The notes under the pieces: model-generated
Told to the model about the DNA's origin: nothing
Seen by the model: only the letters and a program-made list of their open reading frames with translations
The model's database searches: none
Position numbers and translations under genes: made by a program
Part shown: positions 1-64,000 of the stretch, one piece after another
Layout: every line of letters begins with the position of its first letter
Numbering within the stretch: position 1 is the stretch's first letter
Source of the DNA: Chroococcidiopsis sp. TS-821
Lineage (GTDB): Bacteria; Cyanobacteriota; Cyanobacteriia; Cyanobacteriales; Chroococcidiopsidaceae
Length of the DNA: 64,000 nt
Direction of reading: 5' to 3'
Assembly (NCBI RefSeq): GCF_002939305.1
Contig: NZ_MVDI01000011.1
Coordinates: 1 to 64,000 of the forward strand

Positions 1-127
1 CCATGTAGGCGCACGGAAATAGCAACAGTCCCGACCACCCGATGAATACAAATCGATCTCTTTTTAGCCAGTCATCAACGACGTCGAACCATCCTCGACT
101 CGTTGCCTGTCCTACTGCTATTGTCAT
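1..127 (-). CDS. psbD: Photosystem II D2 protein, N-terminal fragment
   Basis: PsbD is the D2 reaction-centre subunit of photosystem II in the thylakoid membrane; with D1 it binds the special-pair chlorophylls, pheophytin and quinones. Only the first 42 codons lie in the window. Translating the minus strand from the ATG at 127 gives [20 protein letters not shown], followed by [22 protein letters not shown]. This is the near-invariant stromal N-terminus and the start of the first membrane helix of cyanobacterial D2. The gene runs off the left edge; psbC usually follows it but cannot be seen. The start is secure because it coincides with the family start. Confidence 0.97.
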
Positions 128-455
128 AGCAAAAACTCCAGATCTTATAATTTCGTGTTAGAATCGCGTACCTTTATTCGGTAATTTTACAATTACCGCA
201 AGCAAGATACGAGTTGATTTGTCAACTTACTTTACGATTCTTTACTTATTCTAATCATATTTGTACTACTAAACGTCATTTTGTGACAATATCCTTGACA
301 GAATTTAATCTTTAGTTAAACTTGACAAAAAAAATGCATAATTAAGGAAATTTAGCAACTATCGTTTGATATAGACTAAATTTACCGCGCTGATACTAAC
401 CTGGTAGCTAAAATAAAAATGAGATTTACAGCTGCTAAATATATAAATAGTTACG
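128..455. other. Intergenic region between divergent psbD and the UPF0367 gene
   Basis: These 328 AT-rich bases must hold the promoter and 5' leader of psbD (leftward) and probably the promoter of the small gene to the right. A TTGACA-like hexamer is visible around 323, but no well-spaced -10 partner was found, so no promoter is called. No open frame or RNA gene is evident. Confidence 0.5.
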
Positions 456-722
456 ATGTTTAACATTGATTTGACTCTCAAAAATACACCCTTTCCTCTT
501 TCTGTACAACGTAAGGTTACTGAAGATGCAGAAGCTGTTTATCAGCAACTGTTACAAGCTATGCGCTCTAATAGCACCGAAGTTATAGAATTGCACTGTG
601 AGGGTCAGACAGAAAAAAAAATCGCTGTACGAGCGAGTGACATTTCTAGTATTCAGATGTCTCAAAAAACAGGTGCAGCGGCTAGCGGTAGACCTCCTGG
701 CTTCTTTGCACTAGCAGAATAA
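456..722 (+). CDS. Conserved cyanobacterial UPF0367 family protein
   Basis: Small soluble protein of 88 residues with no known function. The ending GRPPGFFALAE, the length and the N-terminus MFNIDLTLKNTPFPLSVQRK match my memory of the UPF0367 family, which is confined to cyanobacteria and plastid-derived lineages. It has no membrane segment, cysteine cluster or catalytic motif. It lies 20 bp upstream of the ABC ATPase gene on the same strand and may be co-transcribed with it. No Shine-Dalgarno sequence is evident before the ATG, which is common in cyanobacteria. Confidence 0.85.
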   Translation: MFNIDLTLKNTPFPLSVQRKVTEDAEAVYQQLLQAMRSNSTEVIELHCEGQTEKKIAVRASDISSIQMSQKTGAAASGRPPGFFALAE

Positions 723-742
723 ACTTAAAAGTTGGTGGTTAT

Positions 743-1417
743 ATGGCTAATTTTGCCATTCAGGTGCGCGACTTATGTTTTAGTTGGTCTAACGGCGCAG
801 ATGTCTTAAAATCATGCACCTTGGAAGTTCCACAGGGCGAATTTTGGATGCTGTTAGGCACTAACGGTAGTGGTAAATCAACGCTACTAAAACTTTTAGC
901 GGGTTTATTAACGCCTACGTCTGGCGATCGCAAAATCTTAACACCTGTAGGTTTTGTCTTTCAAAATCCTGACCACCAACTTGTCATGCCAACTGTTGGC
1001 GCTGATGTAGCTTTTGGATTAGTAGAAGAAAAGTTATCGCCAACTCAAGTACGTCATCGCGTCGCCGAAGCACTAGCAGCAGTTAATCTTCTAGAGTTAC
1101 AGCGCAGACCAATTTATGCATTGAGTGGAGGACAAAAACAACGAGTCGCGATCGCCGGTGCGATCGCGCGGCAAAGCGAAGTGCTATTGTTAGATGAACC
1201 CACTGCACTCCTCGATCCAGATAGTCAGCTTGATTTAGTTGCACAAGTAAGACGGTTAGTCAAAAGCCGTAATTTAACAGCTTTGTGGGTAACGCACCGT
1301 TTAGATGAACTCGATTATTGCGATGGGGCGTTTCTCCTAGAGAAAGGCTGCGTAGTAGACCGTGGCGATCCTCAGCAACTTAAACAGCGTTTGATGCAAG
1401 TAGAATTAGCATCCTAG
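743..1417 (+). CDS. ABC transporter ATP-binding protein, CbiO/EcfA-like
   Basis: Nucleotide-binding subunit of an ABC importer, 224 residues. It has a Walker A GTNGSGKST (about residues 39-47), a Q-loop FVFQNPDHQ, the signature LSGGQKQR, a Walker B VLLLDEPTALLD and the switch histidine in WVTHRLDEL. FQNPDHQ after the Q-loop is typical of energy-coupling-factor (cobalt, nickel or vitamin) ATPases. No cognate T component or substrate-binding S component is nearby, so the substrate is unknown. Cyanobacteria often encode such an orphan ATPase. It follows the UPF0367 gene closely. The family call is firm; the ECF assignment is inferred from the Q-loop and size. Confidence 0.88.
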   Translation: MANFAIQVRDLCFSWSNGADVLKSCTLEVPQGEFWMLLGTNGSGKSTLLKLLAGLLTPTSGDRKILTPVGFVFQNPDHQLVMPTVGADVAFGLVEEKLSPTQVRHRVAEALAAVNLLELQRRPIYALSGGQKQRVAIAGAIARQSEVLLLDEPTALLDPDSQLDLVAQVRRLVKSRNLTALWVTHRLDELDYCDGAFLLEKGCVVDRGDPQQLKQRLMQVELAS

Positions 1418-1676
1418 TTGCACAAAGTAAAAGCTCAAAGAATTCTGTGTTGTCAATATTTTGTATTTACAGTCAACACAGTCCAAGCCTTGTACTAGGC
1501 TAAAAATTATTCAATTGCGGGATAGCTGAGCATTTCTCTAGCTTTCATAACTAGAAACACACAAGTCTGCAACGCGCTTTCTCTACGTATATCTATCAAA
1601 ATGTTATAGCATATACCTCGATTACTATTAAGATATGAATAAATAATGTTAACTTTAGCAATACTTGCTGGTCATC

Positions 1677-2285
1677 ATGCCCCGTTCCTTACCACAAGCC
1701 GTTCTCTTAGTTGACGGCTATAATATAATTGGCGCTTGGCCCTGTCTCAAAAAAATAAGAGACACCGATGGGCTAGAAGCATCGCGTTGGCAGTTAATCG
1801 AAGACTTAACAAATTACAGCGCATATCAAGGCTATATTACTCAAGTTGTCTTTGATGCCCATTATCAAGATACTTGTAGCAACTACGAAGCTGTTACAGA
1901 AAATTTGTCCGTCTACTACACGAGCTTTGGTGAAACTGCTGATACATACATTGAAAAAGTGTGTGCAGGGTTTCGACCATATTTACGTGGTGTTGTACCT
2001 AATGTAACTACAAGCAAAAATAGTAAACTACCACCAATCTACTCTCGCATTTCACGAATCATTGTCGCTACATCCGATAGAGCGCAGCAGTTGACAGTGG
2101 TAGGTTATGGGGCAGAATGCTTGTCAGCAGCACAACTTAAGTTTGAGGTACAAACAACAGCTTGTAGAGTGCGTCGGGGAAAAACATCAGCTAGAAAACC
2201 TGCTAGCCGTTTTTTAGCAAACTCAATAGACACTAAGGCACGACAGCGTTTAGCAGAAATGAGAATGGGATTAAAAAAGACCTAA
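1677..2285 (+). CDS. NYN domain protein (YacP/Rae1-like predicted ribonuclease)
   Basis: NYN domains have a PIN-like nuclease fold and usually cleave RNA using conserved acidic residues. The N-terminus has LLVDGYNIIGAWP, the usual first NYN motif with its catalytic aspartate. It is followed by VVFDAHYQ, then DTYIEKV and IIVATSDRAQQ, which supply the further acidic positions expected in the family. Bacillus Rae1/YacP is the best-known relative. The C-terminal 40 residues are basic, which would suit RNA binding. The longest frame begins at a TTG at 1665; I prefer the ATG at 1677 (MPRSLPQAVLLVDG), which still includes the whole domain. The gene lies about 120 bp upstream of tRNA-Asn on the same strand. 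Confidence 0.85.
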   Translation: MPRSLPQAVLLVDGYNIIGAWPCLKKIRDTDGLEASRWQLIEDLTNYSAYQGYITQVVFDAHYQDTCSNYEAVTENLSVYYTSFGETADTYIEKVCAGFRPYLRGVVPNVTTSKNSKLPPIYSRISRIIVATSDRAQQLTVVGYGAECLSAAQLKFEVQTTACRVRRGKTSARKPASRFLANSIDTKARQRLAEMRMGLKKT

Positions 2286-2401
2286 ATGCAGCTTAATAGC
2301 TCAGCTAGCAGGGAGCTGACGTCATCCAACAGCAGCGAAGATTTTTTTTGCTAAAACACTTGCCAAATACAATCGTTTGCTATTAATATAGTAATTCGCA
2401 A

Positions 2402-2473
2402 TCCTCAGTAGCTCAGTGGTAGAGCGGTCGGCTGTTAACCGATTGGTCGTAGGTTCGAATCCTACCTGGGGAG
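2402..2473 (+). tRNA. tRNA-Asn (GUU)
   Basis: A full cloverleaf can be drawn. The acceptor stem TCCTCAG (2402-2408) pairs with CTGGGGA (2466-2472). The D arm GCTCAGTGGTAGAGC, the anticodon loop CTGTTAACC with anticodon GTT, and the T arm GTAGGTTCGAATCCTAC follow in order. The discriminator base is G at 2473, as expected for tRNA-Asn, and no CCA is encoded. It is a single-copy locus with no neighbouring tRNA. Confidence 0.96.
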
Positions 2474-3070
2474 TTGAAAAGAACAAGTTAATACTGAGCA
2501 TTACAGCGATTCACAAGTATTGCAAGCTAGTCGCAAATACATTAGGTTGTAAGCAAAACCAACAGTTTAACTAGAAAGTCAGATTGGTGGGCGTGTTACC
2601 TAAACTTGTACATCCAGGTAAACCGCTGTATAGAACAATAACCTAGATGGCGATCGCATTCACCCAGCGCATGTAAAGCGCAGCAAGTAGAGCAATTAAT
2701 ATATATAGGCACTAGCAGAGCTGATAGTACAAGAAGCATAGCGGCATCTAAATCTACCTAAGGCTCGATACTTTCCTAATAGCGAATGCGTGATAAATAT
2801 ATAAATTTAGTTATTGAGCTAAAAACTGCAACTACAGCATAGACATATAGCCATTCTATAGGTCTTGTGAAGTTTATTTAATGGAAGAACTCCGTACGCA
2901 AACCGCGGTCTTGGAAACTCTCCAATGGTGGAGAACATCCTTGTAAAACGATTTCTGCTATCTCTTCTAGCTTTTAATCCCAAGCTCTGACCCCTTCCTG
3001 CTATGGTAGCCATAATACGCTCTAAATTAGAAGCTAATCTATTCTCAATGCTTTACTAGGAGTTAAATTT
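2474..3070. other. Intergenic region, no supported gene
   Basis: About 600 bases after the tRNA with no convincing gene. There is one HIP1 octamer near 2650. The only long frame (minus strand, 2819-3013) has no recognisable protein character. An AGGAG at 3057-3061 serves as ribosome-binding site for the next gene. Confidence 0.5.
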
Positions 3071-4678
3071 ATGCCTCTTAAAAAGATTAAGGATTTTGCT
3101 CCAAACTATCTTGAATCTTTTGATGGTAAAAATATCATTGGTTTCAATGTTTATACAGAAACGGGGCAAGAAAAAGTTGGTTACATCAAAGATATTTTAG
3201 TAGATGAAAAAGGTTACTTTCGCTACTTTGTCGTCGATTTTGGCTTGTGGATATTTAATAAGCAAGTTATGCTTCCTGTGGGATATTCTCGCATAGATTA
3301 TGAAGCCGAAAAAGTTTATGTTTTAGGTGTAGAGCGCAAACAAGTAGAAAGCCTTCCTACCTACAACGACCAAGTAGGAGTAGACGACGAATACGAAAAA
3401 AAACTGCGAGAAGCATATGCTCAGCTAGCAATCGATATCGAATCTGTAGTATCAGAAGAAGTTCCTCAAATTACGCTTACCGAACCAGAGCAAGCTAACC
3501 ACGATTATATACAAGTAACAGATTTATACGAACTAAACGATCGCCAGCATCGAGTTATTAAAGAATATCAAGATAGACTGATTGCTAAAAAACAAACGCG
3601 GCAAGAAACAGCAATATCTCATCAACGTAATGCAGAAGAAAAAATTAGCGAACAATTCGTAATTGCTTCTACATCTAGTAATCAAATAATCAGTAATCAA
3701 AGACCAACTCGTTCAGCTTGCTTGATTTTTAATCCTGTTGCAGGTCAATCTGATGCCGAACAAGACTTAGCAATAATTAAAAGTATGCTAGAGCCAGAAT
3801 TCGATCTTGATATTCGGATGACGACTCCTGAAAAAGATGCTGACGAAATAGCAAAAGAAGCTGTAGAACAAGGCGCACAAATTATTATTGCATCAGGAGG
3901 AGATGGCACGCTATCTGCAGCAGCAGAAGCTGTCGTTGGTACAGGAATTCCACTAGGTGTTATCTCGCGCGGAACAGCAAATGCTTTTGCAACAGCTTTA
4001 GGTATTCCAGCAACAATTCCCGCAGCTTGTCAAACAATACTAGATGGTAAAACCCGTGTTGTCGATGCTGCATATTGTAACGGAAGACCAATGGTGTTAC
4101 TCGCAGGAGTAGGATTTGAAGCAGAAACTGTAGAACGCGCTGACCGCGAAGCAAAAAATCGCTTTGGTATGCTTGCGTATGTATTAGCCGGTTTTCAAGA
4201 GTTACGTAATTTAGAGTCTTTTGAAACTCGAATTGAAACCGAAGATAAAATCATTACCTTAAATGCTGCCGCGGTAACAGTGGCAAACGCGGCACCACCT
4301 ACTTCTGTTTTAGCCCAAGGACCGGCAGAACTACTCATTGATGATGGCTTGCTGGATGTTACAATTGTTGCACCGACAAATACAATGGGGGCGATCGCGG
4401 CTGCGTATAACCTCTTGCAATCTGCTTATAGTGGTGAAGTTGCAAATAGACCTGATACTGGATTTTTGCGGGCGAGAAGCATTAAAATTTCTACCAACCC
4501 ACCCCAGAAAGTCGTTGTCGATGGCGAATTAGTTGGCAGTACACCTATTGAAGTTGAGTGTGTACCTGGGGGTTTAACAATTATTGTTCCCACAGTTCCT
4601 GAAGACTGTGCCACAGAGAAATTAGAAGGATTACCTAATCTACGAGTAGAGTCCAAACAACCGCCAGCAACGATTTAA
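3071..4678 (+). CDS. PRC-barrel domain fused to YegS/diacylglycerol-kinase-type lipid kinase
   Basis: Two-domain protein of 535 residues. Residues 1-105 form a PRC-barrel (DGKNIIGFNVYTETGQEKVG, then a short VDFG-containing strand), a small beta-barrel seen in ribosome-maturation and photosynthesis assembly proteins. Residues 110-210 are a charged linker. From about residue 215 a lipid-kinase catalytic domain follows: CLIFNPVAGQ, the nucleotide-binding IASGGDGTLSAAAEAV, and RGTANAFATALGIP. It runs to the usual C-terminal beta-sandwich, with VVDGELVGSTPIEVE near the end. The kinase domain is expected to phosphorylate diacylglycerol or a related lipid at the membrane surface. A stand-alone paralogue lacking the PRC domain is encoded at 43747-44655. 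The start follows a good AGGAG. Confidence 0.9.
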   Translation: MPLKKIKDFAPNYLESFDGKNIIGFNVYTETGQEKVGYIKDILVDEKGYFRYFVVDFGLWIFNKQVMLPVGYSRIDYEAEKVYVLGVERKQVESLPTYNDQVGVDDEYEKKLREAYAQLAIDIESVVSEEVPQITLTEPEQANHDYIQVTDLYELNDRQHRVIKEYQDRLIAKKQTRQETAISHQRNAEEKISEQFVIASTSSNQIISNQRPTRSACLIFNPVAGQSDAEQDLAIIKSMLEPEFDLDIRMTTPEKDADEIAKEAVEQGAQIIIASGGDGTLSAAAEAVVGTGIPLGVISRGTANAFATALGIPATIPAACQTILDGKTRVVDAAYCNGRPMVLLAGVGFEAETVERADREAKNRFGMLAYVLAGFQELRNLESFETRIETEDKIITLNAAAVTVANAAPPTSVLAQGPAELLIDDGLLDVTIVAPTNTMGAIAAAYNLLQSAYSGEVANRPDTGFLRARSIKISTNPPQKVVVDGELVGSTPIEVECVPGGLTIIVPTVPEDCATEKLEGLPNLRVESKQPPATI

Positions 4679-4989
4679 GAGTGAATCTTGGTAAAAACTC
4701 AATACGCGATCGCGCCTTTTGCGCATACTGCATACCCAAGTTTCTAAAATATTTGGCGCAAGTAGAAGTCTTGAGTTAGCATGTTTTTCTGTTGCATCAA
4801 GAATATGCAGCATGATAGAGACAATAAGCTGTTGTCTGAATGTAATCTATGCTTGGTTCAAATTTACTGAGCCATCAAGGTTGCGTTAACTTTAATTGCA
4901 GCTGAGCCAAGTAGAACCAAGCTGAACGCTTTCAAATAACTCGAAGTAATAACCGCGACGAACTAAACACGACAAGTGAGATACTGTTT
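4679..4989. other. Intergenic region, no supported gene
   Basis: About 310 bases between two same-strand genes. It contains a HIP1-type GCGATCGCG near 4707 and no convincing frame, RNA or terminator. Confidence 0.5.
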
Positions 4990-6549
4990 ATGGAATTTGT
5001 GTCCGATCCGCCGATATCCGTGAAAATTGAGCAAATGAAGCAACGGGTACGGTGGCAAGACCCACTAATAGTTGAACGACAAATTGACCAAACGCGCTTT
5101 GTCCTCGCATCAGAGGACGATAACCCAGAGTTTTCGTTTTTGGTGATTGGCGATAGCGGTTCAGGAAAACACCGCAAACACAATCCGCAACGTCAAATCG
5201 CGAAAAAAATGTTAGAGCATAGCGATCTCACCCGCTTTATCCTTCATACGGGTGATGTTGTTTATTTAGTCGGGTCAAGCGAATACTACCCAAAAAACTT
5301 TATCGAGCCTTACAAAGAATTTATTGTCGGTGGTGAAAAACCAAAAAAAATTGCCTACGACGAGATGGTGTTTAAGACACCAATTTTACCTGTATTAGGC
5401 AACCACGACTACTACGACCTGCCATTAATTTATGGTTTGATGGGAGGCGTAACGCTGCCTTTGCGCCGGATGTTGAAGTTACGCTTGGATTTAGACATTG
5501 GTTGGCATGGTTCTTATCAAGGCAAAGCTTACGCAAAAGCTTTTATCGACTACTTAAAGGCATTTGATACAGATGCAGAGTTGCAGCGCCACCTCGATCG
5601 GCATTACACAGCAACAACAAATACTGGTCGCTGTTTGATTTATAAACCAGGAGAATTTACCCGACTACCGTACCGATATTACACCTTTCGTAGTGGTGGT
5701 ATTGATTTTTTCGCTTTAGATTCGAACACCTTCAACGCTCCCGCACCCCTCCCAAAGACAAGCGAAGGCGCAGCTTATCGGCAGACTTTAGAAGATCGTA
5801 TCTATGAATTAGAGCAAGAAAAGCTGCAAATCATGGAGGAAGCAAGCAAACTGAATGCAAATTCACCCGAAGAAGCTGAAAGACTTGACGATCTAGAAGC
5901 AAAGTTAGAACAACTCGAAGAAGTCAAGCTAGACATTGATAAGCAATTAGCAGCAGATGAAACGACTGTCACGGATTTTGAGCAATTGACGTGGCTGCGA
6001 CAAAGACTTGTTGAATCGTGGAACACGCCAGAAGTGCGGGGTAGAGTTGTCTATTTGCATCATCCACCTTATGTTACTGAGTCAACGAAGTGGTATCAAG
6101 CACAAACTTTAGCAGTACGTCGTAACCTTCGTTGGGTACTCGATGAGGTTGCCCAAGAACTAGGCTCAACTTCTTTACAGCGTCCACTTATCGATTTGGT
6201 TTTGACAGGTCACGCGCATTGCTTAGAGCATCTTTCTACAGGAGATACCGGACACGCAGATTCTTATATTAATTGGATTATTTGTGGTGGTAGTGGCTAC
6301 AGCTTAAGACGACAGCGTCAAGAAGGCACGCAGCTATACGAAACCGTTGGTGATACTGAGCGCGAAGTCGCGCGATCGCATCTTTATCTTGGTCGCAGCG
6401 GTCGCGGTTCGCACAAACGGCGACCTTATTCTTTCTTACGCATCGATGTTAAAGCCGGTAATCCTGCCAAGTTTGTTGTCAAGCCTGTTGTTGCAGAAAG
6501 ATATCAACGCGAGTGGGTGGATCGCGAAATTGAGTCATTTGTCATTTGA
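4990..6549 (+). CDS. Calcineurin-like metallophosphoesterase with coiled-coil insertion
   Basis: Predicted two-metal phosphohydrolase of 519 residues. The metal-binding motifs appear in canonical order: VIGDSGSGKH, HTGDVVY, LGNHDYYD, YLHHPPYV and LTGHAHCLEH. There is no signal peptide, so it is probably cytosolic. Between the third and fourth motifs sits a highly charged segment rich in Glu, Leu and Lys (roughly residues 270-320). It has a heptad-like pattern that should form a coiled-coil hairpin, and it makes the protein longer than simple members of the family. The substrate cannot be deduced. The gene runs tail to tail with the FIST gene, with only 15 bp between their stops. Confidence 0.88.
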   Translation: MEFVSDPPISVKIEQMKQRVRWQDPLIVERQIDQTRFVLASEDDNPEFSFLVIGDSGSGKHRKHNPQRQIAKKMLEHSDLTRFILHTGDVVYLVGSSEYYPKNFIEPYKEFIVGGEKPKKIAYDEMVFKTPILPVLGNHDYYDLPLIYGLMGGVTLPLRRMLKLRLDLDIGWHGSYQGKAYAKAFIDYLKAFDTDAELQRHLDRHYTATTNTGRCLIYKPGEFTRLPYRYYTFRSGGIDFFALDSNTFNAPAPLPKTSEGAAYRQTLEDRIYELEQEKLQIMEEASKLNANSPEEAERLDDLEAKLEQLEEVKLDIDKQLAADETTVTDFEQLTWLRQRLVESWNTPEVRGRVVYLHHPPYVTESTKWYQAQTLAVRRNLRWVLDEVAQELGSTSLQRPLIDLVLTGHAHCLEHLSTGDTGHADSYINWIICGGSGYSLRRQRQEGTQLYETVGDTEREVARSHLYLGRSGRGSHKRRPYSFLRIDVKAGNPAKFVVKPVVAERYQREWVDREIESFVI

Positions 6550-6564
6550 ATACTTGGCTCTAAT

Positions 6565-7767
6565 TTAAGGTTGGCGACAAATAGCAAATACCGAAGTATA
6601 ACCATGCAAAAAAGTACTTCCACCGACAGGACCAATTTCCCCATTACAGAAAAAACCACCCACGGGAATGTTGGGCATATAGCTACTAAACAACTGAGAA
6701 TCAAAATTAGGTCTGCCGTAAAGCATTTCACCACGCCCCAAGCAAGAAAACATCAGCGCTGCAGCTGGTGATACATAAGGATGCGTTTGTACATAGCGTT
6801 GCAGCAACCATTCTAAATCATCCGCTGAAGTTTCTGCATCTCGCAGGTGGAATTGAATGCGCTGTCCAGGGCGGACTAAATCTGCAACAGCGATCGCCCC
6901 TACTTTCGGATCGACGCCTAACAAATTGCGAATCAAAAAGTCTCCTTGCTCTAAATTCTGCTTGAACTCGTCGCGCACGACTCCAATAAATAAAGAGTGT
7001 TCAGCTAATTGCCGATCCGCATCGCTTAAACTTGAAATTAAATCGCGCAGCACTTCTAAAGGCGGTTGTTCATTTAGCGCAAGTAGAATGTTACGTTCAG
7101 CGGCACTGACGCGGTAAGGTTCGCCAATCGGTCGGCATCCTTGCGCCACAATGGTATCAAGAACGATATTGCCACTCAAGGCAACACCAACAGTTCCTGA
7201 ACGGTATAGCTTCTCGTTGCAAAACAAACCAATTCGCCCAGGAGTTTGACTACCGCTTGCTAACCCGCCTACTGCGATCGAGCCAGGATAAGCATAATCT
7301 ATGCCTTGCAATAAATCATTTACGCCTGACGAAAAAGGGTCGGATAGCAAGATAAACTGAGGTTGTGTTGCCGGTGAAACGCCGAATAAATCTACCCACG
7401 CTTTCGGCGGACTATCAGGGTCGGGAAGTTGCTCTGCTGCAACATGAAAAGATGTAACTGTAACGCCTGGTAGATACGCCAAACTCAGACTTAATGCTGG
7501 TACACCCTCAAATTCTTGTACTTGATTTTGGTTTGTCCCAATAATACCTCCACCGCCACAACCAATCAGAACTTTAACGCTGGGTAGCTGTTCCTGTAAT
7601 AGTGGAAGCAGGCGGGAATACTCGCTTGTAAACGCAGCAGAAATAAAAACTAACCCAAGATCGGCAGGTGACTGTAACAAAGCAGAAGCTCTATCAACAA
7701 CTTCTGCAACGGCTGCTTCGAGCGAAGCACGAGTTGAGACGGCGTTTGCCCACTGCATGAGTGCCAT
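6565..7767 (-). CDS. FIST-domain signal transduction protein
   Basis: FIST domains (FIST_N plus FIST_C) are predicted small-ligand sensors. The family is usually linked to amino-acid or chemotactic sensing, but the ligands are mostly unknown. The 400-residue protein has an N-terminal half beginning MALMQWANAVS, with GLVFISAAFTSEYSRLLPLL and the glycine-rich IGCGGGGIIG typical of FIST_N. The C-terminal half ends with FFCNGEIGPVGGSTFLHGYT, a hallmark of FIST_C. There is no attached kinase, GGDEF or receptor domain, and no signalling gene next door, so any output partner must be encoded elsewhere. It is monocistronic and converges on the metallophosphoesterase gene. Confidence 0.9.
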   Translation of the reverse strand: MALMQWANAVSTRASLEAAVAEVVDRASALLQSPADLGLVFISAAFTSEYSRLLPLLQEQLPSVKVLIGCGGGGIIGTNQNQVQEFEGVPALSLSLAYLPGVTVTSFHVAAEQLPDPDSPPKAWVDLFGVSPATQPQFILLSDPFSSGVNDLLQGIDYAYPGSIAVGGLASGSQTPGRIGLFCNEKLYRSGTVGVALSGNIVLDTIVAQGCRPIGEPYRVSAAERNILLALNEQPPLEVLRDLISSLSDADRQLAEHSLFIGVVRDEFKQNLEQGDFLIRNLLGVDPKVGAIAVADLVRPGQRIQFHLRDAETSADDLEWLLQRYVQTHPYVSPAAALMFSCLGRGEMLYGRPNFDSQLFSSYMPNIPVGGFFCNGEIGPVGGSTFLHGYTSVFAICRQP

Positions 7768-7945
7768 AAGTTATATCATCACTCCTCTTTTAGGCTGAGG
7801 TTTTTTCTATTTTCGGTGCTAACGGGGACGAAAAGCATCTAACTGAAGTTAATTTAGCGTTAGATTTACCGCAATTCGCAAATACAATGTGTCCCGACTA
7901 GCTTTTATCCCTAACTCTGTAAATTAGCTTTACTCTCTGGCATTC

Positions 7946-9055
7946 TCATTGCAGGTAGTCTGTTACAATTTGCAAGATTCGCTCTGCTGCGTGACCGTCG
8001 CCAAAAGGATTAATCGCGGTTGCCATGGCTTGATAAGCATCAGCGTTACTTAAGAGGAGGCTTGCCGCAGTTAAAATTTGTGCTGGATCAGTTCCTACTA
8101 ATTTAGCAGTCCCTGCCGCAACTGCTTCAGGTCTTTCGGTAGTTTCGCGCAGTACCAGCACTGGTTTTCCTAATGACGGCGCTTCTTCTTGCAATCCTCC
8201 AGAGTCAGTAAGCAGCAAGTGCGATCGCCCAATTGCCCCAACTAACTCGGCATAATCTAATGGTTCGGTTAAAAACACGCGCGGATGGTTACCTAACGCG
8301 GCTTGCAACGGTTCGCGCACAATCGGGTTGCGATGCAATGGTAAAAGCAAAGCGGTATCGGGAAACTGCTCTAAAATTTGTAAAAATCCTGCAGCGATGT
8401 TTATCAGGGGTTTTCCCCAATTTTCGCGCCGATGCACCGTTGCTAATAAAACACGGTATTTTCCCCACTCTAAACCAGGAACATTGCACGCGGGCTGCCT
8501 TTGGGCGACTGATAGCAGCGCGTCAATGACTGTATTACCCGTTTGATAGATTTTTCCTAAGACGCCGGAGCGTTGCAAATTTTCCACTGCTAGCTTTGTC
8601 GGCGCAAAGTGTAATTGAGTAAGCTGCGATATTAACCGACGATTGGCTTCTTCGGGATAAGGATTAAAAACATCATCGGTACGTAAACCCGCTTCTACAT
8701 GACCTACAGGAATTTTTTGATAAAACGCTGCCAAAGCGGCGGCAAAAGCTGTTGTCGTGTCGCCTTGGACTAAAACTAATTGTGGCTGAAGTTGCTCAAA
8801 CAAAGTTTCTAATCCTTGTAAGCTGCGACAAGTAATATCAGTAAGCGATTGCTGCGGTTGCATGATTGCAAGATTTTGGTTGGCTTCGAGGTCAAATAGC
8901 TGCATGACTTGTGCAACCATCTCAATGTGTTGACCTGTTAAAATCACTTGCGTATCAAAGCTTGGCGATCGCTGAAAAACTTGAATGACCGGAGCCATTT
9001 TAATTGCTTCCGGTCGCGTACCTAAAATAATGCAGATTTTGTTTACCTTTGCCAT
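7946..9055 (-). CDS. wecB: UDP-N-acetylglucosamine 2-epimerase (non-hydrolysing)
   Basis: Interconverts UDP-GlcNAc and UDP-ManNAc, supplying ManNAc-type sugars for surface polysaccharide. The 369-residue length fits the family. Motifs include the N-terminal IILGTRPEAIKMAPVI, VILTGQHIEMV, VQGDTTTAFAAALAAFY, GHVEAGLRT, PYPEEANRRL, LLATVHRRENWG and LLTDSGGLQEEAPSLGKPVL, the conserved GT-B fold UDP-sugar binding region. Neighbouring genes are unrelated, so it is a stand-alone copy rather than part of a polysaccharide cluster. The start is the only ATG before the invariant GTRPE motif. Confidence 0.95.
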   Translation of the reverse strand: MAKVNKICIILGTRPEAIKMAPVIQVFQRSPSFDTQVILTGQHIEMVAQVMQLFDLEANQNLAIMQPQQSLTDITCRSLQGLETLFEQLQPQLVLVQGDTTTAFAAALAAFYQKIPVGHVEAGLRTDDVFNPYPEEANRRLISQLTQLHFAPTKLAVENLQRSGVLGKIYQTGNTVIDALLSVAQRQPACNVPGLEWGKYRVLLATVHRRENWGKPLINIAAGFLQILEQFPDTALLLPLHRNPIVREPLQAALGNHPRVFLTEPLDYAELVGAIGRSHLLLTDSGGLQEEAPSLGKPVLVLRETTERPEAVAAGTAKLVGTDPAQILTAASLLLSNADAYQAMATAINPFGDGHAAERILQIVTDYLQ

Positions 9056-9186
9056 GTGCTAGGAGTTGTGGAACATAATTTCCCTGATATATGTTCTCCT
9101 ATCTTTTGTCGCTCTACACCATTTTCTTTCAATGAGGTTGGGTCATCGGTAATTTGTAAGGCGGGTACTGTGATATGTTTAGCATG

Positions 9187-9209
9187 AAAAAACCCGGCTG
9201 CAACCGGGC
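9187..9209 (-). terminator. Rho-independent terminator
   Basis: On the minus strand CCCGG-TTGCAG-CCGGG forms a five-pair GC stem and is followed at once by TTTTTT. It lies about 70 bp beyond the stop codon of the small membrane-protein gene at 9276 and would end that transcript before wecB. Confidence 0.8.
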
Positions 9210-9275
9210 AGATACCACTGTTATTGCGGATTGTGACTTTACATGCCTTGTCAATATCCGCTTTTGTGATGCTCC

Positions 9276-9650
9276 TTATTGCTTCAGTTCGCACGTTAGT
9301 GGACAAGCTGCGTAAACCGAAGTATGTAGGGTGTCTGCCTCGCCGTGTAGCCAGTTGAGCCAACTCACTTCTTTTGGATGAACGCCTTTAAGAGTAAGTA
9401 CACCAGCCCCAATTACTACGGCTAATACATTAATGGCAATAATGCTACCTACAACTAATAAAACGGCACTAACTGGTATCACCGATTGCAGCACAATTGA
9501 TAGTAGCGAACCCACAGTTGCCATTAAAACGACCAGCGGAAATCCTACAACTAACAAGCAAACTGCCAGTGTAAAAGTCCAGATTAAAAAGCTTTTGAGC
9601 ATGAAGAAATAATAGTTCTTTTTTAGACTGGAGCTTTGAGCTAGAGTCAT
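9276..9650 (-). CDS. Small predicted membrane protein
   Basis: No family was recognised. The product has about 124 residues. After a short polar N-terminus (MTLAQSSSLKKNYYF) there are two or three strongly hydrophobic segments, covering roughly residues 18-50 and 53-85 and rich in Val, Leu and Ile. A soluble tail with two cysteines and two histidines follows. The longest frame would start at a GTG at 9665, but that codon is inside the strong Shine-Dalgarno GGAGGAGAAG. I therefore place the start at the ATG at 9650, six to eight bases downstream of it. A terminator follows, so the gene is probably monocistronic. Confidence 0.72.
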   Translation of the reverse strand: MTLAQSSSLKKNYYFFMLKSFLIWTFTLAVCLLVVGFPLVVLMATVGSLLSIVLQSVIPVSAVLLVVGSIIAINVLAVVIGAGVLTLKGVHPKEVSWLNWLHGEADTLHTSVYAACPLTCELKQ

Positions 9651-10446
9651 ATTCTTCTCCTCCACAGAGAATCAAAAATTGAATTAAGTAAAATGCCCGT
9701 TGGCTAGTTTTAGCTAGCGTTATCTATTGAAAATAAGTATATAAAAGCCAATTGGTAAAATGATCTTTTAGTTATTAAACTTTACACTTGCATAATTGTA
9801 TTTATGACTACGCAATTTAAGTTATAGGATTTTGGCTATTTGTTTTTGACATCTACCAATAGGTACAAAAGCTATAAAGCTTGCCATTTCGCGATCCCAA
9901 GCCTCAGTCTTCAATATACGTCCGTGCAAATTGTGTTGTTTCAACAGTAGTTAGTCATAGCTCGTTGCCTGTTCTTAACATTTCTTATAAATAAATAGGT
10001 GTTCTCTCATAATTGCTGCTTTTCTTGTCTAAGCAAATAGGCAATCGAGCACGGCACTTAACTTTGGTTTTGAGTGCATATTTTTTCAATAGTGTTTTAA
10101 CTCGATTTATTTTGATTAGCTTCTGGCGCTCGACTTAGGCGTTGAGGCGATCGCCAATTGATGTTAGGAAAACATTTGTAAAGGGTATAAATACTTAAAT
10201 GCTAAAAACAAATAATTATTACGCTTTAATTTTTTAGCGAAACTGTAACAAATTCCATACAAATAGCTAGAGCAAACGACTCTTTTATAAAGAAAAGCAA
10301 CAACACAGAAAACACTTCAAATACTTGCGACGCCACACCTGATACAAACTAGGGCAGTTAGGGAAAACTATAAACGAATGACACGACTTTATAGTGCAGT
10401 CTGCATTTGACGTTCAAATCGATAGCGACTCATTTACAGCCGACCT
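9651..10446. other. Long intergenic region, no supported gene
   Basis: Nearly 800 AT-rich bases between the divergent small membrane-protein gene and the PilT-type gene. One HIP1 octamer lies near 10147. No protein-like frame, tRNA or clear terminator was seen. It must carry the promoters of both flanking genes. An unrecognised small RNA cannot be excluded. Confidence 0.45.
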
Positions 10447-11688
10447 ATGACAGAATCACAGCATCCAGCCATTCCTGTACCCGCAGTTCCTCGCGTACCA
10501 CCGATGCCTTTGCCAAAAGCGAGAGTTCCCAACCATGCGGAGCGAGATATTACACAACTACAAATGCAAACTGTTGCCCAACGGAATACATCGCCTACTC
10601 AATCTGCGCCAAATTCAACAACGATAGCGCCAACTTTAGAGCAACTAGTGCGCGAAGCCTACGACAAAGGTATTTCTGATTTACACTTAGGTGTTGGTGA
10701 GGTGCCTCGTTTTCGCGAGCGTGGAGAAATTATTGTTACTGACTATCCCATAACCGACGAAGCAACATTTACTAGCTGGCTGAAAGAAATTCTCACAGAG
10801 CAACAAATTCAACAATTTTACGAGCATTTAGAGTATGACGGTGCAACGCAGTACGAAGGAGTAGCGCGCGTCCGGATTAATTTATTTGTGGCGCTAAATG
10901 GTCCTGCGATGGTGCTGCGGTTAATTCCATTAAAAATTCTCACTCTAGAACAACTCAATTTACCGCCTGTTTTTCGCGATTTGTGTCACTACCATAAGGG
11001 ATTAATTCTAGTGACAGGACCAACGGGTTCGGGTAAGTCTACGACGCTAGCAGCGATGGTCGATTACATCAATCAAGAAATGCCCAAACACATTATCTCG
11101 ATTGAAGATCCCGTAGAATTTGTACATAAAAGTAAAAAATCTTTGATTAAGCAGCGCGAAGTAGGAATTCATACGTTGAAATTTGATAACGCTTTAAAAG
11201 CATCGTTGCGCGAAGACCCAGATATTATTCTGATTGGCGAAATGCGCGATCGCGAAACGGTCAACACAGCTTTGAAAGCTGCGCAAACCGGACACCTTGT
11301 CTTTGGAACCTTACACACCAATAGTGCTGTAAAAACAATTGAAAGAATTCTCAACCTTTACAACCCTGACGAGCAAGGTCCAATGCGCATTCAGGTAGCA
11401 GAATCTCTTGTTGCAGTCATTGCGCAAAGCCTCGTGCGGACAACAGATAACAAACGTGCCGCGATTCACGAAATTATGATTAATACAGACGCGATTAAAG
11501 ATTACATTATCCGCAATGAAGTTGAAGAAATTGAGGCAATCATTCCGCGCTGCAACTTTGAAGGAATGTGTACGATGAATCAATCGATTTATCGACTCTA
11601 TGAAGAAGGACGGCTAACCGAAGAAACTGCTTTAGAAGCATCACCCAAGCCAAATGAGATGGCAATGATTCTACGCGGTAGAGTTTAA
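10447..11688 (+). CDS. pilT: Type IV pilus retraction ATPase, PilT family
   Basis: Hexameric secretion-type ATPase that powers pilus retraction at the inner membrane in twitching, phototaxis and DNA uptake. It has a Walker A GPTGSGKSTTLAAM (about residue 195), the Asp box HIISIEDPVEF, the Walker B DPDIILIGEMRDRET and the His box TGHLVFGTLHTNSA. The protein has 413 residues, longer than classical PilT (about 350-370). The extra length is a proline-rich, probably disordered N-terminus of about 60 residues and a longer C-terminus. Cyanobacteria carry two PilT forms, and this size is closer to PilT2. The next gene downstream encodes a KaiB-domain protein on the same strand. Confidence 0.92.
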   Translation: MTESQHPAIPVPAVPRVPPMPLPKARVPNHAERDITQLQMQTVAQRNTSPTQSAPNSTTIAPTLEQLVREAYDKGISDLHLGVGEVPRFRERGEIIVTDYPITDEATFTSWLKEILTEQQIQQFYEHLEYDGATQYEGVARVRINLFVALNGPAMVLRLIPLKILTLEQLNLPPVFRDLCHYHKGLILVTGPTGSGKSTTLAAMVDYINQEMPKHIISIEDPVEFVHKSKKSLIKQREVGIHTLKFDNALKASLREDPDIILIGEMRDRETVNTALKAAQTGHLVFGTLHTNSAVKTIERILNLYNPDEQGPMRIQVAESLVAVIAQSLVRTTDNKRAAIHEIMINTDAIKDYIIRNEVEEIEAIIPRCNFEGMCTMNQSIYRLYEEGRLTEETALEASPKPNEMAMILRGRV

Positions 11689-11830
11689 AGTAGAGGACTA
11701 AGGAAAGAGTGATTAGTAGCTAGTGGCTGGTGGCTAGTGATTAGCGTCAAGAGTGCATAATCATCTATTTACTAACTACTAGTAACTTCTTCCTCTCTTC
11801 TAGAAGACCTTTGATCCCTTAATCAAACAG

Positions 11831-12556
11831 TTGCATCAACCTAAATCGAGAGATACAGAAACATTTAAAGGTATTGCGCTATTTACGCCAGGGGGAGATC
11901 TCATTTACTGCATCGACCCTAGTAAACAAGGTCACTGGCATTTACATTTGTGTGCAGGTTTACAAGAAATACTCAACTTATCAGAATCACCACACTTTCT
12001 CGTGCCTTGCTACACAGCAACAATTGACCGCTGGATAGACCCACAGACACAGCAGATACAAACCTATGCGGAAGCATATCCGCTCGTACTGCGGTATCAA
12101 GCTTTATTAAATGCCGTGTTTCAAACTAATGTAGTTTGGCAGGCTGCACCTGTCGCGGAAGGATTGTGCGATCCTCTGCTGCTTGCTTCGTATCGTACTG
12201 CATTTCCACAGCTTTGGGAAGAAAACGATCTTGTTGTGCGTTTTGAGCGATCGCGACCTGAAGCATTCAGGGTTCAACACGCACAAGCACCCTACGTTTT
12301 ACACCTGTTTGTTGCTGAGCATAGTGCAGCAACCGAGCGGATTTTACAAAGTTTACGGCAAGTGCTGGAGCAATTTCACTATCCATACACGCTCAAAATC
12401 ATTGACGTTACCAAGCATCCTGAGCAAGCCGAAATCGCTCAAGTTGCTGCCACGCCAACACTTATAAAAGTTTCGCCAAAACCAATGCGGCGTTTAGTTG
12501 GCGATTTAGAGAACGTAGAAAAATTGTTACAACTGTTAACTGCTTCTGATGCTTAA
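11831..12556 (+). CDS. KaiB-domain protein with N-terminal extension
   Basis: The C-terminal 85 residues (about 154-235) read as a KaiB/SasA-N thioredoxin-like domain: YVLHLFVAEHS, then LKIIDVTKHPEQAE, then AATPTLIKVSPKPMRRLVGD. These match the conserved blocks of the clock protein KaiB. KaiB itself is about 100 residues. Here it is preceded by some 150 residues of unknown function, starting GIALFTPGGDLIYCID and containing two cysteines and many aromatics. No ATG precedes the conserved region in this frame, so the start must be the TTG at 11831 or another non-ATG codon; an in-frame stop lies 30 bp upstream. It follows the PilT gene by 142 bp on the same strand. A role in clock output or pilus control is inference only. 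Confidence 0.75.
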   Translation: MHQPKSRDTETFKGIALFTPGGDLIYCIDPSKQGHWHLHLCAGLQEILNLSESPHFLVPCYTATIDRWIDPQTQQIQTYAEAYPLVLRYQALLNAVFQTNVVWQAAPVAEGLCDPLLLASYRTAFPQLWEENDLVVRFERSRPEAFRVQHAQAPYVLHLFVAEHSAATERILQSLRQVLEQFHYPYTLKIIDVTKHPEQAEIAQVAATPTLIKVSPKPMRRLVGDLENVEKLLQLLTASDA

Positions 12557-12567
12557 AAAGGAAGTGA

Positions 12568-12607
12568 CTAGGAGTTAGCTGCTTTTAAGAAGTTCCATCA
12601 CTCCTAG
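12568..12607. terminator. Inverted repeat between convergent genes
   Basis: CTAGGAGT (12568-12575) is matched by ACTCCTAG (12600-12607) across a 24-base loop, directly after the KaiB-domain gene and facing gnd. No T-run follows, so it may be a weak bidirectional terminator or a processing hairpin. Confidence 0.4.
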
Positions 12608-12713
12608 CCTAAGTTTCTCGACCTCCTACACGAATTAACTAGACCACGCAGGTGTTTTTTGTCTAATTAGCTGCGACTTTAGTCGCTAAGCAACCACATT
12701 TCTAGTATTTCCT

Positions 12714-14195
12714 CTAAGCGTTAGTCGTTGCTGGATCTGCTTGTAATGGCTCTGGTGTTGATGTTTGTATAGACTCTTCATCAAATTTTGTCCATTCGGT
12801 ATGGAAGACCCCTTCTTTATCCACTCGTTCGTAAGTATGCGCGCCGAAGTAGTCTCGCTGAGCTTGAGTGAGGTTTTGGGGTAGGCGATCGCGCCGATAA
12901 CTGTCAAAGTAATCTAATGAAGCACTAAAAGCAGGAACTGCAATTCCTAATTTAGCGGCAGCGGCTACCACTTCGCGCCAAGCATGTTGCCGATCCAAAA
13001 TGGTTTGCTTAAACTCTGGTGCTAGAAGTAAGTTAAGTAAATTTGGTTCTTCTTGATAAGCGTGTTGAATCTTACCTAAGAAACCAGCGCGGATAATACA
13101 ACCACCCTTCCAAATGCGAGCCATCTCGCTTAGATTTAGGTTGTAGCAATATACTTTTGAGGCAGCTGCTAGCTGTGCCATACCTTGGGCATAAGAGCAG
13201 ATTTTCGAGCAGTATAGCGCATCACGAATCATATCTATAAAAGCTTCGGTATCGCCTTCATACTTACCCGTAGGACCTGTAAGAACTTGCGAAGCCGCAA
13301 CGCGTTCCTTTTTAAAGGAAGACATCACGCGAGCATTTACTGCAGCAGTAATTGTAGGAATAGCAATACCTAGTTCTAACGCACTCTGTACTGTCCAACG
13401 CCCTGTTCCTTTTTGTCCAGCAGCATCAAGGATTTGCTCCACGAGTGGCTGATTTGTATCGGGATCGATGTACCTAAAAATATCTGCAGTAATTTCAATA
13501 AGAAACGAATTCAGTTCTTCAGTGGTATTCCACTCGGCAAAAATCTCGTGTAGTCGATTGTGGTCGAGACCTAAAGCATTTTTGAGTAAATCATAGGCTT
13601 CAGCGATCAGTTGCATATCGCCGTACTCGATACCGTTGTGTACCATCTTGACGTAGTGTCCAGCGCCACCAGGACCAACATAGGTAACGCAAGGACCATC
13701 TTCTACCTGAGCCGCAATTTTCGTTAAAATTGGTTCTAAGTATTCGTAAGAACTTTTTGTACCGCCTGGCATCAAGCTCGGACCATTCAACGCCCCTTCT
13801 TCACCACCGCTAACACCCATACCAATAAATCTAAAACCTAGTGGTTCTAATTCGCGAGTGCGGCGTGCTGTATCTTCATACAAAGAGTTTCCACCATCGA
13901 TGATGATGTCGCCTTCATCGAGTAATGGTTTAAGCTGTTCAATCACTGCATCCACAGGTGCTCCAGCTTTCACCATAATTAAAATCTTTCGAGGTCGCTC
14001 AAGTAAGCCAACGAATTCTTCAAGCGAGTACGCAGCTTTTATGTTCTTACCCTGGGCACGCGTGTGCATGAAAGCATCTGTTTTTTCTGGGGTGCGATTG
14101 TATACGGCGACCGGAAAACCGTTGCGTTCGACGTTAAGAGCTAGGTTTTCGCCCATAACGGCTAAGCCGATTACACCAAAGCTTTGCTGTGTCAT
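12714..14195 (-). CDS. gnd: 6-phosphogluconate dehydrogenase, decarboxylating
   Basis: Oxidative pentose-phosphate enzyme that converts 6-phosphogluconate and NADP+ to ribulose 5-phosphate, CO2 and NADPH, the main dark source of NADPH in cyanobacteria. The Rossmann motif [17 protein letters not shown] is at the N-terminus, with [11 protein letters not shown] after it. The catalytic signature [42 protein letters not shown], and the C-terminal region through [15 protein letters not shown] all fit. Its 493 residues are about 20 more than usual because of a Thr/Pro/Glu-rich tail. It starts at ATG 14195. It is monocistronic and converges on the KaiB-domain gene. Confidence 0.96.
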
Positions 14196-14584
14196 AAGTG
14201 TGCTTTGTTAACTCCGCTATTGAGGTGATTTCCCTTCAGGGTAGCTCGAACTTCAAGATATCTTCTGTAAAAAAGAGATTAAAAGTGTTAAACAAGTAGA
14301 ACAAAACTACAGCTAAAATACAGGTCTTCTGATGAAATCACGCAAAAGACAGATTTTTGACCTGTGTTTTTAGTCGAACAAAAGTAGATAATACATTGAG
14401 AATGCCTTGTCAGAATATTAAAAAAAGCAAAACATTTATCTGCTTAGAGGTTTAAGTTTTTATCTTCCAATAAGTAGATTTCAAGAATGATTTAGCTCAT
14501 TTGCTTAAATTTGTATCTATTTGAACAATAAAAGCGCAAAATTGAAATATGTAGTCTGATGACACAGTAAGGAGTAACCCACAA
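14196..14584. other. Intergenic region between divergent gnd and ycf66
   Basis: About 390 AT-rich bases that must contain promoters for both flanking genes. No frame, RNA or clear operator was recognised. An AAGGAG just upstream of 14585 is the ribosome-binding site of ycf66. Confidence 0.5.
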
Positions 14585-15433
14585 ATGCTGGCATACATCC
14601 TGGCGTTGGCGGTAGGTTTCTTTAGCCTCGCTATCTACATGGCAGCTTTCTTTTTTCCTGAGGTACACCGCAAGGGTGACTTTATTTGGAGCGGGGTAGG
14701 ATTATTCTACGCCTTAGTTCTATGGGTGTGTTCTGGACGCATCACAGGGGGTGTACTACTCGGTCAAGTAGCTGGCGTTGCTTTATTGGGGTGGTCAGTC
14801 ACCCAAACGCTCTTACTCCGACGACAGCTCACTCCACGTCTTTCGCAAACTGTAGCACCCACAGCGGAAGAAGTAAAAAGTACTGTTCAGGAGAAGGTTG
14901 CCAAGTCTTCGTTCCTATCTAAGCTGTTGCAATTCACTAAGCGTAAAGATAATAGTGCAGCTACTGCAAAAGAGCGGTTGCAACAATTGAGCCAACAAAC
15001 ACCAGTTCCAGAAACTGCGGTAAGCCCTACACCCACAACTAACAACAATACTGCAAACTCAGTTCAAATTATTGACAATCGTACGTCTTTACCAGAGCAA
15101 GTAGACGCTACTACGGCAACACAGCAAAATACTTCAGTAGAAGTGGTTCCAGAAGGTATTTCAGAGGAGGCTTTGCCTGAGTCTACCGCTGCGGATGAAG
15201 TTGTTCAAGCGGCTGGAGAATCAACACCAGATGTGTCTGAAGATACAAAAGATGCCTCCACTGCAGACGCAGCAGTAACTGAAACTGAAGTCGTACCTGA
15301 AGCACCCGAATTGATGCGCCCTAACCCACCTGATCCAGAATTGGTAGAAGCCGCGCTGAAAGATGCTGAGGAAAAACATCAAGAAGCTGCACCACCAGAC
15401 CCAGAAACGCCTGAAAATCCATCACCGAGTTGA
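14585..15433 (+). CDS. ycf66: Ycf66 family membrane protein
   Basis: Ycf66 is a conserved cyanobacterial and plastid protein of unclear function. The N-terminal 90 residues have three hydrophobic helices (starting MLAYILALAVGFFSLAIYMA, then IWSGVGLFYALVLWVCSG, then GVLLGQVAGVALLGWSVTQ), the family core. The rest, about residues 95-282, is a low-complexity soluble tail rich in Thr, Glu, Pro and Ala, ending in a proline-rich stretch. Such tails are variable within the family. A good AAGGAG precedes the ATG. ileS follows 118 bp later on the same strand. Confidence 0.88.
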   Translation: MLAYILALAVGFFSLAIYMAAFFFPEVHRKGDFIWSGVGLFYALVLWVCSGRITGGVLLGQVAGVALLGWSVTQTLLLRRQLTPRLSQTVAPTAEEVKSTVQEKVAKSSFLSKLLQFTKRKDNSAATAKERLQQLSQQTPVPETAVSPTPTTNNNTANSVQIIDNRTSLPEQVDATTATQQNTSVEVVPEGISEEALPESTAADEVVQAAGESTPDVSEDTKDASTADAAVTETEVVPEAPELMRPNPPDPELVEAALKDAEEKHQEAAPPDPETPENPSPS

Positions 15434-15551
15434 TCGAAGTATCAGCCACTTGCTAATTGCCAAATTAAAGCGCGTTATTGAGGTTGAAGCGAAAGGGGAT
15501 TGTCGTTGATAATAGTTGCAAAACGACTTGATCATCTCTCGGCATCAAACT

Positions 15552-18500
15552 GTGACAGAACCAGGAAGCTACAAAGATACTGTTAATCTGCCTAAAACCA
15601 ATTTTGACATGCGAGCAAACGCAACAAAGCGCGAGCCAGAAATTCAAAAGTTTTGGGCAGAAAACCAAATATACGATCGCCTGTCGCAGAACAACCCTGG
15701 CGAGTTATTTGTTTTGCACGACGGTCCTCCCTACGCTAACGGTGCGTTGCATCTCGGTCACGCGCTTAACAAAATTCTCAAAGACATTATCAACCGATTT
15801 CAGTTATTGCAAGGACGTAAGGTTCGCTACGTTCCGGGTTGGGATTGTCACGGATTGCCGATTGAACTCAAAGTGTTACAAAACATGAAGGCAGCCGAGC
15901 GGCAAAACCTGACGCCTCTCGAGTTGCGGCGCAAAGCCAAAGCGTTTGCCTTGGCGACAGTTGAGGAACAAAGCAAAAGTTTCCAACGCTACGGAGTTTG
16001 GGGGGATTTTGACAATCCTTATCTAACACTAAATCCTGCATATGAGGCAGCGCAAATCGGTGTATTCGGGCAAATGGTGTTAAAAGGCTACATCTATCGC
16101 GGTCTGAAGCCTGTCCATTGGAGTCCTAGTTCAAAAACGGCACTGGCAGAAGCCGAACTAGAGTATCCTGAAGGTCACACCTCACGGAGCCTTTATGCAG
16201 CTTTTCCTGTGACGCGTCTTTCTGAAGCTGCTTCAGCATTAGGCGAATTTATGCCGCATCTCAGTGTAGCCATCTGGACAACCACGCCTTGGACAATTCC
16301 AGCTAACTTAGCGGTAGCTGTTAATCCAGAGTTAACTTATGCGGTTGTTGAAGTTGCTAACAACGAGCAACCTAAATACATAATCGTAGCCACTGACTTA
16401 GTAGAACGCTTGTCACAGATTCTCGCAAGCAATCTCACAATTAAAGCGAAAGTAAGTGGCAAGGATTTAGAACACACAATTTATCGCCATCCCCTCTTTG
16501 ACCGCGAAAGTCCAGTAGTGATAGGTGGCGATTATGTAACCACCGAGTCAGGAACAGGCTTAGTCCACACCGCACCAGGTCACGGACAAGACGACTACAT
16601 CGTCGGTCAGCGGTACGGTCTGCCAATTTTAGCACCCGTCGATGCTGATGGAAATTTTACCGCCGAAGCCGGACAATTTGCCGGCATGAATGTCCTCGGC
16701 GATGGCAACGCTGCCGTGATTGAGGCACTATCTGCAGCAGGGGCGTTACTCAAAGAAGAACCGTACGTTCACAAATACCCCTACGATTGGCGGACAAAAA
16801 AACCAACAATCTTCCGCGCCACTGAACAATGGTTCGCCTCCGTAGACGGATTTCGCGATGCCGCACTCAAGGCGATCGCTGAGGTAAAGTGGATTCCGGC
16901 GATTGGTGAAAACCGAATTACTGCGATGGTATCGGAGCGTTCTGATTGGTGCATTTCGCGACAACGCAGTTGGGGCGTCCCAATTCCTGTATTCTACGAC
17001 GAAGAAACTGGCGAAGCACTACTCAACGCAGAAACGATCGCGCACGTGCAAGCCATCGTCGCCGAAAAGGGTACGGACGCCTGGTGGGAATTATCAACCG
17101 AAGAACTCTTACCAGAAAGCTACCGCAACAATGGTCGGTCGTACCGCAAAGGGACAGATACGATGGACGTGTGGTTCGATTCAGGTTCCTCGTGGGCAGC
17201 AGTATTGCAACAGCGTCCAGAGTTGCGCTACCCAGCAGATATGTATTTAGAAGGCTCAGATCAACATCGCGGTTGGTTTCAGTCGAGTTTACTCACCAGC
17301 GTCGCTGTCAATGGTTGTGCGCCATACAAAACCGTCTTAACGCACGGTTTTACCGTCGACGAGCAAGGTCGCAAAATGAGCAAATCGCTCGGCAATGGCA
17401 TCGAACCAGAAGTCGTAATTAACGGCGGGAAAAATCAAAAAGAAGAACCTGCCTACGGCGCTGACGTGCTGCGGCTGTGGGTATCATCCGTTGATTACAC
17501 CGCCGACGCGCCGCTGAGTAAAAATATCCTCAAGCAATTGTCCGAGGCGTATCGCAAGATTCGCAACACAGCAAGGTTCTTATTGGGTAATCTACATGAT
17601 TTTGACCCGATTAAGCATTCTGTAGCTTACGAACAATTGCCCGAACTCGACCGCTACATGCTCCACAGGATAACAGAAGTCTTTCAAGAGATCGGCGAGG
17701 CGTTTGAAAATTACCAATTTTTCCGCTTCTTCCAAACAGTGCAGAATTTCTGCGTGGTGGATTTGTCAAACTTCTACTTAGATATTGCCAAAGACCGACT
17801 CTACATTAGCGCGCCCGATGCTTGGCGGCGGCGCAGCTGTCAAACCGTGTTGCACGTCGCGCTGGAAAACTTAGCAAAAGCGATCGCGCCAGTACTGTGT
17901 CACATGGCAGAAGATATTTGGCAGCACCTTCCCTATCCGACGCCGTACAAATCCGTCTTTGAAGCCGGTTGGGTGAAGTTAGAAAAACAGTGGTACCAAC
18001 CACAACTCGCAGATTCCTGGCAAAAACTGCGACAACTGCGCGCCGAGGTGAATAAAGTCCTCGAACAAGCACGCGTCGAGAAAACGATCGGCTCTTCCCT
18101 CGAAGCCAAGGTGTTGCTGTACGTTCCTAATGCTGCTTTCAAGGCGCAGTTACAAACATTAAACCCCGGTACGGCGCAAAGCTTAGCGACGGCTCCACAG
18201 CCCATAACAGAAACAACAGCACTGGTAACGCAACCGTCCAAAACTTGGCAACAGTACTTAGCAGAACTTGTGCAGCCCTTTAAGCGATCGCCAGCATACT
18301 TACGCGACGTGTTAAAGGTATACCGCGAACTTTGGATAATCGCTGTTGTGCTAGCGGCGTTTCCTTTAGTTGTATTACCGCTTGGTTTGTTAAAAGCCGT
18401 ACTCGTCGGTGTTAATGAGATTCCGCTGCTACCGCGCGTTTTCCAGCTCATCGGCATTTATGCAACGCTGCGCTACTTACTAGTAGCATTTATGCGTATT

Positions 18501-18845
18501 GCGTTATCGCAAAAATCAAAAGCGCCAACGACTCTAACAGAATCGCTTTCTCAAACGATATCAGTCCCTGAAGAACAGGCGACAACTCCATCGACACGTC
18601 AATCTAACGGTGTAGACGAGCTGCGCTATTTGTTCATTGCTTCGCAGGTAGAACTTGTCGATTCGCCAGCAGCAGTACAACAAGCAAAGTACAACTTACA
18701 AACCGACGAACTCGCTATTGGCGTAGTTAACGCCGATGGCAAGAAGTGCGATCGCTGTTGGAATTACTCAGTGCATGTCGGCGACTCTGTGGAACATCCG
18801 TTGATTTGCGAGCGCTGCGTTTCGGCGTTAGCAGGCAACTTTTAA
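15552..18845 (+). CDS. ileS: Isoleucyl-tRNA synthetase carrying a CAAD membrane-anchor insertion
   Basis: Class I synthetase that charges tRNA-Ile. The HIGH motif appears as [11 protein letters not shown] and the KMSKS loop as [10 protein letters not shown]. The editing-domain region is complete ([28 protein letters not shown]). The C-terminal zinc site is CDRCWNY and CERC. Between the anticodon-binding domain and the zinc finger (about residues 875-1018, nt 18176-18605) lies an insertion with an amphipathic segment and two hydrophobic helices ([20 protein letters not shown] and a second around [14 protein letters not shown]). This is the cyanobacterial aminoacyl-tRNA synthetase appended domain (CAAD), known to tether such enzymes to thylakoids. 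The longest frame starts at TTG 15516; I prefer GTG 15552, which gives [19 protein letters not shown], the usual cyanobacterial N-terminus. Confidence 0.95.
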
Positions 18846-18847
18846 AA

Positions 18848-18908
18848 GGTAACAGGTAATTGGTAACTGGTAAATATCTTTTTTCTCATTACCGATTACC
18901 CATTACCG
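18848..18908. repeat. Opposed heptamer repeats (STRR) at the ileS/parA junction
   Basis: Four tandem heptamers GGTAACA, GGTAATT, GGTAACT and GGTAAAT (18848-18875) are followed by a T-rich spacer and then three heptamers of the complementary type, ATTACCG, ATTACCC and ATTACCG (18888-18908). The two arrays are roughly inverted, so the RNA could fold into a long imperfect hairpin with T-runs, a plausible bidirectional terminator. The right-hand array also encodes the last codons of parA. Confidence 0.7.
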
Positions 18909-19827
18909 ATACCGATTGCGTTTGCTGTTGCTCGCTACCAGCAACTTGCAATTTCTGTAAAAACTCTTGCGTTATTTGAGTAAATGCTTTAGCCCCTGCT
19001 GATTGTGGATTTGTCATCACAACGGGCATAAAACTATCAACGGCTTTAGCAACATTGACATCAGTAGGTATTTGTGTCTTAAAAATTTGTGTTGCCTCAA
19101 AATCCTCGTTAATTCGTTGCATTACTTGTTTGTAGTATCTACCTGTAATTAAATTACCTGACATTGTAAAGACAATACCCAATAATTGAATATTTAGATT
19201 TACCTCGGATGCATGACTTTCTTTAAGTTGAGCAATGCGTCTTTCTAGTAACTGAATACCCACTATTGACAAAGGCTCAGATTTGGCAGGTAGGATATAG
19301 AAGTTACTTGCCGCAAGCGCACTGCGCGTCATCAAATTGTAACCAGGAGCGCAGTCAAGAATAATAAAATCATAATTTTCGAGAACAGGCTCTAAAATCT
19401 GTTTAACTAATCTTCTTTCAAAGCGGTTCCATACAGTTGCAAAATCAAGTCTATCGACCTCAAATGCTTCTTCATGCAGCATTTCAGAAACAACAAATTC
19501 ATCGTAGAGCTCGATATCACCAGGTAATAAATCGAGATTAGGAAGCTTGCACGCATTGTAGTGAATTGCTTCTTTCACGCTAATCTTAGAGCGTGTTTCT
19601 GGTTGAATAGCTTGATTAATTAGATATTTCAAAGTTCGCTTTGTTTTGCGATACTTAGCGAAATCTGTCGGGGACATCATACTCAAGGTAGCACTAATTT
19701 GAGTATCTAAATCGAAAACAAGAACTTTTTTACCATGATCTTTGGCGAGTGAAGTCGCTAAATTGACACTTAGTGTCGTTTTTCCTACACCACCTTTCAT
19801 GTTTGCTGTTGCAATGATATAAGCCAT
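18889..19827 (-). CDS. ParA/Soj-family ATPase (orphan)
   Basis: Walker-type ATPase of the ParA/MinD superfamily, which positions DNA or protein cargo on the nucleoid. The deviant Walker A is KGGVGKTTLSVNLA (about residues 11-24). The A' motif is VLVFDLDTQISAT, and YDFIILDCAPGYNLMTRSAL carries Walker B. The 312-residue protein has no N-terminal DNA-binding extension, so it resembles Type Ib or orphan ParA proteins. No parB and no parS-like repeats were seen next to it, so its cargo is unknown. The C-terminus (MGNR) is encoded within a heptamer repeat array. It is divergent from azoR, and an AGGA sits about ten bases before the ATG. Confidence 0.88.
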   Translation of the reverse strand: MAYIIATANMKGGVGKTTLSVNLATSLAKDHGKKVLVFDLDTQISATLSMMSPTDFAKYRKTKRTLKYLINQAIQPETRSKISVKEAIHYNACKLPNLDLLPGDIELYDEFVVSEMLHEEAFEVDRLDFATVWNRFERRLVKQILEPVLENYDFIILDCAPGYNLMTRSALAASNFYILPAKSEPLSIVGIQLLERRIAQLKESHASEVNLNIQLLGIVFTMSGNLITGRYYKQVMQRINEDFEATQIFKTQIPTDVNVAKAVDSFMPVVMTNPQSAGAKAFTQITQEFLQKLQVAGSEQQQTQSVSVMGNR

Positions 19828-19970
19828 TAGTGAAATCCTGGAATGAAGTTAGTTCTTAATGACATCGATTTTGCGATTTAGCTGTCTTAAGGCAGACAGA
19901 CATAAAAGTAGAATTAATGCTAAATTTACTCGGTTGATGCTGTTAAATTATATTCAGGAATGATTGTTTT

Positions 19971-20591
19971 ATGGCACATATTCTGCATATTGATTCTAGT
20001 CCTCGTGGCGAACGCTCTTTTTCGCGTAAACTTTCTTATGAGTTTGTGACAGCTTGGAAAAATGCCCATCCAGAGGATACACTGACTTATCGCGACTTGG
20101 GGAAAAACCCAGTACCTCATGTTGATGAAGGATGGATCGCGGCTGCATTTACACCCCCAGAAGCGCGTACCCCCGAACTTAACGAAGCAATTAAGCTTTC
20201 AGATGAACTAGTAGATGAATTTCTCGCAGCCGATCGCTACGTGTTCGGTATCCCAATGTACAACTTTAGCGTACCTTCAACCTTTAAAGCCTATATTGAC
20301 CAAATTGTTCGCGTCAATCGTACTTTTACGGTTACCGATCAAGGATACGCAGGTTTGGTTCACGGAAAAAAAATGCTGATTGTGGCTGCTAGCGGTGGTA
20401 GCTACAGATCGGGAACTCCCGCAGAACAGTATGATTACCTCAAGCCTTTCTTACAGGCTGTGTTTGGCTTAGTTGGTATTACCGACATTACGTTTGTGCA
20501 AGCCGATAATCTCAGCAGCGGTGATGACGCACGCCAGGCATCTTTAGACGAAGCTCGTACAATGATTGAAGAGTTAGTCGCTAATTGGTGA
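19971..20591 (+). CDS. azoR: FMN-dependent NADH:quinone reductase / azoreductase
   Basis: Flavodoxin-fold enzyme that reduces quinones and azo compounds with NADH, protecting against electrophilic quinones. The N-terminal ILHIDSSPRGERSFSRKLS binds the FMN phosphate. FGIPMYNFSVPSTFKAYIDQ and IVAASGGSYRSGTPAEQYDY are the other flavin and active-site blocks of AzoR. The length of 206 residues is typical. It is divergent from parA and converges on the nuclease/FtsK fusion gene. AGGA lies upstream of the ATG. Confidence 0.93.
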   Translation: MAHILHIDSSPRGERSFSRKLSYEFVTAWKNAHPEDTLTYRDLGKNPVPHVDEGWIAAAFTPPEARTPELNEAIKLSDELVDEFLAADRYVFGIPMYNFSVPSTFKAYIDQIVRVNRTFTVTDQGYAGLVHGKKMLIVAASGGSYRSGTPAEQYDYLKPFLQAVFGLVGITDITFVQADNLSSGDDARQASLDEARTMIEELVANW

Positions 20592-20599
20592 TGACCAGG

Positions 20600-20642
20600 G
20601 CGATCGCACCAAGTAAGTTAAGTAAGGATAGTGTGCGATCGC
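20600..20642. terminator. HIP1-based inverted repeat between convergent genes
   Basis: GCGATCGCAC (20600-20609) and GTGCGATCGC (20633-20642) are perfect inverted copies separated by 23 bases. Each contains a HIP1 octamer. They sit exactly between the stops of azoR and the nuclease/FtsK gene, so a bidirectional transcription-ending hairpin is likely, although no T-run is present. Confidence 0.5.
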
Positions 20643-20648
20643 GCTTGC

Positions 20649-23279
20649 TTATCCCAGTTGAATCGTTTTGGCAAATAAGCTTTGTAAGCGATGTAGTTGC
20701 GCGCCATTTTGGTAGAGTAAGTCACCTTTACCAAGTAAATAAGCTGCCGAAGTTTGTTTTCCTCCTAAGATAATTGCTGAATCAGCCTCACTAGCAGTTC
20801 GTAGCGCAATTCTCCCTGGTAAATTAGAGCGGATGATGGGAGTCACGACTTTGGCTTCAGGACGTTGCGTAGCAATAATCAGATGAATTCCGGCGGCTCT
20901 AGCCATAGCACCTAACCTCTTAATACTTTGTTCAAGTGCGTTGCGGCTCTCTTTTTCTGCCATAAAATCGGCATACTCATCAAAAATACAGACAATGCGG
21001 AAAAGTCGGGAGTGCGTTTTCTGATTGTAGCTAGTTAAGTCAGCACATCCTACTGCTTCAAACTGTTGATAGCGCTGTTCCATCTCTCCCACAAGTTGCT
21101 CCATCAATTCAATTGCCTGCTCGGTATCCTTAACTACAGGAGAATAGAGCGATCGCATCTGTTCAAATTCTGGAAACGTAACTCGCTTAGGATCGACAAG
21201 CGCCACTTTGAGGGAATCTGGCGAGTGGCGGACTACGAGACTGAGAAGAAGCGATCGCAAAAACTCGCTTTTACCGCTACCAGTTGTTCCACCAACTAAA
21301 AAGTGACAAGTATTCGGGTCGGATAAATCAGCTTCTACGAGTCTTCTCTCTAAATTTACTCCTAGAGCAACTTTTACGGGAGCATCAGCAGGTAAAACTT
21401 GCGATTGCACATAATCAGCAAAACTCGCAACTTGTCGATCTTGACGCGGTAAATCGACACTGATATACCCCGCTTGTGGTGTAATTAAAGGCGGATTAGT
21501 AATTCCTAACTGTACTTGTAAATCATTTGCTAAGCGTAAAATGGAAACAACTTTTATCCCTGCATGAGGCTTAATTTTTACGCGCACAAATGCAGGTCCA
21601 ATTGCTGCACCTTGGTAGTCTACGCCAAGACCAAAAGATTGTAGTGTCTCGACTAACTTTTCTCCTGTTCGCTCGATGTTGAAAGTCGCCGCTTCGTGTT
21701 GTTCTAAATCTTGATTTAGGCTATCGAGTTGTTGATTGTCTTGAGTATGTGGCGACGGTGCTGGGGACTTAAAGCGTTCTGCTGCGATCGCTTCATCACT
21801 ATCAAAAAAGATTTGGCATTTCTTCTGTTGCGGACAAATATGACACAAATAGGGCTGACTTGTCGGTGGTGGTGGGTTGAGTTGCGGTGGTTTCCACGCT
21901 AACCATTGCTGCATTTGCTGCAGTTTTTGGGGAACAAGTTGATGTATGGTTGTTTCAAGCTGTTCCCATGTAAAACTCAGTTCTTGCAGGTTGGGTAACA
22001 CGCTATAAACTGCCGAATTAATCTTGACACCTACGGTTTTGCGTAGCATGTAGCTGTAGAGCGCAACTTGCGCAAGCTGGGCTGATTGATCTACTGACTG
22101 ATACGATTTATACTCCACGACTCGCAATCGCTGAGTAGCAAAATCGTAAACAATGCTGTCGCATCTGCCTTTGACTAACTGCTGCGTGCCATTAGGTAAA
22201 GTAAAATAGTGCTGAACGTTGAGTTCTTGTGCTAGAAAAGTTTTAGAAATAACGTCTTTTGCCGTACAATAACGGCGATTACTAACTAATAATTCTGCCC
22301 AACGGCGAATCAGTTCAACTAATCCCAACCAAAGCTGGTGTAATGCAGGTGCTTTTCCGGGGTCTTTCTGAATTGATGCTTGCAAGTAAGGAAAGAATAC
22401 ACGCTCATATAATAGTTGTTGCAGTGCAGCAGCGATCGCGTCTACCTCTAACTGTTCAACCACAGGTTCAAACAAAGCAGAAAATCGCGAATCTTGCTTT
22501 GCTACATTAATAAATTGATTTGATAGATCGTGAAATGCTGTCCCAATCCCAATCGCTGTATCTACGGGTAAGAAAAGTGTCATTCCCCCAAAGCGATACC
22601 CCAAGTAAAATAATCGCGGACACTCAAAGGCTACTCTGACATTAGTTACACTTAAAGAAGAATTTTCAGTTATAGATCCTGACATATTATTCGTAAGCTC
22701 AGAGTTACTTCTTGCGATTTCGATTAAACGGCGATGGACATGAGCTAGATACACTGTGTCCATCTTGGCATACTGTAACTGCTTTGGCGTTAAAGGTCGC
22801 CGTCCCCAATTACTTCCCTGTTCTTCCCGATCTATATTGACAAAGTGACAAAGTTCTGATGCTAAAGTCTTTAATTTTAAATCGGTAACAGATAAAGATT
22901 TTTTAACTAATTTTTTAGCAAGCGTCCAAGTACAGCTAATATTTTTTGCCGATTCTTTTCCAAGAAACCTCAAATCATAATTAGCGTTGTGAAAAACTTT
23001 TTCGATTTTGGCATCGGTCACGATCTCATCAATAAAATAGCTAATTAATTCAGGCTTATCTAGTACATCTAAAATAATTGTAGAATTTCCTGTACAATCT
23101 TCAGAATTACTTAAAACCTGAATGAGAGATAACCGAGGATGAGCAGTCATATAATCAGCCACCTCGGTATCCAACCAAAGAATATTTTTAGTAGTTAATT
23201 CGTCAATGAATGCACGAATTTCATGTTCTTCGGTAAGATAAGATAATTGTCTTAAATTACTATAAGAAACTGAATTCAT
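20649..23279 (-). CDS. RNase D-like exonuclease / Cas4-like nuclease / FtsK motor fusion
   Basis: Three enzymatic modules in one 876-residue chain. Residues 20-195 are a DEDDy exonuclease like RNase D: LWLDTEVADY (D37, E39), VFHNANYDLRFLG and YAKMDTVYL. Residues 210-490 form a PD-(D/E)XK nuclease of Cas4/RecB type: FECPRLFYLGYRFGG, KGRCDSIVYD, VVEYKS, QVALYSYML and a closing CHICPQQKKC. With the earlier cysteine, four cysteines could hold an Fe-S cluster. From about 550 an FtsK/SpoIIIE motor follows: a beta-domain block around KPHAGIKVV, Walker A GGTTGSGKSEFL, VDPKRVTF, Walker B CIFDEYADF and GIHLIIATQRPEA. It has no membrane or gamma domain. The start at 23279 overlaps the preceding stop as ATGA, which decides it over the longer frame at 23300. 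A role in DNA processing or defence is inferred. Confidence 0.85.
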   Translation of the reverse strand: MNSVSYSNLRQLSYLTEEHEIRAFIDELTTKNILWLDTEVADYMTAHPRLSLIQVLSNSEDCTGNSTIILDVLDKPELISYFIDEIVTDAKIEKVFHNANYDLRFLGKESAKNISCTWTLAKKLVKKSLSVTDLKLKTLASELCHFVNIDREEQGSNWGRRPLTPKQLQYAKMDTVYLAHVHRRLIEIARSNSELTNNMSGSITENSSLSVTNVRVAFECPRLFYLGYRFGGMTLFLPVDTAIGIGTAFHDLSNQFINVAKQDSRFSALFEPVVEQLEVDAIAAALQQLLYERVFFPYLQASIQKDPGKAPALHQLWLGLVELIRRWAELLVSNRRYCTAKDVISKTFLAQELNVQHYFTLPNGTQQLVKGRCDSIVYDFATQRLRVVEYKSYQSVDQSAQLAQVALYSYMLRKTVGVKINSAVYSVLPNLQELSFTWEQLETTIHQLVPQKLQQMQQWLAWKPPQLNPPPPTSQPYLCHICPQQKKCQIFFDSDEAIAAERFKSPAPSPHTQDNQQLDSLNQDLEQHEAATFNIERTGEKLVETLQSFGLGVDYQGAAIGPAFVRVKIKPHAGIKVVSILRLANDLQVQLGITNPPLITPQAGYISVDLPRQDRQVASFADYVQSQVLPADAPVKVALGVNLERRLVEADLSDPNTCHFLVGGTTGSGKSEFLRSLLLSLVVRHSPDSLKVALVDPKRVTFPEFEQMRSLYSPVVKDTEQAIELMEQLVGEMEQRYQQFEAVGCADLTSYNQKTHSRLFRIVCIFDEYADFMAEKESRNALEQSIKRLGAMARAAGIHLIIATQRPEAKVVTPIIRSNLPGRIALRTASEADSAIILGGKQTSAAYLLGKGDLLYQNGAQLHRLQSLFAKTIQLG

Positions 23280-25366
23280 TTTGAGTTTGGCACTAAGCAA
23301 ATAAGTTGGGCTTCGGGCTTAGCATTAGGATCGAGAATTTGTAGCTTGTTTTCTTGACAGAGTTTAGCAATCAAATCTGCAACTTGTATTTCATCTACTG
23401 GTAACGAAGAAAAGCGATCGAGTGTATTTTGTACTAATGTATTTCGTCCTAAAAAATGCTGTGTTGTAACCAAATTCATTATGAATTCTGTCACAGGTTC
23501 CAAGTTTACCTGTTTAGGATTGGGATTTGAAGGTTGTTCAGCAAGAACTCCTATAACCTGTAGTAAAGTACAATATTTTAGTACCTGGGATTTGCGTACG
23601 AAAGCTTGTAATTCGTTCAAATTAGGAATTTTATCCCGAATAACTAATTCTCTAGAACTTACTGCATTGACTAAACTGTGATAAGTTGCCAAGTAGTGCA
23701 CTGACGTAAGGTCTGGTACAATGTGGCAGTGTGGAGCTCCAGCAAAAATTTGTTTATAAGTTTGATAACCTTGAGTCTTATTGCTACCTAACGCTTCTGC
23801 ACGTATCAAAAACAAGGTTTGACAAAGGTTTTTCTCCACAGCTTTTTGACAGCCTTTCATCACGTGGAAAAAACTGGTCATATTTGGATCTTCCATCCAA
23901 ACAATTCCACATTTTTTTTGCTGTGGTGACACGTAACTGAGTGAATAACTCGTGTATGTAGGGCTGGGTAAAAATCGCGGTTTAGTTTTTATGTTTAAAG
24001 CTTCCAGTGCTTCGCGTAACATTTGAATTAACTCAGGCGAAGATAATTGGCGAATCCGCGTAACTTTTTGTTCAATTTTCTGTAATTCTTTACTCCAAAT
24101 AAGCTGAAAAGCAGCTAATAGCTCTTGGTTTTCATCTATTTCCTCAATTTTTTTATATTCTGGTTGCAAGATCGTAGAGGAATTGATGATTTTTTGCTTA
24201 TTAGTTGTAGGATTTGATTTAGGAGTTGATGTCGGCTTTGTATTTTCAGAAATTAATAACTTTGACTTATAAAGCTGAAATAATTGCCTTCCTAGACTTA
24301 ATACATCACGAGGTAATGTTTTACCACCTGGGTATTTATCTTCTAAAAATTGTCGATTTAAGGGATAAATTGGAGAAGAAGGTAGTTTGTCAGCTTGTTG
24401 ATGTAGTAGAAAAAGCCGCGATCTCCAAAGTGCTTCTGCTTGCTCTAGATTAATTGATTTTAATTTAATATAAGTATCTATTCTAGCGACATCTGCTCCT
24501 TGAATGCCGTCTTTATTGCGTATCCAAGTATTAGTAATAATGCTAATAAGTATCAAAAAGTTAGGAATATACTGGTTATGAAGCATTGAATTAAAATCAA
24601 ACAATGCTTGAAAGTTACGCAAACCATTTGACGAATAAGGAATATTATCTAAATTATCAAAACATAGGACAATTGGTTGAGTTTGAGATGATATTTTGCC
24701 AAGATTAAACAATATATTTTGTGCTGCTTCTTCTGAATCAATGGCTTGTTTAACTTTTAAGACTTTTAATGCATCTTCATCTAAGTTATCTCCGCGTAGC
24801 CAATCACAGGCAAGAAAATGCGTTTCTGGATTCAATAAATCATGAAGTACGCCAAAAAACTCGCGAGCATTATAAATATCTGTAGGAAAACTAGCTCTAA
24901 GTTTATTGATAAAAGCTTGGCGATCGCCTATTAATCTATCGATTAGACTGCGTTGTTTAAAAATTGATAAACTCTTGAGCCATAAGAGTAACTGTGATTC
25001 TTGTTGTCCTTCTGGAACTTTAAGTAAACTATCAACAGTTTGACGTAAAATGTGTCGCCAAATAAAATTACTATCAGCCCAAGGATCTATGTAAACAAAA
25101 AATGCTTTAGAGTTCAATGCTTGCTTTAGCCTACCTAAAAGATGGCTTTTACCTGAACCAGAATCACCAGCTAGTAAGACAGTACGCGTCCGGCGATCTT
25201 TTGCTACTTGAGCTAGAATGCTCTCGATTATAGTAATTGCTTCTTGGTGAATTGAGTTGACATTTAATGCTGGGTCTTGTTGTTCTTGCCAAAAGTTACC
25301 AGGTTTGAACGTTGCGGGATCGAAGGGATTAACCTCGCGTTGGATAACTCGATCTATAGATGCCAT
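23276..25366 (-). CDS. AAA+-like P-loop ATPase with C-terminal unrecognised domain
   Basis: Middle gene of the three-gene operon, about 696 residues. It has a Walker A LLAGDSGSGKSHLLGRL (about residues 64-80), a Walker B IVLCFDNLDNI (about 235), a sensor-like FLILISIITNTWIRN, and LPRDVLSLGRQLF, which recalls the lid of Orc1/Cdc6-type or STAND ATPases. A charged linker with a KPTSTPKSNPTT stretch follows. The C-terminal 250 residues include GIVWMEDPNMTSFFHVMKGC and may combine a nuclease-like alpha/beta domain with a winged helix; neither could be named. The longest frame begins at 25402. I prefer ATG 25366 (MASIDRVIQREVNPF) because AAAGGTAGCAGG lies just before it. Its stop overlaps the next start by four bases, which implies coupled translation. 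Confidence 0.8.
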   Translation of the reverse strand: MASIDRVIQREVNPFDPATFKPGNFWQEQQDPALNVNSIHQEAITIIESILAQVAKDRRTRTVLLAGDSGSGKSHLLGRLKQALNSKAFFVYIDPWADSNFIWRHILRQTVDSLLKVPEGQQESQLLLWLKSLSIFKQRSLIDRLIGDRQAFINKLRASFPTDIYNAREFFGVLHDLLNPETHFLACDWLRGDNLDEDALKVLKVKQAIDSEEAAQNILFNLGKISSQTQPIVLCFDNLDNIPYSSNGLRNFQALFDFNSMLHNQYIPNFLILISIITNTWIRNKDGIQGADVARIDTYIKLKSINLEQAEALWRSRLFLLHQQADKLPSSPIYPLNRQFLEDKYPGGKTLPRDVLSLGRQLFQLYKSKLLISENTKPTSTPKSNPTTNKQKIINSSTILQPEYKKIEEIDENQELLAAFQLIWSKELQKIEQKVTRIRQLSSPELIQMLREALEALNIKTKPRFLPSPTYTSYSLSYVSPQQKKCGIVWMEDPNMTSFFHVMKGCQKAVEKNLCQTLFLIRAEALGSNKTQGYQTYKQIFAGAPHCHIVPDLTSVHYLATYHSLVNAVSSRELVIRDKIPNLNELQAFVRKSQVLKYCTLLQVIGVLAEQPSNPNPKQVNLEPVTEFIMNLVTTQHFLGRNTLVQNTLDRFSSLPVDEIQVADLIAKLCQENKLQILDPNAKPEAQLICLVPNSK

Positions 25367-25413
25367 CCTGCTACCTTTATGAGAATAAACAGCAAAAAAC
25401 ATTTAATTGTGAC

Positions 25414-26241
25414 TTAGTTCACAGTAATGAAAAATAATGGTCCACCGATATTTTGAGGAATTCCTGCATCAATTTGTTCTGGAGTATAAGCAGTAACTTC
25501 CTGTAAAGAACTCAATTCGATTTGATCGTTGCGTTGTAAACGATACAATATTTCATCAAGTTGCTGACGAGAAATTACAGAAGTAAGCTTCTGGCGTAAA
25601 TGAAAAATTGGTAAGTAGTTTTCTGTACCTAATTCTCGATCTAATTTTTGAATGATTTCGAGAACTTCTAAATCGTTAAGCTGCTGATTTTGTGTTGTTG
25701 GTAGTTTAGCTGATAAAGCTTGAGTATCTATATTGGAGTTAAAGCTTCTACGTATAAAGCGTAAATAGTGACTCAGTAAATCTAAACTGATGACAGGTTG
25801 AACTCCTTTCTTAGGAATATATTCGTCTCTTAAATGCGCTTTACCTTGTTCAGATAGCCAGACTTCTTTAACTTTAGTCTCTACTTCGATCAAACCGCGT
25901 TCAGCTAATCCTTGAATCACTGCTTGGCGTTCGGAAGCGGGAACCCCTGTCTCTCCTGGCGAAATCTTTTTATTTTCACACGCTTTCAAGGCTTTGAGTT
26001 CATCTTGAGTAACTGGTACTTGTGTCTGAGTTAATTTCAATAAAGCTTTTCCAGGAGGCGCAATCTTAAGCTTTGTGACTTCGTAGGAACATTCTACTAA
26101 ACCGCGATCGCATAGTTGACGACAAATTTTTTTTCTTTCTGAGGTCTTGGTTTTATTACCCAAATTTATTTCAGTCAAGGGTGCGCGGTAATTAGCAAAA
26201 CTGAGTAATCTTAGCAGAAACTTTAGTTCAATTGTTTCCAT
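25414..26241 (-). CDS. Tandem winged-helix protein, first gene of the nuclease/FtsK operon
   Basis: Family not recognised; 275 residues. Three helix-rich modules with a winged-helix pattern can be read. The first covers about residues 5-65 (KKICRQLCDRGLVECSYEVT then LKIAPPGKALL). The second covers 78-140 (RQAVIQGLAERGLIEVETK then VWLSEQGKAHL). The third covers about 200-275 (LDEILYRLQRNDQIELSSL then an aromatic, Pro/Gly-rich end). Each shows a recognition-helix, turn and beta-wing order as in MarR-like folds. It leads the operon, 47 bp before the ATPase start, and an AAGGTAAAGG ribosome-binding site precedes its ATG. It may recognise DNA for the complex or regulate the operon; neither is shown. 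Confidence 0.72.
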   Translation of the reverse strand: METIELKFLLRLLSFANYRAPLTEINLGNKTKTSERKKICRQLCDRGLVECSYEVTKLKIAPPGKALLKLTQTQVPVTQDELKALKACENKKISPGETGVPASERQAVIQGLAERGLIEVETKVKEVWLSEQGKAHLRDEYIPKKGVQPVISLDLLSHYLRFIRRSFNSNIDTQALSAKLPTTQNQQLNDLEVLEIIQKLDRELGTENYLPIFHLRQKLTSVISRQQLDEILYRLQRNDQIELSSLQEVTAYTPEQIDAGIPQNIGGPLFFITVN

Positions 26242-26754
26242 GTGCCTTTACCTTTACTTTTTGATAAGACATTTCTGGTATATAACTGCTGCAATTAAAA
26301 TTAGATGTTTGTCCTATATCTTTATAGGTAGCATTTGTAGGTTTGTAAGTTCTTGGTCTACTAGATGAAGTTTAGATAATTTACAAAAAATTTATGCTAA
26401 AGTTGATCGTCTATATAAAAACTTCATAAAATTGGTAAAAAGATACTTGCTAATTCTTAATTAAATTGAGTAGGTGAAGACTGGCAGAATGGTTTAACAT
26501 AATTTTTACAAAGCCTAGTGATTTTACAGATATTTATTGATTAAATCAAATTACAAGCGCAAAAATACGGGATTTTAAACACTTGAATATACTCGTGCTT
26601 TACGAACAGTAAATTCAATTTTTAACTTTTATATTTATGCATAAAAACTTGTAATAACCAAGTATATTCGAGTATATTAGTAGCAAAAAGTATACAAGAG
26701 CATAGATAAACTTACTCCTAGTTAGCGATCTATGCCAGCTGCTCGATCGCAAAT
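26242..26754. promoter_or_regulatory. AT-rich divergent promoter region with repeated AGTATATT/AATATACT elements
   Basis: About 510 very AT-rich bases between the nuclease/FtsK operon (leftward) and the 768-residue membrane protein (rightward). AATATACTCG at 26586-26595 recurs as its inverse CGAGTATATT at 26669-26678, and AGTATATT is directly repeated at 26661 and 26671. These could be operator half-sites. No gene was seen. Confidence 0.45.
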
Positions 26755-29061
26755 ATGTCAAAGCGCAAACGTAAATTAACAACAAGCAACACACTCCACA
26801 ACATATCTTTTCCCAAGTCAAACTTGAACTATCGGCAAAAAAAAGAGTGGATTGCAGCTCTATTGGTCATTACGTTGTTGTTGAGTGCTGGGGGTTTAGT
26901 TGTAAGCAGTACGTGGTTGATTTATGGATTATTTTTTGACCCAAATGCGATCGCATCCTTAAATCAATTCTTACCGCAGTGGGCGCAGCTACCAATAATT
27001 CAAGAACCAACGAAAACGCTAGCGCAAATTTCAGCAGAGTTAAGCCGACAAGGAAAAGTTGCTGGAAAACCTCTACCGTTAGAAATTAATTCTGCTAATT
27101 CGCAACCAACGTCTGTCATCTTACCCGTGCGATCGCAAAATCAGATTGTTGAGTTGCGCGTGTATCGCATCACAGACGCTAAAACCCTTCTCAATCAGCC
27201 AAGTCGTGAAATCCGCTATCAGTTGGTGACTCAAGTTGACGTGACAGGACCTGAAGAGTCATTTGTTGTCGCACCGCTTGTCGATCCAGAAACCGCAGAT
27301 ACAAGTTCAAATCGTCCTTTACCTGTAACCGAATTGCGAAGATTTGACAGTACCACCCCAACTCAAGGAATGTGGTTTTATCTTTGGGGACAACGCCAAC
27401 GAGGACACGCGATCGCCTACGGTCAAATTGTCCACTACAACCCCGACCGCTCGTACCTTAGTTTGATGTTACCCTGGACAAGCCCGACTCAACCGCAATG
27501 GCAACAAGCGATCGCCGGAGGTTCTCCAGAATTAGTTATCGATCAAACTGTAGATTTAGAACCGCGATTACAAGTTTATCAAGTTAAACCCGCGAACTTT
27601 ATCTTCGATCCACTGCAACTCGAACCTGTTTCCATCGCTGAACCAGCCTTAGACAGTCGCGACTATCAAAATGCGTTACTCATTGCGCGTAGTGGGTTGT
27701 GGACACCCGCCGAGAAATGGTTGCAGTTTATTAAACAACAACGCCAAAAACGTCAAGCCTGGTCAAGCGCAGCGCAGGCACAACTCGATTTTATTCGACT
27801 ACACGCCCAAAAAAGCCAAAAGCAAGCAAATCAAACTTGGGCAAGCCCCAGTCAACAAGTACTCACTTTTATAATTGATGGGCGTTGGGGAGAGGCGCTA
27901 AAAGTTTTTCAAGCTTCACCGACGAATACGCAAGAAATTACAACTTTGTTGACAACAGATAATGGACGAATCAAAAATCGCGTCGAAGTTGCTTTACGTG
28001 TTAACCCCAAACGAACTGAAGTTAAAGCTTGGGGGGCGCTACTCAAAGGCGCACAAGAAGATCGAAGAAGTGCGATCGCTTGGCTAAAACAGCAACCACA
28101 AACAACTGCTGCGGATGTTGCTTATATTCAAAGATTCCTTAAACGTTTAGAAGGTGACTTTTCATCAAATAAAGTAACAACTTCTCACCTTAGTCGTTTT
28201 GTTGGTACAGCACAACAAATGACAAAAGTCAATCCAGCGCAATGGCTGCAAATCGATCGAACACCCTTACAAGTCACAGACGAGCAAACGTGGTATCAAA
28301 TCGAACTCCACGCTTACCACGACGGTGACACTTGGCAACATGCACCATTTAAGTTAACACCATCAAAAACTGCAGCTCAATACTGGCAACAATTAGGTTT
28401 AAGCTCAGATGCTGAAGTTCAAATTGTTTCCTGGCTACCTGGCGGACATCAGCAAATCGATCTCGCCGTTGTCAAAGCTGTGCAGTTACAAGGTAATACG
28501 CTGAAGCTATTAGCTGTATCGGATACATTTCCATTAGTTGATTCCGCTGCACGACAACTCGCACTTACCAAAACAACTTTACAGTGGTTGCAACCAGAGA
28601 CGATTGCATTATCCGATCTCACTCAACAACCGCAGCCTGTTGAAGTTGTAGAGATTTTGCCAAAACTCTGGCAGGAGTTGCAACGCCACAACCCAAATCT
28701 GCAAAACTCTGTCCCAAATGTCGAGAAAATGCTACAGCAACTCGGAGAATTACCTGTGCAGTTAATCGACCTAACTGGTGATGGAACAGCGGAAGTGATG
28801 ATGACTATTTCCCCTCAGGAAATTGCGGCTGTTCATAATTTTGAGCCTAACCTACTGCAATCGCACAACCGTGACTCGCGATCGCGCACGATTATTTTTT
28901 CAGCTACCGGAAAGTTAATTTACAACGAGTTTAGCGGAGCTTCTGAGCAAACTGCGATCGCGATCGCCGATCTCGAAGACGAACTTCCTGCATTACTAGT
29001 TGCTACTGGCAAAAGCTATATTTTTAAGCGCTGGTCTAGTCAATACCAACGCTTTGATTAA
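26755..29061 (+). CDS. Large membrane-anchored cyanobacterial protein
   Basis: No named family was recognised. The 768-residue protein has a basic cytoplasmic N-terminus (MSKRKRKLTTSNT) and a single hydrophobic segment near residues 33-60 (ALLVITLLLSAGGLVVSSTW). A long, Gln- and Trp-rich exoplasmic region follows. The middle section (about 300-480) is helical, with regularly spaced Trp and Gln residues suggestive of helical-repeat pairs. Near the C-terminus IDLTGDGTAEVMM resembles the calcium-binding loop of FG-GAP/VCBS-type repeats. It is probably anchored in the plasma or thylakoid membrane with its bulk in the periplasm or lumen. It is divergent from the nuclease/FtsK operon and is not obviously related to it. 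Confidence 0.75.
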   Translation: MSKRKRKLTTSNTLHNISFPKSNLNYRQKKEWIAALLVITLLLSAGGLVVSSTWLIYGLFFDPNAIASLNQFLPQWAQLPIIQEPTKTLAQISAELSRQGKVAGKPLPLEINSANSQPTSVILPVRSQNQIVELRVYRITDAKTLLNQPSREIRYQLVTQVDVTGPEESFVVAPLVDPETADTSSNRPLPVTELRRFDSTTPTQGMWFYLWGQRQRGHAIAYGQIVHYNPDRSYLSLMLPWTSPTQPQWQQAIAGGSPELVIDQTVDLEPRLQVYQVKPANFIFDPLQLEPVSIAEPALDSRDYQNALLIARSGLWTPAEKWLQFIKQQRQKRQAWSSAAQAQLDFIRLHAQKSQKQANQTWASPSQQVLTFIIDGRWGEALKVFQASPTNTQEITTLLTTDNGRIKNRVEVALRVNPKRTEVKAWGALLKGAQEDRRSAIAWLKQQPQTTAADVAYIQRFLKRLEGDFSSNKVTTSHLSRFVGTAQQMTKVNPAQWLQIDRTPLQVTDEQTWYQIELHAYHDGDTWQHAPFKLTPSKTAAQYWQQLGLSSDAEVQIVSWLPGGHQQIDLAVVKAVQLQGNTLKLLAVSDTFPLVDSAARQLALTKTTLQWLQPETIALSDLTQQPQPVEVVEILPKLWQELQRHNPNLQNSVPNVEKMLQQLGELPVQLIDLTGDGTAEVMMTISPQEIAAVHNFEPNLLQSHNRDSRSRTIIFSATGKLIYNEFSGASEQTAIAIADLEDELPALLVATGKSYIFKRWSSQYQRFD

Positions 29062-29206
29062 AGTCAACAATGACAGTTAGTACTTAAAGCCTGTTTTAAA
29101 CACACTATCTGCTAACCGAACTACCCTCTCGCCGCTCAAAGTTACTAGGAAAATAGCTTAAAGTTTCCTAATCTTGGGGGATATAGAGGGCATTTTTCTC
29201 ACTGCT

Positions 29207-29449
29207 TTACTTCATTGATACTTCTTCAGCAGCAGTACGTTGCTTCTTAATCGCTTGCAACTGCTGCAACAGTGATTCTACTTCAGCTTCTAAGTGTAGA
29301 AATTTAACCTGAACGCCCGCTGCGTATAAAGACTTCTGTGACTCATTCCAAGGTAATCGCGCTGTAGCTTTGCTAGAAACGTTAGTCACTGCCTGATTAT
29401 TATCCGCCAAAGTGGAGGAAGAAGACATAGTAGCTGAACAATTTCCCAT
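29207..29449 (-). CDS. Small conserved cyanobacterial protein
   Basis: 80 residues or, if the second ATG (29428) is used, 73. The core LPWNESQKSLYAAGVQVKFL, followed by a short amphipathic helix rich in Glu, Gln and Leu, looks like a conserved cyanobacterial small protein. It has no known function and no membrane segment. The first 25 residues are a disordered Ser/Thr/Asn stretch. It lies between, and is transcribed opposite to, the large membrane protein and threonine synthase. There is no clear ribosome-binding site before either ATG, so the exact start is open. Confidence 0.6.
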   Translation of the reverse strand: MGNCSATMSSSSTLADNNQAVTNVSSKATARLPWNESQKSLYAAGVQVKFLHLEAEVESLLQQLQAIKKQRTAAEEVSMK

Positions 29450-29663
29450 TGTTATCTTATATAGTTATTTTTGCCTACTCACACCAACATGTTATTGTAA
29501 CTCTATCTTGAAGCATAGTTGTATCAAGTGTGTCGATTTTATAACTGGCTATATGCTGTACCCCATGATAGTTGCTTTGTCAGAGTAAACTAAGTAATAC
29601 AAATATAAAATCTGTTGATGTCGCTTTTAAACACAAAAAGTGAATAAATAGCAGGTAGAATGC

Positions 29664-30800
29664 TTGCACTCACAGAATCTCTATCTAAATAAAGTTGCTG
29701 CAAATACCGTGACTCTGATTGCTAATAAATCTACTAACCGCGAAGTTTGGTCTGGATTAATCAAAACGTACCAGCAATACTTACCTGTAACTGAAAATAC
29801 ACCTGTAGTGACACTATTAGAGGGTAATACTCCATTAATTCCAATTCCCTCTATCGCTCAAATTATCGGTAGACAAGTACAGGTATTCGCCAAGTACGAT
29901 GGGCTAAACCCTACAGGTAGCTTCAAAGACCGAGGAATGACAATGGCAATTTCCAAAGCAAAAGAAGCAGGAGCGCGGGCAGTCATTTGTGCAAGTACAG
30001 GTAATACTTCCGCCGCCGCCGCCGCCTATGCAAAACGTGCGGGAATGAAAGCTTTTGTGCTGATTCCTGATGGCTATGTTGCTTTAGGTAAGTTAGCCCA
30101 AGCACTACTTTATGGTGCTGAAGTGTTGTCGATTAAAGGAAACTTTGACCAAGCATTGAAAATAGTCCGCGAGATGGCAAACAGCTATCCGATTACTTTG
30201 GTAAACTCAGTCAATCCTTATCGCTTAGAAGGACAAAAAACCGCAGCGTTTGAAGTTGTTGATGCTTTAGGTGAGGCTCCAGACTGGTTGTGTATCCCTG
30301 TAGGCAATGCCGGAAATATCACAGCATATTGGATGGGTTTTTGTCAATATCATCAATCCGGTAAATGCGATCGCCTACCGCGAATGATGGGCTTTCAAGC
30401 GGCTGGGGCTGCACCACTCATTACTGGACAAGCTGTAACGCATCCTAATACCGTTGCAACCGCAATTCGCATTGGGAATCCAGCAAATTGGGAAAAAGCG
30501 ATCGCGGTACAATCAGCAAGTAACGGAGAATTTCACGCAGTCACTGATGAAGAAATTCTCGCAGCATACCGTTTATTAGCGTCTTCAGAAGGTATTTTCT
30601 GCGAACCTGCAAGTGCAGCTTCGGTTGCAGGTATGTTAAAAGTCAAAGACCAAATTCCCACAGGCGCAACTGTTGTATGCGTGCTTACTGGAAATGGACT
30701 CAAAGATCCCAACACGGCAATTGATAACAATCAGAATGCGTTCAAACCAGGAATTGAACCGACACTCGAAGCTGTAGCAGCAGCCATGGGAGTTATCTAA
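29664..30800 (+). CDS. thrC: Threonine synthase (short form, no zinc ribbon)
   Basis: PLP enzyme that converts O-phosphohomoserine to threonine. The PLP-lysine motif is [32 protein letters not shown] and [17 protein letters not shown] bind the cofactor phosphate, and [12 protein letters not shown] lies near the end. The length of about 378 residues fits class II bacterial threonine synthases. The longest frame uses a TTG at 29664 with AGGTAGA eight bases upstream; a GTG at 29709 ([14 protein letters not shown]) is the main alternative. No good ATG exists in frame. A second, zinc-ribbon-bearing homologue is at 53766-55064, so this one is the more likely housekeeping enzyme. Confidence 0.92.
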
Positions 30801-30855
30801 AAATGATGTAGGATTTATACAATTTTTAGATGCAACAGGTATAGTTGGAGAGTTT

Positions 30856-31322
30856 ATGCTGAAATCTACCAATTACGACAAAGATTTTGTTGTTTGGTCT
30901 AGTGAGCAGGCGATGCTGTTGGAACAGGAGAGATTCAGTGAATTAGACTTAATCAACTTAATCGAAGCGATACGCAATTTGGGCAGCAACGATAAACACG
31001 CCTTAAGAAGTAACTTGAGAATCGCGTTACTCCACCTTGCTCAAATGGCAATTCCAACCTAGTTAGCGCTCTAATAGTTGGCTATCCTCGATTGTTGAGC
31101 ATCGACAACGAGTTGAGGAGTTGATAGAGAAATAGTCCTAGCCTTAAACCTTATTTAGAAGTAGTATTCGGCGAAGTTTATTTCAAAGCTGTCAGAAAAG
31201 CAGCAAGGCAGACAGGTCTATCTACTAGTAGTTTTCCTGATGCGTGCCCTTACACACCTACAGAAGTTCTCGATCTCGACTTTTTTCCAGATTACAGCCA
31301 AGCTTTAGGCACAATATCATAA
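30856..31322 (+). pseudogene. DUF29 family gene, frameshifted
   Basis: An intact DUF29 protein has about 150 residues. Here frame 1 (30856-31062) gives the N-terminal part (DFVVWSSEQAMLLEQERFSE, DLINLIEAIRNLG), then stops after IALLHLAQMAIPT. The expected continuation is found in a second frame (RSNSWLSSIVEHRQRVEELI). The C-terminus is in a third frame (SPSLKPYLEVVFGEVYFKAV, then RKAARQTGL and SSFPDACPYTPTEVLDLDFF), ending at the TAA at 31320. At least two frameshifts and stop codons separate the parts, so the gene is broken. DUF29 genes are abundant and often decayed in cyanobacteria, and their function is unknown. Confidence 0.88.
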
Positions 31323-31387
31323 CAACACAATTTCTCTTCGAGCTTACCTTACTTTATAATTTCTTTAGCCTCTGACTCCTGATTCGA

Positions 31388-32308
31388 ATGTTCAAAACCC
31401 GCTTCATTCGGTTTTTTCGCCACATGACTTGGGCTACATTAAGCGCGACTTTTATCCGTGTAGGTGAAAGAAGGCTGTTAGGTTTATCGTCCGAAATTGC
31501 TTATAACTCAATGCTGTCGCTGTTTCCGGCAATTCTTGCCATCCTAACAGCAATTAGCTTATTTCAAGAATCACTGCAATCTACCTTTAGACAACTAGCG
31601 CTGCGACTCAGTACAGTTGCTCCAGATGAAGCACTCTCTTTAATTCGTGACTTTGCTCAAGAAATTACTCAGAACCGAAATCGCGGGTTATTTTCAATCA
31701 GCTTTGTGGCAGCAATTTGGATTGCATCTGGCGCATTAAATACTGTAATGACAGCCCTCGACCAAATACATCAAATTCCACCACAACAAACGCGTCCTTT
31801 TTGGAAAGCAAAGTTAATTTCAATTGGTCTGACTATAGGGTCAATTATACTTTTAGTATTCGCTTCTTTCTTAGTCTTTATTAGCGATTTAATTTTAGAA
31901 TTTTTTGTTCGTGAAAGTGGTCTGGATTTCTTATTATTCATTTGGCAAATACTGATTTGGCCTTTAGCTTTGGGCGTTATGTCTGCTACTTTTGCTTTTA
32001 TTTATCGTTATGGACCAAGCCGCTGGGATTCTGGTACGCCAATGATGCCTGGAGCAATTTTAGCAGCAATCTCTTGGGCAATTTTATCGGCTTTATTTCG
32101 GTTGTACGTAGCAAATTTTGGTAACTATAATCAAGCTTATGGCGCCGTTGGCGCAGTCATTGTTTTAATGTTATGGCTATACATGAGTGCAGCCGTGCTG
32201 TTGGTTGGCAATCAGCTTAATGTTTGTGTAGGCGAAGCGATGCGATCGCACTCCAAAACTGTGATGGAAATTAGTAGTTCCAAAAACTCTAAAACAAACA
32301 CCCCGTAA
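31388..32308 (+). CDS. YihY/virulence factor BrkB family inner-membrane protein
   Basis: Polytopic membrane protein of 306 residues with about six hydrophobic helices. The conserved LSSEIAYNSMLSLFPAILAI at the N-terminus, WIASGALNTVMTALDQIH, and the C-terminal YNQAYGAVGAVIVLMLWLYM with VLLVGNQLN are hallmarks of the YihY/BrkB family. It was once mis-named RNase BN, but the protein has no nuclease features. Its transport or structural role is unsettled. It begins at an ATG after the DUF29 relic, and the DUF4112 gene follows 150 bp later. Confidence 0.93.
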   Translation: MFKTRFIRFFRHMTWATLSATFIRVGERRLLGLSSEIAYNSMLSLFPAILAILTAISLFQESLQSTFRQLALRLSTVAPDEALSLIRDFAQEITQNRNRGLFSISFVAAIWIASGALNTVMTALDQIHQIPPQQTRPFWKAKLISIGLTIGSIILLVFASFLVFISDLILEFFVRESGLDFLLFIWQILIWPLALGVMSATFAFIYRYGPSRWDSGTPMMPGAILAAISWAILSALFRLYVANFGNYNQAYGAVGAVIVLMLWLYMSAAVLLVGNQLNVCVGEAMRSHSKTVMEISSSKNSKTNTP

Positions 32309-32459
32309 ACTTACTCATTCTCTGGATTTATCTCTCTAGGAATTCTTCTAGAAAAACTCTACCTTGACAATACATATAAATATTGCTGTAGGTACACTAC
32401 ACATAATATTGAAAAATGTTTGAATTAAATTACCAAAAATTAATGGTTGTGTTTCATCT

Positions 32460-32855
32460 ATGACTCAATCGGTTGCTCAGTTTGCCAATGTTGCAGCTCA
32501 CCCTAAACTTACATCAGTACAACGCTTGCGTAGGTTTAGTCGTTTACTTGATAATGCTATTGGCATTCCAGGAACTAAATTTCGTATTGGTATCGACCCC
32601 CTAATTGGTCTAATTCCAGGTGCAGGAGATATTGTAGGAACAGCGCTTTCAGCTTATATTGTCGTTGAAGCAGCACGGCTAGGTATTCCAAAAGCGCTAT
32701 TAGGAAAGATGGTGAGAAATATCATTATAGAGAGCGTCTTTGGCTCAGTTCCAGTTATCGGGGATATGTTTGACTTTGCTTGGAAAGCTAACATGAAAAA
32801 TGTCGATTTGCTAGAAGAGTATCTTAAAAATCCTCAGAACGCTACAAATAAGTAA
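32460..32855 (+). CDS. DUF4112 domain protein
   Basis: A 131-residue protein of unknown function. The core has LRRFSRLLDNAIGIPGTKFR, IGIDPLIGLIPGAGDIVGTA and SVPVIGDMFDFAWKAN, the defining blocks of DUF4112. The glycine-rich hydrophobic segment is likely membrane-associated. A clear terminator follows 18 bp after the stop, so it ends its own transcript. Confidence 0.92.
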   Translation: MTQSVAQFANVAAHPKLTSVQRLRRFSRLLDNAIGIPGTKFRIGIDPLIGLIPGAGDIVGTALSAYIVVEAARLGIPKALLGKMVRNIIIESVFGSVPVIGDMFDFAWKANMKNVDLLEEYLKNPQNATNK

Positions 32856-32873
32856 GAGAAATTACTGTTGTCT

Positions 32874-32895
32874 ATAGGCTGAACTTTCAGCCTAT
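32874..32895 (+). terminator. Terminator after DUF4112 gene
   Basis: ATAGGCTGA (32874-32882) pairs perfectly with TCAGCCTAT (32887-32895) around an ACTT loop, followed by TATTTCT. A nine-pair stem directly behind the stop codon makes this a good intrinsic terminator, although the T-run is interrupted. Confidence 0.75.
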
Positions 32896-32953
32896 TATTT
32901 CTGAATAGGTGATTAAATGAATCTAGCAAGCGTTGTTAATACTCTCAAACTTC

Positions 32954-33886
32954 ATGCAAGACTGGTGGAGAGAAACTTTCCCTCAAGGACGGCAAAATTT
33001 AACAATAACAGATGCTAATGGTTATCCGGTTTCGATTGCTTACGGAGAAAAAGGCGACGGTAAACCGCTGATTTTGATTCACGGTATTGGTAGTTGGTCT
33101 TATAGCTGGCGTTATTGCATTGAACCATTATCAAAATACTTTCGGGTAATTTGCTTCGATGCTAAAGGCTATGGCTTTTCTGAGAAGCCACCACATCCAG
33201 AACAGCCAGGACATCAAATGCTAGAGTTAGAGCAAATTATTCGTGCTTTGTGCGATGAGCCGCCAATAGTTGTCGCGATTTCTTTGGGTGCATTGGTCAG
33301 TCTTGCTGTTGTGCAAGAGCATCCTGAGTTATTCGCAAGCTTAGTTTTAATCAACGTTCCCATTTTCCCTGAACGACTACCAAATCGCTGGATGCGATCG
33401 CTATCTGATTTACCTATTGAACTCTTAAAAATTGTCGATTCGCTGCGATTAACGTTCTTTTTCTCAACGCTTGTCCGCGCGATCGTGCGCGTCGAACGTC
33501 GTGAAGTCTTGGTAGACTGGTCTGCAGTCACACCCGAAGAAGTTTACTGGATTACATATCCCTATATCTATATTCCTGGAACGCTAGCAAAAGTGACTGA
33601 AGAATTACAAATCGCCGCGCAGGAAATTAAGCGCTTACAACAAAAGCAACCTAACTTAATCAGTAAAATTCAATCGCGTTTAGGTGAAATTACTTGCCCA
33701 ACACTCATTATCTGGGGCGATCAAGATCGATGGTTCCCTGCAACCGATGCTGAAAAATTGCGATCGCGCATTCCTCACGCGCAAGTTAAAATTATCGAAA
33801 ATTGCGGTCACGATGCCCCTGCAAACTCTCCAAAAGAACTCAATGCAGCAATTCTGGAGTTTCTCTGCAATCTTAATGGATTTTAG
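32954..33886 (+). CDS. Alpha/beta hydrolase
   Basis: Serine hydrolase of the alpha/beta fold with unknown substrate. The oxyanion loop is LIHGIGSWSYSW. The nucleophile elbow is VAISLGALVSL, with Ser in a variant of GxSxG whose first glycine is Ala. The acid is in IIWGDQDRWFP and the histidine in NCGHDAP. There is no signal peptide. The longest frame starts at a TTG at 32933. I place the start at ATG 32954 (MQDWWRETFPQG), which fits relatives that begin with a DWW motif. It stands between two terminator-separated genes. Confidence 0.88.
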   Translation: MQDWWRETFPQGRQNLTITDANGYPVSIAYGEKGDGKPLILIHGIGSWSYSWRYCIEPLSKYFRVICFDAKGYGFSEKPPHPEQPGHQMLELEQIIRALCDEPPIVVAISLGALVSLAVVQEHPELFASLVLINVPIFPERLPNRWMRSLSDLPIELLKIVDSLRLTFFFSTLVRAIVRVERREVLVDWSAVTPEEVYWITYPYIYIPGTLAKVTEELQIAAQEIKRLQQKQPNLISKIQSRLGEITCPTLIIWGDQDRWFPATDAEKLRSRIPHAQVKIIENCGHDAPANSPKELNAAILEFLCNLNGF

Positions 33887-33978
33887 TACCTCTTGAGGTC
33901 ATCCTGCAATCTACTAATCTAACGCTCAGTGTTCAGCCAAAACCCGGAAGCTGTTTAACAAGCATCATTACGACAGTA

Positions 33979-35058
33979 ATGTTTTCCTACAGTAATGGAG
34001 CGTGCAATAATAATCCAGCTGTTGTGCGATTGCTTCTCATGTCACCTGCTGATATTGATCTTGTTGCTGCTTTAGAGGAACAAACAAACCTTAATTTTGA
34101 ACTTCCCGATCCTGAAGATGAGCAAATTCCCGAACAGGAATTTCAACGCCAAGTAGATACCGCGTGGCAAGTGTGCGATCGCTTTGACCTTCAAACAGAG
34201 ATTTGGCGCGGGCGCATTTTACGAGCAGTACGCGATCGCGAAAAGAAATACGGCGATGCACGCGGAAGTGGGTTTCTCAAATGGTTGCAAGAACGCGATA
34301 TTAGTAAAAGCCAAGCTTATTCGATGATTCAACTTGCAAATAGTGCCGATACACTGATGGAACAAGGACAACTTGACCCCAATACAGTACGCTGTTTTAG
34401 TAAACGCGCGTTTATTGAAACTGCCAAAGCCGAACCGGAAATTCAACAACTGATTACTGATGCGGCAAAAAAAGGCGATCGCATTACACGGCGAGAAGTT
34501 CGTCAATTAGCCGATGAATTTACCGCCATGTCGTCTGATTTACTTCCTGATACCGTCAAAGCCAAAGCCGCCGATAACTCGCTTCCTAGCCGCTATCTTG
34601 CTCCGCTAGTACGCGAAATGGAGAAACTACCAAGATCGCATCAAACTGTTATTCGCGAAGAAGTCGCAGCAAGTCCTGACGTTGATACGCTCAAACAAGC
34701 GACATCCGAGGCGCGTTATCTTGCCAAGTATCTTGATGCAGCTACCAATGTTCAAGTCCTTGAAGAAGAATCGGTAGACTTAGAAAAGGCGTTAGAAGAA
34801 GCATTAAGAATCGGTTGTATCAATGTTGCTGCAGACCTTGTTAATCAAGCATCGCAGTTAGAGCAAACAATTGCCAAACTCTACAATACTTGGAAAAAGA
34901 TTGGTAGTCTCGCCGATCGCTTGTACGTTGATACTGGTGCGAGTACGCCAAATTTGCGATCGCTCCTAAATTGCTTAGAACAACTTGGTGGTGAAGTCGT
35001 CGAAGTGCAACTTGCGAGTGGAGAACGTACTATCCGCCTGCAAATTCAAGAAGAATAA
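33979..35058 (+). CDS. Conserved cyanobacterial protein with HTH-like segment
   Basis: I do not recognise a named family. The 359-residue acidic, mostly helical protein contains GFLKWLQERDISKSQAYSMI, a plausible helix-turn-helix resembling those in phage or ParB-type DNA-binding proteins. The middle (about 170-250) is rich in Arg and Glu, and the rest is helical with coiled-coil character. The N-terminal 20 residues look non-native, and ATG 34039 (MSPADIDLVAAL) is an equally likely start. It has no membrane segment or cysteine cluster. No functional context comes from its neighbours. Confidence 0.6.
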   Translation: MFSYSNGACNNNPAVVRLLLMSPADIDLVAALEEQTNLNFELPDPEDEQIPEQEFQRQVDTAWQVCDRFDLQTEIWRGRILRAVRDREKKYGDARGSGFLKWLQERDISKSQAYSMIQLANSADTLMEQGQLDPNTVRCFSKRAFIETAKAEPEIQQLITDAAKKGDRITRREVRQLADEFTAMSSDLLPDTVKAKAADNSLPSRYLAPLVREMEKLPRSHQTVIREEVAASPDVDTLKQATSEARYLAKYLDAATNVQVLEEESVDLEKALEEALRIGCINVAADLVNQASQLEQTIAKLYNTWKKIGSLADRLYVDTGASTPNLRSLLNCLEQLGGEVVEVQLASGERTIRLQIQEE

Positions 35059-35257
35059 TCAGGTAAGCTAGTGAAAATAAATCTAACCCGCAAGCTGGTC
35101 ATTGGTAATTGGCGACGACTTTGCACGCTGTTTGTCGTCTTCCAGGCAAAACGCCTGATGTAGCTAACTGTTATCAAAGGTGCAATTTTTCGCAATGAAT
35201 CTTCTAGCGATCGCTTGCCAGAAAGAAAAAAAGCAGGCGTATAAAGGGGAATTTGTA

Positions 35258-36100
35258 TTAATTTTTAATTCCTGTTGTCGCGATTCCTTGGATAAATTGC
35301 CGTTGACCTAACACGAACAGGACAACTACAGGGATAGTAGCGATCGCAACCGCTGCCATCAGTAAAGGCCAATTATTCGTAAACTGTTCTTGAAACTCGG
35401 CTAGCGCCAATTGTACTGTCCTCAACTCTGGTCTTGTTGTGAAAACTAGCGGCTTAAACAAGTCGTTCCATTCTCCGATAAAAGTAAATAAAAATAACGT
35501 AACCAATGCTGGACGCGATAACGGTAACAGCACCCGCCATAAAATTTGCCAGCGGTTTGCACCATCCAACACCGCCGCTTCCTCTAACTCGATCGGAATT
35601 GTCAAAAAGTACTGACGTAGTAAAAAAATGCCAAAACCATTGACTGCTGTTGGCAGAATCAGTGCTCCATAAGTGTTAATGAGATGACCCCACTTAAGCA
35701 CCAAGAATATGGGAATAACCAGTAATTGAAAAGGAATGACTAGCGTAGCTAACACAATCAGAAGCACGACTTGCCGACCTGGGAATTTTAACCGCGCGAG
35801 CGCATAACCTGCTAGAGCTGAAGAAACTAGCTGAAAAGCTGTCACGGCAAGTGCAACAAGCGTTGAGTTGGCAAAGGCTAGCAGGAACTTGCCTCGTTGC
35901 CAAGCGTCTCGATAATTAGCTAACGACCAGCCATTTTGTGGTATGAACGTGGGTGTTGCTCCTTCTGGCGCAAAGGAGGTCAGAAAAACTATTCCTAGAG
36001 GTAGTAGTACAAGACCCGCACCTAGTAGTAAAACAGCTAAATTGACGACTTCTAATATAGATTGACGGGTGGGGGTGTTATTGTGATTTTTTTTAGGCAT
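35258..36100 (-). CDS. Carbohydrate ABC transporter permease (MalG type), orphan
   Basis: Inner-membrane permease subunit of 280 residues with six hydrophobic segments. The EAA loop EEAAVLDGANRWQILWRVLL marks it as a binding-protein-dependent permease, and the length and GEWNDLFKPLV motif place it in the MalG/UgpE family. No solute-binding protein, second permease or ATPase gene lies nearby, so its partners must be elsewhere, as is common for cyanobacterial sugar importers. The substrate is unknown. It is divergent from ado. Confidence 0.88.
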   Translation of the reverse strand: MPKKNHNNTPTRQSILEVVNLAVLLLGAGLVLLPLGIVFLTSFAPEGATPTFIPQNGWSLANYRDAWQRGKFLLAFANSTLVALAVTAFQLVSSALAGYALARLKFPGRQVVLLIVLATLVIPFQLLVIPIFLVLKWGHLINTYGALILPTAVNGFGIFLLRQYFLTIPIELEEAAVLDGANRWQILWRVLLPLSRPALVTLFLFTFIGEWNDLFKPLVFTTRPELRTVQLALAEFQEQFTNNWPLLMAAVAIATIPVVVLFVLGQRQFIQGIATTGIKN

Positions 36101-36294
36101 TGCTACTAGTTTAGCTTTATGCTTTGATATGCATTGATATTATTTTTTAATTTGAAAAATATTTCATGACCAAACGTAACGTAGCGCAGCGAGATTTGTT
36201 AAGTTAAATTTAACCATTTTCAACTTTACACTTGAGTTGCCAGGTTAACCAAGCTCGTATCAGTTGATTTACGTAAATAGGAGATAAAAGACCT

Positions 36295-36993
36295 ATGCAG
36301 CAGCTGGCTGCCACCGCCGCAGAACTTGATTTCCACAGCGAAACCTACAAGGACGCTTACAGTCGCATCAATGCGATCGTGATTGAAGGGGAGAAAGAAG
36401 CCCATGAAAATTACATCCGATTAGCGGAACTGCTGCCAGAACACAAAGAGGAACTGATTCGCTTATCGAAGATGGAGAACCGCCACAAAAAAGGTTTTGA
36501 AGCTTGTGGGCGCAATCTTCAAGTCACGCCAGATATGCAGTTTGCGCAAGAGTTCTTTGCTCAATTGCACCAAAACTTCCAAAAAGCAGCCGAATCAGGC
36601 AATGTAGTCACTTGCTTACTCATTCAATCACTGATTATCGAATGCTTTGCGATCGCCGCTTACAATATCTACATTCCAGTAGCAGATGACTTTGCCCGCA
36701 AAATTACTGAAGGCGTAGTCAAAGATGAATACAGCCACCTCAACTTTGGGGAAGTTTGGTTAAAAGAACACTTTGAAGAATCAAAAGCTGAAATCGAACA
36801 AGCAAATCGTCAAAATCTTCCGATCGTTTGGCAAATGCTCAACGCAGTTGAAAACGACGCGCGTACCTTAGCAATGGAGAAAGAAGCTTTGGTCGAAGAT
36901 TTCATGATTCAATATGGTGAAGCACTGAGTAACATCGGCTTTACTACCCGCGATATTATGCGAATGTCGGCATACGGACTTACAGCTGCATAA
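36295..36993 (+). CDS. ado: Aldehyde deformylating oxygenase
   Basis: Ferritin-like di-iron enzyme that converts fatty aldehydes to alkanes plus formate, the second step of cyanobacterial hydrocarbon synthesis. The 232-residue protein has the di-iron ligands in [57 protein letters not shown] and [16 protein letters not shown], all matching ADO. An AGGAGA precedes the ATG. A terminator-like hairpin follows, then aar and accA on the same strand. Confidence 0.97.
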
Positions 36994-37002
36994 AACTTAC
37001 TA

Positions 37003-37027
37003 ACAGGGGTGGCAAAACTGCCCCTGT
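37003..37027 (+). terminator. Hairpin after ado
   Basis: ACAGGGG (37003-37009) pairs with CCCCTGT (37021-37027) around an 11-base loop, just after the ado stop. The T-run is weak (ATCAGTTTC), so it may attenuate rather than fully end transcription toward aar. Confidence 0.6.
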
Positions 37028-37182
37028 ATCAGTTTCACTGCATTGCCTAAACGTATACATCGATCGCCAGCAAACTGAGCCTCAACTCAGTGAATTGGTG
37101 TGGTATTTTTGTGGAAATTCTCCTAAATCTCACACTTTACATTTTGTCTCACAGCAGCTACAAGTCTCATACAGCACAATAA

Positions 37183-38202
37183 ATGTTTGGTCTAATCGGT
37201 CACCTTACTAGTTTGGAACACGCCCAAGCAGTAGCTAAAGAGTTAGGCTACCCTGAATACGCAGATCAAGGGCTTGATTTTTGGTGCAGCGCTCCGCCCC
37301 AAATCGTCGATACTATCAAAGTTACAAGCATTACTGGTCAAATAATCGAAGGTCGGTACGTCGAGTCATGCTTTCTTCCTGAGATGCTAGCTTCCCGCCG
37401 CATCAAGGCAGCAACGCGAAAAGTCCTCAACGCGATGGCTCACGCACAAAAACATGGAATTAATATTACGGCGTTGGGCGGTTTTTCATCGATTATTTTT
37501 GAAAATTTTAATCTTCACCAAAATCGCCAAGTGCGCAACGTACGGCTGGAATTTGAACGATTTACAACAGGTAACACGCACACAGCTTATATTATCTGCC
37601 GTCAAGTTGAACAAGCCTCTAAAAATCTAGGTATTGAACTCTCGAAGGCAACTGTTGCTGTGTGTGGTGCGACAGGTGACATTGGCAGTGCTGTCTGCCG
37701 TTGGTTAGATGCGAGAACAGATGTAGCTGAGTTGCTATTAATCGCGCGCAATCAAGAGCGACTACAGCATCTCCAATCCGAACTCGGTCGCGGTAAGATT
37801 ATGAGTCTAGAGGAAGCTTTACCGCAAGCAGACGTTATCGTCTGGGTTGCTAGTATGCCTAAAGGTGTGGAAATCGATCCGACGACGTTAAAGCAACCTT
37901 GTTTGTTAATTGATGGTGGATATCCTAAAAATTTAGCGACCAAAGTACAGTACCCCGGCGTGTATGTCCTCAATGGCGGCATCGTCGAGCATTCGCTTGA
38001 CATTGATTGGCGAATTATGAGTATTGTCAATATGGATGTTCCGGCGCGCCAATTGTTTGCCTGCTTTGCCGAGTCGATGCTACTCGAATTTGAAAAGCTG
38101 TACACTAATTTTTCGTGGGGACGCAACCAAATTACAGTCGAAAAAATGGAACACATTGGTCAAGTATCTGTCAAACATGGTTTTCGTCCTCTGCTAGTCT
38201 AA
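37183..38202 (+). CDS. aar: Long-chain acyl-ACP reductase
   Basis: NADPH-dependent reductase that converts fatty acyl-ACP to fatty aldehyde, the substrate of ADO. The 339-residue protein starts [20 protein letters not shown], as in other AAR proteins. It carries a Rossmann motif [20 protein letters not shown] at about residue 160. The C-terminus ([20 protein letters not shown]) fits the family. It lies 189 bp downstream of ado and 128 bp upstream of accA, the usual cyanobacterial order. Confidence 0.97.
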
Positions 38203-38297
38203 GGGTTAGGAACGAGGAGCGAGGCGCGAGAAACGAAATTAATTGTTAGTGATAGCTGAAAGAGCAGTTGATGTATTGCGTTTCTCCCCTACTCCCC

Positions 38298-38325
38298 TGA
38301 CCTCTGACCCCCGACCCCCGACCTC
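38298..38325 (+). repeat. Heptamer tandem repeat immediately upstream of accA
   Basis: Four tandem heptamers TGACCTC, TGACCCC, CGACCCC and CGACCTC end five bases before the accA start codon. They take the position a ribosome-binding site would occupy; no Shine-Dalgarno is present. A C-rich copy of this type belongs to the STRR class of cyanobacterial repeats. Confidence 0.75.
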
Positions 38326-38330
38326 TCCCT

Positions 38331-39308
38331 ATGGCAACTACTGAGCGCAAACCACTACTTTTAGACTTTGAGAAGCCGCTGATTGAACTTGAATCGCGAA
38401 TCGATCAAATTCGCGAACTTGCGGCAGAAAATGGCGTCGATGTTTCCGAAGATATTCGCCAGTTGGAAACCCGCGCCATGCAACTAAGACAAGAAATTTT
38501 TAGTAGTCTTTCACCTGCACAAAAGTTGCAACTGGCACGTCATCCCCGCCGTCCGAGTACGCTCGATTACATTCAAGCAATTAGCGATGAATGGATGGAA
38601 TTGCACGGCGATCGCCGAGGTACTGACGATCCGGCTTTAGTGGGTGGAGTCGCAAAATTTGCAGGGCGTGCGGTAGTGATGCTGGGACATCAAAAAGGAC
38701 GCGACACAAAAGATAACATTGCGCGCAATTTTGGTATGGCATCGCCTGGAGGGTATCGTAAAGCGATTCGGCTGATGGACCATGCGAATCGTTTTGGAAT
38801 GCCGATCTTGACCTTTATTGATACGCCTGGTGCTTTACCAACAGCAGAAGCAGAGTACAAGGGTGCAGGTGAAGCGATCGCCTATAATCTCCGCGAAATG
38901 TTTCGCTTTGAAGTGCCGATTATTTGTACTGTCATCGGTGAAGGTGGTTCGGGTGGTGCTTTAGGAATCGGTGTTGGCGATCGCTTACTGATGTTTGAAC
39001 ACTCAGTTTACACTGTGGCTACTCCAGAAGCATGTGCGGCAATTCTCTGGAAAGATGCGGCTAAAGCATCGCAAGCTGCGGTAGCGTTAAAAATTACAGC
39101 TTCCGATTTAAAAAATCTTGGTATTCTCGACCAAATTTTACCAGAACCAAACGGCGGCGCGCATTCAGATCCACTTGGTGCAGCAACGATTCTCAAACAG
39201 GCGCTAATTGAGAATTTAGAAGCTCTATCGCCAATGAGCGGTCAAGAACGTCGTAAAATGCGCTACCAAAAATTCCGTAGATTAGGTGTTTTCACTGATA
39301 AATCCTGA
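38331..39308 (+). CDS. accA: Acetyl-CoA carboxylase carboxyltransferase subunit alpha
   Basis: Transfers CO2 from carboxybiotin to acetyl-CoA together with AccD, making malonyl-CoA for fatty-acid synthesis. The 325-residue protein has [40 protein letters not shown], the CoA-binding [14 protein letters not shown] and the catalytic-loop [19 protein letters not shown]. All are typical of AccA. Its place after ado and aar links fatty-acid supply with hydrocarbon output. Confidence 0.97.
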
Positions 39309-39616
39309 GTTGGGCGCTAGTATAGTAGCGATCGCGAACGCTAGTGATATAATGACTCTGAACGTGTAAAGAAACTTTACATATCGTCTAATCTATCCCA
39401 CTACAGTTATGTAGATAGGGAAGATTGTTACTGAATCCCTGCTTTTGAGCAGCTTGTCAATTTAAGAAGACATTATCCGTAACCGAGTAATTACGTTGGG
39501 TTATACTATGCCAAAAAAACGTTAATTTAGGTCTTGAAACTGATTAATCTATCTGTGGTAGGAAGTTGAGATAATAGTGAAGAAGCAATGCCACTTCTTC
39601 AAGGAAACAGGAATTC
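39309..39616. other. Intergenic region with palindromic elements
   Basis: About 310 bases. GTAAAGAAACTTTAC (39366-39380) is a perfect inverted repeat with three loop bases, and a second small one, CTACAGTTATGTAG, lies about 20 bases on. Either could be an operator for the SDR gene or part of a terminator for accA. No coding frame was seen. Confidence 0.45.
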
Positions 39617-40339
39617 ATGAATTTGGCGAAAAATAAAAGCGCCATGATTACTGGTGCAAGTAGTGGAATTGGGAAAGCAACCGCTTTAGCCTTTGCTAAG
39701 GTAGGAATCGATGTAGTATTAGTAAGCCGGAATCAAGAAAAACTAGCATCTGTAGCTAGTGCAGTCGAACAAACTGGGGCAAAAGCAACTACCTATGCGC
39801 TCGATTTAGCTGATATTGAACAAGTGCGAGAGAAAATCAGCGCGATCGCGGCAGAATCCCCAGTCAATATTTTAATTAATAGCGCTGGCATGGGATATAC
39901 CGGAAATTTGAGTGACACACCATTGAGCGACTGGCAAGCAGTGATGAATTTAAATCTCACAAGTGTCTTTCAATGCATTTTGGGCGTGTTACCAACAATG
40001 CGCGATCGCGGCGCAGGGACAATCGTCAATGTTGCGTCAGTTGCAGGCTTGCAACCTTTTCCTAGTTGGGGCGCTTACTCGGTGAGTAAAGCAGGACTAA
40101 TTGCGCTTTCTAAGACCTTAGCAGCAGAAGAACGCCAACATGGAATTCGGGTCACAACGATTTGCCCAGGTGCTGTCGATACTGAACTATGGAACAGCGA
40201 TACTGTCGGAATTAAACTTGAGCGAGCGGCAATGTTAACGCCAGAAAGCGTTGCCCAATCAATACTCCATGCTGTACTCCTTCCAGAACAAGCTGTTATT
40301 GAGGAATTAACCTTAATGCCAAGCGCTGGCGTTTTGTAA
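39617..40339 (+). CDS. Short-chain dehydrogenase/reductase
   Basis: NAD(P)-dependent oxidoreductase of the classical SDR family, 240 residues. The cofactor motif is MITGASSGIGKATALAFA, then INSAGMG. The catalytic tetrad has Asn in NLNLTS, Ser in VNVASVAG, and Tyr/Lys in YSVSKAGLIAL. CPGAVDTELW is the usual PG loop. The arginine at SRNQ after the second strand suggests NADP preference. The substrate is unknown; similarity to FabG-like ketoreductases is only general. It has AGGA upstream of the ATG. Confidence 0.9.
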   Translation: MNLAKNKSAMITGASSGIGKATALAFAKVGIDVVLVSRNQEKLASVASAVEQTGAKATTYALDLADIEQVREKISAIAAESPVNILINSAGMGYTGNLSDTPLSDWQAVMNLNLTSVFQCILGVLPTMRDRGAGTIVNVASVAGLQPFPSWGAYSVSKAGLIALSKTLAAEERQHGIRVTTICPGAVDTELWNSDTVGIKLERAAMLTPESVAQSILHAVLLPEQAVIEELTLMPSAGVL

Positions 40340-40474
40340 CTCTATCAACAACGACCAACATCGATATCGGTTCAATCCGCTGAAGCTCATTGCAGGATTG
40401 ATAATTTGCGGCTGAATAGGTTGACAACTTAACACCAACAATAACTACGAAAACCTTAATTGAGACTTGAGACC

Positions 40475-41194
40475 ATGACTATTGGATTCCCCAACGGTTC
40501 ACCTCGCTCTAATTCACCTTTGATGCCAGACAGTATAGAAGACACCATCAACCGCATTACAACGCGACCAGACCGCAATACTCAAAATGGCAAAGAGGCA
40601 CAATTGCAACCTCCTTCCGAAGAACTCGATGAAGCGATGGTAGAAGCAGTTCGCACGATTTTATTAGGTGTAGGAGAAGATCCAAATCGCGAAGGGCTTT
40701 TAAAAACTCCTAAGCGCGTCGTTGAAGCAATGCGCTTTTTGACTAGCGGCTACAACCAATCATTAGAAGAAATCGTCAACAACGCTATTTTTGACGAAGG
40801 TCATAACGAGATGGTGCTTGTGCGAGATATTAACTTTTTTAGCTTGTGCGAACATCATATGCTGCCATTTATGGGTAGAGCACACGTTGCATATATCCCT
40901 AACGAGAAAGTAGTGGGATTAAGTAAATTAGCGCGGATTGTGGAAATGTATTCGCGCCGCTTGCAGGTACAAGAGCGCCTCACGCGGCAAATTGCCGAAG
41001 CTGTACAGAAGATTTTAGAACCTCAAGGAGTTGCGGTTGTCATGGAAGCAACGCACATGTGTATGGTGATGCGTGGAGTGCAAAAACCAGGCTCTTGGAC
41101 GGTGACTAGTGCGATGGTTGGCGTGTTTCACGACGATCAAAAAACGCGCGAGGAGTTTTTGAATCTGATTCGACATCAACCAGCTTTTTTCTAG
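40475..41194 (+). CDS. folE: GTP cyclohydrolase I
   Basis: Catalyses the first step of tetrahydrofolate (and pterin) synthesis, GTP to dihydroneopterin triphosphate. Motifs: [19 protein letters not shown], zinc and active-site residues in [40 protein letters not shown], and [18 protein letters not shown]. The N-terminal 50 residues are a variable extension. The longest frame begins at TTG 40460; the ATG at 40475 is preferred. The 3' end overlaps the 3' end of trpF on the other strand by 89 bp. Confidence 0.96.
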
Positions 41195-41819
41195 CTGCTA
41201 ATTGCTGAAATAGCTGAGCAACTTTTGCTAAATCTTTGTCACCAGGGGCGCGCTCTACACCACTTGATAAATCGATACCGTGAGGTTTTAACTGATTAAG
41301 CGCGTCACTTACGTTTTCTGGAGTTAATCCGCCTGCGAGTAACCACGGACAACTTGGGCAAAACTGCTGTAGGGTTGTCCAATTTAGCGTTTTTCCAGTA
41401 CCTCCCAACATGTGGGGGTGATAAGCATCAAGTAAGAGCGTATCTACGCAGTCAGTATAAAGATTGGCTTGCGCTAAGGCTTGTGAATCGCGCACTCGTA
41501 GGGCTTTGATGATTTCTACACCAGCAGGTAATACTTGGCGGAGTTCTGTACAAAATTCTGGAGATTCATCACCGTGCAATTGGATACCTGTGAGATCTCC
41601 GGTTACCGCCACCTGATAGATTTCTTCACTACTTGTATTTGCAAAAACACCAATACGCTCAACGTGGCGGGGAATTTGTGACACGATCGCTTGAATTTGA
41701 GTTGTGCTGATATAGCGCGGTGAGGCTGGGACGCAAATAAATCCGAGCGCAGTTGCTCCTAGTTGGGCGATCGCTTGTGCTTGTTCTGGTTTTGTAATTC
41801 CGCAAATTTTAACTCGCAT
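41106..41819 (-). CDS. trpF: Phosphoribosylanthranilate isomerase
   Basis: Tryptophan-pathway TIM-barrel enzyme that isomerises N-(5'-phosphoribosyl)anthranilate. It starts [20 protein letters not shown], with the catalytic cysteine in [47 protein letters not shown], with the catalytic aspartate in LLDA, and [10 protein letters not shown] are all present. At 237 residues it has a C-terminal tail of about 25 residues (from around [11 protein letters not shown]) beyond the usual end. That tail is encoded entirely inside the antisense of folE and may be neutral. Confidence 0.95.
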
Positions 41820-41937
41820 TAAGTTTTGTGTCGAAAATACGTCGTAACTGTTAACTCTTAAAACAGAGACTATGTTTGACCTAACAAAATTTGATAATCC
41901 TTAATTATTAATATCTTTTTGTTTAGGAGAGAGAAAC

Positions 41938-42219
41938 TTGACTGACTTAATTTTACTAGCAGCCGTGCAATCGACCGTTCCCGACACGGTCAGATGGAGT
42001 TGGACAGGATCGGCAATTATTATTGGTGCTTCTCTTGTGATTCTGTTTATTGCTAGCCGGACAATTCGCTTTCCTCAAGTTGGTCCAAAAATGCCTTTAC
42101 CATTCCCCGCACTATTTAACAATCCAAGTGTGGGTACAGTCCTGGGATCTGTGAGCTTAGGTCATATTGTCGGTATAGGTATTATCCTAGGACTCAACAA
42201 TCTTGGCATTCTTAAGTAA
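41938..42219 (+). CDS. psaK: Photosystem I reaction centre subunit PsaK
   Basis: Small peripheral PSI subunit with two transmembrane helices that binds chlorophyll at the rim of the complex. The 93-residue product has PDTVRWSWTGSAIIIGASLV, IRFPQVGPKMPLPFPALFN and GHIVGIGIILGLNNLGIL, matching PsaK. The start is a TTG, supported by TAGGAGAG about seven bases upstream; no in-frame ATG precedes the conserved region. The region upstream of the processed PSI sequence is short. A terminator follows. Confidence 0.94.
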   Translation: MTDLILLAAVQSTVPDTVRWSWTGSAIIIGASLVILFIASRTIRFPQVGPKMPLPFPALFNNPSVGTVLGSVSLGHIVGIGIILGLNNLGILK

Positions 42220-42252
42220 ACTATAACTGCATTTATCCTTTAACAAGGCAGT

Positions 42253-42280
42253 AGCGGTGAGGATTTCCTCCCGCTTTATT
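42253..42280 (+). terminator. Terminator after psaK
   Basis: AGCGG (42253-42257) pairs with CCGCT (42271-42275) and GAGG (42259-42262) with CCTC (42267-42270), with one bulged T and an ATTT loop. TTATTTAT follows. Confidence 0.75.
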
Positions 42281-42514
42281 TATCTATCTCCCTCCCATTT
42301 CCCCATTCTGACTGCTGCCTTCTACCGCTTAAATGTACGGATTCCTCGAATATCTTCGAGTAGTGCTGAGTTAAAGTGATTGTCTATTCTAGAAATAAGG
42401 TGAATCACAAATCTATAATTGCTGGATAACTCACATCTGAGCAGGAACATTGACAAAATCTAGCAACTGTGCATGGATTGTCTGCCTTAAAGTGCTGAGT
42501 TTTAGGAAAATTTC

Positions 42515-43711
42515 ATGCAAACAAGTTGGCGAATTGGATCTTTATTTGGCATCCCACTGTTACTCGATCCTTTGTGGTTCGTAATTTTGGCAGTAGTCAC
42601 ACTCAACTTTGGTTTAGCTTACCAACCGTGGGGAGTAGCATTAGGCTGGAGTGCGGGAATTGTTACAGCGTTGCTGTTGTTTGGTTCAGTATTGTTACAC
42701 GAACTCGGTCACAGTTTAGCGGCGCGAGCGCAAGGCATTAATGTAAAATCGATTACATTATTTCTCTTTGGCGGCATTGCCGCAATTGAGGAAGAATCAA
42801 AAACACCAGGACAAGCGTTTCAAGTCGCGATCGCAGGTCCAACTGTAAGTGTAACTTTATTTGTCTTACTGACGGCGATTGCCTATATTCTACCGACAGG
42901 TAGCTTGTCGAGTGCCCTAATTGGCGATTTGGCAAAAATTAACTTGGTGTTAGCACTGTTTAATTTAATTCCTGGCTTACCTTTAGATGGCGGACAAGTT
43001 TTAAAAGCTGCTGTGTGGAAAGTCACCGGTAATCGCTTTCAAGCAGTGCGCACTGCGGCTAGCGCTGGGCAAATTTTGGGTTGGAGTGCAATCGCCTTAG
43101 GGTTTGCGATTGATTTGTTGACTGGCGAGTTAGTATCTGGGTTGTGGTTTGTCTTGCTAGGCTGGTTTGGCGTTCGGAATGCGACAGCCTATAAAAACGT
43201 CACGTCGTTGCAAGAAGCGTTACTCACGCTTAAAGTCAGCGATGCGATGAATAAAGATTTCCGAGTCGTCGACGCAGATTCAACACTACGTCAGTTTGCA
43301 GACTTGTTTCTTCTCGAATCCAAGCCAACACAAGTTTATTTTGCGGCTTCAGACGGACGCTATCGCGGTATGGTTTCAGTAGACGATCTGCGGCTGATTG
43401 AACGCAGTCAGTGGGAAACCCAAACCTTGCATAGCATTGTGCGTCCTTTAACGGAAATTCCCACAGTGACAGAAACGACTTCACTTGCAGATGTCATTAA
43501 TCAACTAGAAAATCAACACCTGCAACAAATCACTGTGCTTTCTCCTGCTGGGGCGGTTGCGGGTTTAGTTGATAAAGGCGATATTCTTCGGACACTCGCA
43601 CAAAAGCTAAAATTACGGATTACCGACGCCGAAATTAAGCGCGTCAAAGAAGAAGGTACGTATCCACCAGGATTACAACTTGGCGCGATCGCTAAAGCCG
43701 CTAGTAAATGA
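42515..43711 (+). CDS. Site-2-type (M50) intramembrane metalloprotease with CBS domains
   Basis: Membrane protease of 398 residues. Transmembrane helices carry the zinc motif VLLHELGHSLAAR (about residues 65-77) and the third ligand in GLPLDGGQVLKA (about 155). After the membrane part, residues 240-380 form a pair of CBS domains (VSDAMNKDFRVVDADSTLRQ and a second ending LAQKLK), which bind adenine nucleotides and may regulate activity. It is typical of the cyanobacterial SpoIVFB-like family. The substrate is unknown. AGGA precedes the ATG. Confidence 0.93.
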   Translation: MQTSWRIGSLFGIPLLLDPLWFVILAVVTLNFGLAYQPWGVALGWSAGIVTALLLFGSVLLHELGHSLAARAQGINVKSITLFLFGGIAAIEEESKTPGQAFQVAIAGPTVSVTLFVLLTAIAYILPTGSLSSALIGDLAKINLVLALFNLIPGLPLDGGQVLKAAVWKVTGNRFQAVRTAASAGQILGWSAIALGFAIDLLTGELVSGLWFVLLGWFGVRNATAYKNVTSLQEALLTLKVSDAMNKDFRVVDADSTLRQFADLFLLESKPTQVYFAASDGRYRGMVSVDDLRLIERSQWETQTLHSIVRPLTEIPTVTETTSLADVINQLENQHLQQITVLSPAGAVAGLVDKGDILRTLAQKLKLRITDAEIKRVKEEGTYPPGLQLGAIAKAASK

Positions 43712-43746
43712 GTTTACCTAAGAGGTTAGAGGATATTCCTTTAACC

Positions 43747-44655
43747 TCAAATTTGATTATTTGGTACTAATACATTCAAGCTATTAGGAATACACTCAAT
43801 CTCTACAGGTGTTGTTCCCTTCAAATTCCCATCCAAAACGACAGGCTGCGGAGGTTCTGTGGTAATTTTGATGTGCTTAGCGCGGAGATGATGCACATTA
43901 TCAAGTTCTACAGCACGATCGTTAAAGCCTGACTTGAGAAGATGGTACAGTGCGATCGCCCCTTCGAGGCGAGATTGTGGAGAAGTTATCGTCACATCTA
44001 AAAGCCCATCATCGACGTAAACTCCTGTTGTACCGTGTGCTAGTACAGATGTTGGTGGCGCTGAGTTGGCGACTGTGATAGCTGTTGCTTGTTGAATCGT
44101 TGCTGTTTGGGATTCAGTTTCGACATTAGTTTCAAAAGGTTTTACACCTTGCCAAAATTGCTTGATTCCAGCCAAAATATATGCGAAAGCACCGAAACGA
44201 TTTTTTGCTTCCTTGTCGGCTTGTTCAACAGTTTTTGCTTCAAAACCAATTCCAGCAAGTAGTACCATTGGCTTGCCGTTACACAAAGCCGTATCTACCA
44301 AGCGAGTGTTTCCTGCTAAAATCACTTGACACGCAGCTTTAAGATCGCTGGGAATATCAAGATAAGTTGCAAAAGCGTTCGCTGTTCCTCGCGGGATAAC
44401 ACCAAAAGGAATATCTGTATTGATTAAAGCCTCAGCCGCCGCCGAAACTGTACCATCACCTCCAGCAGCAATAACGACTTCAGCGCCATTTTCTACAGCT
44501 TGGTGCGCTAGTTGACCAGCACTCACTTCTGGAGTTGTAGAATAAACACTTAAGTTAAACTCCGGCTCTAACATCGCACGGATTTCCATCAACTCTTGTT
44601 CAGTTTCACGTTGCTCTGAAGCAGGTTTAAAAATGAGATAAGCTGAGCGAGACAT
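43747..44655 (-). CDS. YegS/diacylglycerol-kinase-type lipid kinase
   Basis: Stand-alone lipid kinase domain of 302 residues: AYLIFKPASEQ, the catalytic IAAGGDGTVSAAAEAL, PFGVIPRGTANAFATYLDIP, VLLAGIGFEAKTVEQADKEA and a C-terminal VVLDGNLKGTTPVEIECIPN. It is clearly a paralogue of the kinase half of the PRC-barrel fusion at 3071-4678, with the same motif spacing. In this copy the glycine-rich opening found as NPVAGQ in the other copy is KPASEQ, a noticeable loss of the usual NP.(A/S)G motif. Activity may therefore differ. It converges on the S2P gene. Confidence 0.9.
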   Translation of the reverse strand: MSRSAYLIFKPASEQRETEQELMEIRAMLEPEFNLSVYSTTPEVSAGQLAHQAVENGAEVVIAAGGDGTVSAAAEALINTDIPFGVIPRGTANAFATYLDIPSDLKAACQVILAGNTRLVDTALCNGKPMVLLAGIGFEAKTVEQADKEAKNRFGAFAYILAGIKQFWQGVKPFETNVETESQTATIQQATAITVANSAPPTSVLAHGTTGVYVDDGLLDVTITSPQSRLEGAIALYHLLKSGFNDRAVELDNVHHLRAKHIKITTEPPQPVVLDGNLKGTTPVEIECIPNSLNVLVPNNQI

Positions 44656-44999
44656 AAGCAGTAAGTTTTGAACGTTATCAGATAGACTAAAAGTAGGAAA
44701 GAAATTGGCAAAAAACTTTACTCATAAATCCAAAGCTTATTCATTTATAGGCAGCAACATCGTAATTCCTTGCAGCAATCCTACACATTTATATTTATTA
44801 CCTGGCTTCCTGCTTCTGTTGAATCAAACACGCGTGTTGCAACTTGGTTGCGTTCTTAACTCAATAATTGATTTAGAACTATCCTCAACAAGATGCAGGT
44901 CTTCTTTAAGAAGTAAACAAAAAAATCGTAAAAAAAATCTAGCTATAGGCGGGTGAAGCTAGCAAAAGAAGTAGGGTTCTGATATGACTTAACCCTTAA
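44656..44999. other. Intergenic region, no supported gene
   Basis: About 345 bases between two minus-strand genes. A plus-strand frame (44705-44956) has no recognisable protein character. The region must hold the lipid-kinase promoter. Confidence 0.5.
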
Positions 45000-46313
45000 T
45001 CAAGCCATTTTAAAAGCCTTCGCTAAAGTCTCAAAAAGTCGATCGATCTGTTGTTTTTCAATAATAAGTGGTGGAGATAACGCGATATTATCTCCCGCAG
45101 CGCGTACCAGCGCCCCTAACTCGTAACAACGCAAGAAAGTCTCGAAGCCACGCGCGCCTGGTTTATCGGGAATTGGTTCTAACTCTATCGCTGCGAGTAA
45201 ACCGAGATTACGGATATCAATGACGTGCGGTAAACCTCGTAAACTATGCGCAGCATCTTGCCAATAAGTTGCCAACTCTTGAACGCGCGATAGTAGTTTT
45301 TCTTGAAGATAAATATCTAATGTCGCCATACCTGCGGCGCAGGAAACCGGATGTCCAGAGTATGTGTATCCGTGAAAAAATTCGATACCTTGTTGCGTTT
45401 TTTGCACAAAAGTATCATAAATTCCTTGACGGACAAACACTGCACCCATTGGCACTGTCCCGTTTGTGATTCCTTTGGCAACAGTAATTATATCTGGTAC
45501 GACACCGAAATAATTTGCGGCAAACGGTTCGCCAAGTCGCCCAAAACCTGTAATTACTTCATCAAAAATCAGCAAAATGCCGTATTTATCACAAATTTCG
45601 CGCAAGCGTTGCAAGTAGCCGACAGGAGGAATTAATACGCCAGTAGCACCCGCGACAGGTTCCACGATCGCTGCGGCGATTGTTGAAGCATCGTGTAAAG
45701 CAATTATTCGTTCAAGTTCATCAGCAAGGTGCATTCCCCATTCGGGTTGTCCTTGACTAAAGGCATTTTTTTCTAAGTTATGCGTATGCGGTAAGTGATC
45801 GACACCTGCGAGTAAGTTACCAAAAAACTTGCGATTTGCCCCAATTCCACCAACTGCGACACCACCAAAATTCACACCATGATAAGCGCGTTCTCTACCA
45901 ATTAACCGCTGACGGGAAGCTTCGCCACGTATCCAATGGTAGGCGATCGCCATCTTTAATGCCGTATCTACCGCTTCTGAACCTGAATTCGTGAAAAAAA
46001 CATGATTCAAATCTCCAGGAAGCAATTCTGTCAGTCGATTGGCAAATTCAAACGCCACTGGGTGTCCCATTTGAAACGCGGGTGCAAAATCTAACCGCGT
46101 GATTTGATCGGCGACAGCTGCTGCAATTTCTTTCCGACTGTGTCCAGCATTGACACACCACAGCCCACCTGTACCATCCAAAATTTGCCGACCATCATCA
46201 GAAGTATAGTACATTCCCTCAGCTGCTACTAAGAACCGAGGTTGCGCTTTAAACTGGCGATTAGCGGTAAAAGGCATCCAGAAAGCTTCTAGATTGCTGG
46301 GTATGTTGCTCAC
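45000..46313 (-). CDS. Class III omega-amino acid/pyruvate-type aminotransferase
   Basis: PLP fold-type I transaminase of about 437 residues. It has FWMPFTANRQFKAQPRFLVA, LDGTGGLWCVNAGHSR, VFFTNSGSEAVDTALKMA, RAYHGVNFGGVAVGGI and the DEVITGFGRLG active-site block. The lysine is in ITVAKGITNGTVPMG. The WMPFTANR entry is characteristic of omega-amino acid:pyruvate (beta-alanine-type) aminotransferases. The longest frame starts at 46433, but its first 40 residues are repeat-derived. The GTG at 46313 (MSNIPSNLEAFWMPF) is the better start. It sits beyond the Pot and amine-oxidase genes on the same strand, so amine or aminoaldehyde catabolism is a reasonable inference. Confidence 0.88.
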   Translation of the reverse strand: MSNIPSNLEAFWMPFTANRQFKAQPRFLVAAEGMYYTSDDGRQILDGTGGLWCVNAGHSRKEIAAAVADQITRLDFAPAFQMGHPVAFEFANRLTELLPGDLNHVFFTNSGSEAVDTALKMAIAYHWIRGEASRQRLIGRERAYHGVNFGGVAVGGIGANRKFFGNLLAGVDHLPHTHNLEKNAFSQGQPEWGMHLADELERIIALHDASTIAAAIVEPVAGATGVLIPPVGYLQRLREICDKYGILLIFDEVITGFGRLGEPFAANYFGVVPDIITVAKGITNGTVPMGAVFVRQGIYDTFVQKTQQGIEFFHGYTYSGHPVSCAAGMATLDIYLQEKLLSRVQELATYWQDAAHSLRGLPHVIDIRNLGLLAAIELEPIPDKPGARGFETFLRCYELGALVRAAGDNIALSPPLIIEKQQIDRLFETLAKAFKMA

Positions 46314-46380
46314 AGGTTTAGGCTCGATGGATTTATTACATATAGCAATTTTAGATGACTTGTAATATACAGTTGCGCTT

Positions 46381-46401
46381 GGTAATGGGTGATGGGTAAT
46401 A
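46381..46401 (+). repeat. Heptamer repeat, three units
   Basis: GGTAATG, GGTGATG and GGTAATA run in tandem between the divergent aminotransferase and adenylyltransferase-like genes. They belong to the same family as the arrays near 18848 and 61696. Confidence 0.65.
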
Positions 46402-46477
46402 GAAATATGATGCAAGTTCCGTTCTAGGTTCAAAAAAAATCTACAATGCCTGATGAAGAATCAACGTAGAAAGAACA

Positions 46478-47368
46478 GTGGTGTTAGAACCTGGTAAATT
46501 GTGGATAAGGGTCATTGAGCAAACAAAGTTCGCTTTACGCACTGGCGCACTTCAGTCGATTCCTACTGATTACGAATTTATCGAGCAAAACGGTATTAGT
46601 TTTCTTGTCCGCACGTTATCCAACTTGGTGCGTAAGGATGAAGCGCAAAAGCAGGATAAGATTACTGCTATTGGTAATTTTAATCCGTTTCTACCTTACG
46701 AAGAAGACTTGTTTGTTGCAGATATCTCTGAGACGCATTTGTGTTTATTGAATAAATTTAACGTTGTCGATCATCACTTGTTGATAATCACTCGTGCGTT
46801 TGAAGAGCAGGAAAATTGGCTCAATTGGCGCGATTTTCAAGCAATGTGGGTCACTTTAGCTGAAATAGATGGTTTAGCGTTTTATAACGGCGGAAAGATG
46901 GCGGGTGCAAGTCAAAAACACAAACATTTACAACTTGTTCCCTTACCACTGACACCTCAAGGAGTTAAACTGCCAATCGAAAAAGCGATCGCTGCTACTC
47001 AATTTACAGGTTCTATCGGTAGATCCCCGCTATTTCCGTTTGTGCACGCGATCGCCCAACTCGATCCCAACTGGGTAACATCTCCCGATACCGCTGCCAC
47101 TGCAACGCTAAAATGCTATCAAAATCTACTTCATGCTGTTGGAATTGAGACAAACGATTTTAAAAGCGACAAGCAATCAAGTGCGTATAATTTACTGGCA
47201 ACACGTCAATGGATGTTAGTTGTACCGCGATCGCAAGAAAGTTTTAAGTCAATATCCGTCAATTCCTTAGGGTTCGCCGGATCGCTATTTGTCCGCAACG
47301 ACGAGCAAATGCAGATTCTTAAATCATATGGTCCGATGACGGTTTTGCAGCAAGTTACGAGTGGCTAG
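46478..47368 (+). CDS. ATP adenylyltransferase (Ap4A phosphorylase) family protein
   Basis: HIT-superfamily nucleotidyltransferase, 296 residues, of the ATP_adenylyltransferase/DUF4922 type that cleaves or makes diadenosine tetraphosphate. The histidine motif is [14 protein letters not shown] (about residues 145-158). Upstream are [20 protein letters not shown] and [18 protein letters not shown], the second typical of the HIT beta-sheet. The C-terminus has [11 protein letters not shown], matching the family. Translation starts at a GTG at 46478; another GTG follows directly. Its stop overlaps the potA stop by four bases in tail-to-tail orientation. Confidence 0.9.
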
Positions 47369-48513
47369 TTGCTACTGGCTAGCAGTGGCTTGACATTTTG
47401 GCGATTATATGCATTACAAGTGAGTGCATCCTCGGTTAAAATGCGAATGTTATTTAGTGGTAATTTGATTTTTACGCTGTCGCCAGGCGTGAATTTGTGA
47501 AGGTCGCTAGGGTGGAGATTTTGCGATCGCACGGTAATGCAGCTTTGTTCTGTTAGGCGCACAATATAACGTGTATCAGTGCCAATATACACAGTTTCTT
47601 CGACCTTACCTTGCAAAGATTCATCGCTGTTAGCGGGGAGAATTGCGACTTTTTCAGGACGTACAACTAAAGTGACAATGCTATCTATCGCAATTTCATC
47701 GTTACAACTGACGCGTATGGGTATTTGTTCGTCAACCAAAACTGTAACTGTACCTAACTGACGTTTAATAACGCGTCCGATTAAGAAATTTGTTTCACCA
47801 ATAAAATCAGCGACAAAGCGCGAAGTAGGTTTTTCGTAAATTTCAATCGGTGTCCCTACTTGCAATACTTGTCCTTGGTGCATAACAGCGATGCGATCGG
47901 ACATGGTGAGGGCTTCTTCTTGATCGTGCGTGACGTAGATAAATGTAATACCTAAACGTTGTTGCATCCGTTTGAGTTCGAGTTGCATTTCTTTACGCAA
48001 CTTCAAATCTAAAGCCCCTAAAGGTTCGTCAAACAATAACACAGCAGGCTGTTTGATCAAAGCCCGCGCTAAGGCGACGCGTTGCTGCTGTCCCCCAGAA
48101 AGTTGACGCGGGTAGCGTTTTTCCATTCCAGTCAGTTGTACTTGGGCTAATACTTCCGCGACTCGATTTTGAATTTCTCGACGGGGGCGATTTTCCATTT
48201 CGAGTCCAAAGGCGACGTTTTGGGCGACGGTGAGATGTGGAAATAATGCGTAGTTTTGAAATACTGTGTTGACTGGGCGGTGAAATGGTAAGCGATGCGA
48301 CATGGGTTCGCCGTGGATGAAAATTTCTCCTGAGGTGGGAGTTTCAAATCCGGCGATCATTCGTAGTGTTGTTGTTTTACCACATCCTGATGGTCCAAGG
48401 AGGGAGAAGAATTCGCCGGCGGTTATTTGGAGGTTGATATGATTAACGGCGAGGAAGTCTTTGTTTTCGGTGAATCTTTTGGAGAGTTGTTGGAGTTCGA
48501 CTGCTGGTATCAT
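47365..48513 (-). CDS. potA: Spermidine/putrescine ABC transporter ATP-binding protein
   Basis: ATPase of a PotABCD-type importer. Walker A is [18 protein letters not shown], the Q-loop [13 protein letters not shown], the signature [15 protein letters not shown], and Walker [21 protein letters not shown] holds the switch histidine. The C-terminal TOBE region begins near ETNFLIG. The longest frame opens at a TTG (48549); I prefer ATG 48513 ([14 protein letters not shown]). It is the last gene of the minus-strand polyamine run, 60 bp after potD. Confidence 0.94.
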
Positions 48514-48573
48514 TTTGGTAGTAGGGGTATTTGGGGATACAAACCACAAAGAAAGGACTCAAAGAATACAAAA

Positions 48574-49662
48574 TTATTTGCCTACTGCGACTTTGACTTC
48601 GTTCCAGGCTTCGTCGTACAGTGGTGTTGCTTGTCCGACGTCGTTGATGTACTTGAGTTTGGCAAAAACTTCGGGCGGGGGATAAATGGCGGGGTTTTTT
48701 AAGTCGGCTTCGTTGATGAGTCCTTTGTCTCTAGCGGTTTTGTTGGGGGAACCGTAGTGAATGAAGTTGGAGATTTTTGCCCCGACTTCGGGTTCCAGGA
48801 TAAAGTTAATAAATCTTTCGGCGAGTTCTTTGTTAGGGGCGCCCTTGAGAACTACCATGTTATCTGTCCAGACGATTGTTCCTTCTTTGGGAATGGCGTA
48901 GCGGATTTGATCGTTTTCTTCCATCACTTGAAAAATATCGCCACTCCACTCGTAAGTGAGGTCAACTTCACCTTGATCGAGTAAGATTTGACCAGTGTCA
49001 GGAACAAAGGCAGCGATCGCATCTTGATGCTTGACTAAAAAATCTCGTGCTTGTTGAATTTCTGCGGGGTTAGTCGTGTTTGGATCGAAACCGAGATACA
49101 TCAAAACTGCACCAGTGGTATAGCGCATTTCATCCAGCCAAGCGACTCTTCCTGCATACTTAGGATCGAACATCGCCGCCCAGCTATCGATTTCTTGATT
49201 ATTTGTTGCTGTAATGTTGTAACCAATTCCTAAAGTTCCCCATTGATAAGGCAAACTATATCTATTTTCAGGATCGTATGGTGCATTTACAAATGTTGAA
49301 TCTAAATGTTTTCGATTAGGAATATTCTCTAAATTCAATTCTTCTAATAGACCTTCATTAGCCATAATTTCAACCATGTAATCTCCAGGAAAGGCAACGT
49401 CATAACCTGGATTTCCTGGCTGAATTTTGGCGTACAGTGCTTCATTATTCTCGTACGTGTCGTATTTAACTTTAGCGTTAAATTCTTTTTCAAACTGAGT
49501 AATAACCTCAGGAGCAATATAAGTAGACCAGTTATAAACACTTAACACATTCGACGGCGTACTACCATCAGTAACGTTTGTTTGGTTACTTCCACTACAT
49601 CCAAGTGGCAATAGTAAAGCAACAAAAAATAACAATACATAACTCAAAAATTTTCTCATCAT
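48574..49662 (-). CDS. potD: Polyamine-binding lipoprotein
   Basis: Periplasmic solute-binding protein (PotD/PotF family) that captures putrescine or spermidine. It starts MMRKFLSYVLLFFVALLLPL, followed by the lipobox GCSGSN, so the mature protein is lipid-anchored. The conserved VLSVYNWSTYIAPEVITQFE follows, then VKYDTYENNEALYAKI, FPGDYMVEIMANEGLLEEL and LPYQWGTLGIGYN. Polyamine-binding acidic and aromatic residues are spread through the chain as usual. The longest frame starts at a TTG; ATG 49662 is preferred. Confidence 0.94.
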   Translation of the reverse strand: MMRKFLSYVLLFFVALLLPLGCSGSNQTNVTDGSTPSNVLSVYNWSTYIAPEVITQFEKEFNAKVKYDTYENNEALYAKIQPGNPGYDVAFPGDYMVEIMANEGLLEELNLENIPNRKHLDSTFVNAPYDPENRYSLPYQWGTLGIGYNITATNNQEIDSWAAMFDPKYAGRVAWLDEMRYTTGAVLMYLGFDPNTTNPAEIQQARDFLVKHQDAIAAFVPDTGQILLDQGEVDLTYEWSGDIFQVMEENDQIRYAIPKEGTIVWTDNMVVLKGAPNKELAERFINFILEPEVGAKISNFIHYGSPNKTARDKGLINEADLKNPAIYPPPEVFAKLKYINDVGQATPLYDEAWNEVKVAVGK

Positions 49663-49737
49663 AGAACCCAAATCCTATTCATTACTTGATGAGTGAATCT
49701 ATAAATTTTTCTCCCCTGCTTCTCTAAAGTGGTTCGT

Positions 49738-50625
49738 TCATCTCAAATCTTTCGTCCCAACCATTAACGCGGGTATAACTAACAATAAAGAAGCCAACAA
49801 CATTAAAGTAGAAATTGCATTAATTGCCGGTGTTACCGAAAACTTAATCATTCCATACACAAAAAGTGGCAAAGTTGTTGCACCAACTCCTGCTGTAAAG
49901 AAAGTGACAACAAAATCATCTAAAGAAAGCGTAAAAGCAAGCAAAGCCCCACTAAAAATCGCCGGAGCAATTAGCGGTAAAATAACTTTCGATAATGTTT
50001 TCCATTCATTAGCTCCTAAATCTAAAGCAGCTTCTTCTAGTGCTGGATCGAGTTCAGCTAAACGCGCCCTGACAGTAATTGCCACAAAAGAAATATTAAA
50101 CGCTACGTGACCGATGATGATTGTTGGTAAACCGAAAGTAATGCGAATTCCTGTAATATTTTCGATTAACCGAAAAACTAAACTGAAGAAAACTAATAAA
50201 GAAATACCCATTGTAATTTCGGGAATCACAATCGGCAGAAATAACAAAGTATCAATTAAAACGCGTCCAGGAAAGCGAAAACGTTCCAAAGCAAGGGCGA
50301 TCGCAGTTCCAAAAATTGTTGCTAAAAGAGTCGAAATCACAGCAACAAGTAAACTATTCTGCAACGCATCCCAAATTCGAGCATCAGTGACATTCGCTGT
50401 TAATTGCGAATCAACTTGCAGTAAACCGCGATACCAATCGAAAGTAAAACCGCGCCAAACCGCATTAAATCGCGATGCATTAAACGAATAAATGACTAAT
50501 ATGAGAATTGGCAAATAAATAAAAGCAAAACTTAAAGCTGCATGAACTACTAACCATTTTCTTCCGAGCGATCGCACTAACGTATCAAACTTTATCGAGG
50601 CATTATCTGACGCAGAAATTGTCAT
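49738..50625 (-). CDS. potC: Polyamine ABC transporter permease
   Basis: Membrane permease of 295 residues with six hydrophobic segments. The PotC type is shown by FIYLPILILVIYSFNASRFN and the EAA loop EEAALDLGANEWKTLSKVIL. FTLSLDDFVVTFFTAGVG is also a PotC hallmark. Its ATG overlaps the potB stop as ATGA (50622-50625), so the two permeases are probably translationally coupled. Confidence 0.95.
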   Translation of the reverse strand: MTISASDNASIKFDTLVRSLGRKWLVVHAALSFAFIYLPILILVIYSFNASRFNAVWRGFTFDWYRGLLQVDSQLTANVTDARIWDALQNSLLVAVISTLLATIFGTAIALALERFRFPGRVLIDTLLFLPIVIPEITMGISLLVFFSLVFRLIENITGIRITFGLPTIIIGHVAFNISFVAITVRARLAELDPALEEAALDLGANEWKTLSKVILPLIAPAIFSGALLAFTLSLDDFVVTFFTAGVGATTLPLFVYGMIKFSVTPAINAISTLMLLASLLLVIPALMVGTKDLR

Positions 50626-51479
50626 GATGTTTCCTCAGATATACGAAAATATATCAGCACCGGAACCAAAACCACCGCCATCAGCAACATCGAAAGTGCC
50701 GAACCAAAAGGCCAATTACGCGCTTTTAAAAACTGATTTTGAATTAAATTTCCCACCATTAAAGTTTTCGCGCCACCCAGAATATCAGGAGTGACAAACG
50801 CCCCCACAGCCGGAACAAAAACAAGAATTGTCCCTGCAATAATTCCCCGCATCGTTAATGGCAAAATTACCCGAATAAAGCTACGAATATCATTTGCACC
50901 TAAATCGTGTGCAGCTTCAACTAGCGAAAAATTAAAACGCTCCATTGTGGCGTACAATGGCAAAATCATAAACGGCAAATAGCCATAAATTAACCCCACA
51001 GTCACCGCAAACGGCGTAAATAATAAATTCAGCGGGGCGTCAACAATTTGAAAGTTTTGTAGTGCGACATTAAATACCCCTTCCTGACGCAAAAGCACAA
51101 TCCAAGCATAAGTTCGCACCAAAAAATTAGTCCAAAAAGGAATAATTACCAGCAGCACCAAAACATTTCGCCAGCGCCCCGAACAAGTAGCAATAAAAAA
51201 CGCCAACGGATAGCCAATAATTAAACAAGCCACCGTCGTAATTAAAGCCAACCAAATTGAACGCCAAATGACACCTAGATACAGTTCACTTGCTAGCCGT
51301 TGATAACTCTCTAAACTAAAACTCCAAACAACTCCGCCATACGTTCCCCGCTGCAAAAAACTGTACAGCAACACCATCAATAACGGCACAATAAAAAACA
51401 GCAACAACCAAAAAGTCGCCGGAAACAACAAAAACGCCAAACTTCTACGCTTACGCGACTCAACCGTTGACTTAACCAT
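50622..51479 (-). CDS. potB: Polyamine ABC transporter permease
   Basis: Second permease subunit (PotB type), about 285 residues and six helices. It has FPATFWLLLFFIVPLLMVLL, FWTNFLVRTYAWIVLL, an EAA loop VEAAHDLGANDIRSFIRVIL, and VPAVGAFVTPDILGG, all PotB-like. The longest frame begins at a TTG; ATG 51479 (MVKSTVESRKR) is preferred. It lies 70 bp after the amine-oxidase stop. Confidence 0.94.
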   Translation of the reverse strand: MVKSTVESRKRRSLAFLLFPATFWLLLFFIVPLLMVLLYSFLQRGTYGGVVWSFSLESYQRLASELYLGVIWRSIWLALITTVACLIIGYPLAFFIATCSGRWRNVLVLLVIIPFWTNFLVRTYAWIVLLRQEGVFNVALQNFQIVDAPLNLLFTPFAVTVGLIYGYLPFMILPLYATMERFNFSLVEAAHDLGANDIRSFIRVILPLTMRGIIAGTILVFVPAVGAFVTPDILGGAKTLMVGNLIQNQFLKARNWPFGSALSMLLMAVVLVPVLIYFRISEETS

Positions 51480-51549
51480 CAAAAAATCAACTCAATAAAA
51501 AAATCCCTCTCCAACTCCTTTGCGACCTTTGTATCCTTGGTGGTTCGTT

Positions 51550-53490
51550 TCAAGAACAACACTTATGCTTCGCCACTGAGGGAGGAACGTCAATCGCCGG
51601 ACTTGCATCAAAAAAGCCCACAGGTTTCAACATAAAACCGATGTAAGATACAGGCATCACAGGCCAATCTTCAGGACGAGTTACGTGATTGTGTCCAAAC
51701 GTATACCAAACCACAACATCCGTATTCTCAATTTTGCGATTAGCCTTTGTCCAAGCCGGAAGTCCTGCATCACCTGGATGCTGATTAGGATAATCACCCG
51801 CAGCATAAAGTTCATCAGGGTTGTACGGAGTCACCCATAAATGCTTTGTCATAAATCCCGCGCGCTTAATCACGCTCGATTCAGGATGCGCAAACGGTAA
51901 AATATTCTCTCCTGGCATGAGCTTATAACTCACAGGTTGACCAAGGCTATTGCGTACCGCAGGATTGACAATTTTCCAATAACGTCCTGTGAATGGATCG
52001 ATGATACGTTGCGCTTCTGACTCGGTTGCTAAAAGCGTAGACTCTGCATAGAAAGCATTACCGTATGGATTATCAGGTCCCATTGGTTCTGCTTGGGTAT
52101 TCACTTCATAAACCGAGTTATTTTCCCCATCAACGCACATATCTAGACGCACATTAAAGAAATGTTGGTGAATCGGGGCGTTTAACTGCGGTGCAATCAG
52201 CGTCCCGTACTTGGGTACTTCATCGGGCATTGCCGCAGCAGTGTTGACAATACCAGTGAGTTTCACTTCGTACTGAATTGTCCCATCTTGGTAAAAATAC
52301 CAGAAAAATCCGTATTCGTAGTTACCAACAGTTGCGATAAACGATACGACTAAACGACGCGATCGCCTGACTTCAGTATGTTCTGTTCGCCAGTCAACGT
52401 GTTTCCAGAGTATGCCATAATCTTCTTCGTGCATACACACTGCATTCTCAATCTTCACCACTTGTCCGCGACTATTCGTCATGTACGCATCAAAGTAGCG
52501 AATTTCGCCCAAGCAATCGCAACCTAAAGTTAAAGAATTCGCCAAAGTTCCGACGCCATACTCGCCAACGTCAAACGCATTTTTACGATAATGTTGCGGT
52601 CGCGGATCGCCATACGGTACAACCATATCAGCTAACGAGGCGCGGTATATAATCGGACGCACGCGCCCTTGGTCTTCGTAACCTACAGTGTATAAAACTA
52701 AACCTTCTCTTGGAGTAAACCCGATGCGAAACTGCCACTTTTGCCACTTGATAAAATGACCTTGCACCTCAAAACTAGGACCTTCCGGCTGGATAATTTC
52801 TAGAGGTTTAATGTCACTGCGTAAATTTTTAACAAACTCTGTCGAGTAATTTCCTGGATTTGGTGGTAAAGGAACAACTCCGTAATCTTCCACCCGAATT
52901 ACTTCCATTTTGTTCAAGTCAACAACTGGAATGACGCCTTCAATTGGACGTGCATAGCCATTATCGGTCGGACTCGAACGTACCCAGCACAAAGCCCTTG
53001 ACAGTCGCAATCCCTTTTCGTCTTCAATGGCATAGTAGCCTGCTGACCACGGGTCAACCATCACTAAACTTGGATCGGTAATTCCTCGTTTTTTAATTGC
53101 TTCCTGAAACTCAGGACTTGCTTTTACCGCCGCCTCGCACTCAATAAACTCATCAAGCATAATCGACGGTTGGACATCAGGAATCTGCTTCCATGACTTG
53201 ACGGTTTTCGTATTCAGCGACACAACCGCCTCATAGGTCAATCCATCTTCATTATTAAGGATGCAAATAAAAGCCTCGCGCTCAATATCGTCACCTTCTT
53301 TAAAGTTAAGCACAACACTCTTCGGTGGTTCCTTCAGAACAACCATCGGAAACCTAACTTTTTCTCCCAAGTTGTACTCTGCTTTAACCGTTGCGACAGC
53401 AATTGTGATTTCTTCAGGTGTGAGTGGATCGAGTGGGTGCTGTCCTGTAGTTGGTTTTGTCGAGGTATGCGGTAAATGTGCAGTAGTCAT
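51550..53490 (-). CDS. Copper amine oxidase (primary-amine oxidase)
   Basis: Oxidises primary amines to aldehydes, releasing ammonia and hydrogen peroxide, with copper and a self-made topaquinone cofactor. The precursor tyrosine is in VGNYEYGFFWYF, the standard NYE/DY motif. The copper ligands are HQHFFNVRLD and the histidine in FGHNHVTRPEDWP. The catalytic aspartate region lies near FDVGEYGVGTLANSL. The protein has 646 residues with no signal peptide, so it is probably cytosolic. It heads a run with potB, potC, potD and potA, so polyamines or related diamines are the likely substrates (inference from context). Confidence 0.95.
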   Translation of the reverse strand: MTTAHLPHTSTKPTTGQHPLDPLTPEEITIAVATVKAEYNLGEKVRFPMVVLKEPPKSVVLNFKEGDDIEREAFICILNNEDGLTYEAVVSLNTKTVKSWKQIPDVQPSIMLDEFIECEAAVKASPEFQEAIKKRGITDPSLVMVDPWSAGYYAIEDEKGLRLSRALCWVRSSPTDNGYARPIEGVIPVVDLNKMEVIRVEDYGVVPLPPNPGNYSTEFVKNLRSDIKPLEIIQPEGPSFEVQGHFIKWQKWQFRIGFTPREGLVLYTVGYEDQGRVRPIIYRASLADMVVPYGDPRPQHYRKNAFDVGEYGVGTLANSLTLGCDCLGEIRYFDAYMTNSRGQVVKIENAVCMHEEDYGILWKHVDWRTEHTEVRRSRRLVVSFIATVGNYEYGFFWYFYQDGTIQYEVKLTGIVNTAAAMPDEVPKYGTLIAPQLNAPIHQHFFNVRLDMCVDGENNSVYEVNTQAEPMGPDNPYGNAFYAESTLLATESEAQRIIDPFTGRYWKIVNPAVRNSLGQPVSYKLMPGENILPFAHPESSVIKRAGFMTKHLWVTPYNPDELYAAGDYPNQHPGDAGLPAWTKANRKIENTDVVVWYTFGHNHVTRPEDWPVMPVSYIGFMLKPVGFFDASPAIDVPPSVAKHKCCS

Positions 53491-53765
53491 AGTGGCTGTT
53501 GTATTACTATGTCTTGATTGCGAAGCGAAAAAATGCTTTTTACATGAAGCGATCGCACTTTGACCTACACTACGTCGCTTGTCATAACAGGTTTGTAGCT
53601 AAAGTTACTAACTTCTGCTCACAAACTCCACTATCTCCTACCCTCCAACTTTCTTGTAGCCCTCGCTTAAAACCCGACAAAAATAGTCGGATATAATTGA
53701 CGCGAAAAAAAGCACCATGCTACTATCAGGCGACAGTTGACGGAAGACGAAGTAGAGAGCGATCC

Positions 53766-55064
53766 ATGACCCAGGCAAAAACCCTCAACCCAACAGCAGC
53801 AACCTTTAAAGCCCTCAAGTGTAAAGAGTGTGGTGCTGAATACGAACTTGCAGCAAGCCATGTTTGTGAAGCTTGTTTTGGTCCATTAGAAGTCACCTAC
53901 GATTACAACACTCTCCGCCGCACTGTAACGCGCGAAAGTATTCAATCAGGTCCCAACTCAATTTGGCGCTATCGTTCTTTCTTACCCGTCGCAACTGAAA
54001 ATGTCATTGATGTCGGTACAGGGATGACTCCCTTAGTACAAGCAAATCGCTTAGCTCGTCGCCTGGGATTGAAAAAGCTCTACATCAAAAATGATGCGGT
54101 CAATATGCCCACCCTCAGCTTCAAAGATCGGGTAGTATCTGTTGCTTTATCCCGCGCCCGCGAACTTGGTTTTTCGACCGTATCGTGTGCCAGTACCGGA
54201 AATTTAGCAAACTCTACAGCTGCGATCGCCGCCCATGCTGGATTAGACTGTTGCGTATTCATCCCTGCGGATTTAGAAGCAGGTAAAGTTTTAGGTACGT
54301 TAATTTACAGTCCTACTGTTATGGCAGTGCAAGGCAACTACGACCAAGTCAACCGCTTGTGTTGCGAAGTTGCTAATACATACGGATGGGGATTTGTCAA
54401 TATCAATTTACGTCCGTATTACTCAGAAGGTTCCAAAACTCTTGGTTATGAAGTTGCCGAACAACTCGGCTGGCAATTACCCGATCATATCGTTGCGCCT
54501 TTAGCGTCGGGTTCTTTATTCACCAAGATCTACAAAGGCTTCCAAGAGTTCATTCAAGTCGGCTTAGTCGCAGATAAAAGCGTACGGTTTAGCGGTGCGC
54601 AAGCCGAAGGGTGTTCGCCAATCGCGCAAGCTTATCAAGAAGGACGCGAGTTTGTTAAACCTGTTAAACCAAATACAATCGCTAAATCAATTGCGATCGG
54701 AAATCCCGCTGATGGTATCTATGCACTAGAAATTGCACGCAAAACCAACGGTAACATTGCATCCGTCACCGATCCTGAGATCATAGAAGGCATCAAGTTA
54801 CTTGCCGAAACCGAAGGCATCTTCACTGAAACCGCAGGCGGAACGACGATCGCAGTTCTCAAAAAACTGGTAGAAGCCGGTAAAATTGATCCAGACGAAA
54901 CGACAGTTGCTTACATCACCGGAAACGGACTTAAAACCCAAGAAGCTGTACAAGGCTACATTGGCGAACCGTTGACGATTGAAGCGAAGCTTGATAGCTT
55001 TGAACGCGCATTAGAGCGATCGCGTACTTTAGAGCGTCTCGACTGGCAGCAAGTTTTGGTATAA
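53766..55064 (+). CDS. thrC: Threonine synthase-like PLP enzyme with N-terminal zinc ribbon
   Basis: PLP enzyme of 432 residues. Residues 15-45 form a zinc ribbon with CKECGAEYEL and CEACFGPLEV. The catalytic domain has MPTLSFKDRVVSVALSRARE with the PLP lysine, CASTGNLANSTAAIAAHAGL, IVAPLASGSLFTKIYKGFQE and ETAGGTTIAVLKKLVE. The longest frame starts at a TTG at 53697; ATG 53766 (MTQAKTLNPTAATF) is preferred. It is divergent from the amine oxidase and lies 115 bp before a CysO-like sulfur-carrier gene. It could be a second threonine synthase or a sulfur-carrier-dependent PLP enzyme; see findings. Confidence 0.9.
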   Translation: MTQAKTLNPTAATFKALKCKECGAEYELAASHVCEACFGPLEVTYDYNTLRRTVTRESIQSGPNSIWRYRSFLPVATENVIDVGTGMTPLVQANRLARRLGLKKLYIKNDAVNMPTLSFKDRVVSVALSRARELGFSTVSCASTGNLANSTAAIAAHAGLDCCVFIPADLEAGKVLGTLIYSPTVMAVQGNYDQVNRLCCEVANTYGWGFVNINLRPYYSEGSKTLGYEVAEQLGWQLPDHIVAPLASGSLFTKIYKGFQEFIQVGLVADKSVRFSGAQAEGCSPIAQAYQEGREFVKPVKPNTIAKSIAIGNPADGIYALEIARKTNGNIASVTDPEIIEGIKLLAETEGIFTETAGGTTIAVLKKLVEAGKIDPDETTVAYITGNGLKTQEAVQGYIGEPLTIEAKLDSFERALERSRTLERLDWQQVLV

Positions 55065-55179
55065 GTTTTTCGCCTAAGATAAATTGCGTCAACTGTTAAA
55101 ATTTCCCCTTGAAGGGCATCTTTACGATATAAGTGCGTTTAGATGCGCTTCCACTCAATCTTAATTTGCGATCTCAACT

Positions 55180-55455
55180 ATGGCTGTTAAAGTATTAATT
55201 CCCACACCATTACAGAAATTCACGAACAATCAAGCTACGCTCGAATGCAACGGTAGCAACATCGCCGAATTACTCGAATCGCTAGAGCAAAGCTGTCCTG
55301 GTATCAAATCGCGGCTTTGTGACGAACAAGGACAACCTCGGCGCTTCTTAAATTTGTACGTTAACAGTGAGGATATCCGCTTTTTAGATGGAACCGAAAC
55401 ACCACTCAAAGAAGGCGATGAAGTAAGCATTGTTCCAGCAGTTGCTGGTGGTTAA
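55180..55455 (+). CDS. MoaD/ThiS-type sulfur-carrier protein, CysO-like
   Basis: Ubiquitin-fold protein of 91 residues ending in the di-glycine AVAGG, which is activated as a thiocarboxylate by an E1-like enzyme. Segments such as [53 protein letters not shown] and [14 protein letters not shown] resemble mycobacterial CysO, the sulfur donor for cysteine synthase CysM, more than MoaD of molybdopterin synthase. It follows the threonine-synthase-like gene on the same strand, and a hairpin with T-run follows. Confidence 0.88.
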
Positions 55456-55526
55456 ATCTTGTCGTTGAAATCAAGATGAGTAAATTACAACTCAACGCGT
55501 AATCAATTCATAAATAATCTTTTGTC

Positions 55527-55561
55527 GTAGAGTCGTACTATTTGCTGTGGCTCTACTTTTT
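55527..55561 (+). terminator. Terminator after the sulfur-carrier gene
   Basis: GTAGAG (55527-55532) pairs with CTCTAC (55551-55556), followed by TTTTT. The 18-base loop is long, so this is a moderate call. Confidence 0.6.
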
Positions 55562-55712
55562 ACTGTGAGATTCACCTTACCACTCTTCCTGAAACTATTT
55601 GTCTTGGAAGTGATTGTGGTGATTCTGTGTCAATATTTAAAGTAGTAAATCAACAAGCGTGCGTGAAGCGAAGCGATCGCGCTTAAAGCTAGACAAAGGA
55701 TTAACCTGAGCA

Positions 55713-56456
55713 ATGGCAGACGAACAAACTCCAACGACAAATGGAGAAGAAAAACCTAACGTTGCTAAAGCCCCTGAAGGAAAAACGGCGGGAAAGGAAG
55801 CTCCCCCTAGTACTGTAGAGGAACAAGCGCCTAGCGTTGTATCAGAAAATCTTCACAGTACGGATGAACCTGAAACCACAGACATCCCCTCTGCAAATGC
55901 TCCCGATCCGCAAGCAGCAAATCCTGAAGTCAACCCAAATGCTGCTAAAGCCGAATCAGCAGACAAAGCATCAACTGCTGAACAATCAGAAGAAACTCCT
56001 GCTGCTAAACCAGCAGCGAAAAAAGCTCCTCCTGCTGCAAAAGCTGCTGGCGATAAACCCGCCCCTAAAGCAAAAAAAGAAAAACCCCCCGCGGTTGAAG
56101 ATAAGCCTTTTGCCGAATTCATCCAACAGGACTACCTTCCGGCTCTGCAAAAAGCACTTGCTAAAGAAGGCGTTCAAGACTTGGATCTGAAGTTTACTAA
56201 AGAAAAGATCAATGTGGCTGGAATAACCGATGAATGCTGGCAGGTGAAAGGTTCTTGGCTAGAAGGACGACGACAGTTTAATATCTATTTTCCGGAAGAA
56301 AGTATCCAAGGACAACGCGCGTTTTCTTGCTACGAAGGTTCTAAACCTAGCGCGATTGAGCCATTTTTGATTGACGAGCGCCGGATAACGCTTGACTTAA
56401 TGGTATTTGGCGTGATGCAGCGCTTAAATGGTCAAAAGTGGTTATCTCGAAATTGA
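55713..56456 (+). CDS. DUF2996 domain protein with Ala/Pro/Lys-rich N-terminus
   Basis: Unknown function. The first 125 residues are low-complexity, rich in Ala, Pro, Glu and Lys, and probably disordered. The C-terminal 115 residues are the DUF2996 domain: FAEFIQQDYLPALQKALAKE, VAGITDECWQVKGSWLEGRR, QFNIYFPEESIQGQRAFSCY and MQRLNGQKWLSRN. DUF2996 proteins are largely cyanobacterial and plant-related. There is no membrane segment. Confidence 0.88.
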   Translation: MADEQTPTTNGEEKPNVAKAPEGKTAGKEAPPSTVEEQAPSVVSENLHSTDEPETTDIPSANAPDPQAANPEVNPNAAKAESADKASTAEQSEETPAAKPAAKKAPPAAKAAGDKPAPKAKKEKPPAVEDKPFAEFIQQDYLPALQKALAKEGVQDLDLKFTKEKINVAGITDECWQVKGSWLEGRRQFNIYFPEESIQGQRAFSCYEGSKPSAIEPFLIDERRITLDLMVFGVMQRLNGQKWLSRN

Positions 56457-56601
56457 ACTCAGGGAGTTAAGAATAAGGAGGAGGGACAACTAACCCATCG
56501 CAACTCTCAGAAAAACAGATCGATATATCCAGAACAAGAAACTATTACGTCAACGCAAAGCATTGATTGCTTTACTCTCAGATCTCTGTCCCTATTTCCA
56601 C

Positions 56602-57108
56602 CTACATTTCTAGAAATATGTAAATAATAACACCTGTGTCGGGGTCATTATCGATTCCGACATATCCTGTTTTGAGCATTTCTTTAAGCGTTGATTCTAC
56701 TTCGATAAAGCTAGCCCCAGTATCCATCACGCCCTGCGTTACTGAGATCTTCCCACCACGTTTTGCCGCTGCGCGCACCAGCTGAACCATCAACTGCTCG
56801 CGGGACGGTCTCACAACATTAGTAACAAATGTCGGTTGAGCCAATGGCACGCCATACGGAGATAAGCCCATTTTTGTTCTAAGTTTTGTATTATACTCGT
56901 CAACCATGCGGGGAATTAAAAATAAGTCAATGACTTGCCCGACACCAAATAAACCAAAAGTACCGAGCCAGATTAATCCTGTGATGATTTTGCCGTTGTA
57001 AAGACGGTGTAGTCCATTTAGCTGTAATAGACAGCCTAGCCATAATAGATAAGCACTACTTACTTTATTTGGTGGCTTTACTGGTAGTTGGGAATCTCCT
57101 GTTTTCAT
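56602..57108 (-). CDS. TM2 domain protein
   Basis: A 168-residue protein. The N-terminal 75 residues carry the TM2 fold: SSAYLLWLGCLLQLNGLHRL, YNGKIITGLIWLGTFGLFGV and QVIDLFLIPRMVDEYN (two short membrane helices with a conserved Asp and Gly pattern). The C-terminal half is soluble and helical, with REQLMVQLVRAAAKRGGKIS and IEVESTLKEMLKTGYVGIDN suggesting a winged-helix-like element. The role is unknown. It is divergent from acsF. Confidence 0.88.
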   Translation of the reverse strand: MKTGDSQLPVKPPNKVSSAYLLWLGCLLQLNGLHRLYNGKIITGLIWLGTFGLFGVGQVIDLFLIPRMVDEYNTKLRTKMGLSPYGVPLAQPTFVTNVVRPSREQLMVQLVRAAAKRGGKISVTQGVMDTGASFIEVESTLKEMLKTGYVGIDNDPDTGVIIYIFLEM

Positions 57109-57532
57109 ACGTATCTAGAATATAGGTTTATGGTAAAAGTCGCTGGAGGTGAATAAGGCAGGAGGCTGAGGAGTTAGACTTTTACTTACTTGTGAATAGA
57201 GGAATTTCTGGTTCTTTGCCAGAAGATAGACATAAACTGCTTTCTGTCCTCAGTACTTCTAACCTTTCTGTTAAATAAGTTGCATACTTCTCTTTTTATT
57301 ACCTTAGCTTTAACTTTCAACTTCTGGTATGGCTGCTACGTCGCGCAGTTATTTGCTGTAGCAAGCGATCGCAAATTTGTTAAAAAAATTGACAGCGTGT
57401 TGCAACTCTTAACTAAATTAGTGTTTTTCCTACCCCTAAGCCTTGGTAGACTAAGCTTTATCAATTGTTATTTAGTCATTCACTCAACAGCCCCAGGCAC
57501 AAAACCACAGCAGAAAAGGGCAAATAAAAACT
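57109..57532. other. Upstream region of acsF
   Basis: About 420 bases between TM2 and acsF. It contains a HIP1 octamer near 57366. A hydrophobic frame (57280-57540) starts only at a TTG and overlaps the acsF start, so it is taken as non-coding. Promoters for both genes lie here. Confidence 0.5.
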
Positions 57533-58612
57533 ATGGTTGATTCGCTTAAAAAACCAGCAGAATTTGAAGAAATGCGCCCAGGGGTGAAAGTACCCGCAAA
57601 GGAAACCCTGCTGACGCCGCGATTTTATACAACAGATTTCGACGAGATGGCGCGGATGGATCTCTCAGTGAACGAAGAGGAACTCAAAGCGCTTTTAGAA
57701 GAGTTCCGTACCGACTACAATCGCCATCACTTCGTTCGAGACGCGGAGTTTGAGCAATCTTGGGAGCATATCGACGGTGAAACTCGCCGCTTATTTGTCG
57801 AATTTTTAGAGCGTTCTTGCACTGCAGAGTTTTCCGGCTTTCTGTTGTACAAAGAACTCAGCCGTCGTCTCAAAGATAAGAACCCTCTCCTTGCTGAATC
57901 GTTTGCCTTGATGTCGCGCGATGAAGCACGTCATGCAGGCTTCTTAAATAAAGCGCTGTCAGACTTCAATTTGTCGCTAGATTTGGGCTTTTTGACGAAG
58001 AGTCGTAAGTATACGTTCTTCAAACCAAAGTTTATCTTCTATGCGACGTATCTATCTGAAAAAATTGGTTACTGGCGGTACATCACGATCTACCGTCACT
58101 TAGCTGCACATCCAGAAAACCGTATCTATCCAATCTTCCGCTTCTTTGAAAACTGGTGTCAAGACGAAAACCGCCATGGCGATTTCTTTGATGCACTGAT
58201 GCGTAGTCAGCCCCAGTTTCTGAATGATTGGAAAGCGCGGTTGTGGTGTCGCTTCTTCTTGCTATCAGTATTTGCGACAATGTATCTCAACGATATCCAA
58301 CGTGCTGGATTTTATGCCGCAATTGGTCTGAATGCACGGGATTATGACGTTTACGTCATTCAGAAAACCAACGAAACTGCAGGACGCGTATTCCCAATCA
58401 TCCTAAACGTCGAGCACCCTGATTTTTATCGCCGACTCGATATCTGTGTTAAGAACAACGAGAAATTGAGTGCGATCGTCAACTCTAAAACACCTAAATT
58501 CTTACAATTTTTCCAAAAACTACCGCTATACGTTGCGAATGGCTGGCAATTCTTACGTTTGTACCTGATTAAGCCAATCGATGTAGCAACACAACAAGGT
58601 ACAGTGCGTTAA
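57533..58612 (+). CDS. acsF: Mg-protoporphyrin IX monomethyl ester oxidative cyclase (aerobic)
   Basis: Di-iron monooxygenase that forms the fifth ring of chlorophyll, producing divinyl protochlorophyllide. The 359-residue length fits. Iron ligands are in [34 protein letters not shown] and [15 protein letters not shown], the conserved E-x2-H pairs. The N-terminus ([20 protein letters not shown]) and the middle ([20 protein letters not shown]) match AcsF/ChlE. An intrinsic terminator follows the stop at once. Confidence 0.97.
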
Positions 58613-58637
58613 AATTTTCAAGTTTTGCTCCGCTGCG

Positions 58638-58670
58638 GTGGTTCTGCAAAGCGCAGAGCCACTTTTTTTT
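58638..58670 (+). terminator. Terminator after acsF
   Basis: GTGGTTCTGC (58638-58647) pairs fully with GCAGAGCCAC (58653-58662), with one G-U pair and an AAAGC loop, followed by eight T residues. This is a textbook intrinsic terminator. Confidence 0.92.
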
Positions 58671-58694
58671 GTGAACAGTTACAGACGCTAAGAA

Positions 58695-59384
58695 ATGCGC
58701 GATCGCTTATTCATCATTTTGAGCTTTCTTTTTTACCTGCAATTATTGACTCCCGCCCACAGTCAACCACAAGTTTCTCCCTCTCCCCGTGCATCTGATT
58801 TAGATTTGAGTTCAGACATTGAAGATAGCCCAGTTTTACAGCGCTGGCGCGAGCAAGTACCAAATATATTAGAGGAAATCACGCACGATCCTAGTTTTCG
58901 CACGCGTTTCCGCTTAGGTTATGCTTTGTTTCCATCGACGCACGCCACAGGAATCACCCTCGGAGTTGAAGATGTTTTTGTTAGTAACACTCGTTTTACT
59001 ATAAGTGGCGAATATCACGCAGCTTTTAATCGCGATCGCATCGCATACGGGGCAGATTTGCGCTATTACTTGCGTCCTTTGGGTAGCTACATCAACGTTG
59101 CACCAGTTATAGGGTATCGTTACTTAGAAACTGATGCTTATCTTATTGAAGGACTTAATCTTGGCGCGCGACTTCTGTTAGTTCTCTCTCGCAATGGTGC
59201 AGCAGATATCTCGCTCACTCAAAGTTGGGTAGCCCTGGGTTCGGATACTGAAGTAGCTTTAACGACACTATCTGTCGGCTATGCTGTCACGCCAAATCTA
59301 CGTATTTCTACTGATTTTCAAAAACAAACATCTCATCAAAGTAACGATAGCCGCGTTGGAATTGTCTTAGAGTGGATGCCGTAA
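58695..59384 (+). CDS. Secreted, predicted beta-barrel protein
   Basis: A 229-residue protein of no named family. An N-terminal hydrophobic segment (LFIILSFLFYLQLLTPAHSQ) is a likely signal peptide with cleavage after HSQ. After a short Pro/Ser/Asp-rich linker, the rest alternates polar and hydrophobic residues in a beta-strand pattern, such as FTISGEYHAAFN, YGADLRYYLRPLG, INVAPVIGYRYLET and ISLTQSWVALG, ending VGIVLEWMP. This suggests a small outer-membrane barrel. Its start follows the acsF terminator closely; a HIP1-containing GCGATCGC is in the second and later codons. Confidence 0.72.
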   Translation: MRDRLFIILSFLFYLQLLTPAHSQPQVSPSPRASDLDLSSDIEDSPVLQRWREQVPNILEEITHDPSFRTRFRLGYALFPSTHATGITLGVEDVFVSNTRFTISGEYHAAFNRDRIAYGADLRYYLRPLGSYINVAPVIGYRYLETDAYLIEGLNLGARLLLVLSRNGAADISLTQSWVALGSDTEVALTTLSVGYAVTPNLRISTDFQKQTSHQSNDSRVGIVLEWMP

Positions 59385-59593
59385 GATTACAGCAATTCTA
59401 AGTTCTAAACGGTTCAGCGAGGTGTAACGTATTGCGCTGTCATGTCGCAGATATTCATAACTCACTCAAGTTGTATTTTGTCATAGCAGGGGTCAGGGTT
59501 TTAGCCTGAGTTAGGGGAATCATTAAGGTATTGGGGGGAACTGTTAAGTCATTTATATTTACTACAGTCCCCAAGTTACCCCACTTATTCAAT

Positions 59594-61075
59594 CTACGAA
59601 TAGTGTGCTTCGACCATAGCTGCTAAGACTGCGGGGTCGAGCAGTGAATCGGCAGTTTGTTGACGCCACTTCAACAGTTCGCTTCTTAAAAAATTCTGAG
59701 TGTTTTGATAGCCCAATTTACCAGCTAAATTATTAAATTCGTATGGATCGTCGTGCAGATCGTATAACTCCTCAGCAGGTGGGTTTAAACACGTATCTAG
59801 AGCTAATCTGGCTCGATTTCTTGCAGGTAGTTGTCGTGATTCGGCGAAAGCTGGATCTCGATCGACTGTAATATAAGGGTTTTGACGATCGGGCAACAAA
59901 TTGAGAATGTATTTGAAACGTTTACCTCGAATACTACGACGTGGATAAAAGTGCGTCTTCACGTGGCTCGTGTATTCTGCAAAAATAAAATTGCGCCAGC
60001 CTGCTGCGTTTTGCTGGAAAAGTGGAAACAGCGATCGCCCTGACACTTTGGGGATTTTTATTCCGACAGCCTGTAATACTGTAGGCAAGATGTCGATATT
60101 AGAAACAAAGGCAGATTCTACTAAATTAGGTGAAATTTTACCAGACCAACGTATGAGTAGCGGAATTCTCAAGCCAGCTTCATAACAGCTTCCTTTAGCC
60201 CGTACAAAGCCTGGACCGTGATCTCCCAAAAAGATAACCAATGTATTTCGGTCTAGTCCTTGCCGATTGAGCTGATTGAGCAGTAATCCAATTCCTGCAT
60301 CCAAGCGAGCTACACCATTGTAATAACCTGCTGTTCTTTCGCGCATCGCTGGAGTATCGACACCTTGCCAAGCAAATGGCGGTACCTCTGTAGAACTATA
60401 AGGTTGTTCAGGATAATTTTTGAACTGAGTTTCAAAAGGAGTATGAGGGTCGCTGTAGCTGACTACTAAGAAAAATGGCTGTTGCGGTTGTTGTGCAAAA
60501 AATTCTCCTGCGCGTTGCGCTACTAATTGAATGTTGCGCGTGTTAATTTTTGTTGGTGGTATGTTAAGGTCAAAAGGAAATGAGGTCTCTGGATAAACGT
60601 GCAGCTTGCCAATAATTCCCGTACGGTACCCTGCAGCTTTCAGCAATTGAGGTAGAGTAACCACTCTAGAAGCCATGGCGTAGCCACTGTTAGGGTAAGC
60701 AAGTCCAATTTGTCCAACTGGCTCATTTGGCAATCCACCTGTTTGGTGAGGGTAAAGTCCAGTAAAGAGACTGCTACGTGAGGAACTGCAAGACGCTTGA
60801 GTAACGTAGCTATTGAGAAATTGAATACCTTCACTCGCAAGTCGATCGATATTAGGTGTTCGTGCTAGTTTATCCCCGTAACAACCTAGCGTTTGTCCTA
60901 AATCGTCAGCTGTAATCAACAAAATATTTGGTCGAGTTGCTGAATGTCCTTTTAAAGAAAAGAGCAATTCACCCAAAGCAGTAGCTGCAGCAGTCGCAAC
61001 CGAGTAATTGAGAAAATTGCGGCGGGTCAGTTTGTTGTTGAGTTTAGCTTGCTGCATAAACTTATCTAGCCTCAT
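59594..61075 (-). CDS. Tat-exported sulfatase
   Basis: Alkaline-phosphatase-superfamily sulfatase of 493 residues. The N-terminus LTRRNFLNYSVATAAATALG is a twin-arginine signal, so the protein is exported folded. NILLITADDLGQTLGCYGD, with metal-binding Asp residues, and TPNIDRLASEGIQFLNSYVT follow. The nucleophile region is ASCSSSRSSLFTGLYPHQTG. VIFLGDHGPGF and later metal ligands are present. The modification motif is C-S-S-S-R rather than the usual C-x-(P/A)-x-R. The substrate, possibly a sulfated polysaccharide, is unknown. Confidence 0.9.
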   Translation of the reverse strand: MRLDKFMQQAKLNNKLTRRNFLNYSVATAAATALGELLFSLKGHSATRPNILLITADDLGQTLGCYGDKLARTPNIDRLASEGIQFLNSYVTQASCSSSRSSLFTGLYPHQTGGLPNEPVGQIGLAYPNSGYAMASRVVTLPQLLKAAGYRTGIIGKLHVYPETSFPFDLNIPPTKINTRNIQLVAQRAGEFFAQQPQQPFFLVVSYSDPHTPFETQFKNYPEQPYSSTEVPPFAWQGVDTPAMRERTAGYYNGVARLDAGIGLLLNQLNRQGLDRNTLVIFLGDHGPGFVRAKGSCYEAGLRIPLLIRWSGKISPNLVESAFVSNIDILPTVLQAVGIKIPKVSGRSLFPLFQQNAAGWRNFIFAEYTSHVKTHFYPRRSIRGKRFKYILNLLPDRQNPYITVDRDPAFAESRQLPARNRARLALDTCLNPPAEELYDLHDDPYEFNNLAGKLGYQNTQNFLRSELLKWRQQTADSLLDPAVLAAMVEAHYS

Positions 61076-61319
61076 ACGTTAGAATGCACCCCGATGTACT
61101 CTAAAAAATTTATGTCCTTGCAAGAACGCTAAGGTACTCGGTGAACAGAAGTATTTCACAACCTAACCCTCCACTGTTAGGTGAAAATTACACAACGTTT
61201 AATGTAGTCAGGACAACAAAAATTCGGTTCAGTATCTATACGGAAGAGTTGACGATTTTAGAGAAGTTCGGTAAACCGTACCAATGATTTTGTTGCGATT
61301 GCGCGCGCTGTTCGCTAAA

Positions 61320-61346
61320 TTAGCACTCAGGAGTTGAGAGTGCTAA
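61320..61346 (+). promoter_or_regulatory. CIRCE element (HrcA operator) upstream of groES
   Basis: TTAGCACTC (61320-61328), a nine-base spacer, then GAGTGCTAA (61338-61346): a perfect match to the CIRCE consensus bound by the heat-shock repressor HrcA. It ends 16 bases before the groES ATG. Confidence 0.97.
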
Positions 61347-61362
61347 AAGCAGAAAATTTTGT

Positions 61363-61674
61363 ATGGCAGCAGTATCTCTAAGTGTTTCCACAGTTAAGCC
61401 TTTAGCTGACCGTGTATTTGTTAAAGTCAGCGCATCCGAAGAGAAAACCGCAGGCGGATTATACTTACCCGATACCGCCAAAGAAAAGCCACAGGTCGGA
61501 GAAGTTGTCGCGATCGGTCCTGGTAAACGCAACGACGACGGTTCGCGCCAGGAAATGGAAATCAAAGTCGGCGACAAAGTCCTTTACTCGAAGTACGCAG
61601 GTACAGACATCAAACTTGGTACGGATGAATATGTGCTGTTGTCCGAAAAAGACATCCTTGCAGTAGTTAGCTAA
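61363..61674 (+). CDS. groS: Co-chaperonin GroES
   Basis: Ten-kDa co-chaperonin, 103 residues, that caps the GroEL chamber. It has [20 protein letters not shown], then a mobile loop around [20 protein letters not shown], and ends with [14 protein letters not shown]. The start follows CIRCE by 16 bp. groL is downstream, 82 bp away across a heptamer repeat array. Confidence 0.97.
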
Positions 61675-61695
61675 TGGCTAATAGGTAATCGTTAA

Positions 61696-61737
61696 ACCAA
61701 TTACCAATTACCAGTTACCAATTACCAGTTACCAATT
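61696..61737 (+). repeat. Six tandem heptamers between groS and groL
   Basis: Units ACCAATT, ACCAATT, ACCAGTT, ACCAATT, ACCAGTT and ACCAATT run without gaps. This is an STRR-type array inside the groESL transcript, ending 19 bases before the groL start. It is the same family as the arrays at 18848 and 46381. Confidence 0.85.
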
Positions 61738-61750
61738 ACCAACATCATAG

Positions 61751-63397
<1,647 letters not shown>

Positions 63398-63882
63398 TTA
63401 GTAATTCTACTTACTGTGGGGCGGGAATTTTGCCTGCTCATTTATAGCAGCTGCTTCCTAAGAGAAGTGGCTGTTTTTTGTTTTTTGTAGACGCGCAGCA
63501 AGCATCATGCTGTAGGTCTCGACGATCGCAGCAATTGCTTATATTTCAAATCTTCCCCTTCGTATTTACTTAAGCAAATCATTTACGGGATCAGTAGTTA
63601 AAGAAGTCGGTTTACAAATTTGCAGCATCTACTTCTCACTCTGGCAAAAACCATTGCGGACAAAGTTAAATACAGCCTTTTTTGGAAAATTTATATATTC
63701 AAGTATCTTGTTTAGGAAATTCAATAATTCTAAAATAATCCCAAATCAGGTGTCAGAACTTCTCCCAAACTTTTTCATCAGTGACTTTGTGGTAACCTAC
63801 GGCAAGCTGCCATACATCCATGTCGTATTAGAATGCGATAAAATCCAGCAGCAAATGCAGTCGCACTTCTCTACAATCAGTC
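63398..63882. other. Intergenic region between groL and a methyltransferase gene
   Basis: About 485 bases. The groL terminator lies at 63448-63479. A plus-strand frame (63654-63902) shows no protein character and overlaps the next start. Nothing else was recognised. Confidence 0.5.
63448..63479 (+). terminator. Terminator after groL
   Basis: CAGCTGCTTC (63448-63457) pairs with GAAGTGGCTG (63464-63473), with two G-U pairs and a CTAAGA loop, and is followed by TTTTTT. Confidence 0.88.
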
Positions 63883-64000
63883 ATGAGCGAATCTATTTCT
63901 GATGCCGCACCGTTATACACTTTAAGTCCGCTGACGCGCTTTTCTGATAGAGCCGCTGATTATGCCAAGTATCGCCCTGGTTATCCATCTGAAGCGATTG
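63883..64000 (+). CDS. Class I SAM-dependent methyltransferase, N-terminal fragment
   Basis: The first 39 codons only, starting at the ATG at 63883 (MSESISDAAPLYTLSPLTRF). The segment RFSDRAADYAKYRPGYPSEA is the typical opening of a Methyltransf_11-type methyltransferase, in which F(S/T)DR..DY.KYRP.YP precedes the SAM-binding motif. The SAM-binding glycine loop is beyond the right edge, so the substrate class is unknown. Confidence 0.75.
   Translation, partial: MSESISDAAPLYTLSPLTRFSDRAADYAKYRPGYPSEAI

What the first reader, a model, noticed from the sequence alone, without database searches (positions are those of the whole stretch)
20649..26241. Three-gene operon: tandem winged-helix protein, AAA+-like ATPase, and exonuclease/Cas4-like/FtsK fusion
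The minus-strand genes are tightly packed: a 47 bp gap, then an ATGA stop/start overlap. Their domains form a self-sufficient DNA machine: a DNA-recognition candidate, a switch ATPase, and a motor fused to two nucleases. Motor-plus-nuclease pairs (HerA-NurA, HerA with a nuclease, DptFGH) are known in DNA repair and defence. I do not recall this three-gene architecture in any named system. The neighbours are an orphan parA and azoR rather than housekeeping genes of one pathway. The operon is a credible undescribed defence or genome-processing system; function is inferred, domain content is seen.
Basis: partly seen in the sequence, partly recalled or inferred. Interest (0 to 1): 0.88.

Follow-up and report, generated by a model that had tools for sequence, protein, structure and literature searches.

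The report
Cyanobacterial Orc-FtsK-nuclease DNA capture operon
Three neighbouring genes in a cyanobacterium encode a DNA-binding protein, an origin-recognition-like ATPase and a DNA-pumping motor fused to two nucleases; together they fit a class of anti-invader systems already predicted from genomes in print, for which I found no bench test.

Summary
Genes A (275 aa), B (696 aa) and C (876 aa) lie head to tail on the minus strand, with a 47-bp gap and an ATGA overlap. A is modelled as three winged helices. B is an Orc/Cdc6-type AAA+ ATPase with a nuclease-like middle domain lacking D...ExK residues and a C-terminal winged helix. C fuses a DEDDy exonuclease, a Cas4-like nuclease, FtsK-alpha and an FtsK motor, with conserved active-site motifs. 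A preceded B in 38 of 40 loci and C followed B in 29 of 40; B and C co-occur in 50 of 388 genomes (65 have B, 52 C), in two of them unlinked. The parts match the Orc/CDC6-coupled 'HerA/FtsK capture systems' of Rakesh, Aravind and Krishnan (NAR 2024), so 'undescribed' is not supported. It is not SspFGH: the large SspH part is missing and DndC does not track the operon. In several families the operon sits at an old chromosomal spot beside parA, with loss in place. Most likely it finds, reels in and degrades invading DNA; function is inferred. A role in host-DNA maintenance remains a minority rival.

The parts
25414..26241 (-). gene A, 275 aa, three predicted winged helices; first gene of the operon
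   Evidence: ORF; model, mean pLDDT 75.2, pTM 0.49; N-terminal part like MarR-type proteins, Z up to 10.0; residues 185-275 like the ScpA C-terminal winged helix, Z 8.0
26038..26235 (-). A, winged helix 1 (residues 3-68)
   Evidence: my reading of the model's secondary structure
25819..26007 (-). A, winged helix 2 (residues 79-141)
   Evidence: my reading of the model's secondary structure
25417..25674 (-). A, winged helix 3 (residues 190-275), lower confidence at the end
   Evidence: rows 40 and 50 (kleisin winged helices)
23276..25366 (-). gene B, 696 aa, Orc/Cdc6-type AAA+ ATPase
   Evidence: AAA_16 6.2e-9; model, mean pLDDT 80.7, pTM 0.58; ORC/Cdc6 and TnsC folds, Z to 15.5
24242..25366 (-). 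B, AAA+ core and lid (residues 1-375), Walker A and Walker B present
23555..24133 (-). B, restriction-endonuclease-like alpha/beta domain (residues 412-604) without conserved D...ExK; proposed inactive REase
   Evidence: topology of the model; conservation; not confirmed by profile comparison
23294..23500 (-). B, C-terminal winged helix (residues 623-691)
   Evidence: several ORC alignments run from the AAA+ part to residues 692-696
20649..23279 (-). gene C, 876 aa, exonuclease / Cas4-like nuclease / FtsK fusion; ATGA overlap with B
22725..23237 (-). C, DEDDy 3'-5' exonuclease domain (residues 15-185)
   Evidence: DTE, D and Y...D motifs conserved
21813..22658 (-). C, Cas4/RecB-like PD-(D/E)XK nuclease (residues 208-489) with four conserved cysteines
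   Evidence: a D, E-x-K and four cysteines conserved
21447..21728 (-). C, FtsK alpha domain (residues 518-611)
20859..21389 (-). C, FtsK/SpoIIIE motor (residues 631-807), Walker A GGTTGSGKSEF and Walker B FDEYADFM conserved; only PF01580 match in this genome
18889..19827 (-). parA-like gene: conserved neighbour of the locus, present also without the operon; not counted as a component

Best explanation
The operon is a member of the Orc/CDC6-coupled class of HerA/FtsK capture systems: an accessory DNA-interception machine, not tied to phosphorothioate modification, most likely directed at invading plasmids and phages. Proposed working: A (three winged helices) reads some feature of DNA; B, an Orc/Cdc6-like AAA+ with a nuclease-like but probably inactive middle domain and a winged helix, assembles on that DNA under ATP control and recruits C; C forms an FtsK-type ring that pumps double-stranded DNA towards its own Cas4-like nuclease and DEDDy exonuclease, which cut and degrade it. 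Shown here: domain content, conserved catalytic motifs, folds of A and B by model, conserved order, co-occurrence also in two genomes where C is unlinked, lack of coupling to DndC. Inferred: complex formation, translocation, nuclease activity, that the target is foreign DNA. Not known: how host DNA is spared; no modification gene is in the operon.
For: Domain match to the published class. A preceded B in 38 of 40 loci and C followed B in 29 of 40, once (L067) with a DUF29 gene between them; 19 of the 29 C genes carry the exonuclease, 9 lack it, 1 is split. The 40 loci come from 40 of the 65 genomes with B, picked by me. B in 65, C in 52, both in 50 of 388 genomes (Fisher p 7.5e-47, relatedness not corrected, lists copied at E <= 1e-40 and <= 1e-100). 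Kept together when unlinked: G143 and G283 have C far from A-B. A sister trio A'-B'-X with another third gene (DUF1802 in 4 of 4 scanned, with a sub-cut-off Mrr nuclease match in 3 of the 4) at 11 of 11 weak-B loci looked at. On a plasmid of Pseudanabaena PCC 7367 typed as conjugative. Patchy and lost in place: genus g10, 6 of 8 genomes with B and C, 1 with B alone, 1 with neither; C remnants L110, L112 and A alone in L139 at the parA locus.
Against: No phage or plasmid challenge exists. In several families the locus keeps one chromosomal place instead of hopping. PADLOC scan of 72 near and 72 far neighbours (samples of 168 and 115): 86 against 17 models matched at E <= 1e-10, but each model listed hit one member only, many are variants of one family, and the output does not count distinct members, so no island is shown; near neighbours also include housekeeping genes. 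No self/non-self mark was found. The inactive-REase reading of B rests on model topology; profile comparison with the REase part of X or with C's nuclease was not significant. 15 of 65 genomes with B have no C hit; of these G003, G066, G254 and G386 break off at a contig end behind B, the others lack C as far as sampled.
Confidence: 0.66

Rival explanations
1. Host-genome maintenance module: with the neighbouring ParA it handles the cell's own multicopy chromosomes (segregation, copy control or repair of broken ends), C being the only FtsK-type motor in a phylum that mostly lacks FtsK.
For: C is the only PF01580 match in the window's genome; 83 of 116 genomes of the class have none over the cut-off; a parA relative lies within about 3 kb of C, or of B in G205, in 12 of the 25 B-bearing genomes among the 62 order members examined; conserved location with ileS and the 26755 protein in several. 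A review says an FtsK homologue was so far identified only in Anabaena and its table puts one on a plasmid (PMC7766704, passages).
Against: ParA is in 56 of 62 genomes, also where the operon is absent, and parA and ileS stand within about 6 kb without it (L130, L131, L132, L134, L140). 323 of 388 genomes lack strong B, it is lost within a genus, and one copy is on a plasmid. Lack of FtsK is common in the class without any replacement.
Confidence: 0.14
2. Phosphorothioate-guided restriction, i.e. a diverged SspFGH or DndFGH partner of a PT modification system.
For: C's motor matches the SspH C-terminus (E 1.1e-65); the genome has a full-length DndC; the three-part make-up (Walker ATPase, another protein, FtsK-ended protein) is alike (PMC8092258, passages).
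Against: DndC is common in the order with or without the operon: over the cut-off in 20 of 22 operon or A-B carriers against 29 of 37 genomes without strong B; outside the order in 1 of 18 carriers. C lacks the about 1,380-residue N-terminal part of SspH; true SspH occurs separately in other cyanobacteria. Motor tree sets four cyanobacterial SspH apart (100/100). SspBCD themselves were not searched.
Confidence: 0.06
3. Plasmid- or transposon-derived transfer/partition module kept as a remnant, without a defence role.
For: In three motor trees C groups with FtsK of two cyanobacterial plasmids and/or a cyanophage (94/88; 95/92 with the plasmids and 88/81 with the phage); TnsC-like fold of B.
Against: Grouping of C with cellular FtsK is not rejected (p-AU 0.24), long branches meet, and within the group the order of C and the mobile-element motors is unresolved; two nucleases with conserved active-site motifs, and no relaxase, transposase or recombinase among the three genes.
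Confidence: 0.08

Closest known systems
Orc/CDC6-coupled HerA/FtsK capture systems (Rakesh, Aravind, Krishnan, NAR 2024, PMC10853773)
   Same: Orc/CDC6 AAA+ with a domain inserted before a C-terminal wHTH, active REase, FtsK-alpha plus FtsK; in subsets a separate multi-wHTH protein or a 3'-5' exonuclease fused to the motor
   Different: Here the active nuclease is Cas4-like with four cysteines and fused in one chain with exonuclease and motor; the main text names neither cyanobacteria nor Cas4, and its supplement could not be read, so whether these very loci were listed is unknown
SspFGH (mBio 2021, PMC8092258)
   Same: three genes, Walker-motif ATPase, FtsK-like C-terminus; SspH model aligns with C 510-855
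   Different: no large SspH N-terminus, no coupling to DndC seen, motors on separate branches
DndFGH / DptFGH
   Same: ATPase plus small protein plus HerA/FtsK protein (recalled); weak P-loop match of B to DndF (5.6e-4)
   Different: no DndG/DptG or DndH/DptH match in the listings; DndC does not track the operon
A'-B'-X trio seen here
   Same: homologous first two genes in the same order
   Different: third gene is a DUF1802 protein with a weak Mrr-like match and no motor; may be the REase-ASCH variant mentioned in the same paper (that DUF1802 is ASCH-like is my guess)
BREX-related capture (BRC) systems (PMC12839542, passages seen)
   Same: HerA/FtsK with Orc/Cdc6-type ATPase and wHTH DNA-binding protein
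   Different: no PglZ, DUF6079, DUF4007, GNAT or TGT among the three genes

Membership tests
Orc/CDC6-coupled HerA/FtsK capture system | Orc/CDC6-family AAA+ ATPase | tested here: met
   B model: ORC, Cdc6/Orc1 and TnsC are the top folds (E to 1.6e-5; Z 15.5, rmsd 16.9 over 318 for 7jgr_G and Z 14.6, rmsd 3.4 over 238 for 2qby_B)
Orc/CDC6-coupled HerA/FtsK capture system | inactive REase between the AAA+ core and the C-terminal wHTH | tested here: inconclusive
   model has the helix-strand pattern of a PD-(D/E)XK core at 412-604 and a winged helix at 623-691; no conserved D...ExK; HHalign against X or C nuclease not significant; domain not folded or searched alone
Orc/CDC6-coupled HerA/FtsK capture system | active REase | tested here: met
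   PDDEXK_1 2.1e-14 with conserved D, E-x-K and four Cys; activity itself not tested; whether it is one of the two families named in the paper could not be tested
Orc/CDC6-coupled HerA/FtsK capture system | HerA/FtsK motor, in one set with FtsK-alpha | tested here: met
   FtsK_alpha and FtsK_SpoIIIE over cut-off
Orc/CDC6-coupled HerA/FtsK capture system | further gene with 2-4 wHTH domains (a subset of operons) | tested here: met
   A: three wHTH in the model by my reading, MarR-like and kleisin-like matches; Foldseek alone gave no match at E <= 0.001; relation to DndG not tested
Orc/CDC6-coupled HerA/FtsK capture system | 3'-5' exonuclease fused to the motor (some members) | tested here: met
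   absent in 9 of 29 adjacent C genes and split in 1
Orc/CDC6-coupled HerA/FtsK capture system | mobile gene neighbourhood | tested here: inconclusive
   one plasmid typed as conjugative, but a fixed chromosomal locus in several families
SspFGH | full-length SspH (about 1,766 aa) | tested here: not met
   only model positions 1380-1736 match
SspFGH | coupling to PT modification | tested here: not met
   DndC over cut-off in 20 of 22 carriers against 29 of 37 without strong B in the order, 1 of 18 carriers outside it; tested with DndC only, not SspBCD
DndFGH / DptFGH | DptF, DptG, DptH homologues | tested here: not met
   TIGR03238 (DptF) 14.9 bits against a cut-off of 50; DndF 5.6e-4 over 39 residues; no G or H protein in the listings
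Cellular FtsK | whole FtsK model score | tested here: not met
   PRK10263 FtsK 153.8 bits against 1566; N-terminus is nuclease
HerA-NurA type | HerA family ATPase | tested here: not met
   DUF87 18.8 bits against a cut-off of 23.2; HerA_antiphage 14.4 against 800; PADLOC HerA models, which have no cut-off, match at 1.6e-8 and weaker, far below FtsK_SpoIIIE
any anti-phage system | measured protection | not testable with these tools
   needs the bench

The most novel reading that the evidence does not exclude
An Orc/Cdc6-led, FtsK-driven exonuclease machine that acts on the host's own multicopy chromosomes together with the neighbouring ParA, supplying in some cyanobacteria the only FtsK-type motor of the cell; defence would then be a side use.
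Probability: 0.12. Interest if true: 0.8.

Novelty: new member of a known kind. Interest (0 to 1): 0.45.

Why it matters
HerA/FtsK capture systems are, as far as the searches made show, predicted only. This operon is compact and complete, B and C are together in about one in eight of the genomes sampled (50 of 388), and it occurs in named strains. Its variants (with and without exonuclease, doubled ATPase, unlinked C, sister trio with another third gene) give a ready comparative set. A test would show whether an origin-recognition-type ATPase can aim a DNA pump at invading DNA, and how self DNA is spared without a modification gene.

Tried and rejected
SspFGH and DndFGH membership was tested and rejected (see Membership tests). 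That DndC is in the window's genome and over its cut-off in 21 of 40 carriers looked like PT coupling until the control showed the same in genomes without the operon. C as a stand-in for a missing cellular FtsK was considered: lack of FtsK is common in the class, so no gap needs filling. ParA as a fourth component was considered and left out because it is nearly universal in the order. Viral contigs: no relative of C (six short peptide patterns only). Phage records: 186 with a match, none covering 80% of C, all under 60% identity. Plasmids: B only in Pseudanabaena PCC 7367. The genome-contig scan found 8 near relatives only. The neighbour scan against PADLOC was not decisive. One search's 25 with / 15 without exonuclease includes rows cut by locus ends (for example L093), so the counts are used instead. 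Paper searches for DUF1802 with defense and for cyanobacteria with FtsK, defense system and Cas4 or with DNA translocase FtsK and phage defense listed nothing on this system by title and abstract. Origin of the motor stays open: plasmid/phage-like favoured, cellular not rejected.
Full report
1. What is there. On the minus strand three genes follow each other: A (25414-26241), B (23276-25366) and C (20649-23279). A and B are 47 bp apart if B starts at ATG 25366; B and C overlap by ATGA. The window is part of a 5.23-Mb genome in 72 contigs, cyanobacterial by its relatives; the nearest named relative found is Gloeocapsopsis crepidinum LEGE 06123, 69% identical in B.

2. Anatomy. C carries a DNA_pol_A_exo1 domain, a PDDEXK_1 nuclease, FtsK_alpha and FtsK_SpoIIIE. 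In the family alignment the exonuclease keeps DTE, D and a Y...D motif (a DEDDy pattern; motif name recalled), the nuclease keeps a D, E-x-K and four cysteines of the Cas4/AddB kind (recalled), and the motor keeps Walker A and B. B matches AAA_16 and KAP models; its model (mean pLDDT 80.7) is an AAA+ domain, an alpha/beta domain with the strand-helix order of a restriction endonuclease by my reading, and a C-terminal winged helix. The best solved folds are ORC, Cdc6/Orc1 and TnsC. The middle domain keeps G-x-x-W-x-E but no D...ExK, so it is probably inactive; the assignment is by topology only, since profile comparison gave nothing. A is modelled as three winged helices (mean pLDDT 75.2, pTM 0.49); its N-terminal part is like MarR proteins (Z to 10.0, rmsd 1.4 over 68) and residues 185-275 like the ScpA C-terminal domain (Z 8.0, rmsd 3.2 over 69).

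3. Conservation. B was sought in 388 genomes of the class: 146 have a match at E <= 1e-3 and 65 one at E <= 1e-40. C at E <= 1e-100 is in 52; both in 50. In 40 fetched loci, from 40 of the 65 genomes, A stands before B in 38 and C follows B in 29, once behind a DUF29 gene. In 11 no C follows; in three of those genomes C is elsewhere (G143 and G283 alone; G184 within a second complete trio). Two B genes in tandem after A occur in L045, L049 and L073-L078, and two B genes also in L079 where no A precedes them; both copies keep Walker A and B in the rows printed. In L076 and L078 such a set stands right before a complete trio.

4. A sister system. Eleven loci of weak B relatives, chosen by me from the list, all show A', B' and a third gene of 432-507 aa. 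Ten of these third proteins are mutually similar. Four were scanned: all four match DUF1802 over its cut-off and three have a weak Mrr_cat match, none over its cut-off; L098, outside the ten, is one of the four. So the first two genes pair with different third genes, as expected of a targeting module with exchangeable effectors; that X is a nuclease is likely, not shown.

5. Where it sits. In f1, f5, f39 and Oscillatoriaceae loci the operon or its parts lie beside a parA-like gene, in many with ileS next to it, and in several with a relative of the 26755-29061 protein on the other side. ParA is in 56 of 62 order members searched, also without the operon. Of 16 ParA regions fetched, 15 from genomes without strong B and one (G378) from a carrier with its trio elsewhere, one (L139) keeps A alone between the same flanks and the others show no A, B or C; L110 and L112 keep only the end of C beside ParA. 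The B tree (quick method, SH-aLRT support only) is clustered by family, yet starred branches split f30 and f38 (f2 and Oscillatoriaceae are also split, but hold several copies per genome), and Pseudanabaena PCC 7367 carries the trio on a plasmid typed as conjugative. I read this as an old locus with repeated loss and some transfer.

6. Not phosphorothioate restriction. C's motor matches the end of SspH, so PT coupling was tested. DndC is over its cut-off in 21 of 40 operon or A-B carriers: 20 of 22 in the order, 1 of 18 outside. Among 37 order members without strong B it is in 29. It follows the order, not the operon. SspH of full length exists in other cyanobacteria, and four of its motors lie on another branch (100/100). 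SspBCD genes were not searched.

7. The motor. C is the only PF01580 match in its genome. In 116 genomes of the class 33 have a match over the cut-off; of the 27 with E <= 1e-8, by my reading of the places, 13 are C, 5 SspH, 3 C remnants and 6 other. A review states that an FtsK homologue was so far identified only in Anabaena, and its table lists one on a plasmid (PMC7766704, passages seen). In trees C falls with FtsK of two cyanobacterial plasmids and of Cylindrospermopsis phage Cr-LKS4 (94/88; 95/92 with the plasmids alone, 88/81 with the phage alone), but a grouping with cellular FtsK is not rejected (p-AU 0.24) and long branches meet.

8. Comparison with print. Rakesh, Aravind and Krishnan (PMC10853773; outline and abstract, sections 22 and 26 read) describe HerA/FtsK capture systems, among them operons with an Orc/CDC6 ATPase holding an inactive REase before its C-terminal wHTH, an active REase, FtsK with FtsK-alpha, in a subset a further 2-4-wHTH gene, and in others a 3'-5' exonuclease on the motor. 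This operon has all of these parts, the inactive REase being the least certain. Their main text does not name cyanobacteria or Cas4; the supplement was not readable. A 2026 paper that cites it as own work extends the class (PMC12839542, passages). No bench test turned up in the two searches aimed at it.

9. Mechanism and verdict. Most likely A and B find and mark DNA, B loads C, and C reels DNA in and degrades it; the target is most likely invading DNA. Shown: parts, motifs, folds by model, order, co-occurrence. Inferred: every activity and the target. Open: how host DNA is spared. Verdict: real, conserved, a member of a predicted class; new as a worked-out cyanobacterial case, not as a kind.

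Noticed in passing
L095-L105: Sister trio A'-B'-X at 11 of 11 weak-B loci looked at; X matches DUF1802 in 4 of 4 scanned, with a sub-cut-off Mrr_cat match in 3. A paper search for DUF1802 with defense found nothing.
   Followed up: partly
L045, L049, L073-L078: A followed by two B-type ATPases in tandem; first and second copies form two separate clades (starred, quick tree), so the pair is old. No C follows directly except in L076 and L078, where a full trio comes next.
   Followed up: partly
window 15516-19827 and L072, L074, L077, L130-L132, L134, L139-L141: parA-like gene and ileS stay within a few kb of each other in several families, with or without the operon.
   Followed up: partly
window 15516-18845: IleRS of 1109 aa has a hydrophobic insert near its C-terminus that looks like the CAAD domain of cyanobacterial tRNA synthetases (recalled, not tested).
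   Followed up: no
genomes; DndC regions L113-L118: DndC is over its cut-off in 52 of 62 genomes of the order (adding the two calls) but in 1 of 18 carriers outside it; its neighbours were fetched but not read.
   Followed up: partly
L074:16776-17705, L077:17113-18042: 309-aa proteins related to C's first domain (the L074 one matches DNA_pol_A_exo1) lie between parA and ileS, a possible source of that domain.
   Followed up: no
L111:2721-9625: Composite locus: A-like gene, DUF559 nuclease, unknown 360-aa protein, 1058-aa AAA_16 plus HerA fusion, and an end piece of a C-type motor.
   Followed up: no
L080:8076-13032: Burkholderia glumae plasmid gene row dndC, small protein, dndD, FtsK: a PT-linked FtsK gene.
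   Followed up: no
L144, L145, L149: FtsK genes sit on Nostocales plasmids and in Cylindrospermopsis phage Cr-LKS4 although 83 of 116 cyanobacterial genomes sampled have no PF01580 match over the cut-off.
   Followed up: partly
L124:8387-11482: In G162 the B gene is in two pieces about 1.1 kb apart, so that copy looks interrupted.
   Followed up: no
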